From the NCBI GenBank assembly GCA_028456385.1, contig JALNQF010000001.1, positions 620,001 to 684,000 of the forward strand: a stretch of 64,000 nt of DNA, in the 5' to 3' direction. Below the pieces are notes generated by a model. The model had not been told where the DNA came from, ran no database searches, and saw nothing but the letters and a program-made list of their open reading frames with translations. The stretch comes from Ophiosphaerella korrae. Taxonomy: Eukaryota > Ascomycota > Dothideomycetes > Pleosporales > Phaeosphaeriaceae. The translations under genes and the position numbers were made by a program. Shown in pieces: positions 1 to 64,000 of the stretch (position 1 is its first letter; each line of letters begins with the position of its first letter).

Positions 1-2842
1 CGCGGACGCTGACGCTGAAGGCCTCAAGATATGGGTGGACAAGGATGTCCTTCTCACAAAAGCGCTTCGTGGAGTCACGTGGGCATCGGTCACTGTTATC
101 AAGCCTGCAGGACTACAAGAACCCGTAGATATGTCAAAGGAACAGGAGCAAGAAAAACCAGCAACTCATGTGGTTGCCAAAATTTCAACCTGGCAAGATG
201 CCCCTGACAGCCGCCATGTTGCACTGTCATCAGATCTTTGTAGGGTATTAGGCTTTGGAGGCTTCGTCGGCGGCCTTGTACGCATAGAGGGCGCTCCAGC
301 TCAGACTGCAAAGATATCATCAATCAAGACAGCAGGCTCGAAGGAGACAAAAGAAGCAGTGGTAAAATCTGTCAGGATTGTGCCATTTTCCGCGGCTTTC
401 TCGCAAATCAATACCACGCTCCGGTTCGGTGGGGAGTCTAAGCAGGAGCAAGAGGATGCCATTCGGAAGATCAAGATCATATATGGTAGGAAAAATGGCC
501 TGTTGGATGGACCAGTCACAGATGGAATGGTTCTACCACCAGTTGAGGGTTCTGAACTAGCTTGGCAAGGGGGAATCGTAAAATTCGAGCCACCACAGCC
601 AACACCAGGAGTATCTTGGATATTGTTTCCCGAAAGAAAACCTACTGTTGAATTAGGTCAGGAAATATCGACACCCTCCAGCTGGACCAGAGGCTGGAAG
701 CAAGGCGAACCATTACCAGAAGTTCCACCAACTCTCGTCGCAATCGATCCTCTCATCGAGCAGCTACGGTCACATCTTACACATAGCTCTTCTGTGCTTC
801 TCACTGGTGGCCTAGGGGCAGGTAAATCGCAATGCGCCCAACTTCTGGCTCACCAACTTCGAGTCGAGTACCTCTTCCACGTCATCTACTTCCCATGCAG
901 CAGACTCGTTACAGACGAAACGAGAGTAGCGACCATCAAAGAGACGCTTAACCGGCTATTTGCATCCGCTTCTTGGGGTGCCAGATCTGGAGGAAATGCA
1001 GTGGTGGTCTTGGATGATCTTGATAAACTTTGTCCGGTTGAAACTGAACTTCAGGTTGGTAACGAAAACGGTCGAAGTCGACATGTCAGCGAATGCCTAA
1101 TTTCTATCGTTCGACAATATTGCTCTACAGATTCGGGGGTAGTTCTTCTGGCCACGGCTCAAGGCAAAGAAGCTCTAAACAACGTGATCGTCGGTGGTCA
1201 CATCGTACGAGAGATTGTCAGCTTGAAAGCACCAAACAAGGACGGACGACGAAACGTACTAGAAATGTTAGCTAACAAGGACGCAAAACCTCAACAAACA
1301 GCAACCGAGCAACCAAATGGTCATGCATTTCCACCCTCGCCATCGACTAGTCGACCAAGTACCGCTCATCGTAGTCTGCCTAGCAATGGAAGCATACAGC
1401 ACGACGAACCGGGAGACATTGGCTTCGTTGTAGACCCTAGTATTGATTTCCTTGATCTTGCTGGTCAAACAGATGGGTACATGCCAGGAGATCTTGTCCT
1501 CTTGACATCACGTGCGCGTAACGAGGCCCTCATTCGATCCATTACCTCCTCTTCCAATACTATATCTCTCACACGTAACGACTACACATCAGCCCTCTCG
1601 GGCTTCACCCCTGCCTCCCTGCGAAATGTAACCCTACAGTCGTCAACAACGAAGTGGGACTCAATAGGCGGCCTACACTCTACTCGTCAAACCCTACTAG
1701 AGACATTACAGTACCCAACAACCTACGCTCCAATATTTGCCCAATGTCCCCTACGGCTTCGGTCTGGTCTGCTCCTCTATGGTTACCCGGGCTGCGGCAA
1801 AACACTTCTTGCATCCGCGGTTGCGGGTGAATGTGGTCTCAACTTCATATCCGTCAAGGGCCCCGAGATCCTCAATAAGTACATCGGAGCATCTGAAAAG
1901 TCTGTCCGCGATTTGTTTGAACGTGCAGAGGCCGCACGACCCTGTGTGCTTTTCTTTGATGAATTTGACTCTATCGCACCAAAGCGTGGACACGACAGCA
2001 CAGGCGTAACAGATCGCGTAGTGAACCAGCTGCTAACGCAAATGGATGGCGCAGAAGGTCTAAGCGGTGTATACGTTCTTGCAGCGACATCACGACCTGA
2101 TCTTATCGACCCAGCTTTACTACGCCCTGGACGTTTAGACAAGAGTTTACTTTGCGACATGCCTGGGCTCGAAGAGCGCATCGACATCCTCAAAGCCGTG
2201 ACCAGCAAATTACATCTCGCACCTAGTGTCCTTGCAACCGACAATTCGGGCGAAAATCTTCGTGAAATCGCACGAAGGACGGAGGGCTACTCGGGTGCTG
2301 ATCTGCAGGCCGTGGTATACAATGCTCAACTCGAAGCCATTCACGACGTCCTCGGCGATACGGACCTAGGCGATCCGACCAAGAGTGGAGACAAGAAGAA
2401 CGGGACAAGTAACTCCAGTAAGACGAGCAAAGACAAGGGTATTCCGGAATTCACACATTTTTGCTACGGCGACACAGCTACGGACGCAGGCGACTCTAAC
2501 AAGCCCATTCCCCCATCCCAACTTACAGAGCGTGCTATGATTGCGCAGAAGATTGCTGCGCTACAAAGTCTGCGCCGTAAGCAAAAGGCCTTGCAACGCC
2601 CGAATTCAAGTCATAGAGAGGAAATGGACAAGAATAATAAGAAAGAGGATGGAGAGAGAAAAGATCCGCAGATCCAATGGAAGCATGTTGATAGCTCTCT
2701 TGGGACTACGCGAAGTAGTATTAGTGCGCAAGAGCGGAGGCGGCTAGAGAAGATTTATAGAGAGTTTGTGGATGGGAGGGACGGTGATTTACCTACTGGG
2801 CAGGGCGGGAATGAGATTGGTGGACGGAGTAGTTTGATGTAA
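1..2842 (+). CDS. PEX1: Peroxisomal biogenesis AAA ATPase Pex1, 5' end missing
   Basis: Pex1 works with Pex6 as the AAA motor at the peroxisomal membrane that pulls the import receptor Pex5 back to the cytosol. The frame is open from base 2, so the gene begins left of the window; about 946 C-terminal residues are present and the TAA is at 2840-2842. Two ATPase modules are visible. A weaker first one has the P-loop GGLGAGKS near fragment residue 270. A well-conserved second one has GYPGCGKT near residue 596, Walker B FFDEFDS, and the second region of homology ending in LLRPGRLDK. The second module (SIAPKRGHDSTGVTDRVVNQ) is typical of Pex1 rather than Pex6 or Cdc48. A charged, low-complexity tail follows. 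No intron is seen in the visible part. Identification is firm; the true start cannot be seen. Confidence 0.95.
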   Translation, partial: ADADAEGLKIWVDKDVLLTKALRGVTWASVTVIKPAGLQEPVDMSKEQEQEKPATHVVAKISTWQDAPDSRHVALSSDLCRVLGFGGFVGGLVRIEGAPAQTAKISSIKTAGSKETKEAVVKSVRIVPFSAAFSQINTTLRFGGESKQEQEDAIRKIKIIYGRKNGLLDGPVTDGMVLPPVEGSELAWQGGIVKFEPPQPTPGVSWILFPERKPTVELGQEISTPSSWTRGWKQGEPLPEVPPTLVAIDPLIEQLRSHLTHSSSVLLTGGLGAGKSQCAQLLAHQLRVEYLFHVIYFPCSRLVTDETRVATIKETLNRLFASASWGARSGGNAVVVLDDLDKLCPVETELQVGNENGRSRHVSECLISIVRQYCSTDSGVVLLATAQGKEALNNVIVGGHIVREIVSLKAPNKDGRRNVLEMLANKDAKPQQTATEQPNGHAFPPSPSTSRPSTAHRSLPSNGSIQHDEPGDIGFVVDPSIDFLDLAGQTDGYMPGDLVLLTSRARNEALIRSITSSSNTISLTRNDYTSALSGFTPASLRNVTLQSSTTKWDSIGGLHSTRQTLLETLQYPTTYAPIFAQCPLRLRSGLLLYGYPGCGKTLLASAVAGECGLNFISVKGPEILNKYIGASEKSVRDLFERAEAARPCVLFFDEFDSIAPKRGHDSTGVTDRVVNQLLTQMDGAEGLSGVYVLAATSRPDLIDPALLRPGRLDKSLLCDMPGLEERIDILKAVTSKLHLAPSVLATDNSGENLREIARRTEGYSGADLQAVVYNAQLEAIHDVLGDTDLGDPTKSGDKKNGTSNSSKTSKDKGIPEFTHFCYGDTATDAGDSNKPIPPSQLTERAMIAQKIAALQSLRRKQKALQRPNSSHREEMDKNNKKEDGERKDPQIQWKHVDSSLGTTRSSISAQERRRLEKIYREFVDGRDGDLPTGQGGNEIGGRSSLM

Positions 2843-3050
2843 GTGTAGATGGTGTTCTATTTACGCAAGGTTGGTTTGTTCCAGTAGCGCCCGGTACCAT
2901 GGGCATTAATTTCCAGAAAGTGATGTTTTGCCAAATACTGTTACAAGACGCAGTGACCCAGTTTGCAAAGTATTTATTGTACACAGTCAAACGTCATGCC
3001 CACCACAGAAAGAAGCAAAAATTTGGGAAGTCTGTCTTTCCCAACCTGTC

Positions 3051-3609
3051 TTATTTGCTAACAACCCCCTTAATCGTGTCTCCTGCCTTCTCTACCGCCG
3101 CTACTGCTCCTCCATCCACACCCTCTCTCGCCTTGGCCGCAAGCGCAGTTTCTCTACCGCCAAAGTTCCAGTAGTTCAGATACCGGTATCCCTGCACGAG
3201 TTGCGAAGTAAAGTTGATAGCGTGGCAGCCGAAGAGTAGGTAGTTCGCAGGTGTAACGGCCATGGCGTAGCGCATGAAGGTACCAGAGTAGAGAGTGAGG
3301 GCGCCAGTCATGCGGCCCGAGATGCTGCGCGTGGTGTTAGCTGGCAGGCAGGTAGAAATACAGGATTATAAGACAGCGGACGCACATTTCTGGATCTTTG
3401 CTCATGTCCGCAATCGCTGCCATTGGGATACCAAAGTTACTCGCCGGACCCCAGAAATCTGGTGTGCGTCAGCCCATTGCTCTGTTCCGAGTGCATGTCG
3501 TTCTCCGCTATGCGTGGGCATCCGGGTAAAACATACGGGTCGAGCAAAAGTAATCTGTGTACTTGTTTGAGCGTATCTTCGCATTGAGCGCTTTGATTGC
3601 GGCGGCCAT
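3051..3609 (-). CDS. MPC1: Mitochondrial pyruvate carrier subunit 1
   Basis: Mpc1 pairs with a second MPC subunit in the inner mitochondrial membrane to import pyruvate. The model has three exons on the minus strand: 3537-3609, 3386-3458 and 3051-3324 (139 aa). Introns of 78 and 61 nt have GT...AG ends, and the second has a CTAAC branch site. Splicing yields the family core HFWGPASNFGIP, then KDPEIISGRMTGALTLYSG and NYLLFGCHAINFTSQ, matching MPC1 in order and spacing. Length is in the usual range for the family. The start ATGGCCGCC opens directly into the conserved N-terminal helix. The gene lies tail-to-tail with PEX1, with about 200 bp between stops. Mpc1 rather than Mpc2 is chosen from the HFWGPxSNFGIP motif. 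Confidence 0.93.
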
Positions 3610-4202
3610 AATGGGCAGATTGACTGGACGTGAGGCTTCGAGGACAAGCAGCGGCCGTGCAAGGCAGAGCTAGAAAGCTTGGGGTTCCTGTCGTGTTGAG
3701 ATGCGAGTGCCAAGGAATATCGGCGCCGATGGATGAACAGCACTTCTGCGATTTGCGACAACGGCATCATGTCACGTGTGCTGATTTGATTGTGCATATA
3801 CGAGCATGTTATTGGCTAAATGTCACGGATGATGAGGACATGCTGGTAGCTGGCTGAGGCATATTTTGGGGGTGTTCGAGATTGATATGCACTCCAGTAG
3901 CTATCAGATCTGTTGTTTTGCGCAAAGCGACCTACAAGCCTCCGTCGAATTATTACTTCAAGGTATGGAGCCATCCAACCGTCAGGTCACAGTCCCCAAA
4001 ATGTGGCATAGAGCAATCTCAAACGCTGCCATCTGAGTACTGTCTGTTGCAGAGCGGCGCATACATGGCGTTGCTGTTGCGAATACATCTTCCGCACGCG
4101 TGTGTCGTGCGAATCGAGGCCCTTCAATTTTGCCCCAGGATGCTGTGATGCCGGTACCGATTCATTCCCTTGCGTCAATAGCTTTGAGCCATGTTTTGCT
4201 CT
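3610..4202. other. Intergenic, no gene seen
   Basis: This stretch lies between the MPC1 start and the SmB stop. It should hold the MPC1 promoter and the SmB 3' UTR. Short open frames on both strands have no recognisable family signal. Confidence 0.6.
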
Positions 4203-5058
4203 CTATCTACCACCAAAACCTGGAGGCCCACCACGACCCTGGAAACCAGGAGGTCCGCCAAAACCTGGGGGTCCGCCAAAACCAGGAGGTCCACCACCAG
4301 GGGGGAAAGCGCCGGCTGTGATGAGTCAGTAAATGTGGCTTGAACTTAGTGAGCGAGACATACGTGGTCCACCTCCACGACCTGCGAAGGGGGGGGGTGC
4401 AAAGCCAGGTGCGCCCGGGAATCCTCCAAAACCTGGACCAGGGCCTCCAGCGCCAGGCGCAGGTCCTGTCAAGCCGACTGGGAGAGTGCCGCGGCCTGCA
4501 GGTCGAGCAACACCAGGACCAGCTGCCAGAGTCGCAGCAGTTGTAGGGCCTGTAGACTGCGGTCCAAGTCGCGAAGCCGGGTCTGCTGGCGGAGGCCCAT
4601 CAACAGAGAGGGAGATGACGTGCGCGCCGCGAATGATGGTAAGGCCAATGGCACGGCGTTCTTCAGTCTCAGTGACTTGCTGCGATGCGCCTGGCCCAGC
4701 GGCTTTGCCGCGTCGTCGAGTGCGTCGGAACTCTTCTGTGTCGGCGAGAACTAGGTTCATGTGCTGCAACTAAGTGAACTTCTGTGGGGGTGGGGGATTT
4801 TCTTGGTGCTGACCTTGTCGAACGCGAGCATCTGGCCGACCATTTGCCGACCGTCTTGCAGAGTCACCTTCATGCGATAGTTGATCTGCGGTCTGTGAGT
4901 TGGATGCGGTTGGGGCGAAGAGTTGGAGCGCTTACTAGGTTTTGCTACATGGTCAAACGTCAGTCAGTTTTCTACGCACGATTTCTCTCAGGTCGAGAAT
5001 TGAGATGCGAGGTAGCTGTACATACCATCTTGCCCTGCCTATTTGCGGCGCCAGACAT
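4203..5058 (-). CDS. SMB1: Small nuclear ribonucleoprotein Sm B
   Basis: SmB is one of seven Sm proteins forming the ring on spliceosomal U snRNAs. Five exons are inferred on the minus strand: 5026-5058, 4936-4944, 4814-4885, 4364-4763 and 4203-4315 (208 aa). The second exon is only 9 nt (Q-N-L), flanked by a TAG acceptor and a GTAAGC donor. Joining it gives KMQNLINYRMKVTLQDGRQM, which continues to GQMLAFDK and HMNLVLADTEEFRR, the Sm1 fold, then Sm2 at AIGLTIIRGAHVISLSV. The C-terminal half is rich in Gly, Pro and Ala and ends in repeats of GGPPGF, as in other SmB proteins. The gene is divergent from RPL11 across a 291-bp shared upstream region. Confidence 0.92.
4210..4303. repeat. Coding tandem repeat of about 18 bp (SmB tail)
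   Basis: Degenerate copies of an about 18-bp unit encode the Gly-Pro-Pro-Gly-Phe tail of SmB on the minus strand. At least four units are visible and differ mostly at third positions. Confidence 0.8.
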
Positions 5059-5349
5059 ATTTGGAGGTGCGCGTCCGAAGACGACTTAGAGCCTGGGAAG
5101 AGGTAAGTGCAGGAGAGATCAATGGCAAGCACCGTGGCGTGTTGGCGATTGGTGAGGTGGGGTGTTGTTGCGGAGCTATCGGTGGTATCTCTTGTTGGAG
5201 TTCGACATTAGAAGCTTTCGCAGGCGGCAGGTGCACGTGACGCACGCTCGCTAAAAGACGGGCCCACTTAGCCCAAAATTATCCGCCGCGACCAGACAAC
5301 TTCAGCAGTCGACATCACCACCTGCCTACTAACATCCGCAGCATTCACA
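5059..5349. promoter_or_regulatory. Shared upstream region of SmB and RPL11
   Basis: A 291-bp gap separates the divergent SmB and RPL11 start codons, so both promoters must lie here or overlap it. It contains a CACGTGA E-box-like site at 5234-5240. That site is seen directly; a regulatory role is inference from similar bHLH-type sites in fungal promoters. Confidence 0.45.
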
Positions 5350-5984
5350 ATGGTACGCAGAGAACAGCAGATATTATATACACACATCGGCCAGCGCTAA
5401 TGTCTCCTCCAGTCCGACTCCAAGGCCTCCAACCCCATGCGGGAGCTCCGCATCCAGAAGCTCGTCCTCAACATCTCAGTTGGCGAGTCTGGTGATCGTC
5501 TCACCCGTGCGGCTAAGGTGCTGGAACAGCTCAGTGGTCAAACCCCCGTCTACTCAAAGGCCCGCTACACCGTCCGTACCTTTGGTATCAGGAGGAACGA
5601 AAAGATTGCCGTCCATGTCACCGTCCGCGGCCCCAAGGCCGAGGAGATTCTCGAGCGTGGCCTCAAAGTCAAGGAATATGAGCTCCGCAAGCGCAACTTC
5701 AGCGAGTCCGGCAACTTCGGCTTTGGCATCAGCGAACACATCGACTTGGGTATCAAGTACGACCCTAGCATTGGGTATGTGGTCCACAGACAAACATGCT
5801 ATCCAGGCCACGTGCTAACCGAAGCAGTATCTACGGCATGGACTTCTACGTCTGCATGACCCGCCCTGGCGAGCGTGTTGCCAAGCGCAGGAGGTGTAAG
5901 AGCAGAATCGGCGCCTCCCACCGTGTCAACCAGGCCGAGACCATCAAGTGGTACAAGAACCGATTCGAGGGTATTGTCCGATAA
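5350..5984 (+). CDS. RPL11: 60S ribosomal protein L11 (uL5)
   Basis: uL5 sits in the central protuberance of the large subunit and contacts 5S rRNA. Three exons: 5350-5352 (only the ATG), 5413-5774 and 5828-5984, giving 173 aa. The first intron starts directly after ATG (GTACGC) and ends in CCTCCAG, so the protein begins [17 protein letters not shown]. The second intron splits the Gly codon before [14 protein letters not shown]. Conserved uL5 segments include [20 protein letters not shown] and the C-terminal [11 protein letters not shown]. Length is normal for eukaryotic L11. The position of the first intron right after the start codon is common among fungal ribosomal protein genes. Confidence 0.96.
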
Positions 5985-7627
5985 GCTCGTTCAGCGTGGC
6001 TAAAGAGGGAACGAAGTGAAGATTTTGCACGATAACCAGCATTTCCGGTCTCGGCGGGTATGGTCCTACGGAGTCCTGGGTGTACTTAAACAAAAGAGCA
6101 AGCATTGAACTTGCGGCCTATCAATGGAGCTTGACCTTGTCTCTAACGAGCAGGTCTCTGATCACATATATCAATGGAGGCTTCACTTGGGTGAACGTGC
6201 CGATTCAACCATTGTGTGGTCAACCTTTGCCAATTGCTTTCTCCTTGTGAAGTCTTTGTGTCACGCCCACTGTCACTGACAGGAACTGTGTCTAGGATTG
6301 TCCTGAAAACTACACAAAAAATCCCCGTACATGTTCTGGTGTTAATGCCTGCACTAGCATATGACCATTCCAGTGTAACTGTGCTTTCGTAGGACACTCG
6401 GCATAACATCTTACACACCTTCATGCCGCTAATTACCTTGCTTCGAATTGCAGGTAAACCCTTGATTCAGACCGTATTCTATCATCACTTTTGATTCAAG
6501 TGATGTCAGGCCACACAAACATGTGCAAAACGCATGCAGCCGCCGAAATCTGCGCAAACCCATCCAAGACTCATCTAAAACGAATACTCTAGATCAATGT
6601 CAAGATCGAAAATGGAAATTGAAGAACTACATCAATGACGTCTCACCGAATATGTAATTCATCTCCCTTCTCACATGGCTGTTACCAGAACGAGAAGAGG
6701 CGATGAATGAAAATCTACTTTTCCATCTCAAAAATATATACACAAAGCCTTCAGCTTCACGCATCTGGCTCTATACACGCTGTTACACCAAACCACATTT
6801 CATACCGTTCCGCCTATATATGGTTAGCTGATTTCATACCACCACTCTACCCTAGGTAGCTCTCTTTCCTTTCCTTTGCTTCCATCAACTCACATTGCAT
6901 GTCCCGAACCCGGCCCATATCTCGGCCTAGATAACGTGCTTTGTAGGTATTCTCTCCCCCTTGCGTACACATCTACCCAGCCACTGGGTCGCCCAAGCGG
7001 CCCACCCGTTCACGCGCCCGTGGCAATTGCCAGGGGGCGGCGGCTACACCCAACACCACGGCGGCTCGAGTTTGAGTGCCTTGCCGCATGATGAAGTCAA
7101 TAGCGTTTCTGCTTCAATAGCGTTTAGCATATGAGGTCGGTTTAGCTAGGCGCTTGGGATGATGACAGTGGGCTGAGGGTGCAGATGACGAAGCAGGTCA
7201 AGAAAACTTTGGAAGATGGCGAATTTATGAACCTGTACAGATAGGCATCGTCTGGTTTAATCTTTGGTAAGGTCATCATAGCAGAAGCGATATTGATTGT
7301 AGAACATGATCGTTTTGGATTCATTCTCTACATTCGCAACCCATAAAGGGTTTATAGTATTTGCATCTCGCTCGTCGACAAGGAGAGGCATTATTTCAAA
7401 CAGGTATCTTAAGGAAAATCCTCCCGTCCCAACACCGTAGAACAAGAATATACAGAGCGATCGACGGATCCAGATTGGACAGACAAAAAGAAAAGACACG
7501 GCCGAAGCCGACACTTCTTAGTAGACAAAAATGTACAGGTAGCACCCAGAGATCGCCAGCCCATGACTAGATCCCAGATCCAAAAGAAGAGAAGAGCAAC
7601 GCTATGCACCTCGATACAGAATACAGT
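5985..7627. other. Intergenic, no gene seen
   Basis: About 1.6 kb between the RPL11 stop and the stop of the next gene, so it should hold two 3' ends. Open frames are short and overlap on both strands without domain signal. No tRNA-like cloverleaf was noticed. Confidence 0.5.
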
Positions 7628-9235
7628 TTAGCGGCCAGTCACATTTGGACCAAAATCAAAGCCTGGCTGCTGTGCTTGTTGTGGTGGTGGTGGATACGCT
7701 GGGGAGGCTAGTGGGGTGTAGGCTCCTGGGATAGGTACCGAAGCGTATGTCTGCTCGCCTGGTGCTGCATCTACATGATCATTGTGTCGTTCTTGGAAGG
7801 CCGGTGAGGCGAGAGGTGGTGAGACGGTGGCGGTTCGTACTGGGGCAGCGAAGCCTTCTTGTTCGACCTTTGGTGTTGCCCCTGTCACTTTGATAGGTGG
7901 CGCTCCAAGCGTGAACGGTTGAGGTTGGACAATCTCGCGCACTTGCGCGTATTGAACCTTGTCACTCTCGCCTTCCTCAGCTGCAGAGTGCGGGTCGACA
8001 TACTGGGGGTGGCCTGGAGGTGGGCGCCAGCCACCAGACCGGGGAGAAAGAGGACCAAATCCGGGCGTGTTTGGGGCAGATTGTGAGCGCAGTTGAGCAA
8101 GATAAAGATCAGATCGAGCACGATCACGCTGGGCCATGGACTTCCTGAGCTTGCGCTTGGACCAGAAACGGTAGAAAACGATGGCGTAGATGATCACACA
8201 GAGAAGCTCGACAACAATCTCAATGATGCAGCAGACGAGTGACCAATTCTATATGGAAGTTAGCATGCGTTGATACGTGTTTGCGATGTGTATATACCTG
8301 GAGACGGCAGACAAGCGCGTAGGAAATGTCGTCCTCAAAGAGATGTCTTCTTTGATTGTCGACGCAAGACCAACCCCACATATCTTTGTTGTTGTTCTGT
8401 GCTTTACTTTGGTTGAGAACTGCTGCTCCAATAGCCCACATAATGATGCTAAAGACGAAGAATCCAACAGCAAAGACGGTGTAGTAGGCTGCTACCTTTT
8501 CGGCCCGGTTGTGGCCGCCTCTAAAGTAGGCCCACATGACAACGATGGACATGAGTAACGATACACAAGCAATAGACAGGATTAGGGCTTGAGGCCAAAC
8601 TTTGGTGTTTGCAGCCCACGGCGGGAGGTTGTTTCGTGGAGCGAGGGTCTTTGTGGCGTTGAAAATGGCGAATGCGGTTGCAATCATCGAGAGAACGATC
8701 AAGCTGCAAGCAAAGTTGATACCGCGGAGGAAGATCTTGGCTATCCTTACTCTGACCTTGGCTTTCTGTATACTGTTAGAATTTTGCTTGAATATTGTCA
8801 ACCCATAGTACTTACCAGGTCCTTGGCCTGCTCCTGTTCAGTCGATGCTTCTTGCTTCTCCAGCCGTTCCTCTTCTCTGAAAGTCGGGCTCAAGATGCTT
8901 GTGGCTCCTGGAGTCCGAGGTGGCGCGCCTGGAGATTTCAATGCGCTCTTGAGTGGACCACCTGGTGTCCTTGGAGTTGGTGGAGGAAGGTATCTTCTAT
9001 CGGTCTCTTCCATTTCTACTGCGGCTACGTAGGACAATCCCACGTCTGATACCTGCGGTTGGGGTTTGTAGTGGTTGGTGGGGTAGTCCAAGGGCGATCG
9101 TGGAGCGTCAACAGGTGAATAGACTGAAGTAGCTTCTGCGAAGCGTGCTGTACGGGGTGTCTTGTTTGTGTCAGAGTCGTCGGTATTTCGTCTTTCAATC
9201 GAAACTGTGAGATTCTTTTTATTGTTGGTGGCCAT
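7628..9235 (-). CDS. Conserved fungal four-helix membrane protein, unknown function
   Basis: Three exons on the minus strand, 8816-9235, 8298-8765 and 7628-8248, give 502 aa. Introns of 50 and 49 nt are phase 0 with GTAAGT and GTATAT donors. About 150 N-terminal residues are hydrophilic and proline/threonine-rich (PPPTPRTPGGP). Four hydrophobic helices follow: around FACSLIVLSMIATAFAIF, ALILSIACVSLLMSIVVMW, YTVFAVGFFVFSIIMWAIGA and VCCIIEIVVELLCVIIYAIV. A basic stretch (RFWSKRKLRKSMAQRDRAR) and a long proline-rich tail come after. Both termini are therefore probably cytosolic, and the loop before helix 4 carries cysteines (WSCVDN, LVCRLQ). The topology resembles MARVEL-type proteins, but the family is not certain. 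Confidence 0.8.
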
Positions 9236-11754
9236 TCTACAACTTTCCGAGAGTGACGCAAAGGCACGAAGCTCTCATCAAGTGGAGATAGTAGAGACGA
9301 TGACAAATGGGAAGGTGTATGAGGGGACAGCGACTATGATCCAGGCCAGCTTAGACCAGTTGGAGAGGATGCGGATGAAGAGACAGAAGGCAAAGACACA
9401 CGAAGTATTACAATGAGAGACCTGCTGGGGAGAAGAAGGAGCAGTGGCAATGGAGCGAAGCGCCTGCCTTTTGTCTCGCGGCGCTTCGGGGGCAGGAAGG
9501 TCAAGGATTAGGTAGAGCACGGATCGAAGTGGAGAGAGATGGGCAAGAAAGCGGGCGGGTACTTACAACGTCTAAATGTATGGCGCCAATGGAAGCGTGG
9601 TTGCACAGCTGCAGGGGCACGTCTGATAGGCTGGCGGGGAGAGGAGCAGATGGGATGGCGTTCAGAAGAAGAATGGAGGGACGAGTGGCCCAGAAATAGA
9701 CGCCCGGCAGAAATCAATAAACGATTTGCAAACCCACGGCATCCAGACCAGAAGAGTGCAGCGCAAGAGTCTTGGTTATGTCAAGTCTGACAAGGAGCTT
9801 ACCCTGCTGTCAGCGTGGGTGGAGGAGAGGCGCGGCACAGCAATATGCCCCCAAATCAAAGCTGTACGTTGGAGAAGCACAGTAGATAGGTAGCCACTGT
9901 ACGGAGGCAAAAGATGGGACCATGGTGGTCCATGCTGCCTCTCTATGATCGCTTCGGGAGCGGAGGCCAGTCCAGCCCGCAGGCGCTCAGAGGCCGGGAT
10001 AGAGGGTGATCGATATCCAATTGATGCGAGCTGTTTGACGCCTGCAAAACGCGACAAGGTGGTTCTGGGAGGTGAGTGGTTGGGTAGGGCAGGGGCTCAG
10101 CATAGGCCCAAGGCAGCGCTAGTCAGTTTAAGCTGTGAACAGCGCCTGCAGTTCCTGGGCGTGGCCAATCACAGAGGGAAGGTGCTGTGAGAGTTTGAGG
10201 AAGGCGCCTCCCGACCCACATTTTGCCTACAGGCCAGCACCAACCTCGAGTCCCAGTCTCCCAGACGGGCAGCGTGGAATGGAGATATGGCGTGGTCGAG
10301 TCCAGTGTCTCAGAGTCGGGGCCAGAGGCGCAACGTCGAGCGCCGCCCTCGCGCGAGCGATGCCATCATGAGCCTCCGGCTGGCCGCGAGATCTGCGCTT
10401 CGTTCGCAGCCTTGCGTGTACTGTGCTGTACTGCACCGTACATACATACATAGTACGAGTTAATTTGTAAGTCTTGTCGGTGGTCAGCGTTGTTAATGCC
10501 GGCGTGTGATGGAGCATGTGCATGGAGGCTGACGCATAGCCAGGCACATGGGCCGCTAATTTGCCACACATCAGGTCGCTTGGCCGGGCCTACCTCTTGG
10601 ATCCGGCCATTTAGCCTCGTTATCAGCGGATGTGCTAGCTTCTTTGGGCCTGTTTGGTTTCGTTTCAATGCACGGTTATTTTTGGGACCTTTTAACGGCT
10701 GCCTCGCCCTGCAACCAGCCTCCGACCTGCGTCAGCAACAACCGCAAACATGGCATGGGTCTGCTGAGCTGGCACCCTCTTCACACCTTCTATGAACGTC
10801 CACGTTGGATCTTGGCCAGCGTGATCATCGTCTGAGCCTGCACAACCCTACGCCGCATGCACACCAAATCCACATAGCTACTGTGGACCGGCCCTTCCGC
10901 CTCATCCTCCCGATGCTGCTCAAGTAAACGGTAGGTATGCACGTGTGTATGGAGATCTCAGCAAGGACAGAACCGCAGGCACAGCCCAGACTTCGCCTTC
11001 ACTGTACAACGTGGTCGCAGTAAAGACGCGGCTGGGAGCTGCAGTTACTCCACATCTCAATGCCCCGGGGTCCTACATAATGGCTCGCTTCCCTGCGCAT
11101 AAGCGTTCAAAAATCTTCCTTGCAAATGGCACTGCTAAAGTGCCTTAAAAATTCCTTGGCCTAGTTTCTCACCTCGAACCACCCAATTGTACCCTTTTTC
11201 TCAAAATATACCCCAGCCTGGTGCATTTGTTCCTCCCTAAATCCGTTCTTTACTGGCACCTGGACCAGGCGTTCCCTCCGCAAACAAGGCAGATCCCCAG
11301 CTCGTGACCGTGCGACGAAGCATTGAAACGTTTTAACCTTCATTTAGCCTCGCTTCCCTCCCATCGGGCCCTTTTTGCTCCTCTCCCCACGTCACTCTTA
11401 TATTGCACCGCATGGAAATCTCTTAGTATGGTACATTTTGCATCACTAGGGCTGAGTTCGATAGAATCAGCAACGTTGCGAACCCGTCTAGGCTGATCAC
11501 AAAACTATTCATAGAAAGCTGCACATTATATGGAGCACATGGGTCGATTGCCATTAGCACAAGGCTGATGCGGGAAAACGCACAGTATGAATCCTCACAA
11601 AAGAGGTACAAGCACAGCTCAGGAATAGAAGGAACAACTAGTGTAGGATGAATTGATATTAAGACTAAATGGAGCATCGGTCGAACTCTAACAACAAAAT
11701 AAGAAATAGCAATAAACCATAAACGAAAAGGCTCAAGTACGCAGTCTGATCAGC
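9236..11754. other. Long intergenic region, no gene supported
   Basis: About 2.5 kb. The left part is upstream of the four-helix protein gene and the right part is downstream of the proline-rich gene. Several open frames of 60-115 codons overlap on both strands, but none shows a conserved motif or a splice arrangement that extends it. It may hold long UTRs or a non-coding transcript. Confidence 0.4.
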
Positions 11755-13719
11755 CTACTTGCAATCATCAATAGAGCTTGTCACCGGTTCTTGACAGCGC
11801 TGTAGCAAAGACAACCCTTTCCTACCGTGAGCGTACACCGAACAGCCCCAGTACTCATCCAGTGCCTCGTAGTAAGGATGATAGAAGATTGAGTCTCTCA
11901 TGTCGGCGTCTTCGTCCTCGTTTTCGTATCCACCACGAATGCCCGAAAATAATGGTTGCGGTCGGATCTTCTCATTCGTTTCTACCATATTCCGCTGGAA
12001 TTGTGTAAATGGCCCTGGGTCTATCGCATTCATCATCTGGAGTGTGCCATCAAAGCCTCTGCATCCAAAACTTGCATCAGAGTCCCTCCTATTATCTGCA
12101 AGGGGCTGGGGCATATGCAGTAAGGCCCGCCAAGGCTTTGGAGTATGCATACCTGCTGTATACTCCTGATCGGCTTTTTGCTTACCTCTTTGCCGCTCGC
12201 TCACTTGTTTAAGGGGAGGGCGTCCTATCTTTCTTGGTTCTTCACGTATGAATGGCGATAATGAGGCCATAGGATAGGCAGGACACAGTGATCCAGCCGC
12301 ACCTGGACCTCCAACACCTCCACACCCTATAGCCAAATTTGCGGTACGGCCTTCCTGAATGGCTGTGATAGGCCTCGGCCGAGATATCTGGTTCTTGAGT
12401 CCACTGCTTCCCTTGAGTTTAGCATTACTTATTTTTTGGTGCAATGCACCTGATTCTCTGATTTCAGCCTTCCTGTCTGTTCGTGACTTCCACCACGGAG
12501 AATGCTTGTTTTTATTAGGGCTAGTTTGGTCTCCTTTGAGGCGAGGAGAATCTCTAGCATGATACTGTACCTGATTATCTGCACGATATGTTGTAGTACC
12601 CGCATTGCGCGCTTCTACGTCTCGCTCTATCCGCCTATAGGCCTTGGCCTCTTTATATGGGAGAGATTGAGACGGTGGAGCGAGTGGAAGAGGCTTAGAG
12701 GGCCTTTCTCCTTGATGTTGCCTCAATGTTGGTGAATTTAGCGGTTGTGGTACTGGCGGGAGAGGTTTAGAGGGCCTATATTGTGGAACAGGCGGAAGAG
12801 GTTTCCCCGTTGCTATACCTCCATGAAACCTCGAAGTCGGCGCTGGTTGAAGTTGTGGAGCAGGTGGAAGAGCCTTATTTGCAATTATAGATTGCTGTAT
12901 ATCTGGTCCTATTCGAATAGGCACTTCGCAGGATGATGTTGAACTTTCCAACTCCTCACTTACCCGTGACTTCGCGCCCGGCGATACCATTTGTCTCAGG
13001 GGAATGCTTTCATGAGGCCAGGGCGGCCGCGCTGGTGGAGTGGGATGTTCAAAGCGAAACTGTTTTTGTTCGACCTCAGTGTGGCCTTGCTTCTGTTTCC
13101 GAGACTGCTTATGACTTGACCACACTTTTTGACCTTCGCCTTTTGGCCCTGCATTATATATTGCTCTGGCTGATCGATAAGCATCAACGATTTTCCATGA
13201 GTTTTGTATACCTTGCGCCCCCATTGCCTCTACTTCCCGCTTCCTAGTACACAATGGGAAGGAAGGAAAGAGCGTGGCATTGGATTCATTTCTGTCTCCG
13301 CTACTCTCAATAAGATCATTGTCTTGAATCGAAGCTGGTAAGCTCTCTTGGGACTTGCTAGAAGGCATTCCTTGTTGTGAAGAGACAGACACACTGAGAT
13401 TATCAAAACTAGCCGTGGCGCTGGGCCACGAGTAGGCACTAGGCGGTCGTGTGGTTATATCTGATACGTCTCGGTGTGCTTCAGGATATTGTATTGTTTC
13501 TCGCAAACACTGTGATTTGAAATACCTTGGCGAAAACTCTTCCGGGCCGTCAAGGCCCATCGAGCTGACCTGACCCTCCATACTAAACCTTGCGCTGCTT
13601 TGTTTGCAGGAACCCGCGCCTTCGTTGTCGGACGGTACCCATTTAGAATCGCTGGTGTTGCATTCCAGAAACTCCTCATTCTTCGCGAAAGGATTCATGA
13701 CTTTCCACGGACTAGGCAT
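11755..13719 (-). CDS. Proline-rich hypothetical protein with KPLPPVPQ repeats
   Basis: An uninterrupted frame of 654 codons begins with ATG at 13719 (MPSPWKVMNPFAKNEEF) and ends at 11755. No folded domain is recognised. The middle carries at least four copies of a K-x-L-P-P-x-P-type motif (KALPPAPQ, GKPLPPVPQ, SKPLPPVPQ, SKPLPLAP), the classic shape of SH3-domain ligands. The remainder is rich in Ser, Gln, Arg and Lys and looks disordered. The C-terminal part, around FYHPYYEALDEYWGCSVYAHGRKG, is more structured in composition. An adaptor or scaffold role binding SH3 proteins is inference from the motif only. No intron is needed. Coding status is supported mainly by the long open frame, as neighbouring frames are broken. 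Confidence 0.75.
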   Translation of the reverse strand: MPSPWKVMNPFAKNEEFLECNTSDSKWVPSDNEGAGSCKQSSARFSMEGQVSSMGLDGPEEFSPRYFKSQCLRETIQYPEAHRDVSDITTRPPSAYSWPSATASFDNLSVSVSSQQGMPSSKSQESLPASIQDNDLIESSGDRNESNATLFPSFPLCTRKREVEAMGAQGIQNSWKIVDAYRSARAIYNAGPKGEGQKVWSSHKQSRKQKQGHTEVEQKQFRFEHPTPPARPPWPHESIPLRQMVSPGAKSRVSEELESSTSSCEVPIRIGPDIQQSIIANKALPPAPQLQPAPTSRFHGGIATGKPLPPVPQYRPSKPLPPVPQPLNSPTLRQHQGERPSKPLPLAPPSQSLPYKEAKAYRRIERDVEARNAGTTTYRADNQVQYHARDSPRLKGDQTSPNKNKHSPWWKSRTDRKAEIRESGALHQKISNAKLKGSSGLKNQISRPRPITAIQEGRTANLAIGCGGVGGPGAAGSLCPAYPMASLSPFIREEPRKIGRPPLKQVSERQRGKQKADQEYTAGMHTPKPWRALLHMPQPLADNRRDSDASFGCRGFDGTLQMMNAIDPGPFTQFQRNMVETNEKIRPQPLFSGIRGGYENEDEDADMRDSIFYHPYYEALDEYWGCSVYAHGRKGLSLLQRCQEPVTSSIDDCK

Positions 13720-14764
13720 GATTTGCGTTTAGATTGTATGTGTTCAGGCGACAGTGTTGAGAATGTAGATTAGTTCACTGGTAAAAGTACTGAACAATTC
13801 TGTGTGCATTCTTACAGACTAATCAAGTATTGGGCAAGGTAAAATATCAACAATAAGTTCAATTTCGAGTAATTGAGAGGTTCATCACCATACGGGACAC
13901 GCGGAAGATGATATACGGCTAAGAGCGAGAGCACATTGTGTGGAGCGTATAAAGGCGGGGAAATGTGCAACTACTGAGTGTTGATAAAAGAAAGCTTTAA
14001 TAGTACAACGACACGAGCCATATAACGAACATTGTAAGGCTCTATTTGATCAAGTAATCCTCGTTGGTATGTCGTGAAGGGGAACTTGAACATGAAAAAC
14101 AGTTTCATCTGTTAGAACGAAGGTCGGTCTGGAGCTCGCAATGTTGAAAGAGACGACTAGCGGTTTCGTTAGAATTTTTATTTGGCTTATTCTTCATCTT
14201 CAATGTGGAGTTCGGCGTGAGTCTGAGACTATATCTCTATGACTGGCTGCACATGCATTGTTGCCTCATCCTGTAATAACTATATGAAAAATCTCCCCAA
14301 GAGCGGAGCTCTAGGATATGTCACCACGCTCATCATATGCTATGAAGTTGCATATTTACTTGGAGGCGCTTTGGACGACTGCGTTAACCTCTAGTGTGAA
14401 ACCATCTCACACTGGGATTTATGGTAGATCCCCTAAGTGTCAACTGCACGTCGACATCTAGGCTTGTCTATTTGTTGAACCACTTCAATTGTGTATAGGA
14501 AATTACGGCCTAACCTTAAAAGTAATTAGTCACTACACCTGTCGCATCACGAACCTTATGATTAGATTGAAAGAACAGGAGATAGAGGCAACACGCCCAA
14601 GCACTACGAGGTACGGTAACGTTTTTCGTATTCCATTGTATATCGATTATTGCTATCATTGTTCCGGGATTTTGCAATGCATCACCTTCTTGTTTTTATT
14701 TGCATCCTCTGATCGCATCTTCCGATTTTCCCTTAGTGGTGCCCATGGAGTTGTCGCCAATTGA
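13720..14764. other. Intergenic, no gene seen
   Basis: About 1.0 kb of moderately AT-rich sequence upstream of the proline-rich gene and downstream of enolase. A 91-codon frame at 14489-14764 runs into the enolase 3' end and is not supported. Confidence 0.5.
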
Positions 14765-16331
<1,567 letters not shown>

Positions 16332-17300
16332 GGTGTCAATGGAACTGGAGTAGAGGCAGTGTATGTCAGTAGGTTGAGCTTGAGTAGGAGAGATCAATTG
16401 AAATTCCTGAGGTGGCGAGAGGATACACAGGCATATGTAGGCGCGGCCTAGCCGTATGGTGCAAGCAAGGTTAAGGCCCATGCAAGGCCGTAAAAAGCAG
16501 ATGTGCAACCATTACCTAGCCCACGACAGCTCCAGAGCGCGGGATGATGAGCTCGGCCGCGGATAGGAGGCCGAGGGTGAAAGGATTTGATTGACTTACC
16601 AGGGTATGTTTGGTGGGCGATGGGGATGTTTGTTCAATGTTTTGTTAAGGTGGGGTTAATCGAAGCTTCAATAGTTATTAGGTCGTTGAGGAGGGGCAAG
16701 TGCACGTCGTTTCTCAGCAGATCCTCAGCCCCACCATGCCACCAAGATTGGCCGCCGGCGGTTCTCGTAAACCACACATTAAGAGTATCGCGAAAGCACT
16801 TTGAGTGGGCTGAGAGGAAGAGCAGCTTCAATCTTTGCCATTTGTTGAGTGAGATAAGAGCACGCGCGTCCCGTCTATGGAGAGTAGAATGACATCTCCC
16901 AACAGAGCCATGATTACAGAGGATCACTATCGATTATACTCGTGCGTACAGAGTATGTGTAAAAGGCTCTTCTAGAAGTGGGAAATGATGAGACGGATAA
17001 CAGGTGATGAGTTGGCTAGCAACTGCTCAGCCAGTGGAAACCTGTGAAGCTGTTTGCCTGATGAGGTAAGTGTGCTAGTCATGTGATCAATTGGAGCTTG
17101 GGCTTGAGCCTTGCCGCGACGCTCGGAGCTGCCTTCGCGTTCGACGCACTAGATAGCCAAATACCTCTCCCAAGGTTTCTTATCAACCTGAACACCCCAA
17201 GCGTCCTCGAGATCTTCAAAGCCTTCCACAGTCCCTAAGCCTGCCACATCTTCCCCTCCTCCACACAAAAGTCCATCCATACTCCACTTATACCGTCACT
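16332..17300. other. Divergent upstream region of enolase and PRE1
   Basis: About 970 bp between two divergent start codons. It must contain both promoters and possibly a 5' UTR intron of enolase. Small open frames on both strands are not supported. Confidence 0.5.
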
Positions 17301-18109
17301 ATGTATGCTCAATGCTCGGGCAACAGCGCTCCTCGCTAACAAATGTCCAGGGAGGTTCTACTCGGAATTACGGGCAAAGACTTCACCCTCATCGCTGCTT
17401 CAAAAGCCGCTATGCGAGGTGCTACGATCCTAAAGGCCGCTGACGACAAAACCCGGGCACTGAACACGCATACGCTCATGGCATTCTCAGGCGAAGCTGG
17501 TGACACAGGTATGAATCGCCTCGTATGGCATTTGGGTAAAGTTGACTGTAGTCACAGTCCAATTTGCCGAGTTCATTCAGGCGAATGTTCAGCTATATTC
17601 GATGCGCAACGGCATGGAGCTGTCACCTGCCGCCACTGCCAACTTTGTTCGGGGAGAGCTAGCAAGTGCGCTGCGGTCACGGAGACCATACACAGTCAAT
17701 CTGTTACTAGGAGGTTACGACAAAATCGCGGACAAGCCTACATTGTATTGGATTGATTACTTGGCGAGTCAAGCACCAGTACCTTATGCCGCTCACGGAT
17801 ACGCCCAGTAAGCACACTCTCGACCGTGTAAATGTTGGCAGTACACATTATTATACTGTTGCTCACAAACATGCGCCATCCTAGCCAAGCTAAGCTAACC
17901 TTCTCAGGTACTACTGCCTCTCGCTGTTAGACAAGCATCACCATCCGGACATTGATTACGAAAAAGGTCTCAAGATCTTGCGAATGTGCACAGAGGAGCT
18001 CAAGCGACGTCTTCCCATCGACTTCAAGGGTGTTTATGTCAAAGTGATCACGAAGGACGGCATAAAGGATGTGGAGTACGAGGACGATGTAAAGGTGGCA
18101 GTACCGTGA
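17301..18109 (+). CDS. PRE1: 20S proteasome beta subunit, Pre1/beta-4 type
   Basis: This is a non-catalytic beta-4 subunit of the 20S proteasome core. Four exons: 17301-17302, 17351-17508, 17558-17807 and 17908-18109, giving 203 aa. The best model splits the initiator codon: AT, then a 48-nt intron (GTATGC...GCTAAC...CCAG), then G, so the protein starts [12 protein letters not shown] as in related subunits. An alternative unspliced start at 17343 would give MSREVLLG. Family landmarks are [46 protein letters not shown] and the C-terminal [15 protein letters not shown]. Like Pre1, it lacks the propeptide and catalytic Thr of active beta subunits. The last exon ends in a short acidic tail. Confidence 0.93.
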
Positions 18110-18853
18110 GGATACCGGAATGAAATAGCATGTTAGGGCGACAGTAGCTTCAGCAGCAAGTGTACCATACCTCTCACAAGTGGACAGGGCACGCTGGTAG
18201 TAAGGTCAAGCACAGTGCATGCACACGAAGGTCACGTCATTAACGACTAAATCTCATCAGGGGAATAAAAATGTATTCCCAAGCAGTAGTTTCCGACTAC
18301 TGCAGATCTGAGAAGGAGCCTGCTTGTCTGCCAATTCTGTCATGATGTTCATATTTTCCGCTCTTGATCACCAAAGGGTTGGAGTGTGTGCGTCCGGTCC
18401 ATAATGGATTTCCGGTTGCTAGGGTCATCACGAAACGTTCCCAGAGCAGCATCATTGCTGACGCCATGACCACCGGGATGACTAAGCACTAAAATCAAGC
18501 ACAAAACCCAAAATTTCTCCGTCCCTCTCACTCTCCTGGCATCAAAAAAGCACACGGATCCAGCCACGACTGTTAGTTTGAATTTTCTGTCGCTTTCAGT
18601 TGCCAGTCACTACGGTGGCGTGGATCCGGAGAATAAACCTCCTGTAGGAAGCTGCCGCCTCGTTGGGTCGTCTTCAGTGATGGCGATGGGGCGCTGGTGT
18701 CGATTTATTGGGAGAACATGTCATGGCTTCAGGCGTGAATTGTGCATCCGACGGGTGCGATAAACACCATGTCTAAATTTACATGTTGATTTTTGCAGTC
18801 GACATGAGTGTGACCTGAACTTTTCATCGCGACTCACATGCGTTCATCACGCC
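18110..18853. other. Intergenic, no gene seen
   Basis: Convergent gap between PRE1 and the broken cyclase gene; it should hold two 3' ends. Nothing else is recognised. Confidence 0.5.
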
Positions 18854-20355
18854 CTAGTTCCTATACCCATTGGTACAGCCATTAGCGATACCTTGAATAC
18901 CGTTTGGCACAGTGCCGTTGAATTTACCATTGCTCATACCGTTCATGACCTTAGGGTTTTTTATTGCTTCCTCAACTAGCATGTCGTTCAACGTGTACCC
19001 GGTATCACTAGCGTCGACGAAAGCGCCCTGTCGCGGGTACTCCTGCATCAACTGCTTGTGCTTTCGCAGAGCACCATTCATCTCGTCAGCGGAGACGTCG
19101 TTCAAGAAAACACACGTTCCGATAAGGTTGGGAACCGCCGCACGCAATAACCCATCTCGCGTCTTCAGTATTGCCTTGGTAACCTTTTCAAGCATATCCT
19201 CATCGAACATCTCATGATCCATCGACAGCCTAGCTCTCGAAAAGAGGTTCAACAATCGCTTGTGCTCTTCGTCGCTAAGAAAACCGCGAAGGTTAGCCAA
19301 CGTCGCCGAGTACGCCATGTCGATAGAAATGGCATGACCGTGACGCAGAGGTACGGATGGTGCGAGCTGTAACGCCATCAGCCAAGTAAAAATGGTTACT
19401 TTCATATCTTTACTTAGTGAAACGGGCTCCAAGTGTGGCCATAGGCAATGACGCGATCCAATCCGATCTCGTGGAGGCTGGGTGTCTCCAACTTGAGCAT
19501 CTCGAAAATACTGGCACGGTTTATTTCATCCGCCGCCTTCCGTACTTCAGGGTCAACATTATCACGACTAAAGAGAGATGAGATCAACTTCTCGCAGTAC
19601 TTGTCCAGTAACTCGAAGGTAGGCCTGTGACCGCCAGTTGAGATTTTGATCAACTCAGCAAAGCCGTTTCCGACTCGTGCCTCCGGAAGAGTCTTCAGAA
19701 AAGAGAAGTCGAGGAATGTGTGCATTGGAGCATAATATGCCCCTAGCCTGTTCTTGTAGTTGCCGTAGTTAACTGCAACTTTGATACTAACGTTGTCATC
19801 GATGACGGTCGCTCGAATACGGATATAGTTGGTCGCCCTGCGGTAGACCGTGCATGCAAATCTACAAACTCAAGTCAACTCTATACTTAAGATGACATCA
19901 GGCCAAAGTACCTTAAAGATGTGTTTTACCCAGCAACGTCAGCCACTAACCCTCCACCCTGTACTTGTTAGTATATTTCCTAGATCGTGATAGATGGGGT
20001 GACCTACTACTACCAAGACAGGCTCCTTACGGATGATACCAAACTCAGTCATAGAATCAACGATACTCAGAAGAGTATCCATGGATTTTGCTTTCTCACC
20101 AATCATGATCTTATGGATGGTCGAGGGGAGATTGTAGTCGTCAAAATATTGCTGCATCTCTTGTCCATAAATGTTGAAGATGTTCCAATCCATGACAGCT
20201 AGACAGCGACCCCAGCGTTCATAACATCTGGCAAGCTGATTGTTCTCGGATTTGAATATACCATCTAAGAATGATAAATCATACTTTATCTTCTCATATC
20301 CTTCAGCATGAAAGCCGTTGTTCGTCTCGATAACGGAAACTTTGAGGTCTGACAT
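18854..20355 (-). pseudogene. Sugar-phosphate cyclase, desmethyl-4-deoxygadusol synthase type (MysA-like), damaged
   Basis: The family cyclises sedoheptulose 7-phosphate; DDG synthase makes the mycosporine core. Four exons are inferred on the minus strand: 20008-20355, 19930-19958, 19414-19861 and 18854-19366 (about 445 codons). All introns have GT...AG ends (49, 68 and 47 nt). Splicing restores VLVV-GGGLVADVAG-FACTVYRR, KVAVNYGNYKNRLGAYYAP, GFAELIKIS, AYGHTWSP and PLRHGHAISIDMAYSATLANLRG, including the metal-binding His residues. Two lesions stand out. The last codon of exon 3 (19416-19414) is TAA where the family has Glu before LAPSVPLRHG, truncating about 170 residues. The loop expected to read like TLIGLIDASV reads TVIDDNV, three residues short. 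The protein ends in an Asn-Gly-rich tail. DDG synthase rather than 2-epi-5-epi-valiolone synthase is chosen from the neighbouring genes. Confidence 0.85.
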
Positions 20356-21681
20356 GATGAATGAACTTGGAAAAATAGGGTAAGATACGTTGAGTGCCTA
20401 TCTAGCCAAGGTAAGGGAGATGTCTACCACATAAACAATTATAGATTGCTTGACACTCGACTGGAGTCGAACATCGAACTCCCCTATGCACGGTTTCGTT
20501 CGATTCGTTCACAAATGCCGACAAGGTTTGGAAGAGACGCCAATCTTGCTCATGATGCATTGGTCAGAGATCCCTCGTTACGAGGGCTTGGTATTGTTTT
20601 GGTTATGGAGACTAGGCTATTACTAGCTGGCCATGATGAAATGGCTTTCCCATTAGAGCCATCTCAGCGGGAAACCCGGTTCCAGCACATGGGATTCACT
20701 GATCTCTCATGCAGAAATGGTTTAGATAAAGGCCGAATTTTCTTGGCTGCATTTGGCTAGGGATATATGTGGCGTAGCATACACTCATATCTGCTTAAGC
20801 GTGAAGACCAGAGCTGATACCGTTCATGCCACTATACCATGGACTAAAATAAAGAGCGTTACGGTGGAGTTGCTATGTTATGTACTACCTCGCCACCTCA
20901 TCATTTCGCTATGCATATCGAGGTCTTGGTATCGAAAGCTCAAAACATCTTATAGGTTCGGTGTTATGTGCCATCCAGCGAGTTGTAGGATCAAATACAC
21001 AAAAAAGTACCCTGAATAGACCAATATAGGAGCCGGATCTTACTGTTGACGCTCTACCAGATCCTACCAGTTTTAATTCCCGTAGGATAGGTGGAGTTTG
21101 GGAAGATCATGAGCAGTTGTACTAAGGTCTTCACGATACTTTTAGTGGCTTATTGGTATGATAGAGGACGCTCCAGAATCGTTGACAACTAGTACTTTTG
21201 GTGTGCCATTAGAGGGCTACCGAAACCAGTTTCGTGCCAATGATCACTTCTACATGTCCTGTTTCTCTGAGATGGGATCTTCGCATCTCCACATGTTGTC
21301 GTGACAAGCTTGCTGTAAACGGCCTAGAGAGAGTATTCAGCACTTTTTCGATGACTCTCTGACGAAGACCCATCTCTCGCAGCTGCATATACCATCCCGC
21401 GTCAGTTGTGAGTTCAAGTCACTAGCTCCACAATGGTCTACAGAGCATCACTGACTGTGGTGCCTAATGTGGCTCGAGACGCCAAATCCTATACGCCGCC
21501 ATCACATACGTTCCTGCGTTCACCTCGTCATCATTGCACTGCGGTTCCGCACTAGCCTACGCGTTACGAGGCACCCTGGTTAGGTAGTTTGGACGCGTCA
21601 ACGTCATGGTAGGTATTTTTAAAAAAAAAATAAAATAAAATAAAAAAAAATTCTCGAGAAGCGAATTAAACAGCAATAACA
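20356..21681. other. AT-rich spacer inside the relic cluster
   Basis: About 1.3 kb between the divergent cyclase and methyltransferase remnants, the expected place of a shared promoter. A 104-codon frame at 20446-20760 (+) has no recognised motif. No other gene is seen. Confidence 0.45.
21621..21650. repeat. A-rich homopolymer/TAAAA tract
   Basis: Thirty bases made only of A and T, beginning with ten A and followed by TAAAA-type units. It lies about 80 bp left of the inversion breakpoint. Confidence 0.9.
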
Positions 21682-22626
21682 ATGGCGGCTTCGATCAGAG
21701 TAAAGCATACGCAGCACAGGAGGAAGGACAATTTTTGATGATGGACGCGAGATTGAACTTCTGCACTTTATCCTCTCCCACATTCATCAGGTATTTCTTC
21801 GTTTGTCCATACTCATCAATGGCAGCCTGTAAATTTTCCGGTGACCCGCGAATTGCTTCGATGTTATGGCACAAATAGATAAAGGACGCATAGTCACGGA
21901 TCTCACCGCAGAAATAAAGTCAAAAACCATGGTACGAGCTATCTCCCATGAGAATAAATAGCTAATTTGCCAATTCAGGTAGAACTCGGCGGCTACGTTG
22001 GCTATTCTTGCATCCTTTTTGGCGAAGCAGTACGGAAAGCAGGTGGTCAGCGATGCTTCAGCCTCGAGCATGATCCAGTGTTCGCTGCTATGATCATGTC
22101 TCCTGTTGATTTAGCTGGACTATCAGACATTATCAAAGTGATCGTGGGATTAAGCGATGAATCAATAGCACGATTGACATCATCCAGTCAACTCCAGCAT
22201 ATTGATCTTGTGTTTCTCGATCATTATAAACCTGCTTATACCACTGATCTCAAACTTTGCGAAGAGTTTGATCTTTTTGAAAAAGGCTCAGTTCTAGCGG
22301 CAGATAACGTTATCAAACCTGGGAACCCCCCTTACTTGGAATACGTACAGTCCAGTGTGCAGCAGAAGGTGGGGAAGGCGAAGGTGGGTGGAGCCAGCAA
22401 TATTGAGGGCATTGCGGAAACAAATGTCAAGATGTATGAGAAGAGGTATGGAAAAGCAAATTTCTGTCAGAGTAAGGGTAACCCGAATCTGAATTACGAG
22501 AGCAAGTTGGTCAACAGCTACGAACCAACTGGAGTACCTGTAGGTTTTCTCATGCACTTGCAACGATCAATTCACATAATTAACAAAATATAGGACGGGA
22601 TAGAGATCACCAGATGTATTGATTAA
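21682..22626 (+). pseudogene. Mycosporine-type O-methyltransferase (MysB-like), broken by an internal inversion
   Basis: In mycosporine synthesis this family methylates desmethyl-4-deoxygadusol to 4-deoxygadusol using S-adenosylmethionine. The 3' part reads on the plus strand from 21967: PIQVELGGYVGYSCILFGEA (SAM-binding motif I), DLVFLDHYKPAYTTDLKLCE, VLAADNVIKPGNPPYLEYV and YESKLVNSYEPTGVP. A 54-nt intron (22540-22593) and the final DGIEITRCID with TAA at 22624-22626 follow. The preceding part (EIRDYASFIYLCHNIEAIRG, then LQAAIDEYGQTKKYLMNVGE) is encoded on the minus strand at 21730-21904. The gene therefore cannot make an intact protein. A plus-strand ATG at 21682 may mark the old start, but its frame does not match a possible N-terminal segment (DQSKAYAAQEEG) at 21693-21728. 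The 3' part has no internal stop. Confidence 0.88.
21730..21967 (-). other. Inverted 238-bp block inside the O-methyltransferase remnant
   Basis: The block is bounded by AATT at 21730-21733 and AATT at 21964-21967. Inside, the methyltransferase 5' coding sequence runs on the minus strand, ending ...SIIKN. Turning the block round at the AATT palindromes makes K-N-L-P-I-Q-V-E-L-G-G-Y continuous in one frame with the plus-strand 3' part. The exact breakpoint within AATT cannot be resolved, because AATT is its own reverse complement. Confidence 0.85.
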
Positions 22627-23419
22627 GAAAATCACTTAGCAAATAAAGCATTAATCAGAAAATTACCGATTTTCCCTCTCTCAAAGGTCAGAATTGACAC
22701 AATAGTGCATAGTCCACGTTGTAATTGCTGTACTGTCGACAGATTCTAACCGGGGGTATACTTATCGGTCACTTTAATTTCAATCACAAGTATGATTGAA
22801 TGAATGAGGATATTGAATCTGTAAATTTGCGTACAAGCTCCTGTTACTATGAGAATTTATTGGTCCCTAGTAGCTAAACAATGATAATGCCATACACTGG
22901 TATTCTTTACACCTGAAAGCAGCTAGCAATTGCTGAGAATGGGCCTAGGTGCATTAATGTGCCATTTGCTTACTGTCACAGTGATTCATGACAATTTTAG
23001 GGTTCAGGAAGTGGACCTCACCTACAACGAGCACAACACTGCCCAGGTACCTTGTAAGCGCCATGTCACCCTTTGACTAACACCAGGATTTCCAACCATG
23101 ACCAAAAATATGCTAGTTATTGTATTTCCACTCAAAAATCTAGCTTACCCATGTCAACAAGGCCCACGCGTGGTGCAGCTAACATGCGCAGAGACAATTA
23201 TGGCGTTTAGACTAAATCACCTCAGACCGACATTCCACAAGCTTGGGAAAGTGCCGTTCCGACCCATTTCGTATGTAAACATTAAACTGGGGTCTGTTTG
23301 CTTTGTGCCGAATCCTCCGTTAATAGTTTTACCGAAATCTAGATTCGTGCCGTTGACACTGCCTTGAAAGGAGAATCATTGAGGCCAGCTTCACTACACA
23401 GAGCACGAACGAGGTTACA
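22627..23419. other. AT-rich spacer inside the relic cluster
   Basis: About 0.8 kb between the methyltransferase and ATP-grasp remnants. Frames are short and broken; no family is recognised. It should contain the methyltransferase 3' end and any ATP-grasp promoter or first exon. Confidence 0.45.
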
Positions 23420-25020
23420 TTGTTAGAAAAAACATCAAAGGGGTTCGTATTATGGGCGATTTACTATAGGCATGCCGGCAAAAATATTCTTCTCGCACTT
23501 TTGAGCTTGTTTATCGCTCCTCTCTCCTTGGCCCTAGTCTTCTTCAGCCTTGCTATATCGACCCTTTATGGCCGTTCGAAATCTGTGTATCATGGTGCTT
23601 CATCAAAGCAAAAGGCAATCCTCATCACTGGCGTATCCATGACTAAAGGCCTTATTATCCCTCGGAGCCTATCTCAACGCATAGAGTGTCGCATTATTGA
23701 CGCAGATATATCATCATTTTTCCCAGGCCGGTTCTCGTCTTAGATATTGAAGTAGTATCGCCTCGAAATTCCTCAGGGGGATAAACCAAAACCATATGTC
23801 GGTTCTGTCCTCTTCATTATCCAGTCCGAGAATGTGGATCTCTGCTCATCGGTCGTAGCAGCCATCGAGGACGGCCAAGTTGTTCCCCTCGCGCAAGAAG
23901 CCATAAGAAAGGATGGCAAAGTGTTTGAAGTGATTCAGTTCAACGAAGGCGTAGTTGAAAAGTTCTATTAAAAGGATAAATTCATCGACTATATTGCCTC
24001 GCTCAACCTCAACATCCTGGAGTCCTACCGCCGCACATCAGCTGATGCAGCGCTCAATATTCTCCTTCGAGCACTCGATGACGATTCCAAGACGAAAGGC
24101 GAGGAAAGGGGAGGCAAAGAAATCTCACAAGGCAGACAATTTATCCTCAAACTTATCAGGGTCGACGACCGCGCTCGGAACGCCATGATGACACTACTCC
24201 CCTTTTCTACATCCACACAAACAAAAACGCATGTGCAAAGCCTCAACATATCAAAAGATAATCCCTTTCAACTCTAACAATTCATCCGCGGCTGCGAATA
24301 CTGTACGCACACTCTCATCACCCGCGGACAGGTTAAGGCGTTCACTTGCTGCCCGAGCTCTGAACTCTTGATGCACTACGGGTCCTTGCCCGCATACTCA
24401 CCTCTCAGTCAAGAAATGCTCAAATTTACCAAAAGAGTCGCACGAGACGGTGGAAAATTGTTCACCGGGCATCTTAGTTTCGATTTCCTGGTTGAGCAGG
24501 ACGGACAAGGCGGGGAAGGTGTGGTTTTATACTCAATTGAGTGTAACCCGCGTACTCATACTGCTGTTGTGCTATTTGATGGTACTCCTGAAATGGCAGA
24601 TGCGTATCTTTCCGTGTTTGATGACGCTGAGTCGCCGGGAAATAGCTCGCCTACGCTCGTGCATCCTCATGCTCCTACAGGTAGCTATTATTGGGTTGGG
24701 CATGATTTATTCACATTTGGTATCCTACCAATTTTAGTTGCAGTTTTTGGGCGAGGCACTTGGAAGGATGTATGGAGTAGTCTGCTAGTGCTGCTGCGTC
24801 ATTTTGTGTGCTAGAGAGATGGTACTCACACGCTTGCGGATCCTTGGCCGTTCTTTGCGTTATATCATTTGTATTGGCCAGCGAGGTTATAGAGTCATTG
24901 AGGGAGGGGAGGTGGACCCGGATCAATGTAAGCACAACGAAGATGTTTGATATATGGCCTGGTGTTTATACCGGAAATGTCTACGGTAGGGATGTAGTGG
25001 GGGTTCTAGGTACAATTTAG
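23420..25020 (+). pseudogene. ATP-grasp ligase of mycosporine type (MysC-like), multiple stops
   Basis: The family joins an amino acid to 4-deoxygadusol using ATP to form a mycosporine. One frame carries the whole remnant. An N-terminal hydrophobic part (NILLALLSLFIAPLSLALVF) is followed by KAILITGVSMTKGLIIPRSL, FILKLIRVDDRARNAMMTLL, QFIRGCEYCTHTLITRGQVK, ELLMHYGSLPAYSPLS and the signature FTGHLSFDFLV with SIECNPRTHTAVVLF. In-frame stops interrupt it at 23741-23743 (TAG), 23753-23755 (TAG), 23969-23971 (TAA), 24275-24277 (TAA, before CAA) and 24812-24814 (TAG). A one-base shift near 24890 moves the tail into another frame (ESLREGRWTRINVSTTKMFD). A few residues are also missing near 23851. No ATG opens the frame, so the start is lost or in an unseen exon. 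Confidence 0.87.
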
Positions 25021-25116
25021 AGTAGGCAATGAGAATCAATGCAAATCAACAGTGGCCACGCTACACGATTAGCAAGTGATGAATATGAGTATATCTTGAT
25101 CGACTAGAATCACTAT

Positions 25117-27874
25117 TTAATTCGTAACAATGTCTCGGTTGAGTCCCAGATGTGAGGTACCATTCGTAATGGCCTTGACATCGCCTACCTCATCCATCTC
25201 GCGAAGTGTAAAGTCTAAGAGATAACTCTCATCGACTAGTTCCTCAACTCTCTTAAAGTGTCTTTCGCTGTATGCTTTGATAGCGTCGACAATGTCTTTT
25301 ACGCTACCTTTGGCACCAACCTTGCCAGCAGGTCTCAAGCCTGCTAATCTTGATGCAGGGTAAGATTTGACGACTGTCCACAGTATCTTTTGGGCGACGG
25401 GCGCAGTTCTGACGTTGGTGTTCCAATCGCGTAGGCGCAACAGAAGTTTGTACAGCTGCTCGTCTGCCAGATTGCCCAACACTTCGTCTACAGCATTGAG
25501 CCCTGTCATGCTTCCATCATCACGGTTTTCGGTCTCAATCACGTTTTTAAATAGCGAAAATAGGCGACCTGGTTGATCCATTTGTAGCGCCAGAGCAATT
25601 GCTTCACGGTAGTTTCCTGTGTGTGCATAGTTCTGCAATTTCTGGTCAAGCTCTACACGCTCAGACTCCGCGGTTGTAGCAGCCTCGAGGGTGGCGCTTG
25701 TTGTATCTTCCCAGAACGTGATGACACTGTCACCACCTCCCGATATAAGCGCCCCTGTAGTGGGATGTGCAACCAATGCCCACACACGGTCGGTGTGGTT
25801 ATCGAGTGTTGACATTGTCTCACCTGATACTGAATCCCAAATTTTGACAAGTCCATCACCAGCGGCGGAAGCTAGTTGAGGGCCGCGTTTATCTCGTGCG
25901 TCTACAGGCCGATATGGCAACCAAGCAAGCCTCAAGACGCTATTGGAGTGTCCCTCGAGGGTGAGAAGACAGCTATAGTCTGTCAGACTCCAGATCTTTA
26001 CTGTCTTGTCTCCACTTCCTGTTGCTATTACACCCTTATTGCCTGAATTGGGCACTTGCGAGTATTTTGATGAGAATTTGACGGTCCAAACACCGCGGCG
26101 ATGACCTCTTAGAACACCAATGGCTTCACCATCAACAGCAGAGTACACCTTGACTGTGCGGTCTTGCGATGCAGAAGCAAATAAGGTACCCGATGGGTCA
26201 ATGTCGATGGCGTTGATATCCTTTTCATGTGCTTTGCGAGTGTACTTCGCACGAAGCTTCTGCATGGCATCTTTTGTTATGTCCCATCGTTTTACTGTTC
26301 GATCTTGAGAACCGGTCACGATGTATGCTGGCGGGTGTGATAACGGATCTAAGTATGCCCCTGAAGACTCCTGTGGTATGGTATGTGGCACTGCAATCGC
26401 CCCGAGCGATTCAGCATGACCCGTAAGGACGGCAGCGCAAGTGTACGAATCGTTCTCCGGGTCGAGTCTCCACAAGCGTGCTGTGTTATCCTTGGCGCCC
26501 GTTACAAGCCAATGGCCTGACCAGTCGACATCCAGGCAAATAACAATATCTTCGTGTCCTTTCAATAACCCGATATCTGCACCAAAGTACCTAGCTCGAG
26601 TTGCATCATTTGTTGTGTCTGACTCGTTCAATGTGACTATTCGGATATCCTCCGAGTTTGTGTTCAAAGCCAGGAGTGACTTGTCACAGCCAACATAGGC
26701 AATGTCGATGACCTCGTCGTGTGTACCAGATACACGTCGAAATATTGGTAGCGATTCCATGATCTCGGATGAGGAGAGTTCTGTTGTTGGAAGAGAGTGA
26801 AAGTTGAGAATTTGGTCGGCGTGTACCGAGATTATGTAGGGTAGTGAGGCGTGATGTAAAATATCAACAATTGCATCAGTTTCAAAGCCAGGCTCCTGCT
26901 CTTGTGTGATCTCTCTGCCTGATGCGAGCGACCACAGCCGTACATGGCCATTCTCCCCACCAGAGTAGATATATCGTCCGTTGGCGATGAAGCCTGCGCT
27001 CTCAACCCCCTCCAAGGTGGCAATGGTTCGCTGTGGCTTCCACCGTTGAGACTCCCATAAAATGATTGTTTTGTCTCTGCTACCAGAAAGTAACATGTTT
27101 TCTTTTTGACAGTACTGCAACGAGCGCACGACGGAGACGTGCGAATCCAGGACCGCTGCGCTCTTCCTCTTGTGAAGATCCCAAATACGAATTTTGCCAT
27201 CTTCAGCGCCAGATGCTAGGCGGAACTCAATATTGCTGTCTGCTGAAGAGGCTGCTGAATGTGCCTGCTCTTGCTGTGACGCCCGCTTCCTCTTTTTGTT
27301 GTTCTCAGACGCGTCTTTGTGGGCTACCTCGACCTGGAAGAAGTGTAGCGCTGATATGACCCCGCTATGGCCATGGAAGGTGTGTGTGGTATATCCACCG
27401 CGGATATCCCACACTTTTATAACTCCATCTGCGCCGCCAGTGGCTACTAATGTGCCGGTGCGGTCGATGGCTAAGGTCACGACTGGCGATGCATGAGGTC
27501 GTAGCGTTCGGAGGAGCTCAAGGTCAGGGAGACCATCGTCAGTGTCCGAGGGACTGATGACATAAATGTGCATGGATAGCGATCGCGAGCATAGGATAAG
27601 ATGCGACGAAGACGGCGTTACTTGATCAGTCAGTCACTATTGTCTTGTACCCACTATGGAGTCACTCACAAACCAATGCCGTGATAGCTTCACCATCACC
27701 CTCGACTCTCCCTAGCTCTTTCCCATTTGTGAGATCTGTCAAAAGCACTTCCTCCCCCAGACTCGCAGCGAGGATGCGCCCGTCCTCGCTCAAAGACAAA
27801 CTGCCGCCTGAGTAAATGGGTTGCAATGTGCGATTGACCTCGTACGTGGTCCTTACGGCTGCTCTTTGCGCCAT
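25117..27874 (-). CDS. UTP13: U3 snoRNP WD-repeat protein Utp13
   Basis: Utp13 belongs to the UtpB part of the small-subunit processome, acting in 18S rRNA maturation in the nucleolus. Two exons on the minus strand, 27670-27874 and 25117-27620, give 902 aa, close to the family length. The 49-nt intron has a GTGAGT donor and an unusual AAG acceptor; splicing gives ALVLTPSSSHLILCSRSLSM, as expected. A dozen or more WD40 repeats are visible (for example GHSGVISALHF...IKVWDI, GAKDNTARLWRL, GSQDRTVKRWDI, GSGDKTVKIWSL). The C-terminal Utp13-specific helical domain (near LQNYAHTGNYREAIALALQM) follows. It is divergent from the next gene with 241 bp between start codons. Confidence 0.95.
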
Positions 27875-28115
27875 AGTGTGTGTATACTAAATATACCACA
27901 ACTTGTTTTCTGGTGTCGCGAAAATAGCAGCGAAATTTTGGCGCGAACGGGCTTATCGATAAAGACGTGCAGGGCGGTATGGCGCGCTGACGTCTCCAGA
28001 AGCCGCGCTAGGACTCGAGGTCGACGACAATCATTCGTGTAAAGTACTAAAGTAGGCAGACACGCGCCTGTCCTTTTTCTGCACTTGCCATGCATATATA
28101 ACCATCATAATCATC

Positions 28116-30129
28116 ATGGGCCGTCAAGCTTATCTGGCCAAGCTTGCATTTGTATGCCCTCACGACCTATTTGCCACCATACAGCTAACAATCCTAGGGA
28201 CGATCGGCATTCGAGCCTACACGAGAGATTGCACACTCTGAAGAATACATACAGCTAGAATCTTCTCAGGCAGATCTCCCTCGACAATATCAAGAGTTCA
28301 ACGGTAACAACTATTTGCAATTGTATGATGAACGAGGCAATCCAATCAACCCACGTTCTCGCGATTATGGAAAGAGGTTAAGAAATGCACAGAACGATGT
28401 GCTGGCTGCAGTCGGCGTAGTTGAGAGGCGACGCTCGCCATCCGAAGGCCTACCGGGCTCCTATGAAGAACGACTAGCCGAGTTAGATGCAGAAGACATG
28501 GTTGGGAACATAGTTGGAACAACGGTTACACTCTCCAAGAACTTGTGTACTTGGTGGATAAGCACAATCCGCGATAGGGTCTTGGTGCGAATTTGTTGCT
28601 CTCACAAATGGACAACCTTGCTCACCATGCCCAGACGTTCCGATATCACGATGCTGTGCCATTTTTACAGATTGTGACCGCTGAATTCGCTGCCTCTGGT
28701 ACCTCTATCATCTACACGAGCTTTGTGCCCAGGGTATTCTCAACAATATGTACACAAACAGTGTTATACAATGTGTTTGCCTACCAGCCCCTGCTCCGTC
28801 TAATTCATTCAACACGAGCAAGCCCAAGGATACGCAGGCTGTACCGGTTATCCAGACAAGCTTTGAATATTGGGTCAGTATACTGTACCATACAATGAGA
28901 CACAGGCTGACTTGACCAGGCTTCGCCTAAGCCTTGAAGTCCTGTTTTATCCTTTCACCTACCACGCCAGTCTACAAAATCTAGGCCTTATTCCAGCCCG
29001 ACCATTCTTCCCACACTGGAGATCTGTCATTCCATTCTCAAGAACGTCCCCTCTGAGACCCCTCTCTCTATACTCTGAACATAGCGCCTCTATTGTGGAC
29101 TGTGTGAAAGGGGTGTTAACTTCACCAGCAGCCCTAGTGATTACTGGACATTTTGTGGAGCGCTGGGCATACGCTATAATCAGCGATGCTGTCGATGCGT
29201 CTGTGATCCGTCCTGATAATCCGGACATTGTCAGCCCCGAAGCTAGTAACAAGGATCGAGCGAGTTCAATATTGGGCTTACGCCGTTCGTCACCGCCCTT
29301 GGTACGAACTGTACTTAATAAAGTCCTGACCGCGCTCGGCTGGGGCACACCATTCAATGCTGGTGTAACCTGCCGAAATTACTCGATCGAACCTGCACAC
29401 CCACCCGATCTCCTAGGTGGAGGGACCATTGATTTGGGCGAAGCTGCAGTTACGAACATCACACCACTAGAGCTTCCAGTTGTGCATACGCAAGATGAGC
29501 ATGCTACCGAGGCCTTGAACATGGATGTCCTTACAATGCAAATCAACGCAGTTGAGGCGATAGAGCGTCCACCCACACCCCTCACTCCACTAGCACCAGG
29601 ACCCCAATACGATGATGATGACCCTCGAATTAGGATTACTAGTCGAGAAGGAATCGTTGAAATGGAGGTGCGGCTCCCGCCACGCATACTCTCTACTCAC
29701 ACTGAGATTGCTGATGCTGTTGTTTTTCCACAGAACGAGCGGCTGGCTAGGTCGCAGCGCAAAGCGCTTACTTCAGGCGATCGATCGTATCATCGTGTTT
29801 CTCAGCTCTCACTGGAGTCCTCGCGAATGATCAGTGCCACTCTCAAGACCCAACTTGTTTGTCTTGCAATGCTTCCTTTTAAGCTTGTTATCCTACGGCT
29901 GATTGCTGCACACTACATCACTGGTAAGGACGGCAAAACGAATATTTCTCGAATCGTGGCACCACTACCTGGGCTTGAGAACTTAAGCTGGCGATGCGTT
30001 GGTATCCAAGTATCCCGTGTAGCATTTTGCAGCGCACTTGAGATAGCCTTTGATCTCAGTCTGTGGGGTGTCCAGTATGCTATTTCCTTGAATCTTGGGA
30101 AGAGCATCTTTGGGTGGGGTGCTCTCTGA
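28116..30129 (+). CDS. Conserved fungal protein of unknown function, probable membrane association
   Basis: Four exons, 28116-28151, 28198-28584, 28635-28873 and 28920-30129, give 623 aa. Introns are 46, 50 and 46 nt with GT...AG ends and keep frame throughout. The start MGRQAYLAKLAF runs into GRSAFEPTREIAHSEEYIQL. Conserved-looking blocks are YDERGNPINPRSRDYGKRL, AEDMVGNIVGTTVTLSKNL, RYHDAVPFLQIVTAE and, near the end, LVCLAMLPFKLVILRLIAAH and FCSALEIAFDLSLWGVQYA. The last two could be membrane helices. A proline-rich acidic stretch (ERPPTPLTPLAP...YDDDDPR) lies between. No family name is recognised. The second intron is the least certain; without it a one-base shift would be needed. Confidence 0.75.
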
Positions 30130-31806
30130 GTAGTGCTCCTCGTACTCGGCAGTACCATGTGAGTGTAACCGGCGGCAGTGACATTCTCAAGCGTCGTTTG
30201 ACGCCCTCCTTCGGAACATAGTCGCTCCTAATATGCTCCGAGTAGAGGGTCACCCATGCAGAGACCTCTATGTGGCACTGTGAGGTGTTGCATGAACTGC
30301 CGGCAGAAGCATGCACGGTAAATCCTCCGAATCGCGCACAAAGGCACTGGCCCCGCGCACCCTAAGGCAGATGGAGGGTTTGGTGGTATCAGCCAGTGTG
30401 CACAAAGCACCCATACTGCTCTATGGTGATTCTCACCCTATGGGAGACAGGGGCGGTGGATTGCATGTGCCAGTGGGCTGCGAATGGCTGGCGGACGGCT
30501 AAGCGGCCGAGGGCACGTGCCGAAGGCGCCCAAGGCGTGTACGCTTCTCGAGACTTCACCCAGGCACTCTGCGGCACTGATTGGCGGCGAGGGCAGACGG
30601 TGCAGCATGACAGTCTGAGGCGTGGCGCTGTGACTCGGAAATTATATGGCGCTGTAGAGATGCAACGGGCCATGTTTCTGCTACATAGGCCGAGAAGAGG
30701 AAGACTGGAGAGCGACAAGGTTGGGGAAGTTTATGCATGGGCCGACAGAGTGGCATGATGGCATGTAGGTGCCGGCCGTAGTCTTGGTAGACTAGTGGGG
30801 ATGATCCGCGACTACGGGCGCCTTTGTGGGCGGTGGAGCAATGAAGCGGGCGATGGAGCGGCAGGCCATCAAGACTTGAGACTCAAGACTCACGGGCGCG
30901 ACAAAGGCGGCACAGTATCTAGCGAGGCTGATAGACACAGCCGGAGGCTAGGCTAACGGGATGTTGCCAGGGTCCGCAGAGCGCGCACATGGGATGGGAT
31001 GGGGAGCGGACGCAGGGGCCTGGTAGTGGCGCCGACTAGTCGTCTGCGAGTGGTGTGGTCTGCGTCTCCTACACCAAAAAGTCGAAAGCTTTGCGCATCG
31101 CGGACCCCTGAGTGCTGCAACGCGCAGTCAAGTTGCTTTTTGCTCTGATCGAGTCTCTCTGCCGCCGCCAGCGCGGACCGTGATCGAATGTGTTTCTGAC
31201 TCGCACGCTGGGCTTCCCGCTGGTTCCTGGGGCTCTGGGCGGCGCTGCGCTGTGCAGGCCCTGAGGTTCCTATCGTCATTCGCTCGCACCCACCAGCTCC
31301 GGTTGAGGTTGGCGTGGCCCCTGCTCTCCTCCCTTCCATTCCTCCCCTGCAAATACTCTTGGGCTACCACCGGTTTGGCCAAACCTCCCTTTTCGCTCGC
31401 ATCTGCGTCTGCTTGCCCAGCTCTGGTACCCTAACAGACATTGCTGTTCCTCCGGCACACTGACGCGCACTGTCTCTACCGCCTCCCCACTATCTCGCCC
31501 TCAACGTCACCACCAGCCACCCGCCACCGCGCGCACAAGCGACACGTCAAACCTCGCCAGAGTGCGCCTGTCTCTCCACCACACGTAGCACACAATTGTC
31601 ACCAGCCCGCCGCCGCTGGTCGCCCCTCCTGGAACTGGGCAGCTGCACCCCCCCGCATCGCTACGCCCTCGTCGACAAACGCCGGGCAGGTGTGAAGGAC
31701 ATGGTTGCCGTGGCATAGGCCTCACGAGCACGCAGGTTGTCAGGTTGGCAGCGCGTCTCCAGCATCGCATCACCGCCGTCGTTGCCCGCTCCTGGCGTTG
31801 GCACAC
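30130..31806. other. Intergenic, 5' region of the kinesin gene
   Basis: About 1.7 kb. The right-hand 400 bp is C-rich and CT-rich with few G on the plus strand, typical of a fungal promoter or 5' UTR. The frame upstream of 31807 is open to 31705 but looks like leader sequence. No other gene is supported. Confidence 0.5.
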
Positions 31807-34725
31807 ATGTCGGCCAACTCGCTCCCTCGCCCTTCGCGGCCCTCGATTGCCCCTCCAACTGGGCCCTTGCCTTCGCTGCCGGTAGCGAAAACACGCCATT
31901 CCAATATTGGCGTTGCTCAGCGTGCTCCATCCGCCTCGCTCCTTCCCAGTGCGCCTGTGACAAACCGGGCAGTATCGTCTTCGGTATTGCCCCACCGACC
32001 AGGTCCACGGCATGGCAACTCGCCCTCCGTGCCCACCTTTCCGGCAGACGGCACGCCCGTTGGTGCATTACCACCGGGAAAAACCCTGCGAAAGACCGTC
32101 AGTATCGGCGCGTTCCCACAACCACCCAAACATACTGGCAGATCCAATCCAGGCAGCCCACTCGCGACGAGCTCGACTCCTGGGGGAGAGGCCGTGGATC
32201 GGAGGCTTTCAAGCGTCTCCAAAGCCTCAGTGCCGTCCAGGAACAGTAGTTTGAAGAAACCCAGAACTTCCAATATTGGGGGAGCGCGGGGACTGTTGCC
32301 GAGATCGCCATTATCTCCACCCAGTCTTTTGAACGGCAGCGCAGATTCTGTCACAGTGGATACCAGCCACCTGAGTCTGCCATCACCACCCCAGAGCCGC
32401 ACCTCGTCACCACAAGGGTCGTACGCAACAAGCGCTACTACATTCGATGACGTCGGAGATGATGAGGGACGAGGGCGAACCGATAACAAAGGCAGTAGTA
32501 GCTCGTTACCAAAGGATGGCAAAGGAAATGTCCTTGTTAGTGTGCGAGTACGGCCAGATGCTGGGGCAAAAGACAGCAAGCAAGAAATGGAGTGGGAGGT
32601 AAACAACAAGCACGCCCTAATTTCATACAAAGGCCGTGAGGGCGGAGAGTACTCTTATGGTAAGGTTACACACTGTCATACAAACCGAAAGGCCCCCAAC
32701 TAATTCTGATATTTAGACAATGTCTTCGATACCCAAGACAATAACGCCCGAGTATATGACGCTGCGGCCAAGCGGTTGGTGCGACGGGTCATGGAGGGTT
32801 ACCACGGTACTGTGTTTGCCTATGGTATGACCGGAACTGGTAAGACATTCTCGATGCAAGGCACTGCTACTAACCCTGGTGTCATACCGTTGGCCATCAC
32901 CGATATTTTCTCCTATATTCGAGAAACACCACATCGCGAATTTCTCTTGCGCGTCAGTTATCTCGAGATCTACAATGAAAAGATACATGATTTGCTGGCA
33001 GGGCCGGTTGTTGGCATGAATGGCCAGCCCGGACCACAAGAAGAGATTAAGCTGCGCGAGGATAGCAAGCGCGGTGTTTATGCGACGCCACTGAAAGAAG
33101 AAATCGTGCAAAGCCCAACACAGCTATTGAGGGTCATCGCTCGAGGAGATAATGCTCGGCGAGTAGCTGGAACCCAGTTCAACGCACGAAGTTCGCGAAG
33201 TCATGCTGTTGTGCAGATTGTCGTCGAAAGTAGAGAACGTGCGCCAGCACCTTCAGGAAACCTGGCTACCAACAAGCGGTCTGCCATTATACCTGGTGGT
33301 GTTCGAGTGTCTACTCTAAGTTTGATTGACTTAGCAGGTTCCGAGAAGGCTGCCGAGAACAAAGAAAGGCGAACAGAAGGATCGCACATCAATAAGAGCT
33401 TGCTTACATTGGGCACGGTCATTGCTCGATTGTCGAGCGACAAGGACAAGACAGAAAAAGACAAGGGCAACAAGGATAAACACTTACCATACAGAGACAG
33501 CAAGCTCACTCGACTGTTACAAGGTGCCCTCTCCGGAGGGTCTTTAGTAAGCATTCTTTGCACGATTCAGATTGGAGCGAGCGGTAGCATCGCCGCCGCG
33601 AACAGTCACACACTTGAAACACTAAACACCTTGAAGTTTGCATCCCGAGCCAAGAACAATATTGTCAGCCATGCGAAGAAGGCTGATGAGTCAATGGGTG
33701 CAGGTGGTGATGCAGCAGGACGGGCGCTGCTGGACCGATATCGATTGGAAATTCAAGACCTCAAAAAGCAGCTCGAAGAAAGCAAGCACAAGGAGAATAA
33801 GGATGAGGACGAGGAGGATGACTTGAGGCGAGACATTGAGGAAGAAAGAACACGCGAGATTGCAGACAAGCAGCGACACGAAGAGCAGATGCTAGAGATG
33901 CAATTAGCACGCACCGCACTGAAGGAGCGTATTGAGCATCTCAACAGGTTGATTCTCAGCTCAAAATCTCTTGGTGTGAATAATGGCCGATCATTCTCAT
34001 CAATGAGCTTCCAGCGCGGCTCTGTCATGGGGCACCAGACGGACATGCGCCCATCATCCCTCCGATCATCTACCAGTCATGCTGCCCTAGAAGTACCAGC
34101 GCAACATAACTCTCACCCGCCCATGGATGGTTCTGACGAGGATGACTCGCTAGGCGAGAATGGGGATGGCATGGCAAGCTCATCTGTGCAAATTCGGTCG
34201 CTACAAGCGGATCTCTTAGACAAGAATCGCTACATTTCTACACTTGAGAAACGGTTGTTGCACGCTCGAAGATCAAGTCATTCTCGGGTATCAATGTCCT
34301 TGTCCCACAAGCTTGGAGGCAGCAGTGAGGATGGCGGACTGATTGCAACTATTGCTGAGAAGGATTCAGAGATTTTGAACCTTCGCGCCCAGCTAGAAGA
34401 CAAAGAACGAATGATTGCCGCGTTGACTTCAGCTCGAAAGAAGAGCGAGAATGCGCACGAGGTCGGTAGCGACGGATCCCCTGGCAGTCGTCGGACTTCG
34501 TCGCATAACCGGAGTGAAACTAGTAGCATCAAAACTAGCAGCGTAAGCCTCGTAGCAAAAGGACCGACCTCGCCCTCGAGCCCGAAGCCGTTTTTACCAC
34601 CACCCGTCAGCAACACAGGAAAGAATATTGAAGAGATGACGCGTATGCTCGACGAAATGATCGGCACCAGAGTTGACAAGGCAGCAAGGAGAAGTAGTCT
34701 CATGCCAGTGAACGAGGGCCGGTAG
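31807..34725 (+). CDS. KIP2: Kinesin motor, Kip2-like (kinesin-7)
   Basis: A microtubule motor with an internal-N-terminal head. Two exons, 31807-32659 and 32717-34725, give 953 aa; the 57-nt intron splits a codon at YG-DNVFDTQD. Residues 1-235 are Ser/Pro-rich and disordered. The motor starts near residue 238 (VLVSVRVRP), with P-loop GMTGTGKTFSM near 321, switch I NARSSRSHAVVQIV near 440, switch II LIDLAGSEKA near 488 and LPYRDSKLTRLLQGALSGGS after it. GYHGTVFAYGMTGTGKT is characteristic of the Kip2 group. A coiled coil (DRYRLEIQDLKKQLEE onward) and a second one (LEKRLLHARR) follow, then a Ser-rich tail. ATG at 31807 is chosen because the upstream open frame is low-complexity leader sequence. 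Kip2 proteins stabilise cytoplasmic microtubules and move nuclei. Confidence 0.9.
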
Positions 34726-36044
34726 TGTGCATAAGGCAAGGCATGGCAAACATGTCCATGCCACTTGGACAGATGCAAATCGCCGAACCGCGGGGCGGAA
34801 CCGAGACAACGAAGAGAACACGAAGATAATGTAATGAGGATGAGACGTCAGCGTGGCGGGGTGGTGCTTCATTCTTGATACGAGCGCAGGGAGCGCAGGC
34901 GTTAACGGAATGGCACGGGCATGGCATGAATACAAGACTATCGGAACGCAGGGCAACTTGCTTCATCTACTCGGGACTACTATACCAACATCTATGCCGG
35001 GATATCCGCAGCTTTCTTTTGTTTCGTTTTTCGACTTGCCGAGGGACGCTTTCACTCTGATACCCCGTCCTACTGCAAGGTTTCTTGGTCAGTGACACCG
35101 TCACAGTATGTACAGCATCTATTTTAGTATTACTACACCCAATGCCGAATGGCGTGCCTTTTAGAATGGGCATGGTTGCACTCTGGTTATATGAAGTAGG
35201 CCATGCACATGTGCCGGTATATGAAGTGAGGCCTAAAGACGGCCTATGGTGCCAGTAGCCGTTGGCAAATGGCAGTGTCATGATGGCGCTAACCATCGAC
35301 TTTGGGCATGGGCGCGGCAAAGCTAAATTGAGTGCGGATCGCTACTTGGTCTATTCCGAGACTGTTGCACAATTATGAAACAACTAGCCGGGTACGACAG
35401 CGTCTGATATGCGCTGCTTTGCTCCGCAGGATTGCGCCCACTCAAATGAAGCCTCAAGTTGGGAATTCAAAGTTCACTTCTGATCTTCTTCCCGGATGAG
35501 GCCTTGTACCCGGACGCTAGGACAGTGTCCTCTTACCTGGTTTGCTCCCGCAAATTTGATTATCTCGCACCACGAAGCTAGAGTTGGCTGGCCCCCACTT
35601 CGATTCGTCAGGTTGGCTCCTTGACGGAGATCACCAGGTAGCGGCGTGAAACTTCCTGTGCTTTGAAGCACTTCCTGCGGCAGAAGCCCGTTTCCTTGCA
35701 GTGACTGTCGCCTTCCCAGCATCTGGCATGACTTGATCGGCGGGAGGCATAGCATCTCTCTTTCCTCCACGTTGCTCCAACATACATTCTCTCTTTTGTT
35801 TCTTGTTGTTTCTTGTCGTCATTCTTCTTTTCTATACTCTCCTTGACGGCACGGCATCTTGACGTTTGCCCCGTCCCCTCCTTTCTTACGTGATACCAGC
35901 ACCTGCAGGGACAGGTCATCGCCAACGCTGCAAAGCTCCTGCCCGAGTCTGCCATCAATTGCACCTGCAGCTACGGCAGCTGCTGCCGACGCTACTGATC
36001 TTTTAGAGAACAGTACCACCAGTCTGGTCTTTCCGATCTTCGAC
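34726..36044. other. Intergenic, no gene supported
   Basis: About 1.3 kb holding the kinesin 3' end and the promoter of the following gene. The 300 bp before 36045 is CT-rich. The frame of the next gene is open back to 35859 but without ATG, so it is treated as leader. Confidence 0.5.
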
Positions 36045-37958
36045 ATGCTCGGTCAAGCAACACAGAAGCTTTCGAAAATGCATGCTCGACGGAACCCCAA
36101 CCTATCCATACAGTCGACAGCTTCCTATGCGCAATTGAGTCCTTCTATCCAGTCGGCTACCTCTGGAGCATTCCTTTCTCCTACCGTAGCGTCTCGTCGT
36201 GGCCTTTTGTCACGTTCTCCGCCTGCATCACCAAGCCTCCCGTCACTGATTCCCAAGCATGGCAAAAAGCCATCGCAGTCGAGTCATTCGAGACTAGTCA
36301 AACGCATATTGATTGGCTGCTGCGGTACAGCTGTCATACTATGGCTCGTCCTTCGTCAGCTTTACTCATCATCACAGCAATCTGTGAGTTACGTAGACGA
36401 TGATGAAGAGTGGGAGATGGTGGGAGGAAGCCAATTGCCAAAAGAACCATCTGCTCTGGCAGTGCAAGATGCAAAGGGAAAGATGCGGTGGACCGTGTGG
36501 ATTCCATCGCACCTCGACTTCCCACTAAGACCGGCTCAATACCAGGAAATATGCCACCAGTCAATGGAGGTATCAAAAACTGTTCGCCAAGGAGCGCAGT
36601 CGGCGAGTCTCGCAACGCGAATGTTGAGCTACTATCAGAAAGACCAGTATTTCATTGATGTTGGAGAGGCGGAGGAGCAGGCATTATTACCACCAGCGAA
36701 AGCAACAGGGAGACCAAAGGGGTTTGTCGAGGACGAATCGATCGTGGATGGATTCTCGACAACTGGACAGAAGGTCTGTGACAAGACCTTCACATATGTC
36801 ATGGAAACAGACGACGCAGGCTTTGGTAACACATTGATGCGCCTCTGGATGTCCTATGGTTTGGCAAAGGCTGAGAATCGGTCTTTCTTCATTGACGATA
36901 CTCGATGGTAAGTTATACTGTTTAAGATCTCACGAGATAATCCTTCGATGCTGATCTCTTCCAGGCCATATGGCAAATACTCATCTTACTTCATGCCACC
37001 ACCCTCCACAGGCTGTCTTCCGCCCCCAAAATCCCACATGGTGCCCTGCCCACACACTGCCCGACATATTGTTGCCTCAGCCGCTACAGTAAGGTACATA
37101 TTTGGTCATTCCTTCGTTAACGAATATGAAAATGCACGCAAAATGCGTGTTGAGCGCCAGGATAAGATTTTCGGTCTTCTACGCGTCGGCTACGAGGCCT
37201 TGTTCAAACTAAAAGGCGAAGACGCCGACTACGTTGCCAGCCGTACAAAAGAGTTGTATAGCCATATCAAAGAAGAAGGTGGTATTAGCATTGGCATCCA
37301 CGTCCGTCACGGAGATAAACATCCCTTGGAATTCCAATACCAAAAGGACTACATCCCACTCTCTCGTTATATCGACACAGCTCGCGACATTTATATCGAT
37401 TTGGTAGAAAACAAGTCCTCTAAGAAACGCCACCCGGTCGTATCCTCCTCGACGCCTGATCTCTTCGCCCGGCACACTTCATCTCGGATGGTCCTTGCCT
37501 CTGACGACCCGCTCGTTTACGAATCCCCTGAAGTCGGCCTTAATAGCCTGCGCGCCCAAGACCGCATCGTACTTGCCACTAAAGCCGCCCTCGAAGCTGC
37601 GTCCGGCAAGAAGAACCCCTGGGTCGACGAGATTACGGGCTGGGAAGGCGGATTCTACCAAAATGTCTTTTATAGTCTAGGCCAGCCCGCTTCCAACGCA
37701 AATGACCTAAGCACTGCGCAAAACAACAACAAAGATGTGCCTGAGCAAGCGCGGGGCCTACGGGAGTTGGTGGGGCGCGCGTATTTGATGGACTTGGCGG
37801 TTTTAGGACAGGCAGATACGGTTGTTTGCACAGTTAGCAGCGCGAGTTGTAGGTTGTTGGGGGTGATGTTGGGTTGGGATGCGATGATTGGGAAGATGGA
37901 AGGCAGGAGATGGAGGAGCATTGATGGGAGCTTTGACTGGAAAGGGATTATATGGTGA
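36045..37958 (+). CDS. Type II membrane glycosyltransferase-like protein, fucosyltransferase (GT23) style
   Basis: Two exons, 36045-36907 and 36965-37958, give 618 aa; the 57-nt intron splits the Trp codon in DDTRW-PYGKY. A short Ser-rich cytosolic part is followed by one membrane segment at residues 87-108 (ILIGCCGTAVILWLVLRQLY), then a lumenal domain. Within it, FGNTLMRLWMSYGLAKAENR, the motif GIHVRHGDKHPLEF near residue 400 and VVCTVSSASCRLLGVMLGW near the C-terminus match the nucleotide-sugar-binding motifs of the alpha-1,6-fucosyltransferase superfamily (HVRR-x-DK and CTFSS-type). A Golgi location is inferred from the topology. Donor and acceptor cannot be stated, and core fucosylation by Fut8 is an animal reaction. 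ATG at 36045 is the first in-frame methionine codon. Confidence 0.75.
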
Positions 37959-38175
37959 ATGTGCTTAGGGATATATAAGTTTCAAAGAACTCGCCGAGGC
38001 GAATGTGATCTGGTATCAATTTCATCAATAAGATTTATTCAAATGTCTTGATATCTTCATGTTTGAGAGTTTTCTCTTGGTGCCGTTTGTAAATGTTTAT
38101 CATCTGTTGAACGATCTCCCAGGTATCTATCCATAACTGTATATGGTGCAAAGCAACGATATATTACAATGCTCA

Positions 38176-39834
38176 TCAAACCTTGCCCTTCCCTTTGCCA
38201 TTCGCAGTCCCGCCCGGCTGCCCTCTTCTCCGCTCCCACACCATGATATAAGCTTCCTTGGTAAACAATGTCTCGCCCCTCTCCTTCTCCACAAACAAAT
38301 CCTGAATCCCATACCACTCATCCCTCGCCCGATCCTTGAGCTGCACCCTCCAGACCTTGGACTCCTGTTCACCCTCAACACTATCGTCCTTTTTCTTCAC
38401 TGCCTCGTGCGTAATGTTTGCTACCAGATCGTACAATATTGGCTCGCCTGGCGGGTACTCTTTAGGATTCGGTTCGACGTATGGGGCCATGTCGAGGGAT
38501 ACGGTGGGGAAAGTGACAATGGTGGGGTTGCGCTCCGAGACAAATTTATTTTTGCTGAAGCGCTTGATATTGAAGAGGAGGTATGGTGGTAAGGGGTGCA
38601 GAAGGCGGTAGCGGACACGATTTTTCATCTTTTCTTGGGGGCGCATGCCGTCGTACTTGCCCAGTATGGTTGTCAGTGGTACTTGTGGGATAATGTTCTT
38701 CTCCAGCGCGTCCTGGAACAAGGGTGCGGCGGGAAGGTCAAGGGTAAGAACGAGGAATTTGGATATTTCAGTCTTCACAGCTGTATTCTCGAAGCGGAGG
38801 CGATCGCCGGCATCTGCGCGGGCGGTGATCTCTTGCGATTCGATCTTTAGAGTCCCTTGGAACACTTTCTGAACGATACTGGAGTTTGGTTTGGTTTTCG
38901 ATCCACCAACGGCTAAATGAAGGTTGTTGAGAAACCAAGATATGAAGTCGACGGGGTCTGCTTGATCGGTCAAGTTGAAGCGCTTGGATGATCGTAATGC
39001 GACTTCTTGGAGTAGTTCGTGGGGAGAGACATGTGTTTTGAAGGCCCGTGGATTCCAAATCTTACGAACTAAGGTGCTGAACCGTTGTGCGATTTGCGGT
39101 CGACTCGAGAGGTCTTCTAGCATGAAGTAGTTTCGTAGTGGCACGACGTGCGAAAGCGCCTGGATTACTGTATTGAAGTAGTCGTTTGCCTTGATGTTGT
39201 TCATGCCCACAAAACCCGGTATATACTCCCGGTTAGAGAGGTCCCACGAGACTTTTGGCTCTTTATCCAAGCGCGCGACATCAGCTCTGCTCATTCTCGG
39301 ATCCACAACAAACTTGATATCGTCCAACGATTTGGACTTGACTTCATAGCCCTCTGGTAGCACGTACACCTTCTTCGTTTCCATGTTGACATACACGTGA
39401 TGCCCTTCTTCCAATGCATGGAAATATGCTTGTGACTTTGGCCCTCTGCCTTGGTAGTATTTCCCACATACAAGACAGGCGTAAACGTTGATGTTCGATA
39501 GGGTGACCGAGCAGAGCTTCTCGAAGTCGAAGTCGAGAACTTTGCGAGCTATTGTATCAAGGTACAGATCTGTATAGCCTTCGTCCGGTGCGGTCTGGCG
39601 TTTTGGTGCTGCGATTGCGGGTTCGTTGTCGTCGTCGTCTGATGCCGCGGCCTCTTCATCTGCACTATCGGTGTTTTCTACATCTCGCCGGGGTAGATGC
39701 ACAAGATTTCCATTGCCCGTCGCAACACTTGATTGTGGGCTTTCCATGTCTTCATCTTCAACTCTGGCACGTTTTGAGGGTGAGGGAGCGTCCGAGACAA
39801 CCTCCAAAGGCTCCAGTGCGTGTCGCTTGGACAT
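38176..39834 (-). CDS. SAD1: Sad1/USP39, inactive ubiquitin-protease-like spliceosome factor
   Basis: Sad1 helps assemble or stabilise the U4/U6.U5 tri-snRNP. A single exon encodes 552 aa. ATG at 39834 (MSKRHALEPLEV) is chosen; the open frame extends 24 codons upstream without ATG. An acidic N-terminus is followed by a UBP-type zinc finger at about 108-155 (CSVTLSNINVYACLVCGKYY, FHALEEGHH), then a USP fold. Where active USPs have the catalytic Cys box, it reads GMNNIKANDYFNTVIQAL (near residues 210-227), with no Cys, as in USP39 proteins, so it should not cleave ubiquitin. The family end ...EWYGIQDLFVEK...AYIMVWERR is present, followed by a short Gly/Lys tail. It is divergent from CCT2 with 271 bp between. 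Confidence 0.95.
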   Translation of the reverse strand: MSKRHALEPLEVVSDAPSPSKRARVEDEDMESPQSSVATGNGNLVHLPRRDVENTDSADEEAAASDDDDNEPAIAAPKRQTAPDEGYTDLYLDTIARKVLDFDFEKLCSVTLSNINVYACLVCGKYYQGRGPKSQAYFHALEEGHHVYVNMETKKVYVLPEGYEVKSKSLDDIKFVVDPRMSRADVARLDKEPKVSWDLSNREYIPGFVGMNNIKANDYFNTVIQALSHVVPLRNYFMLEDLSSRPQIAQRFSTLVRKIWNPRAFKTHVSPHELLQEVALRSSKRFNLTDQADPVDFISWFLNNLHLAVGGSKTKPNSSIVQKVFQGTLKIESQEITARADAGDRLRFENTAVKTEISKFLVLTLDLPAAPLFQDALEKNIIPQVPLTTILGKYDGMRPQEKMKNRVRYRLLHPLPPYLLFNIKRFSKNKFVSERNPTIVTFPTVSLDMAPYVEPNPKEYPPGEPILYDLVANITHEAVKKKDDSVEGEQESKVWRVQLKDRARDEWYGIQDLFVEKERGETLFTKEAYIMVWERRRGQPGGTANGKGKGKV

Positions 39835-40105
39835 ATTGGCGGGTAGCGATGACACACCTTGTCCGAGGAAGCCTTGAATGTCTAGCGACAGCAACCGACT
39901 CTTCAATTAGGAGAGCCAGTTGCGCAGTGAATTTGGTTATCGAGCAGCAGTGGAGGCAGCGAAAGGTGACGACGTCGGCGGAACTTCGGTAAACACTCCA
40001 GCGCGGGACATCTTGGAAAAAAGTCGCGTCCAGGCACTGCAGCTCCAACCCCACATCTTGTGAGATAGCCCTCAATTTCCGCCCTGGTAATACACTGTCT
40101 ACAAA

Positions 40106-41855
40106 ATGGTATACCTAATCACGCAAATTTCTCTCATCTATATAGCTCACATAACTCTAGTCATACAACAACCCCACACAGATCTTTGCGGAGGATGTAA
40201 CGGAGGAGAAAGGCGAGAATGCGCGTCTGTCTGCCTTTGTAGGCGCTATTGCGGTCGGCGATCTGGTCAAGAGCACTCTAGGGCCAAAGGGCATGGACAA
40301 GATACTACAGTCGGCGTAAGAATACAACCGCACTCTCGCTTCGAGCTCTACTAACACACACCGGCAGCTCCACTGGCGAAATCATGGTAACAAACGACGG
40401 CGCCACCATCCTCAAAGCCATCGCACTCGATAACGCTGCCGCAAAAGTACTGGTCAACATCTCCAAAGTCCAAGACGACGAAGTAGGCGATGGAACAACT
40501 TCCGTCACTGTCCTTGCCGCCGAGCTCCTCCGCGAGGCCGAGAAGCTAGTAGACCAGAAAATCCACCCCCAAACCATCATCGACGGATACAGGATAGCCA
40601 GTGCTGCGGCGCTGAGGGCCTTGGAGAGGATTGCTGTAGACCACAGTCGGGATGAGGTCGCCTTCAGGAAAGATCTCGAGGCCATTGCCCGCACAACACT
40701 GAGCTCCAAGGTTCTCTCTCAAGATCGACAACAATTTGCAAAGCTCGCTGTGGACGCTGTTCTGAAGCTACAGGGTTCAACTGATCTCACACACATCCAA
40801 ATCATCAAAAAGGCAGGCGGTAAGCTCAAAGACTCCTACCTAGATGATGGCTTCATTTTGGACAAGAAGTTTGGTGTCAACCAACCCAAGCGGATAGAAA
40901 ACGCCAAAATCTTAGTTGCGAATACCGCCATGGACACAGACAAGATCAAGATCTTTGGTGCTAGGGTCAAGGTAGACTCAACGGGCAAATTGGCTGAGCT
41001 TGAGAAGGCAGAGCGCGAAAAAATGAAGGCCAAGGTCGAGCGTATCAAAGCACACGGCATCAACTGCTTTGTCAACAGACAACTCATCTACAATTGGCCA
41101 GAGCAGCTGTTTGCGGACGCCGGCATCTGTTCCATCGAGCATGCAGATTTTGATGGTGTTGAGCGATTAGCACTAGTAACAGGAGGGGAGATTACTTCAA
41201 CATTTGACCATCCCGAAAATGTCAAACTCGGCCAGTGCGATTTGATAGAGGAGGTTATTATTGGAGAAGATACCTTGATCAGATTCTCGGGCGTCAAGGC
41301 AGGCAGGGCGTGCACAGTTGTCTTACGAGGCGCGACTGAGCAGCTGCTCGATGAGGCGGAGCGCTCGTTGCACGATGCCCTCGCCGTGTTATCACAGACA
41401 GTTAAAGAGCCGAGGACAACACTGGGCGGCGGCTGCGCGGAGATGAACATGGCCAAGGCTGTTGCGGAGGCGGCACAGAATGTTGCAGGCAAGAAGGCTA
41501 TCGCAGTCGAAGCCTTCTCCAAGGCGCTCCAACAACTTCCCACAATCCTGTCGGACAATGCGGGCTTCGACTCGAGTGACCTAGTGGCACGGCTCCGGAA
41601 AGCCGTGTACTCAGGGTTGACTAGCTCAGGGTTAGACTTGCTGACACCCGGTGGTGGCATTACAGACATGCGGGAGCTAGGCGTCATTGAGAGCTACAAG
41701 TTGAAGCGGGCGGTAGTATCGTCGGCTTCGGAAGCGGCAGAGGTGAGTGAAACTGTATCAAAGAAAATGGTTGGTGTGCAAACTAATGGTGGTAGTTACT
41801 GCTGCGAGTAGACTCGATTGTGCGATCTGCGCCTAGGCGCCGAGAACGAATGTGA
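40106..41855 (+). CDS. CCT2: Chaperonin TRiC/CCT subunit beta
   Basis: One of eight subunits of the cytosolic chaperonin that folds actin and tubulin. Four exons: 40106-40108 (only ATG), 40161-40315, 40368-41742 and 41796-41855, giving 530 aa, the normal length. The first intron (52 nt) follows ATG directly and ends CTCTAG; the protein then reads [20 protein letters not shown], as expected for CCT2. Other landmarks are [24 protein letters not shown], the ATPase motif [15 protein letters not shown] and [20 protein letters not shown]. The last intron (GTGAGT...TAG) restores the C-terminus [20 protein letters not shown], near-invariant in this subunit. The isoform call rests on [11 protein letters not shown] and the terminal segment. 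Confidence 0.96.
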
Positions 41856-42842
41856 GTAGATGACGCAGACATTCAGACGCCGCCGGTTGGGATGGGATGT
41901 TGTCTGGGGCCAACCGCGAACTTGAACCTTATCCAGGTATAGCTGCGCGAACCTAAGACTGTGTACCATGTCACACAACAAGGCACAGCCAAAGGCGAAA
42001 GGCGGCTCAGCGCATACCGAACCAGGTCGTGGGTAGCAGGCGGGACGAGAAGATGGGATGCACCGGACTCTGGGAGCAGCATGCAGAATCACCAAGTAGC
42101 AATATCAACAGCAAGAATAAAGATGAACGGACTTGGATGGTATGTGGTGCATGTGGATGTGAGGACAAAGACGCTGATTGGTGCAGCTGACGAGCAAGCG
42201 AAGTGTTTCAGGGCTGGGTGTGGCCAGCCATTTTGCCGGATAGACCAGCAGGACCAGGTGTCCCCAGCAGTTTCACAAACTCCGGCCACGGTTTGAGGCA
42301 GCATGTTCAGCGATTTTGGCCTGATGGGGAGCGGGGAGCGGGGAGGGCGGAGGGGGCAGGTTGGGCAAGTACCACGGTAAGTCCCAAGGCAAGTAGCGGC
42401 AGCCCGGGGCAAGGGCCGGAGAGACGATTGCACAGACTCAGGTGTGCCTTGCTGGTGTGCCCTCTTAAAGGCATGCCTCTCATCACACCGGGCGTATATA
42501 TAATATGCAGCCCAAGCAGTCGTCCAGTGCAGCAGGTATGACAGCCAACAGGCGAAGGGAGCCAAGCAGGGACTAAGCACGACGAGCGTGTCGGAATCGA
42601 GCCTAGCGAGCGAACGGCGGACGGCCACGGCCGCACCCCAGCGCTGGACCACCCGGCTCAGCCCCCGCCTGCTAATATCGAGCCAAAATCCACGCTCGAC
42701 GGCTGTCGGCTGACGCTCCTTGTCGTCTTCTCTCCTCCCTTCCCACCACCACCACTCGGCCGCCCAGCTGCCCATGAGCCATCTCGCCCGTCCGCCCCGG
42801 CTGCCCACGGCCTGCACGTAGAAGACTCGCCCGCTCCTCACA
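41856..42842. other. Intergenic, IRE1 upstream region
   Basis: About 1 kb. The right half is strongly GC-rich and overlaps long spurious minus-strand frames that continue into IRE1. No gene is supported. Confidence 0.5.
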
Positions 42843-45800
42843 ATGCCGCGTCCGCGCCGGCCGCCTGGCGCTGGCCCGGCGCTCGCCACCATCCTCGCGC
42901 TCCTCCTCCTGCCCTCGCTCCTGGTGGCCGCTCAGCAGCAGCAGCCTCCGAGCCCGGAGCAGCACGCCCACAACAACCCGCCGGCCAGCCAGGGGGCGCG
43001 CGTCGAGCGCTCACGCATCCTCGCCCGGCAGCACCGCCAACAGCCCGCCGGCGGCCAACGCCCGCCATACACACCCATCCAAGCCCAGAACGCGCGCGCC
43101 ATAGCCACCAAGTCCTCTTCTGCTCCAGCAGTCCATGCTGTCAGAGCCCGTCACGGAGCGGGCGCTGCCTCGGGAGTCCTCGCCCCGAGTGCGCGCTCGC
43201 TGCAGGACTGGGAAGTCGAGGACTTTGTGCTCCTGGCGACCGTCGACGGCCACATCCACGCCCGCGACCGCTACAACGGAGAAGAGATCTGGGAGATTGC
43301 CGGCAAGCCCATGCTCGAGACCATCTACAACGTCTCCGAGGGCCGCCCCGGCCTGCAGGACCAGCCCTTTGTCTGGATCGTCGAGCCGCGGGAGGAGGGC
43401 GCCCTCTACGTCCTCATGCCCGGGCCCTATCCCGTGCTGCAGAGCCTGGGCCTGACGGTCAAGCAGCTGACCGACATCGCCCCCTACGCCAGCGACGACC
43501 CGGACCTGCCCGTCGTCTACAACGTCGAGAAGCGCACCTTTCTGCTCAACGTCGACGCCGCCACCGGCCTCGTCAAGCAGAGCTTCAGCCCCAGCGGCAC
43601 CTTTGGCAAGAACGACGACAGCTGCGCCGCCCCCGTCAAGCGCATCTTCAACGAGCGCGACTGTCGCGGCAACTTCGAGATCGGCCAGACCGAGTACACC
43701 ATCAGCATCCACAACAAGCGCACCCGCGAGCATGTCTGCACCATCAAGTATGCCGAGTGGGCGCCCAACAGCCGCGACATGGACCTCAAATCCCAGTACA
43801 CCAAGACCATGGACGACCAGTACATCTACGGGAGGTTCAACGGCGAGGTCATTGCCTACGACCACAAGCGCCCGCGCCCGGCCCAGCGCCCTCTTTTCAA
43901 ACAGCACCTCCCCTACCCAGTCGCACGCGTCTTTGATGTTGCCCGGCCTGCCAACGACGATAGTGCGCAAGCACCTCTAGTCTTACTACCGCAACCAGCG
44001 GGGCCCAAGGTGCTGGAAGATAAAGCCAACCAAGTCTGGCTCAACACTACCGAGTCTGGGGCCTGGTATGCGCTCTCAGAGATCAACTATCCTGCCGTAA
44101 CCGATGGCGCTCCGACAGCTCCTTGCTACAATGAGAACGAGTTGCCGGGCTGGGATGCCTTCCACTCTCTACCGGCTGACGAGAAGACACTGGTTGGGGT
44201 GCATGTGTTGAACCACCAACACGAGACTGTATCGCGTTTTCAAGCCATTGCAGCCCCTACCTACTACCCGATAGACAACGGGCAGGTCGTGTCGATTCCA
44301 CCATCGTCATCACCAACGGAGCGGCCTACCATTGATCCTCCGCCCGATCCTATCATGGAGATGAGTTCATGGTTTCCCTCCATCCAGGTCATCCTGTATG
44401 CCATCCTCATTGCGATGCTTGTATCTCTCGGTAAATGGATGGGCCCCGGTAAGCTCGCACCTGTGTGGAGTCACCTCTGGAACAAGTTGTCAACCTTGAT
44501 TCAATCCCCTAAGCCAAAGGCCATTGTCTCTATGCCTGTCGCAGCTCCTCTAAAAACCGAGTCGGTGAAGGAACAGGATGATACGCCACAGACTGCAAAG
44601 GTTGTTCCCCTTCAAGTTGCAGAAGATCCTTTTGTAGAGAAAACAACAGAACAGCCCCATCTCGATCCGCCGTTCAACCTAGAGGTAAAGGAGAAGAAGG
44701 TGACGTTCGATGTGCCTGACGAAGAGGAAGATCTTTCTCTTTCAAGAACAACGACTGCGGAGCAAGGCCCACCCGAGGATGAAGAGGCTCTGACGCCGGT
44801 CAATTCGAATACAGGTACTTTGCCTATCGCAAACGGAGCTGAAATCAACACACAAGATCCATCTGCCTCACCTGCTACACCCAAAAAGAAGAAGACACAC
44901 CGAGGAAAGCGTGGTGGACGCAAGCTGAACAAGAACCAGCAAAGGGAGGATGATGAAGTAGGCCGTATCGTTGACGCCGCAAAACAGCTCGACCCTTCAC
45001 CTAGCTTGCATCCTGATGAGATGACATTAAATGGCGACGATATGCAAGATGTTACAAACATCAAACGCATTGGTAAATTGACAATCGACCAAGATCGTCT
45101 TCTCGGCAATGGCAGCGGCGGCACTTTCGTCTTTGAAGGAAAGTGGAATGTAAGGTGCACATATATCCGACTACCAAACCACTCTAACGCATCTCCTAGG
45201 AACGCGAGGTTGCGATCAAGCGAATGCTGCCTCAATACTTTGGTCTAGCCGAACAGGAAGTAAAACTGCTTCAAGAGAGCGACCTGCACCCAAATGTCAT
45301 CCGCTACTTTGACGACGAAAAAGACGAGAATTTCCTTTACATCGCCGTCGAACTCTGCCAAGCCAGCCTTTTCGATCTCTACAGAGACGGAAGGCCTGGG
45401 GAAGAGCTCACCGAGGGACAGCAAAAGCTGGCTCTGGAAATTAGTCGCAACATTCCCCGCGTCTTATACCAGCTGGCATATGGGCTCAACCACCTTCACA
45501 GCTTAAGAATCATCCACCGTGACATCAAGCCTCAAAATATACTCATTGCGTATCCATCCAGAAACCAGACAAACTGTCCACGACTTGTTATCTCCGATTT
45601 CGGTCTCTGTAAGACACTCCCGGATAATGTTAGCACACTCATTGGAACTACTGGTAATGCCGGTACGGTTGGGTGGAAAGCACCAGAGCTTATTACACAA
45701 CCGAAAGAGTTGATGAATGGCAGCTCCACTGGCGCTTCTCGTGACTCTTCCAGTTCAACTGATCCTGTCGCACAAGGCGTCAAGCGTGCGGTAGACATCT

Positions 45801-46456
45801 TCTCTCTTGGTTGTGTGTTCTTCTACGTCTTGACAAACGGCTGCCATCCCTTCGATGACGACGAGGGATGGATGCAGATTCGTGAATACAACATCAAGAA
45901 GGAAAGAGCCAACCTGAAGCAACTACGCCTCGGGGCCGATTCCGAAGAACCGTACCACCTCATCGAATGGATGCTCAAGACGCGCCCCGAGGATCGTCCC
46001 ACGGCCGTTCAGGTCATGAACCATCCGTTCTTCTGGTCGGCGGAAAAACGCCTCAACTTCCTCTGCGATTGTTCTGACCACTGGGAGCGGGAGCCGCGCG
46101 ACCCACCTTCTGATCATCTTGCCATCCTCGAAGATTACAGCTACGATGTACTGGACCACAAACGTAATTTTCTTGGCAAGCTTGACCACGGCTTTATTAA
46201 TAGTTTAGGGAAGCAGCGCAAATACACGGGAGATAGAATGTTGGATCTGTTACGCGCTTTGAGGAACAAGAAGAACCACTACGAAGACATGGATGAGACT
46301 GTCAAAGCAAAAGTAGGGCCATTACCAGATGGATATCTGAGTTATTGGACCATCAAGTTTCCGCAGTTGTTGATGGCGTGCTACAAGTGTGTGTGGGATT
46401 GCAGATTGGAGGGCGAGCCGAGGTTCAGGCCGTATTTTGAGGGACAGACAATGTAG
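42843..46456 (+). CDS. IRE1: Unfolded-protein-response sensor kinase/endoribonuclease Ire1
   Basis: Ire1 senses misfolded proteins in the ER lumen and splices the HAC1-type mRNA. Two exons, 42843-45149 and 45200-46456, give 1187 aa; the 50-nt intron lies in the kinase N-lobe (FEGKWN-EREVAIKRM). Visible parts in order: signal peptide (LATILALLLLPSLLVAA), lumenal beta-propeller-like sensor from about residue 120 (LLATVDGHIHARDRYNGEEI), membrane helix near 514-536 (VILYAILIAMLVSLGKW), a basic linker (KKKKTHRGKRGGRK), kinase from about 740 (GNGSGGTFVF), catalytic loop IIHRDIKPQN near 877, VISDFGLCKTL, and the KEN RNase domain from about 1055 (DHGFINSLGKQRKYTGDRML). All modules are complete. The first 1.1 kb has far stronger C/G-ending codon use than the rest. 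Confidence 0.97.
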
Positions 46457-46643
46457 TATGGGAAACAGAGTGCTGCAAATAGTTCAGTCGTACCACGTAT
46501 TCTTAGTATAGCTCTAAGCATGTAATATTACGGTGGCGTTCTCGGGTTGGGGACAATATATTCAGTTTCTAATGTAAATTGCCTTTTGGGATGCGTGACC
46601 GGGGGGGTATCTATGGAGTGGATATAGCTATTCTATTTTTGGC

Positions 46644-48065
46644 TCATGCTTGCTCTGTGGCCTCGTCTGCTTCTACTTGTACTTCTGTTTCTTGTTTTTC
46701 TTGCCGTAGTGTGCTCGTCGCAACTTGGCTGTCCCGTCCCGGCTTTCGGAAGACGGCCTGCATCCAGCAGCGGTACATCTTCAGCCGCCTCTGTCTGTTG
46801 ACCAGCATCCGGCGATCAACGCCAATGTGCGCTATTTCGAAAGTCGGGCGTGGCCCTTGCGACGTTGAAGACTCTGGTGTCGTGTCTTGTGAAGCATCAC
46901 TCTCATCCTTGACGTGCAAACTCGGCGTACCTTCCACTGGACTGTCGATATGGGTCTTCGTCTCCGTGGGCTGGGCGACCGCCTCTTCGGCTTCTTCTTT
47001 TGTCAGTGCCTTTCCGCCCCATATGTTCTCCAACTCGTGCTGCTCGAAGAAATACACCCTTGTCCCATCCCCTCTGACGTAGAAATTCTCCTCCATCCAC
47101 CTCCCCTTCTTGAACCGCACCTGGGCCAAATCGCCGCGCCCATAGTCTCTGAAGAGCACTTGTCCGCCCGGCTTCAATACTCTCCAGATATTCCTCACAG
47201 CCTGGTCCCATTGCCTTGGATTCAGTGCGGAGAAGATGAATATCATGAGGACGACGTCTACACTGTTTTCTTGTAGGCCCAATGGCAGCCCACCGTTCTC
47301 CGAGTCCGGTGAGGCCGCCACGTCCCACACATCCGCTTGAATGTACTCGGGATCGTACAGTTCATGGCCACGAATCAATTCCACTGCCTTTTTGGAGAAG
47401 TCACATGCATGGATCTTTAGCCTTTTATTTCGACTATTCTGCAAGATTGGAAAGGCACTATTTCCAGCTCCAGCACCAACCTCGAGCAAAACAGCCGGCG
47501 GTCCATTGTCCTTGCCAACCTCATCCAGAATGGGGAATTCCTGCGCCAACCACTTGCGGTTCTTGAAGAAATTGGTTTTGTTGTTCTTGTAGAAGGTGTT
47601 CCACCATTTCTCGGGGTTGTCGTTGAAGCGCTTGCGGTCAAAGTCGGAGACGGGGTCTTGTCGTTGGCGGGTATACTGCTCTTCGGAGAAGGCTTTGTAG
47701 GTTTCGTCAACAGACACGTGATCCCAGGCGTTGAACTCAAAGATATTGTCACCCTCTTCGAGATAGCGTGAACCGAAGGCGAAGGGGTCGCTGCGCTTTT
47801 GGTTGTTGGAGGCGTCGTGCGAGCGGGATGCTGGGTTGCGGACGGGCGCGAAAGAGGCAGGGACTCCATAGGCGTCGTTTTCGGTGGGTGCTGGGGTGTG
47901 AGGAACGGGATCGACAGTTACTGCAAAGCGCATGTGCTCCATGGCTTTGGAAAGTTGTTGTTTTGGATGTTGCTTCTGGGATACACTACTGTCGGTTTGG
48001 AATCTTGCTTCGCCATTTTGATCGGCAGCTATGATTTTACTGTTGTCCTTAGTACTAGCCGCCAT
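46644..48065 (-). CDS. TRM140: tRNA (cytosine-32 N3)-methyltransferase, Trm140/METTL2 type
   Basis: This family makes 3-methylcytidine at position 32 of tRNA-Thr and tRNA-Ser in the cytosol. A single exon gives 473 aa from ATG at 48065. Landmarks are WDHVSVDETYKAFSEEQY, WWNTFYKNNKTNFFKNRKWL, the SAM-binding motif LLEVGAGAGNSAFPIL near residue 192, VWDVAASP, FIFSALNPRQWDQAVRNIWR, LKPGGQVLFRDYGRGDLAQ and YFFEQHELENIWG. An acidic insertion rich in Thr/Ser/Glu separates the last two core strands (THIGVDRR-like IAHIGVDRRMLVNRQRRLKM). It lacks the actin-binding fusion of yeast Abp140. It is divergent from COQ10 with 270 bp between starts. Confidence 0.93.
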   Translation of the reverse strand: MAASTKDNSKIIAADQNGEARFQTDSSVSQKQHPKQQLSKAMEHMRFAVTVDPVPHTPAPTENDAYGVPASFAPVRNPASRSHDASNNQKRSDPFAFGSRYLEEGDNIFEFNAWDHVSVDETYKAFSEEQYTRQRQDPVSDFDRKRFNDNPEKWWNTFYKNNKTNFFKNRKWLAQEFPILDEVGKDNGPPAVLLEVGAGAGNSAFPILQNSRNKRLKIHACDFSKKAVELIRGHELYDPEYIQADVWDVAASPDSENGGLPLGLQENSVDVVLMIFIFSALNPRQWDQAVRNIWRVLKPGGQVLFRDYGRGDLAQVRFKKGRWMEENFYVRGDGTRVYFFEQHELENIWGGKALTKEEAEEAVAQPTETKTHIDSPVEGTPSLHVKDESDASQDTTPESSTSQGPRPTFEIAHIGVDRRMLVNRQRRLKMYRCWMQAVFRKPGRDSQVATSTLRQEKQETEVQVEADEATEQA

Positions 48066-48335
48066 TGCGCATGCATATCCTAGAATCAGCGTCCTGGGAG
48101 CGATGCTAGAGGGGTCGAAGAGTAGAGGGGAAATTTCTCTATCGATAAGGAGAAAGAATGGCTAACGGTAAACTGCATGGTTCGGCTGCAGTCCCTGGCA
48201 TGATTGTTAGTTTCATTGAGCCGCGGCTTATTAGCGTCGAAGATATTCGATGGCTTCGTCATAATTCCGCTTGACTACCATCCAGCTTTGGTCATAATAG
48301 CGAGGTGACGAAGCCATATCATTCTTCCCTTCAGC

Positions 48336-49064
48336 ATGGCGGCACCCAGAACTGCACGCCCACTCCTCCATACCCCACGACAGTTTCGCCTGCCGTCCAT
48401 ACAGCGACGAACATTGCTACCAAACCCATTTGATGCATTCGCAGATGCGTCGGCTTCTACTCAAACGCTAGCCGCACACCGGACACTCCCCTATCCCAGC
48501 GCACCCATATACTCAATCATTGCCGATATTCCGTCCTACGTCAACTTTGTACCCTTCTGCCAGCGCAGTAACATCACCCACTGGTCCGCTCCAGATCAGA
48601 CATATGGCCGCTGCTGGCCAAGCGAAGGCAATCTGACAAGTGGTTTCGGAGGCATGACAGAGAGCTTCACATCCAACGTGTATTGCGTACCTGGAAGATA
48701 TGTCGAGAGCGTAGGCGGGGACGCGGAAACCAGCCTAGCACGGGATGATATTGCCCATCACCTCCAGAGTTCAGAGTCAGGACCTTCAAGAGAGAGACGT
48801 GGCGGTGACAATGGTTTATTGAAGCATCTAAGAAGCAAATGGACCATCGAGGAGCTCGCCAAGAATAGAACATCTGTCACTCTTGCGCTAGAGTTTGCAT
48901 TTGCAAACCCATTCTACGCCGCGCTTAGTGGAGGCGTGGCGCCCAAAGTGGCCGAGGCCATGGTCAAGGCATTTGAGGATAGGGTAGGAACATTGTTGAA
49001 TGAGGACCCCAGAATGGTCAATGCAAGCTTATCAGAATTAGATGGAAGTAAAATGAGGAGATAA
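48336..49064 (+). CDS. COQ10: Coenzyme Q-binding protein Coq10, mitochondrial
   Basis: Coq10 is a START-like lipid-binding protein in the mitochondrial inner membrane that supports coenzyme Q function and synthesis. A single exon of 242 aa. The N-terminus is basic with Arg, Ser, Thr and few acids (a presequence). The START domain includes RTLPYPSAPIYSIIADIPSY, VNFVPFCQRSNITHW, FTSNVYCVPGRYVESV and LALEFAFANPFYAALSGGVA, ending in a helix AEAMVKAFEDRV. An insertion of about 25 residues (LQSSESGPSRERRGG) sits in the middle, common in fungal homologues. The start at MAAPRTARPL fits the presequence. Confidence 0.94.
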   Translation: MAAPRTARPLLHTPRQFRLPSIQRRTLLPNPFDAFADASASTQTLAAHRTLPYPSAPIYSIIADIPSYVNFVPFCQRSNITHWSAPDQTYGRCWPSEGNLTSGFGGMTESFTSNVYCVPGRYVESVGGDAETSLARDDIAHHLQSSESGPSRERRGGDNGLLKHLRSKWTIEELAKNRTSVTLALEFAFANPFYAALSGGVAPKVAEAMVKAFEDRVGTLLNEDPRMVNASLSELDGSKMRR

Positions 49065-49432
49065 GTAAGGTCATGTATCGTGTACACTATGGTAAGAATT
49101 ACGGAGGGGTAACCAGACGAACTCAAATTTTGCATTTCTCGCCAACTCTTCCACATTAATACCTGTGCATGATTCGGCTCTGAATACTTGGCCTCCCCCC
49201 AAGGAGCGCGTCGATAGGTCGGATGTGCTGCCCAGAGCGTTGATCAAAAAGGGCCTAGTGCTAGCGCAACAAGGCTGGCAGGTGCACGCACCACCGTGGT
49301 TTCCACTTTACGCGGTCGCGCCTGCTCAAGTCGCGTATCTGCCGTTCTGTGCCTTCTCACCTTCGACTCCCCACCCATTGTGCCTTCCACGCCGCGCACC
49401 CACTGGCCCCTCCTCCCCCCACTACAATCACG
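49065..49432. other. CDC6 upstream region
   Basis: About 370 bp between COQ10 and the CDC6 start, becoming C-rich just before the ATG. The frame is open to 49349 without ATG. No separate gene is seen. Confidence 0.5.
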
Positions 49433-51418
49433 ATGGCTCCTACCGTCCTTGGAAAGAGGACCCGCAGCTCTGCCAGTGCAGATGCATCAGGTAAAAGCAA
49501 CCCGTCTTCTGGTCGTCGTTTCTCGGCCAACACGACTCTGACGCGTGCTGCAGATGCGAAAAGCCCTGTCGCAACCCGCGCGAAACGACGGGCACAATTC
49601 GTCATTCTCGATGAAGCCGAGAAAGAGAATCCATTTGTCACGCCAAAGCGGAAGCATGGACATGATGGGGCGGCTATGGAAGTGGACGGAGAGGAGATGC
49701 TGTCAACCAAGCGCTCAAGACCAGCCGGCACAACTCCTGCCAAACACGGCGCACCTGCATCACGGCTTCCCCTGCCCACTGCCCAGGAGAACTCGCCCGC
49801 AAAATCACGTGTGGCGCTGCCGGACAAGTTGGCCGTGACGCCTTCCACGCCCCGGCATCGAGACGCGCTTGCTGGCAAAGTCGCCGTCACCCCAAGGCAC
49901 AGGCTAATTGTCGCTGGCCGGCCATTGACACCCCGCACTCCTCACACGCCCGGAACACCCCGACATACTGCTCCCACCATCTACAACGAAGCCCGCCAGG
50001 TCTTCGCTCGGGGATCCGCGCCGCCAGCCTTGTATGGGCGCGACGCAGAGCGCAAAGAGCTCGAGAGCTTCATCTCAACGCGCACAAATAGCAAGCGTTC
50101 AGGATGCATCTACGTATCAGGCCCTCCAGGCACCGGCAAAAGCGCCTTTGTCGACCAAGTCTGTCGCTCTGCATCACAGGATGCCTCTGTCGAGACCGGC
50201 TACATCAATTGCATGAGCGTCAAGAACGCCACGGACCTGTACAGGACCTTGTTGGAGGAATTTGTCGATATCACCGAGGTTACCGAAGGCCAGGAGATGG
50301 ATACGCTCAAGAAGGTATTCATGCAGCGTCAGACATCATATCTTGTCACTCTCGATGAGGTCGACCATCTGCTAGAGCTGGACATCGACCTCTTGTACAA
50401 CATCTTCGAATGGTCGCTCCAGAAGGCCTCAAGCTTGATCCTAGTTGGCATTGCAAACGCCCTCGACTTTACAGATCGCTTTCTTCCTCGACTCAAGGCT
50501 CGCGGCCTAAAGCCTCAATTGCTGCCCTTCCTCCCCTACACCGCAGCACAGATTTCTTCCGTTATCACATCGAAGCTCAGGGCCCTGCTACCGGCAACAT
50601 CAGAACAGCTTCCCTTTATCCACCCAACCGCCATCATGTTCCTTTCGAAGAAGGTTGCATCGCAATCTGGCGATCTGCGCAAGGCCTTCGATATCTGCCG
50701 GAGAGCCATCGATCTTGTCGAGACAGACACCCGCGACCACTATGCGAAGAAGGCCACCGAAATTACTCCGTCTCCAACTCCTTCCCCAACAAAGATACCG
50801 CTTGTGGAGAATATCAATCTATCATCGCCAGTCGTTCGCTCACCATCAAAATTGAAGGCACAAACTGCGCTTGCGACTTCTCTTGCCCAGCTGACGGTGG
50901 CAACCGCTCCCCGAGCAACGATTGCGCACATTGCAAAAATCACCGCAACAGTTTTCAGTAACGGGACCTCCCAACGTCTTCGCAACCTCAACCTTCAGCA
51001 AAAGGCAGTACTCTGCTCCCTTGCAGCCATTGAAAAGAAGAAGCGCGCCTCAGCAGAAAATTGTATCCCGGCAACACCATCCAAGACACACAACATTGCC
51101 CCTACGATCAAGGAATTATTCGAAGCATACACTACTCTCTGCAAACGCGAAAATATCCTTCACCCACTCACAAGTACTGAGTTCCGTGACATTGTCGGAA
51201 GCTTGGAGACACTGTCTCTTATTTCGGCGGTTGAAGGCAAGTCCGGATCACTTGTCGCAGTGGGCACACCGAGCAGGAGGGGCAGAGGCAAGGCTTTTCC
51301 TGGCGTCGTGGTTGAAGATCGCCGCGTTGCGAGCGCTGTTGACAACAAGGAGCTTACCGAAGCTTTGACTGGGCCAGGTATGGCCATTCTAAAGGGCATT
51401 CTAGAGAGCAATAATTGA
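49433..51418 (+). CDS. CDC6: DNA replication licensing ATPase Cdc6/Cdc18
   Basis: Cdc6 loads the MCM helicase at origins with ORC and Cdt1. A single exon of 661 aa from ATG at 49433 (MAPTVLGKRTR). About 185 N-terminal residues are basic and disordered, with several S/T-P sites followed by basic residues (TPKRK, TPRHR, SPAKS), typical of CDK control. The AAA+ core has Walker A GPPGTGKSAFV near residue 229, Walker B LVTLDEVDHLLEL near 304, sensor 1 at LILVGIANALD and the motif GLKPQLLPFLPYTAAQI. Sensor 2 lies near SGDLRKAFDICRRA, and a winged-helix domain ends the protein. Orc1 is excluded by the lack of a BAH domain and by overall length. Confidence 0.94.
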   Translation: MAPTVLGKRTRSSASADASGKSNPSSGRRFSANTTLTRAADAKSPVATRAKRRAQFVILDEAEKENPFVTPKRKHGHDGAAMEVDGEEMLSTKRSRPAGTTPAKHGAPASRLPLPTAQENSPAKSRVALPDKLAVTPSTPRHRDALAGKVAVTPRHRLIVAGRPLTPRTPHTPGTPRHTAPTIYNEARQVFARGSAPPALYGRDAERKELESFISTRTNSKRSGCIYVSGPPGTGKSAFVDQVCRSASQDASVETGYINCMSVKNATDLYRTLLEEFVDITEVTEGQEMDTLKKVFMQRQTSYLVTLDEVDHLLELDIDLLYNIFEWSLQKASSLILVGIANALDFTDRFLPRLKARGLKPQLLPFLPYTAAQISSVITSKLRALLPATSEQLPFIHPTAIMFLSKKVASQSGDLRKAFDICRRAIDLVETDTRDHYAKKATEITPSPTPSPTKIPLVENINLSSPVVRSPSKLKAQTALATSLAQLTVATAPRATIAHIAKITATVFSNGTSQRLRNLNLQQKAVLCSLAAIEKKKRASAENCIPATPSKTHNIAPTIKELFEAYTTLCKRENILHPLTSTEFRDIVGSLETLSLISAVEGKSGSLVAVGTPSRRGRGKAFPGVVVEDRRVASAVDNKELTEALTGPGMAILKGILESNN

Positions 51419-52316
51419 AAGAGTATGAGAACGAATGGATGGAAATGATTGATGGGTGTTGTACTCAAATTCACGGTGTTTTGCATAAACTGCATATGAG
51501 CGATGGATCATGCATTCGATGGAATGGTGTCAAAAAGAGTTTGGTTGTAATTTTGCATAGCATGGTGTTTGTAGTGCATTTGCACACTGCTTCTCCGGTG
51601 TTCTAGCATAGCAAGCATAGCGTAGTGTTGGTTTAACACGCTGTAAGATACAAAAATAACACTTTCATCTTAATCCCATGTGTTTTCTTAGATGATTGAA
51701 TCAAGTCTGCACTTCCATAACTCAATTCACTCAATACTGCTAGTTTAGTGCGCAGCCTAGGTGAAAATTCAATAAAAGTTCATGGACGCAATGTTGCAGT
51801 ATCGCGTTTGCAGCACCCAACAGTATTTCAAACGATATATCTTTATCATGTGCCTGGCTCTCGGTCAACCGGAAAAGTGGGACATAAGTACTCTAGATAT
51901 AGCAGCTAGAAGATACTTGAGCTATCTAGAGCTATTCTTCAAGGGTTTATAAGGACAGCAAGAGTCCTGTAAAACTCATGGCTAAATTATTTACTAGTAT
52001 ATATGATCTCTTGTATACATCCAGCATGAAAATAAAAAGCGTAATTTTCCCACTTTTTCAGTTTATCGAGAGCCTAGCAAGTACCCCGGATGTCGCATCT
52101 GTAGAATCACAATCACGACCACACGTCTCGGGAGGCTACACATATTTGGGTTGCTATACGCATCGGCTTGGTAGGTACAAGTTTCAAATAATAATAATAA
52201 GAAGAAGAAGAAGAGGTATGCTTTTTCAATTTGCGCTATAGTTGCTAAGACTTCGGCAATTTTTTTTTAGTATACACAAGTGAACTTTAGTTGCATCCAT
52301 ACATGCACGTCTGCAA
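51419..52316. other. AT-rich intergenic stretch, no gene seen
   Basis: About 0.9 kb marking the left edge of a gene-poor island. Frames are short. A trinucleotide microsatellite lies at its right end. Confidence 0.5.
52187..52215. repeat. Trinucleotide microsatellite (AAT)n-(AAG)n
   Basis: Four AAT-type units run directly into five GAA/AAG-type units in non-coding sequence. Confidence 0.9.
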
Positions 52317-52721
52317 TTATTTTTTCTTTGCTTTCCTTAGTTCGTACCAATGGAAGTGATGATGATGATGATGCTTCTCTATACCTGACAGGTCATATAC
52401 TAGGGGTATATGTTTTTTGAAACACAATTCCGAACCCTCCCAATGGTCCTCCACTTTGATAGCATAGCCATCGTCACCGAATACCGCCCTAGCAGCCCTT
52501 CTCATTCCATCATGTCTTTTCTGCATTCGTTGCCGAGTTATTGGTACCACTCCCAGGTGGATCCGATCATCCCCATAGACGACCAATGTAACTATACCAC
52601 CCTGTCGAAACTTTTCCAAGAATTCCGATCGCAGTGCAACGAAGCAATCTGTGTCTTCGCTTGAGTCGGTTCGATTCATTGTCCAAAGGTGAAGGTTTCT
52701 CGGGTTTCCACTTTCTGTCAT
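52317..52721 (-). CDS. Small hypothetical protein with a His run
   Basis: A 134-codon frame with ATG at 52721. The composition is protein-like (FLEKFRQGGIVTLVVYGDDRIHLGVVP). A run of six His followed by FHW near the C-terminus is encoded by an ATG/CAT trinucleotide repeat. No signal peptide and no family are recognised. It lies in the gene-poor island beside degraded genes, so it could be a fragment or chance frame. Confidence 0.35.
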   Translation of the reverse strand: MTESGNPRNLHLWTMNRTDSSEDTDCFVALRSEFLEKFRQGGIVTLVVYGDDRIHLGVVPITRQRMQKRHDGMRRAARAVFGDDGYAIKVEDHWEGSELCFKKHIPLVYDLSGIEKHHHHHHFHWYELRKAKKK

Positions 52722-52989
52722 TTCCTTTGACCCAGTATTAGCAGACGAAGCGAAACAACAAGAAAAGGAAAGAAGTGAAAGGGAAGTGGAAGGGAAGCAG
52801 AAAGTAGTTTCAGATGCCTGAGACGTGTCCCATATGGTAAAGCTAGCTACTTAATATCATATATGATTCGGGCGACATCGAGTGATTCGTTGGGGAGTGT
52901 CCAGATCCATGATAAATATGTCCGTATAGTACCGGAGATGATAAAGCGAGCGAGTCATCGAAATGGCGACGGTGATTTCCTCGAGGGCC

Positions 52990-53722
52990 TTAGAGTTCCT
53001 CATCCTCCTCCGCGGCAGCAGCAGCCTTATGCATCTTGGACTTGTAGTGGATCTTCAGCGTGTATTTAGACGAAAGCTGCGTTCTACAAGGGCCGCACTT
53101 GAATGTGTTCGAATCATTCGTAGTCGTCCAGCCAGCCTCGTCAAAATGACGCTTGGCTTTGAAGTGACCATCCAAATTTGACTGGGTGCCGGCAGAGTAG
53201 TTGCAAGGCTGATAGTGGTACCTTTTGTCGGCAATGTTTTCATCGGACTAGGCTTTAACACCAGGTGTCTTCAAAACAAGATGGGTGCCATTGACCTTGT
53301 CGGGGTGTTTCTTGGTGAGATAGTGTGTTGCGCGTGCCAGGCGTGCTCTGAAATTGATACCACAGAGGTCATATTTGTATTTTCCAGTTGCGACATTCTT
53401 GAGGGCGACCTTCTGCCGAGTAGCCTTCATCTTAGCAGGATCAAGCGTCAAGACGTATGCACGACGCTTTGCGGTGGAAGTCTCATAGTCCAACTTTCGA
53501 TTATGATAGGACTTCCTCTGATCAGCCCCCAATAGTAGGTGGTTCGACTGAATCGAGCAACTCGCTGAGGGTGGGAGCAAACTCCAGTGATACTGACGAA
53601 AAGGCCTTTTCAAATGCTTCCAGAGTTGAAAAGATCAGGTCGTGCATTGGATTCTTCACCCTGTTGGCGGAGAGAGAGAGAGAGACATGACCAGATGAGG
53701 TACAGCCAACACTCGAGGTCAT
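52990..53722 (-). pseudogene. C2H2 zinc-finger protein remnant
   Basis: Minus-strand coding fragments line up into one zinc-finger protein. The longest frame (from 53613) contains KYKYDLCGINFRARLARATH, then ends at TAG 53250-53248. The same frame resumes at once with SDENIADKRYHYQPCNYSAG, NLDGHFKAKRH and a last finger FKCGPCRTQLSSKYTLKIHY, ending at 52990. Three C2H2-like fingers are thus visible with one in-frame stop between the first and second. Upstream, 53522-53722 encodes an N-terminal-like segment (LSELLDSVEPPTIGG) in another frame, suggesting a further shift or an unseen intron. A functional spliced gene is possible but less likely. Confidence 0.55.
53670..53685. repeat. (GA)n dinucleotide repeat
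   Basis: Eight GA units, inside the zinc-finger remnant's upstream segment; a likely slippage site that could explain the frame change nearby. Confidence 0.85.
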
Positions 53723-54408
53723 CGGGAGACTCCATGGCAGTGAAGAAACGAACGATGGTGTCAGATGCGTGGTATGTAGGGGAGGATATCAACTGTGGGT
53801 CTATGTTAAGGTTGCATTAATGCCATCTTGAGGACACGCGTCCGCTATCCGCGGTTTCTAGGATGCACTTTTCAGGTCCGTCTACTAGAAATGTGTGTCA
53901 TCGTGCCAGAGAGGAAGGCAGAGCCATAGTCGCCAGAACGCGGCTTTGGACACCGCCCATACTGCTCAAGAAACGAGTTAGTCGATGTGGTGCATGCTAG
54001 GGAGGCCATAGACTTACTTGGGGGCCGCAGTTATGATGCATTGGTGATGAGCTGCCTTCGACTGAGGACAGAGGAGTTGTTATGTCGTGTGGGGTGTAGG
54101 AAAGAAGAAGCAGACTCGCCGATGGAGGGCTTATTATAGTGGCTGTTGGTTCCAGGCTCCAGGTTCCAGGTGAGAACTTATCACGTTCCAGATAAGAGAG
54201 TGTGGCTAGCAGATAACATGTAGAGGAATGTGAAGAAGACAAAAAAGAAGAAAGAAAAACAAAGGAATATGTTCAGAGATGCACTTACGCGTGACAGTGA
54301 TTCACAAGCTCGATTGACGAATGGAAAATCATCATTGATGTTTTAGCAATGCGCTACTCGAAGTGTCACAGTACGAAGGGAGCATGGTCTAACCCGGGGA
54401 TTCCACAA
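53723..54408. other. Intergenic, no gene supported
   Basis: About 0.7 kb between two remnants. An 81-codon minus-strand frame at 53997-54242 has no motif. Purine-rich (GAA/AAA) sequence lies near 54240. Confidence 0.4.
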
Positions 54409-54714
54409 CTAAGTTGGCCCCATCCAGCTGGTCAGTTTATAGGTAGCTTCAGCACGCTCCAGGAAAATGACCATACTTTCATCGAAGAATGTCTTGCTGA
54501 TCAATATCCATTTGGGGAAACTTTTCGTCCAGGGTCGAAAAGTATCATGGGTTTTGGTGTGTGGCCGGCTGGACCAATGTCCATAGCGTATATACATGCT
54601 TCTCTCCAGATACGGTATTCTAAGAGCGTTTGTCTGTAGCCAAAGGTAATGGTAGACCCGATCCCTCAGTTCTCGTGGCAGATCGAAAAACCCATAGCTA
54701 CTAGGTTTCGCCAT
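54409..54714 (-). pseudogene. Fragment of a fungal F-box-like hypothetical protein
   Basis: An ATG-started frame of 101 codons opens with the motif FFDLPRELRDRVYHYLW, the usual first helices of large fungal F-box-like protein families. It stops at TAG 54411-54409. The frame beyond the stop continues with plausible sequence (LWNPRVRPCSLR), as in longer relatives, so this looks like an early nonsense codon in a decayed gene. Family proteins are normally several hundred residues. A short functional protein cannot be excluded. Confidence 0.45.
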
Positions 54715-55415
54715 TCGTATTCAGGGAGGGTTCGTACGATTGTATCAGAACAGCTTGGACACTAATAAGAGTCCCAGTTTCGGCGATAGGGGGCTTCCCA
54801 GATGACCCTTTGACGAATTGCTAGAGTATAAATTCCAAACAAGTGATGATTCGCACTACGGTAAACGCTAAACTATAAAATTATGCCCGCTCGAACCGAG
54901 GTGCGCTAAAGTAATGATCAGGATATTATTACTAATAACTGATACAAAAGTTTGGACATCAACCAGTTCTCTTAGACGGGACCTCCAATAGTTATATTGC
55001 TCGCAGATGCGTGTAATGCGCTTTCGAAGCTGGTAAGTTGTCAGCACTACCTACCAACATGCGCCGTTCCGCAACCGGAGGTCTTGACCTGCCCCAAATA
55101 TTCATCTTCTAGACATCCCCAACACCTTGATGAAGGGTATAATATTGGCCGGATACTTATGCGCTGTTTGTTAGACTGTAATTTTGACTACCTGGAAAAT
55201 ATCAAAGTATGTGACAAATGGCTTATCTATGGCCTCGAACATCTGGAAAGCGTAATTCAGATGGAGGTTTCCTGATGTAGTCATTGTCTATATGCAAAAG
55301 GTATCACAGAGTGGGCTGTAGGCAGCTTTTCGTTCCTAATCATCTTTTGACTTGTGTTCCGATGTGCTGTATACTTTTTCCCTCCTTTAAAATAACCACA
55401 ACGACTGGTTTGACT
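54715..55415. other. Intergenic, AT-rich, no gene supported
   Basis: About 0.7 kb left of the inverted-repeat element. A 92-codon frame at 54997-55275 (+) has no known motif. Confidence 0.4.
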
Positions 55416-55642
55416 AAGGCGGACGTTATTCGGTCCCTTATTCCTATGCCTAGCTAGAATTCGACAGACTAGAAAGTAAGAAAATTACGCTCCTAGTATT
55501 ACAGCTAGATGTCTATAATAGACAATAAAGTATATAACTATAGAACATGAGGCATTGAAACATATCTAATTTATCTATAATTTTCTAGTTTACGGTTAAA
55601 ACACCTTTGGCTAGAGATAGAGGACCGAATAACGCGCACCTT
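55416..55642. mobile_element. MITE-like element with terminal inverted repeats
   Basis: Two imperfect inverted termini of about 20-25 bp face each other about 227 bp apart. The left end reads AAGGCGGACGTTATTCGGTC and the right end, on the other strand, AAGGTGCGCGTTATTCGGTC. A 13-bp core (55424-55436 and 55622-55634) is identical. The interior is very AT-rich and non-coding. TA is found close to both ends, but a clean target duplication is not certain. This is the structure of a non-autonomous DNA transposon. Confidence 0.65.
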
Positions 55643-56838
55643 GGCTAACGTCAGATGCGAACTTTGCTCGTATAACTCATATGGGAGAGTGGGGATTGTT
55701 TCGAGAAACTCACAAGCTTTCCCTCTGAATGTTATAACCTTTTGAACTGGCTATCCCGGCTTGCTTTCCAAACAATTCTCCCACAATACAAATATTCTAT
55801 GGGAAAGAGAGTATACGTAGTAGCATTCATTCCCATACAGAACCAAGTGTTGTGGCAACTCTTTATACTTCTCGAAAATGATTCTTTAGCCAATAGCCTG
55901 CGCTTGAGGCGCCCACAGCATCGATCGACTGTATGGCAATAGGTATCAACAGGGCGGGCCCAAAATTGATGGCATATCAATTGCGGTAAACATTTTTGGA
56001 GTTACATTGAGCTGTTGAAGACGTAATTCTTCTAGAATCTAGAGGCGCTGCATGCAGGGATGACGCGGATATCAGACATTCCGAGCGGCAGACTACGGTA
56101 TTCGAGACCTTATCGGTATGGGGTGTTCCCTCGGGTTTATGCTGCACATCTCGGGGATAGACTTACACTGTACCGCCCCAGGGCTAGACCCCCTCCGACA
56201 GAGAAGAAACCCGCAGTGCCTGAATTGACCTGTTTCTGCATGGATTTGCGTGGCTGGTGAGTTGGTGGATTATGCCAATCGGTAGTGATTGGCTCGCTTC
56301 AGCTGGATCGCCATCTCCACTTTTCGCAACTTCGTGCTATCAATAGCTACGCCATTGTCCAAACGCATAATGCAGACCCTTCATTATTGCGTTTACAAAC
56401 TAAAAACAACGGCGATGATATTCTCAGCCCCAATTACGAACGGATTCAGTTCCGAAACATGGCACTCCGCGCTACAACGAGCATGGCTGTCCATTGGGAT
56501 GTCACCTCCTTCCACCGCCACGCGGATCTACTCACCCGTTGAGGCGGTTTCAAGGACCTAGGAACTTCTTCCGTTTCGAGGCGAGCGCCTATTCCTTTTC
56601 TCCTAGGCTAAGAGTATCAGAGTGGATCATTTTGAATATGGCACTCCTGAGGCGATTGTATATAACAGTGATTCTCAGGCTACTCAGGCTCCATCTCTAG
56701 CTCAACAATCAACTACATTTTCTTACATTCTCTTTTCAATATTCTTATATTCATTTCTAAGTCATATCGGCAGGCCCATAATACATTCAGTATTTCTATC
56801 TTATCCACCTATCATTACTAAACAAAACCACTGCAACA
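55643..56838. other. Intergenic, no gene supported
   Basis: About 1.2 kb between the MITE-like element and the secreted-protein gene. Overlapping frames of 60-90 codons on the plus strand (56060-56700) show no motif. The last 150 bp is AT/CT-rich and probably the promoter and leader of the next gene. Confidence 0.4.
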
Positions 56839-57415
56839 ATGGCTCCTATCTTCAAGCTCGTCACTCTTCTTAGCTGTAAGGCACACTTCAGATCTCTAAA
56901 CCAAATATTTACTAATTTCCTCAGGCTCTCTGTATGTAGCCGCTCAGGGGACTCAATTCATTACTGGTGCCTGCACATCAGATGCTGCTTGTGCATCGGG
57001 ATGCTGTGGATTTACCTCAGGGAAATGTGCCGCTCCCTTTGTCGCCAATGAGCGCGGCGAAGGATGTGGCTTTGGCAACGCCCAGCCGAACAACAACGCT
57101 CTCGCAAAGAACCAGGGCCAAGCAGCCGCCGCGGCGCCCGCAGCGCCGTCCGGTGCAGCTGCCGCCCCTGGAGCAGCAAAGGCTCCTGGAGCAACAGCAA
57201 AAGCCCCTGGAACCCAGTTTATCACCGGGCCTTGTACATCAGATGCCGATTGTGCGGCCGGATGCTGTGGTTTTAAGAGTGGAAAATGCGCAGGACCCGT
57301 AGTCGCGCAACAGCGAGATGGTGGCTGCGGTTTCGGAGATGCGCAGCCAAACGACAATGCGGCGAAAGCACTTACAGGTGCCCGACTTGGAAGACGGGGA
57401 CCTCTCTACATGTAA
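56839..57415 (+). CDS. Small secreted cysteine-rich protein with a duplicated domain (effector-like)
   Basis: Two exons, 56839-56875 and 56925-57415, give 175 aa; the 49-nt intron has a GTAAGG donor, a TACTAAT branch site and a CAG acceptor. It starts with a signal peptide (MAPIFKLVTLLSCSLYVAAQ). Two copies of one domain follow, each with cysteines spaced C-x5-C-x3-CC-x6-C-x12-C and flanked by TQFITG and GCGFG-x-AQPN. An Ala/Pro-rich linker (APGAAKAPGATAKAPG) joins them. The domain resembles the biotrophy-associated secreted protein family of plant-associated fungi, so a role at the host surface is inferred; no activity can be read from the sequence. Duplication of the domain in one chain is the odd point. 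It sits alone in the gene-poor island. Confidence 0.85.
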
Positions 57416-57976
57416 TCTAGTAATTAAGCTTGAAGGCTTAGCAAGAACAAGCTTGCAGCAGGAACTATGAATCACGGGACACTCGGGCAACGAAGAATAC
57501 GTCTGGGTATCTACTATTTCTTTGCATCACTGGGGGGGGGGGGGGGTCACTGCATTTTTATCAATCAATTTCTTTACTAAAATTGCGATTTTTGCTAGTG
57601 CCCCAACTATTGGCATTGTGATTAGTTACTCTCAGGGGGGTACATTGACTATGTCTCGTGTATATCGAGATTGTCGTTGAAGTATGTACCTACTGACGAT
57701 CTAATACTAGGGCGAACAGGGCTTTAGCTGTATTGGCAGTACTTTTGTGCTAAGCACAACCTAGGGGCTTATGCGTAAGTCCCATTGGCTCCACAACTAG
57801 GTATGAAATCTCGAACGATAGTTGGCCTACATGACTGACTCTTTTGCTAACATTCAATTTCAGCCTGGCAATCTAAATTCCGAGGCCAACACAAGTACAT
57901 TGCAACGTTGCAACAAACATGCTAGGTGAGGGGAAGTTGTCAAATATCCCGCGGAATTCTCCGAAAGGGGCGTTTT
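57416..57976. other. Intergenic, no gene seen
   Basis: About 560 bp between the secreted-protein gene and the SLATT-type gene, including a homopolymer G run. Otherwise nothing is recognised. Confidence 0.5.
57534..57546. repeat. Homopolymer of 13 G
   Basis: Thirteen consecutive G, just after the 3' end of the secreted-protein gene; its length is prone to sequencing and replication error. Confidence 0.85.
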
Positions 57977-59070
57977 ATGGCGTGCCGCCACAAACTCAAC
58001 CAGGCAAAAAGAAGTCAAGATGGACTCGACATCGCAACGGAGACACGACGCAGCATGTTCACGCGTGACGAGGAGACGCCTCTCTTGGGGTCGTCAAGAC
58101 CATATGCATTCGGTTCTCAAGCAATCAGACCCAGCAGCAACGATATCCACCTTCAATTCTGCGCTCTAGCTGGCGTTCCCCCATCCAACCTCGCACAAAA
58201 TGCGCCCTGTCCAGCAATCGCCGAGCGCTCACTCTACGGGCGCGCAGTTCATAAACGGAATACCCAAAACCGGATGTATTTGCTTACCGCATCGCTATCC
58301 AACACGCTCCTCCTCTCCCAAGTAGTTCTCGGCGCAGCCTTGACGGGACTAGGGGCCTCGGGATCCTCGCACATTCTCATCACCGTGTTTGGGGCCCTAA
58401 ACACCATCATTGCGGGCGTGGTGGCCTATTTGAAGTCGCGAGGGCAGCCCATGCGGGCACGCATGTTTCGCGACGACCTCGACAGGGTGGTGGATGAGAT
58501 TGAGAATTCCGAAGTCATGTGGTTGGGCATCCAGAGCAGTGCGCACGGGTATGACGAGATTGCCATTGATGATTCGATTAGTGTGCGCAGCGAGGTCGCG
58601 AGGTTGACGAGGTTGTATGACAAGGTCGTCAAGAGCAACACGATGAATAATCGTAGGTTTGGTCTGTGCTGGTGGGGGTGATTGATGCTGATGTTCAAAC
58701 AGCGGACATGTACATCAATGCGGTCTCGGATGGTGCAAATGCTGCGCTTCGGGCCCGTCCTGGACAGCTCCCTGAGTCTATAGTTGTTGATGCGCCGGTA
58801 GAAGTTCCTGTTGTTAGCATTCTAGACCAATCTGCTCCGACCGGCGTTGTTGTACCGCCTGATGATCCAGATGCTGCCCCAGCTTCAGCGCCGCCGAGGC
58901 CGAGGACGCCGACACCCCCAGGGGAAGTAGCATGTGCTGAGGGTTCTGAGGATTCTGAGGATTCTGACGATGCTAACGATTCAGCCAAGGCAAAGAAAGA
59001 TAATGCGGCGACTCAAAGCAATGGGAAGGCCACGAGTGGGGATGGCAAAGGAAAGCAGGCAGCGAATTAG
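57977..59070 (+). CDS. SLATT-type two-helix membrane protein (fungal)
   Basis: Two exons, 57977-58652 and 58703-59070, give 347 aa; the 50-nt intron has GTAGGT and AACAG ends and joins TMNN-PDMYINAVSDGA. After a basic N-terminus, two membrane helices are visible (LTASLSNTLLLSQVVLGAAL and ILITVFGALNTIIAGVVAYL). Then comes LKSRGQPMRARMFRDDLDRV and a helical region. This is the layout of the fungal SLATT domain (SMODS and SLOG-associating two-TM effector family). In bacteria related domains sit in nucleotide-signal defence systems as predicted pore-forming effectors; the fungal role is unknown. The C-terminal 110 residues are acidic and Pro/Ser-rich. The start could instead be ATG at 58055 (MFTRDEETPLLGSS). 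Confidence 0.8.
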
Positions 59071-59176
59071 TCTACGCAATGACTTGGTAGTACAATATAC
59101 TGGTCAATGCGGTGAGAATGGGAGGGGTTTGTAGATAGAGGAAATGAGGTAGAGGTAAGAACAAATATATTGGGGT

Positions 59177-60337
59177 CTAAGCCTGGTCAGACCATCCGGT
59201 CATGCTACTCTTCCTCTCTTTGTCTGGCAGTGTGTCTGCGAAGCGACACGCCTCTTCGAGTAGCCCTTCTTTCTCAGCTTCAGCCGTCGTTATTTCCGTC
59301 GCCCCTTGTTGCTGCATTATCTCGTCTCCAGTCGTTCTTTCTCCATCCCCAAAGACGTTCTTGAAGACACTATCGTAGCTCCGCCACATGCCCTTGAACA
59401 ACAAAGAGGATAACCAGGCGAGCCACTTGGGTGCCCTGCCCTTTTTATCCTGAAGCTGTCTGGACATGGCGAATATGAAGACAATAAAGGGTATCCATAT
59501 GGTTAGGAACAGTGCCTTGCCGATAGCCTGGCGCTTGGTAGCGATTGTATATGGCCGAATGTTGTGTAGATAGTGTTGGTACTCAGCCGGCAGGTCGCAC
59601 TCGTTGGCGCCATCGGTGATGAGCTTCAGGTAACGGGCAGATGGCTGGGCATAGCTGGGGTCGGGACGCGAGGCGCGGTCGGTGGAGCGGGCAGTGCCGT
59701 CGGTGTTGGCGATAGGGGCAAACAGGGTGTGCGCTTTGAAGGGCGCCGAGGCTGGCGACGAGGGAACTGTGTCTGAAGGTGGCAGGACATAGCAATCGAC
59801 TAGTATATCTTGGTAGGCCGAACCGCCGCCTTCGGTAGCGATGATTTGTGCATAGTCGCGGCGAGTGACTTCGTACACGACGCCGACCAGGCCCTTGTGC
59901 CAGCGGTTCTTGTGATAGCCGGCTGCTTTCTGGCCCTCTGCGTTCCTCCGCTCCGTGTTGGCAAAGCATGGCTCGATGTAGGGAATGCCCGGAAGATCAA
60001 AGGTCAGTCGCAGTGATGGCACGAGGACGTTGACCTGGGACAGCGGCCGGATGCCGCGCACGCCCCGAAACGTCTCCTTGCACATGTTGGAGCCATAGGC
60101 CAGGTACAGCACCGTCTTCTTTTTCTCGTCGGCCACCAAGGGCTCCGTGTCTGCGAGCGTCGCTGTGTCAATTGGGGCATCGCTGAGCGAGGCATCGAGG
60201 CGGTCCCTCGATGGTTGCGGGAGAGGACCAAAGACGCATCTGTGCCCGTGCTGGCTGCGACGAGAGAGGCGCAGCCGGCTAGCAACCCGTTTGTAGAAAG
60301 GGACCGGAGGGGTTGGCTGCTGGGTAGTTGAGGTCAT
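59177..60337 (-). CDS. Gamma-glutamylcyclotransferase-like protein with C-terminal membrane helix
   Basis: A single exon of 386 aa from ATG at 60337 (MTSTTQQPTPPVPF). The frame extends a few codons upstream without ATG. The fold begins near residue 78 with VLYLAYGSNMCKETF, the glycine loop typical of gamma-glutamylcyclotransferases, and continues with LVGVVYEVTRRDYAQIIATE and GGGSAYQDILVDCYVL, where the Glu of IIATEG is the likely catalytic acid. Such enzymes release 5-oxoproline from gamma-glutamyl peptides; relatives act in glutathione turnover and in GliK-type steps. A membrane helix (ALFLTIWIPFIVFIFAMS) lies near residue 290, followed by a basic, then acidic tail. It is convergent with the SLATT-type gene (about 100 bp between stops). 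Confidence 0.85.
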   Translation of the reverse strand: MTSTTQQPTPPVPFYKRVASRLRLSRRSQHGHRCVFGPLPQPSRDRLDASLSDAPIDTATLADTEPLVADEKKKTVLYLAYGSNMCKETFRGVRGIRPLSQVNVLVPSLRLTFDLPGIPYIEPCFANTERRNAEGQKAAGYHKNRWHKGLVGVVYEVTRRDYAQIIATEGGGSAYQDILVDCYVLPPSDTVPSSPASAPFKAHTLFAPIANTDGTARSTDRASRPDPSYAQPSARYLKLITDGANECDLPAEYQHYLHNIRPYTIATKRQAIGKALFLTIWIPFIVFIFAMSRQLQDKKGRAPKWLAWLSSLLFKGMWRSYDSVFKNVFGDGERTTGDEIMQQQGATEITTAEAEKEGLLEEACRFADTLPDKERKSSMTGWSDQA

Positions 60338-60771
60338 TGTGAGGCCAAATGGCGTTACCAACGCTTATCGAGCTGCGATTGGACGGTGCCTGCGTCAACG
60401 TGGATGGCCGCACTCCGGCCTTAGATCGATCTGATTGCCTGGGTACTTAAAGGTAGATAGCTGTCCTGAAATGCTATCGTCACTTTTATACATGTGTTGA
60501 TGCCGAACTCTGGCTTGAACACAACCTGCAACTTTCGTCCGCCTTTGGTCAGTGTGCCTCATCAGACTGCAATCACTCGGCCTTTAGTCTTCCGATCCGC
60601 CGAGCCCCGAATGGATGCCTGACCCGGACGAAACACAGGACTGCTTTGCACCTCTACCCAAAACCTTTGTTTCTCATACCATGCTATATACTACCTGTTT
60701 TCACACATACACACCATGTACACACCATGTACACACCATTGGCTCTTTCCTTGCTCCCGCTATAACGCTAC
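60338..60771. other. Intergenic with a short tandem repeat
   Basis: About 430 bp upstream of the cyclotransferase-like gene and downstream of the P450. It contains three 11-bp units (TACACACCATG-type) at 60708-60740. No gene is seen. Confidence 0.5.
60708..60740. repeat. 11-bp tandem repeat, three copies
   Basis: Three head-to-tail copies of TACACACCATG, the last ending in ATT. Non-coding. Confidence 0.9.
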
Positions 60772-62528
60772 TCAAGCGCCGGGCTGCCGGAGCGTGACTC
60801 GCATCACCGTCTTGTCAATAGGTTTGGGTGTAATCGACATTGTCTGCAGTCCGTCAGCTTTGTCACAAAGGACGCGCACCGGTGGGTTTACGCTGATCAA
60901 TTCAGACTTGGTCTTGCACTTTCCCTTTTCGTCAATAACCGCCTGGCCCTTCTCGTCCGTCTCAACCTCACCGACTCCTACCTTGACAAAGTCATATCGC
61001 CGCATCATACAGGCCAGAATAACCCGGGTTTCGAGGTTGGCAAGCTCCTGGCCAATGCAGTTTCGTGGTCCACGCTCAAATGCTCTCCATGCACTCGCAG
61101 GAATCTTGCTCGCTCCTGTCATCAATTCGTTTTGGTCTTCCATCCAACTGCTGGTGTCAATGTCACCTACCCACCGCTCCGGTATAAAATCGTTTGCACT
61201 TTCTCCATAAACCCTAGGATCTCGTTGGATTATGTGATGGCATAAATAGATCACGCACTCATCCAAACACACCATTTCTCCGTCTGATGTTCGGAGTTTA
61301 AGGCCATTGTGCGACATGCGGGCCGAAGCTGCTGGTGGCCACAGTCGTAACGCCTCTTTGATACACGCAGACGTGTATACAAGCGCTTTGACCGTCTCAT
61401 TAGGTCGTGCAAGGAATACGTCTTTAGGTTCCGCATCACCGAATATGGCATCGTGCTCAGCTCGTATCTTCGCCAGACATGCTGGGTGAATGGACAATGC
61501 GTAAATCAATCTTTGCAACAGGATTGATGTCGTATCATGTCCGGCAAATAGGAACGTCTTGACTTGATCCGCGATGCTTTGCAGAGCCACTGGCGTCAAA
61601 GTATCTATATCCTTGAGTGCGAGCGCGAGTACCGAACGATCCTTTGTATCGCCTTGGCCTATTTGGATCGCATTATATTTCTCTTGGATGCATCTCTTGA
61701 CCGCAGCATCCATTCGCCGGCTGTAAATATATTTTTTGATATTTGTAAATATATTCTTTGATAACGCTAACCCATTATCACTCGAGTGTAATGCTATCAG
61801 CACTCGGAAATTTCTAACGATGTCATCACCTCCAGTTGACTCGTCTTGGGCTTTACAATCAATGTTCGTTATTATTTCTCCAATAATGTCGAAGGTTACG
61901 TTTGTGCATGCAGATTCAAGCTCGGTAGGAATACCCGACTTGGCAAATGCGTCTAGTTTCCCCATGAATGTGTATGTCTTTTCCACAATCACCGGCAGCA
62001 GGGTAAGCAGATGTTGAGGCGCGAAGGCTGGATTGAAGCGCTTGCGAAGAACTTTCCAGGCCTCGTTTTGGGCGCTCAAGAGAGAGTATTTTCCTATCAG
62101 AGACCCAAGTCCTTCTTGAATAGTTGGTGATTTTGTAGTGCTGTATTGTTGCTGTTTGGAAGACTTGGTGACTTGCTCAGCAAGTTCATGGGATGTAATT
62201 AAAGCCAGAGGATACTGGGCGGGCCTGGTGTCAAAGAACATAAAATCTGGTGATCCATGCTCTTTCCAAATGCTCTCCAAAATATAATCTAGTAAAGGGG
62301 TAAGGCACAATTCTAAAAAGAAGACGTTTGCTTACCTGGATGAACTGAGGAACCCCCAAGCTCCTTGAATTTAGCCCCAATATACCCCAAATGCCCAATG
62401 AATATGTTGCTCGACAGTGGGGTTGGGATATGGGCAAATCGATGATAGCGCCACCTATAGAGTAGGAAGTATAGACCAGCCGCAAAGGCCAGTATAAGTG
62501 CTAGTACAGCATACGGCGCGTCTGACAT
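60772..62528 (-). CDS. Cytochrome P450 monooxygenase, microsomal
   Basis: Two exons on the minus strand, 62336-62528 and 60772-62288, give 569 aa. The 47-nt intron has GTAAGC and CTAG ends and restores SVHP-DYILESIWKEHGSPDF. An N-terminal membrane anchor (APYAVLALILAFAAGLYFLL) precedes the fold. Hallmarks are the I-helix FLFAGHDTTSILLQRLI near residue 314, ExxR in IKEALRLWPP near 376, the PERF-like FIPERWVGD and the heme loop FERGPRNCIGQELA near 467 with the Cys ligand. All catalytic elements are intact. Substrate and CYP family cannot be assigned by eye. No biosynthetic partner is adjacent, apart from a possible link to the neighbouring cyclotransferase-like gene, which is weak. Confidence 0.92.
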
Positions 62529-63351
62529 GATAATCTGTGGCAGGTAAGTCCAATTCTTTGTGAGGCGGTACAATATATATCAGTGTTATAGCCTATGGCA
62601 CTACGCCACAACTGTGCCGTGCACTGCAGTAGGAGATGGCACTACCGAGAGGAATGGAATCGTACGAAGACCATTGGGCCTAGCAACGTAATGAGGCGTG
62701 CAAGAGTGGTTGCGACAAAGCTTGGCTAACAGACACAGCTGGACAATGCCCCAGATAATGCGAATCTTGTTGCAATAGCCTAAAGGGGTTTCACGGCAAT
62801 TGACCGAGCCGTCTTTGCCAATAATTAGTGCCCACGTGATTTCAATGACCGCTGATTGGGTGCTTCGGACCAGCTGCAGTACGACGGTAAATGATTGAAC
62901 CTTAATAGACGAAAGTTGCTGCTTTTTTTTTTCGGGGCTTCAATGCTTATGGAAACACTTGCAGTCGTGGCTTCTGAGGTTCGTTTGAGCACACTGCTGC
63001 AGAAACACAGTCACAACTTGTTGTGCCAAGCTACTCACTAGGTAGGCATCACTAAAGCGCCTCACAATACCTTGTGCACAATGAACCCCGTGACTAACTC
63101 CAGCACACCAAGAAAAATGAGTGATGAGGAAGTAGAACTGATTGGAATGTGCGCCACCAACCTGCTATCGCAAATCGGCGTTCACCGACACCGTGAAAAT
63201 CCCATCCAACTAAAACAGCTAAAGCATAGAAAGTACCCACTAAAACTATAGAGACCAAACAGAGGATTAAAGCCCTAAAATTTTATTGAATCTCCAACTC
63301 AAAACCTGCACTATCAATATTTCAATATTATATCTTGTAATCGTTTTGAGC
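62529..63351. other. Divergent upstream region of the P450 and the deaminase
   Basis: About 820 bp of AT-rich sequence between two divergent start codons; both promoters should be here. A T-run lies near 62922-62932. No gene is seen. Confidence 0.5.
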
Positions 63352-64000
63352 ATGTGTAAAACTGCTCTTCACGACCTTCTTACCGCTCTTCCAAAATGCG
63401 AACACCACCTGCATCTTGAAGGCTGCCTTTCACCCTCACTTACCTTCCAACTTGCCGCTAAAAATGGTACAGCCTTGCCCTCTCCATCGCTGGACCCGGC
63501 ATATATTTCTGTAGAGACACTTATTGAGCGCTACAACAACTTCTCCAACCTCAACGATTTCTTAGGCTACTACTATCGCGCACTTGACGCTGTCATCACC
63601 AAAGATGATTTTGAAATGCTAGGATGGGAGTACTTTACGATTGCAGCAAGAGATGGTGTAAAGCACGCAGAAGTCTTTTTTGACCCACAGAGCCATACGT
63701 CAAGGGGCGTAAACCTCGAAACGGTGGTAAGCGGGTTCAACATGGCGTGTCAGCGTGCGGAAAAGGAGCTCGGAATCACTAGCAAGCTAATCATGTGCTT
63801 TTTGCGCCATTTGCCGGTGCAGGAGTCCAGGGAAACCATGGCAGCGGCGGTTAAGGGAGGCTATTTTGACGTCACCAACGAGAGTGGGCGAAGTGTGATA
63901 GCGGGATTAGGACTCGATTCGAGCGAGGTTGGGTTCCGCCCAGAGTTGTTTGAGGAAATGTATATGGAAGCAGAAGAGAGGGGGATTCACAGAACGGCGC
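63352..64000 (+). CDS. AAH1: Adenine/adenosine deaminase, 3' end beyond the window
   Basis: Hydrolytic deaminase of the amidohydrolase superfamily acting in purine salvage. The frame opens at ATG 63352 and stays open for 216 codons to the window end, so the C-terminal part (active-site Glu/His and second Asp ligands) is outside. Visible landmarks are the metal-binding LPKCEHHLHLEGCLSP (His-x-His at residues 19 and 21), DFLGYYYRALDAVI, YFTIAARDGVKHAEVFFDPQ and VIAGLGLDSSEVGFRPELF. KCEHHLHLEG with AEVFFDPQSHT points to the fungal adenine deaminase (Aah1) branch rather than classic adenosine deaminase, but the distinguishing C-terminal residues are not visible. Confidence 0.88.
   Translation, partial: MCKTALHDLLTALPKCEHHLHLEGCLSPSLTFQLAAKNGTALPSPSLDPAYISVETLIERYNNFSNLNDFLGYYYRALDAVITKDDFEMLGWEYFTIAARDGVKHAEVFFDPQSHTSRGVNLETVVSGFNMACQRAEKELGITSKLIMCFLRHLPVQESRETMAAAVKGGYFDVTNESGRSVIAGLGLDSSEVGFRPELFEEMYMEAEERGIHRTA

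What the first reader, a model, noticed from the sequence alone, without database searches (positions are those of the whole stretch)
18854..25020. Relic mycosporine (fungal sunscreen) gene cluster, all three genes broken
Three adjacent remnants belong to the families that act in sequence in mycosporine synthesis: DDG-synthase-type cyclase, O-methyltransferase and ATP-grasp ligase. The sequence shows family signatures in each (GHTWSP and RHGHAISIDM; VELGGYVGYS and DHYKPAYTTDLKLCE; FTGHLSFDFLV and SIECNPRTHTAVVLF). Each carries a different type of lesion. That these families make mycosporines is established from cyanobacterial clusters; that this cluster is dead and the species lost the compound by this route is inference. 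Housekeeping genes on both sides (PRE1, UTP13) look intact.
Basis: partly seen in the sequence, partly recalled or inferred. Interest (0 to 1): 0.92.

Follow-up and report, generated by a model that had tools for sequence, protein, structure and literature searches.

The report
Dead fungal sunscreen gene cluster
A fungus still carries the three side-by-side genes for making the sunscreen mycosporine, but each is broken in its own way (stop codons, shifted frames, a short stretch flipped end for end), so it has very probably lost the ability to make it.

Summary
Window 18854-25020 carries, in one 6-kb block, remnants of DDGS (minus strand), a catechol-type O-methyltransferase (plus) and an ATP-grasp ligase (plus): the trio shown by deletion and heterologous expression to make mycosporine in the fungus Phaffia (PMC10057719). 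Closest named relatives of DDGS and OMT are Phaeosphaeriaceae (Pleosporales). DDGS: three clean introns, but a stop codon before the last exon, three residues lost from a conserved loop, and 16 of 164 comparable invariant positions changed. OMT: nearest ATG out of frame, a further frame change, and a 119-bp in-place inversion bounded by a perfect 7-bp inverted repeat. ATP-grasp: five in-frame stops and a frame change near the end. No second copy of any of the three was found in the 63-Mb assembly; no lesion was seen in flanking PRE1 and UTP13. Neither a RIP signature nor a repeat was found. The sister row in the DDGS tree, Phaeosphaeriaceae sp. PMI808 (poplar roots), has a full-length annotated DDGS that also breaks invariant positions. 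Whether the species or one isolate lost the compound is untested. A known kind of event in an unusually readable state.

The parts
18854..20355 (-). DDGS (2-desmethyl-4-deoxygadusol synthase) pseudogene; ATG 20355-20353; introns 20007-19959, 19929-19862, 19413-19367; final stop 18856-18854
19414..19416 (-). in-frame stop codon, last codon of exon 3, where relatives read through
19798..19803 (-). place where three residues (GLI) of the relatives' loop IPTTVIGLIDASVSIK are missing
   Evidence: the loop is also in the Anabaena enzyme 5tpr
20356..21681 (.). single-copy gap between the divergent DDGS and OMT starts (shared promoter region by inference)
   Evidence: searched 20400-21660 and found only itself
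21682..22626 (+). O-methyltransferase pseudogene; introns 21932-21978 and 22540-22593
21684..21769 (+). OMT 5' pieces in two frames (GGFDQSKAYAAQEEGQF, then DDGREIELLHF); the ATG at 21682 is not in frame with the first piece
21766..21884 (-). 119-bp piece of the OMT gene inverted in place (relatives' residues 31-69), bounded by CTTTATC and GATAAAG
23357..24951 (+). ATP-grasp ligase pseudogene (5' limit uncertain): stops at 23741, 23753, 23969, 24275, 24812; frame change at about 24887; last piece 24889-24951
17340..18109 (+). flanking PRE1-like proteasome gene, no lesion seen
25117..27886 (-). flanking UTP13 gene, no lesion seen

Best explanation
This is the pseudogenised, still adjacent, single-copy mycosporine cluster (DDGS, OMT, ATP-grasp) of a Phaeosphaeriaceae-like fungus. 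Working relatives would convert sedoheptulose 7-phosphate to desmethyl-4-deoxygadusol, methylate it to 4-deoxygadusol and ligate an amino compound to give a UV-absorbing mycosporine. Here selection was relaxed and the block decayed in place by point changes, small indels and one inversion bounded by a short inverted repeat, with no sign of transposon insertion, RIP or wholesale deletion. Shown: families, lesions, single copy in the assembly, faster change. Inferred: absence of the compound, the inversion mechanism, and the cause of relaxed selection.
For: Family matches (fold of a relative of the ligase). By equal contig length DDGS and OMT share a contig in four close relatives: SRC1lsM3a, Ophiobolus disseminans, Ampelomyces quisqualis, Pleosporales sp. 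CAS-2024a. Disabling lesions in all three genes. DDGS end branch 0.18 against 0.0095-0.035 in the seven other rows of its clade, PMI808 (0.13) apart; OMT 3' piece 0.17 against 0.0047-0.064 in nine close rows. DDGS changes 16 of 164 invariant positions, each of seven close relatives 0 of 168. No second copy. Gene functions in a fungus: PMC10057719 (abstract and passages).
Against: Most of the DDGS frame and the OMT 3' exon are still open and conserved: the OMT piece changes 1 of 58 invariant positions, less than two of 74 control rows (4 of 62 each), so OMT broke late or kept some constraint. ATP-grasp gave 10 of 87 with six references but 2 of 48 with nine, equal to control P0004 (2 of 50). 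Some other rows also have long DDGS branches (P0037 0.24, P0040 0.23). No transcript, read or metabolite data. The first three ATP-grasp stops lie where no close relative was available.
Confidence: 0.92

Rival explanations
1. The loss is a polymorphism of this isolate; other isolates of the species keep a working cluster, as in Phaffia rhodozyma where some strains lack it.
For: Strain-level loss is documented in Phaffia (PMC10057719, PMC5103461; passages). Nothing here tests other isolates.
Against: The number of lesions and the DDGS branch, about 5 to 19 times those of seven close relatives, suggest decay older than a typical within-species variant; the sister row PMI808 also drifts (10 of 168 invariant positions).
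Confidence: 0.2
2. Part of the block still works: a shortened DDGS or the product of the OMT 3' exon keeps some function.
For: DDGS has a start codon, three clean introns and one stop; the OMT 3' exon is highly conserved.
Against: The stop removes the last exon with RHGHAISIDM; a conserved loop is shortened; the OMT piece is cut off from its N-terminal part by the inversion; branches are long.
Confidence: 0.06
3. Assembly or sequencing errors; the genes are intact in life.
For: No reads were available; a small inversion can be an assembly fault.
Against: Many lesions of different kinds over 6 kb beside genes without visible lesions, plus excess change at invariant DDGS positions.
Confidence: 0.02

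Closest known systems
Phaffia rhodozyma MYC cluster (DDGS, OMT, ATPG; PMC10057719)
   Same: The same three families adjacent in one block; its absence goes with absence of mycosporines.
   Different: Non-producing strain CBS 6938 lacks a region of about 26.3 kb with the whole cluster; here the genes remain in place as decayed remnants. Basidiomycete against Pleosporales.
Pleosporales mycosporine-type genes, e.g. Parastagonospora nodorum HBI56_040390 (DDGS) and HBI56_040370 (OMT)
   Same: 85% and 83% identical; close to each other by locus tag.
   Different: Those are complete reading frames; the window's are broken.
Phaeosphaeriaceae sp. PMI808 DDGS (P0020)
   Same: Placed as sister (95/82) with a long branch of its own.
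   Different: Annotated as one full-length protein; the state of its OMT and ATP-grasp genes was not seen.

Membership tests
Fungal mycosporine (MYC) cluster | DDGS-type sugar-phosphate cyclase, not dehydroquinate synthase | tested here: met
   many of the 120 listed relatives are named EEVS or DDGS, others 3-dehydroquinate synthase(-like) or hypothetical; relative P0011 hits Anabaena 5tpr at 2.3e-149 and dehydroquinate synthases at 6e-32 or weaker (the entry itself is titled 3-dehydroquinate synthase, its DDGS/EVS activity is recalled); AROM is separate on C69
Fungal mycosporine (MYC) cluster | catechol-type O-methyltransferase adjacent | tested here: met
Fungal mycosporine (MYC) cluster | ATP-grasp ligase adjacent | tested here: met
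Fungal mycosporine (MYC) cluster | all three genes able to encode full-length enzymes | tested here: not met
   stops, frame changes, inversion
Fungal mycosporine (MYC) cluster | mycosporine made by the organism | not testable with these tools
   needs chemistry
Pseudogene | disabling lesions | tested here: met
Pseudogene | loss of purifying selection | tested here: inconclusive
   clear for DDGS; branch length but not invariant positions for the OMT 3' exon; mixed for ATP-grasp; no dN/dS possible without related DNA
RIP-mutated sequence | positive composite index (TpA/ApT minus (CpA+TpG)/(ApC+GpT); threshold recalled) | tested here: not met
   -0.28 to -0.86 over the five parts of the block; 1-kb slices in the block -0.11 to -0.74 (19001-20000 is the highest slice of the window); whole window -0.53

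The most novel reading that the evidence does not exclude
A whole Phaeosphaeriaceae lineage (this fungus plus PMI808) is losing the sunscreen pathway in stages: one member carries a dead cluster, the other still has a full-length annotated DDGS that is failing at invariant positions. The pair would catch the loss of a UV sunscreen under way, perhaps tied to life in roots.
Probability: 0.35. Interest if true: 0.6.

Novelty: new member of a known kind. Interest (0 to 1): 0.42.

Why it matters
Mycosporines are colourless UV filters of fungi, and mycosporine-alanine is a germination self-inhibitor of Colletotrichum (title of a reference seen in PMC4974774). A cluster that is dead but still readable shows the trait being lost by decay in place rather than by deletion, gives shared lesions by which the loss could be dated among relatives, and offers a natural knock-out for asking what the compound is for. 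The 119-bp inversion between 7-bp inverted repeats is a clean example of a small mutation type that is easy to miss in gene prediction.

Tried and rejected
RIP as cause: no index shift; replacements compatible with C>T or G>A were 19 of 47 single-step ones in the window and 18 of 37 in PMI808, with only 2 each in the three relatives run as control, too few to compare. Transposon insertion: 20400-21660 and 22600-23400 found only themselves in the genome (the tool skips simple repeats and very common words). Second intact copy: none; the C334 match to NF005315 (E 5.1e-8, open frame) was not found by P0003 and is taken as another ATP-grasp protein. Order of death: DDGS 16 of 164 against OMT 1 of 58 gives Fisher p 0.048, too weak to claim. 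A hairpin behind the inversion: the strand folds no better than shuffles (z 0.68, 153 of 200 shuffles at least as stable). PMI808 OMT is not among the 120 listed of 1688 hits, but clustering at 90% and the cut list make that no evidence of loss. WIN and PMI808 share six residues absent from seven relatives, only one of them in no other reference row, and two long branches can attract, so the sister pairing is moderate. Species: not identified; a genome-size literature search gave three unrelated listings. Root life as cause: weak; Phaeosphaeria sp. MPI-PUGE-AT-0046c (a root isolate, recalled) has an OMT in the list. No Rfam match in the window.

Full report
WHAT IS THERE. The block 18854-25020 contains remnants of three genes. 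The genome is 63.03 Mb in 974 contigs and the window is contig C1:620001-684000. The best named relatives of DDGS and OMT are Phaeosphaeriaceae (Ophiobolus, Ampelomyces and Parastagonospora belong there) and other Pleosporales; the ATP-grasp search gave nine hits, one with a species name, Aspergillus calidoustus. The species itself was not identified.

DDGS (minus strand). From the ATG at 20355 the frame follows relatives once three GT-AG introns are taken out: 20007-19959, 19929-19862 and 19413-19367 (intron calls are by sequence and by fit to relatives, no RNA). The damage is a stop codon at 19416-19414 just before intron 3; loss of three residues in the loop IPTTVIGLIDASVSIK, nearly identical in the Anabaena structure 5tpr (that it lies at the active site is recalled from dehydroquinate synthase); and a four-residue gap near the C terminus. 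Against 112 more distant references, 16 of 164 comparable invariant positions are changed; each of seven close relatives changes 0 of 168, PMI808 10 of 168. Counting gaps, with 119 references, the window has 20 of 168, PMI808 10 of 168, the next row P0065 5 of 173, median 0.

OMT (plus strand). Pieces of relatives' protein P0133 lie in order: residues 2-19 in one frame, from 20 in the next frame, residues 31-69 on the opposite strand, then about 68-86 on the plus strand and, after a 47-bp intron, 86 to the end with one more intron. The flipped piece spans 21766-21884 and is bounded by CTTTATC and GATAAAG, a perfect 7-bp inverted repeat. Of 63600 segments of the same length in the window, 253 (0.4%) have such a pair within 3 bp of both ends and 5 exactly at the ends, so the repeat probably guided the inversion; the mechanism is inferred. 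The ATG at 21682 is out of frame with the first piece.

IS IT THE ONLY COPY. As far as the assembly shows: DNA searches with 18854-20397 and 21650-25020 return only the locus; PF01761 and relative P0011 find the remnant and AROM; P0133 and P0003 find only the remnant. The tool scores only its best candidates.

HOW IT DECAYED. The two gaps between genes are single-copy, RIP indices are ordinary, and G+C is lower in the parts of the block (0.41-0.47) than in the whole window (0.507), as drift would give. In a tree of 36 DDGS rows the window joins PMI808 with 95/82 support; their end branches are 0.18 and 0.13, the other seven rows of the clade 0.0095-0.035; some distant rows are as long or longer (P0037 0.24, P0040 0.23, P0124 0.47). 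In an OMT tree of 23 rows the window's 3' piece has 0.17, nine close rows 0.0047-0.064, the distant P0180 0.19. The OMT 3' piece changes 1 of 58 positions invariant in 74 references, while two control rows change 4 of 62. OMT may have broken last; the contrast with DDGS is marginal (p 0.048).

WHAT IT DID. In Phaffia rhodozyma, deletion of the cluster or of single genes abolishes mycosporine, the ATPG mutant accumulates 4-deoxygadusol, and expression of the three cDNAs in yeast yields mycosporine glutaminol (PMC10057719, abstract). The AROM deletion there does not affect production, CBS 6938 lacks about 26.3 kb with the cluster, and three Antarctic non-producers lack it too (same paper, passages; also PMC5103461, passages). 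So the intact AROM here is not expected to replace DDGS, and the fungus should make no mycosporine by this route; that is inference.

COMPARISON AND NOVELTY. Strain-level loss by absence of the cluster is known in Phaffia. A Colletotrichum paper found no mycosporine cluster in those genomes despite reported production (PMC4974774, passages), a caution that other routes may exist or clusters may be missed. A Hypoxylaceae paper mentions mycosporine-type clusters of an NRPS-like kind (PMC8403587, passages). Literature searches with mycosporine and terms for pseudogene, gene loss, Pleosporales, Phaeosphaeria, EEVS and DDGS showed no title or abstract start on a cluster decayed in place; only open-licence papers are held, and searches listed 20 of 274 and 20 of 63. 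PMI808 came from roots of a healthy Populus (PMC12074606, passage). The event is of a known kind, well preserved; interest moderate.

Noticed in passing
P0020 (Phaeosphaeriaceae sp. PMI808): Annotated full-length DDGS with 10 of 168 invariant positions changed and a long branch: possibly a second decaying pathway.
   Followed up: partly
G000:C334:599683-600273: Another, open ATP-grasp-like frame matching NF005315 weakly (E 5.1e-8); not found by the P0003 search.
   Followed up: partly
P0003: A metagenome ATP-grasp relative carries the source name 'catechol O-methyltransferase', perhaps a label carried over from the neighbouring gene.
   Followed up: no
window 21622-21651: A-rich simple repeat just upstream of the OMT start.
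   Followed up: no
window 45200-46456: Protein kinase plus Ribonuclease 2-5A domains, as in IRE1 (recalled).
   Followed up: no
window 42001-44000: G+C 0.64-0.65 stretch with long overlapping open frames on both strands; the 808-aa frame 42822-45248 has no Pfam match at 1e-5 and overlaps the kinase frame.
   Followed up: no
window 60772-62331: Cytochrome P450 frame on the minus strand.
   Followed up: no
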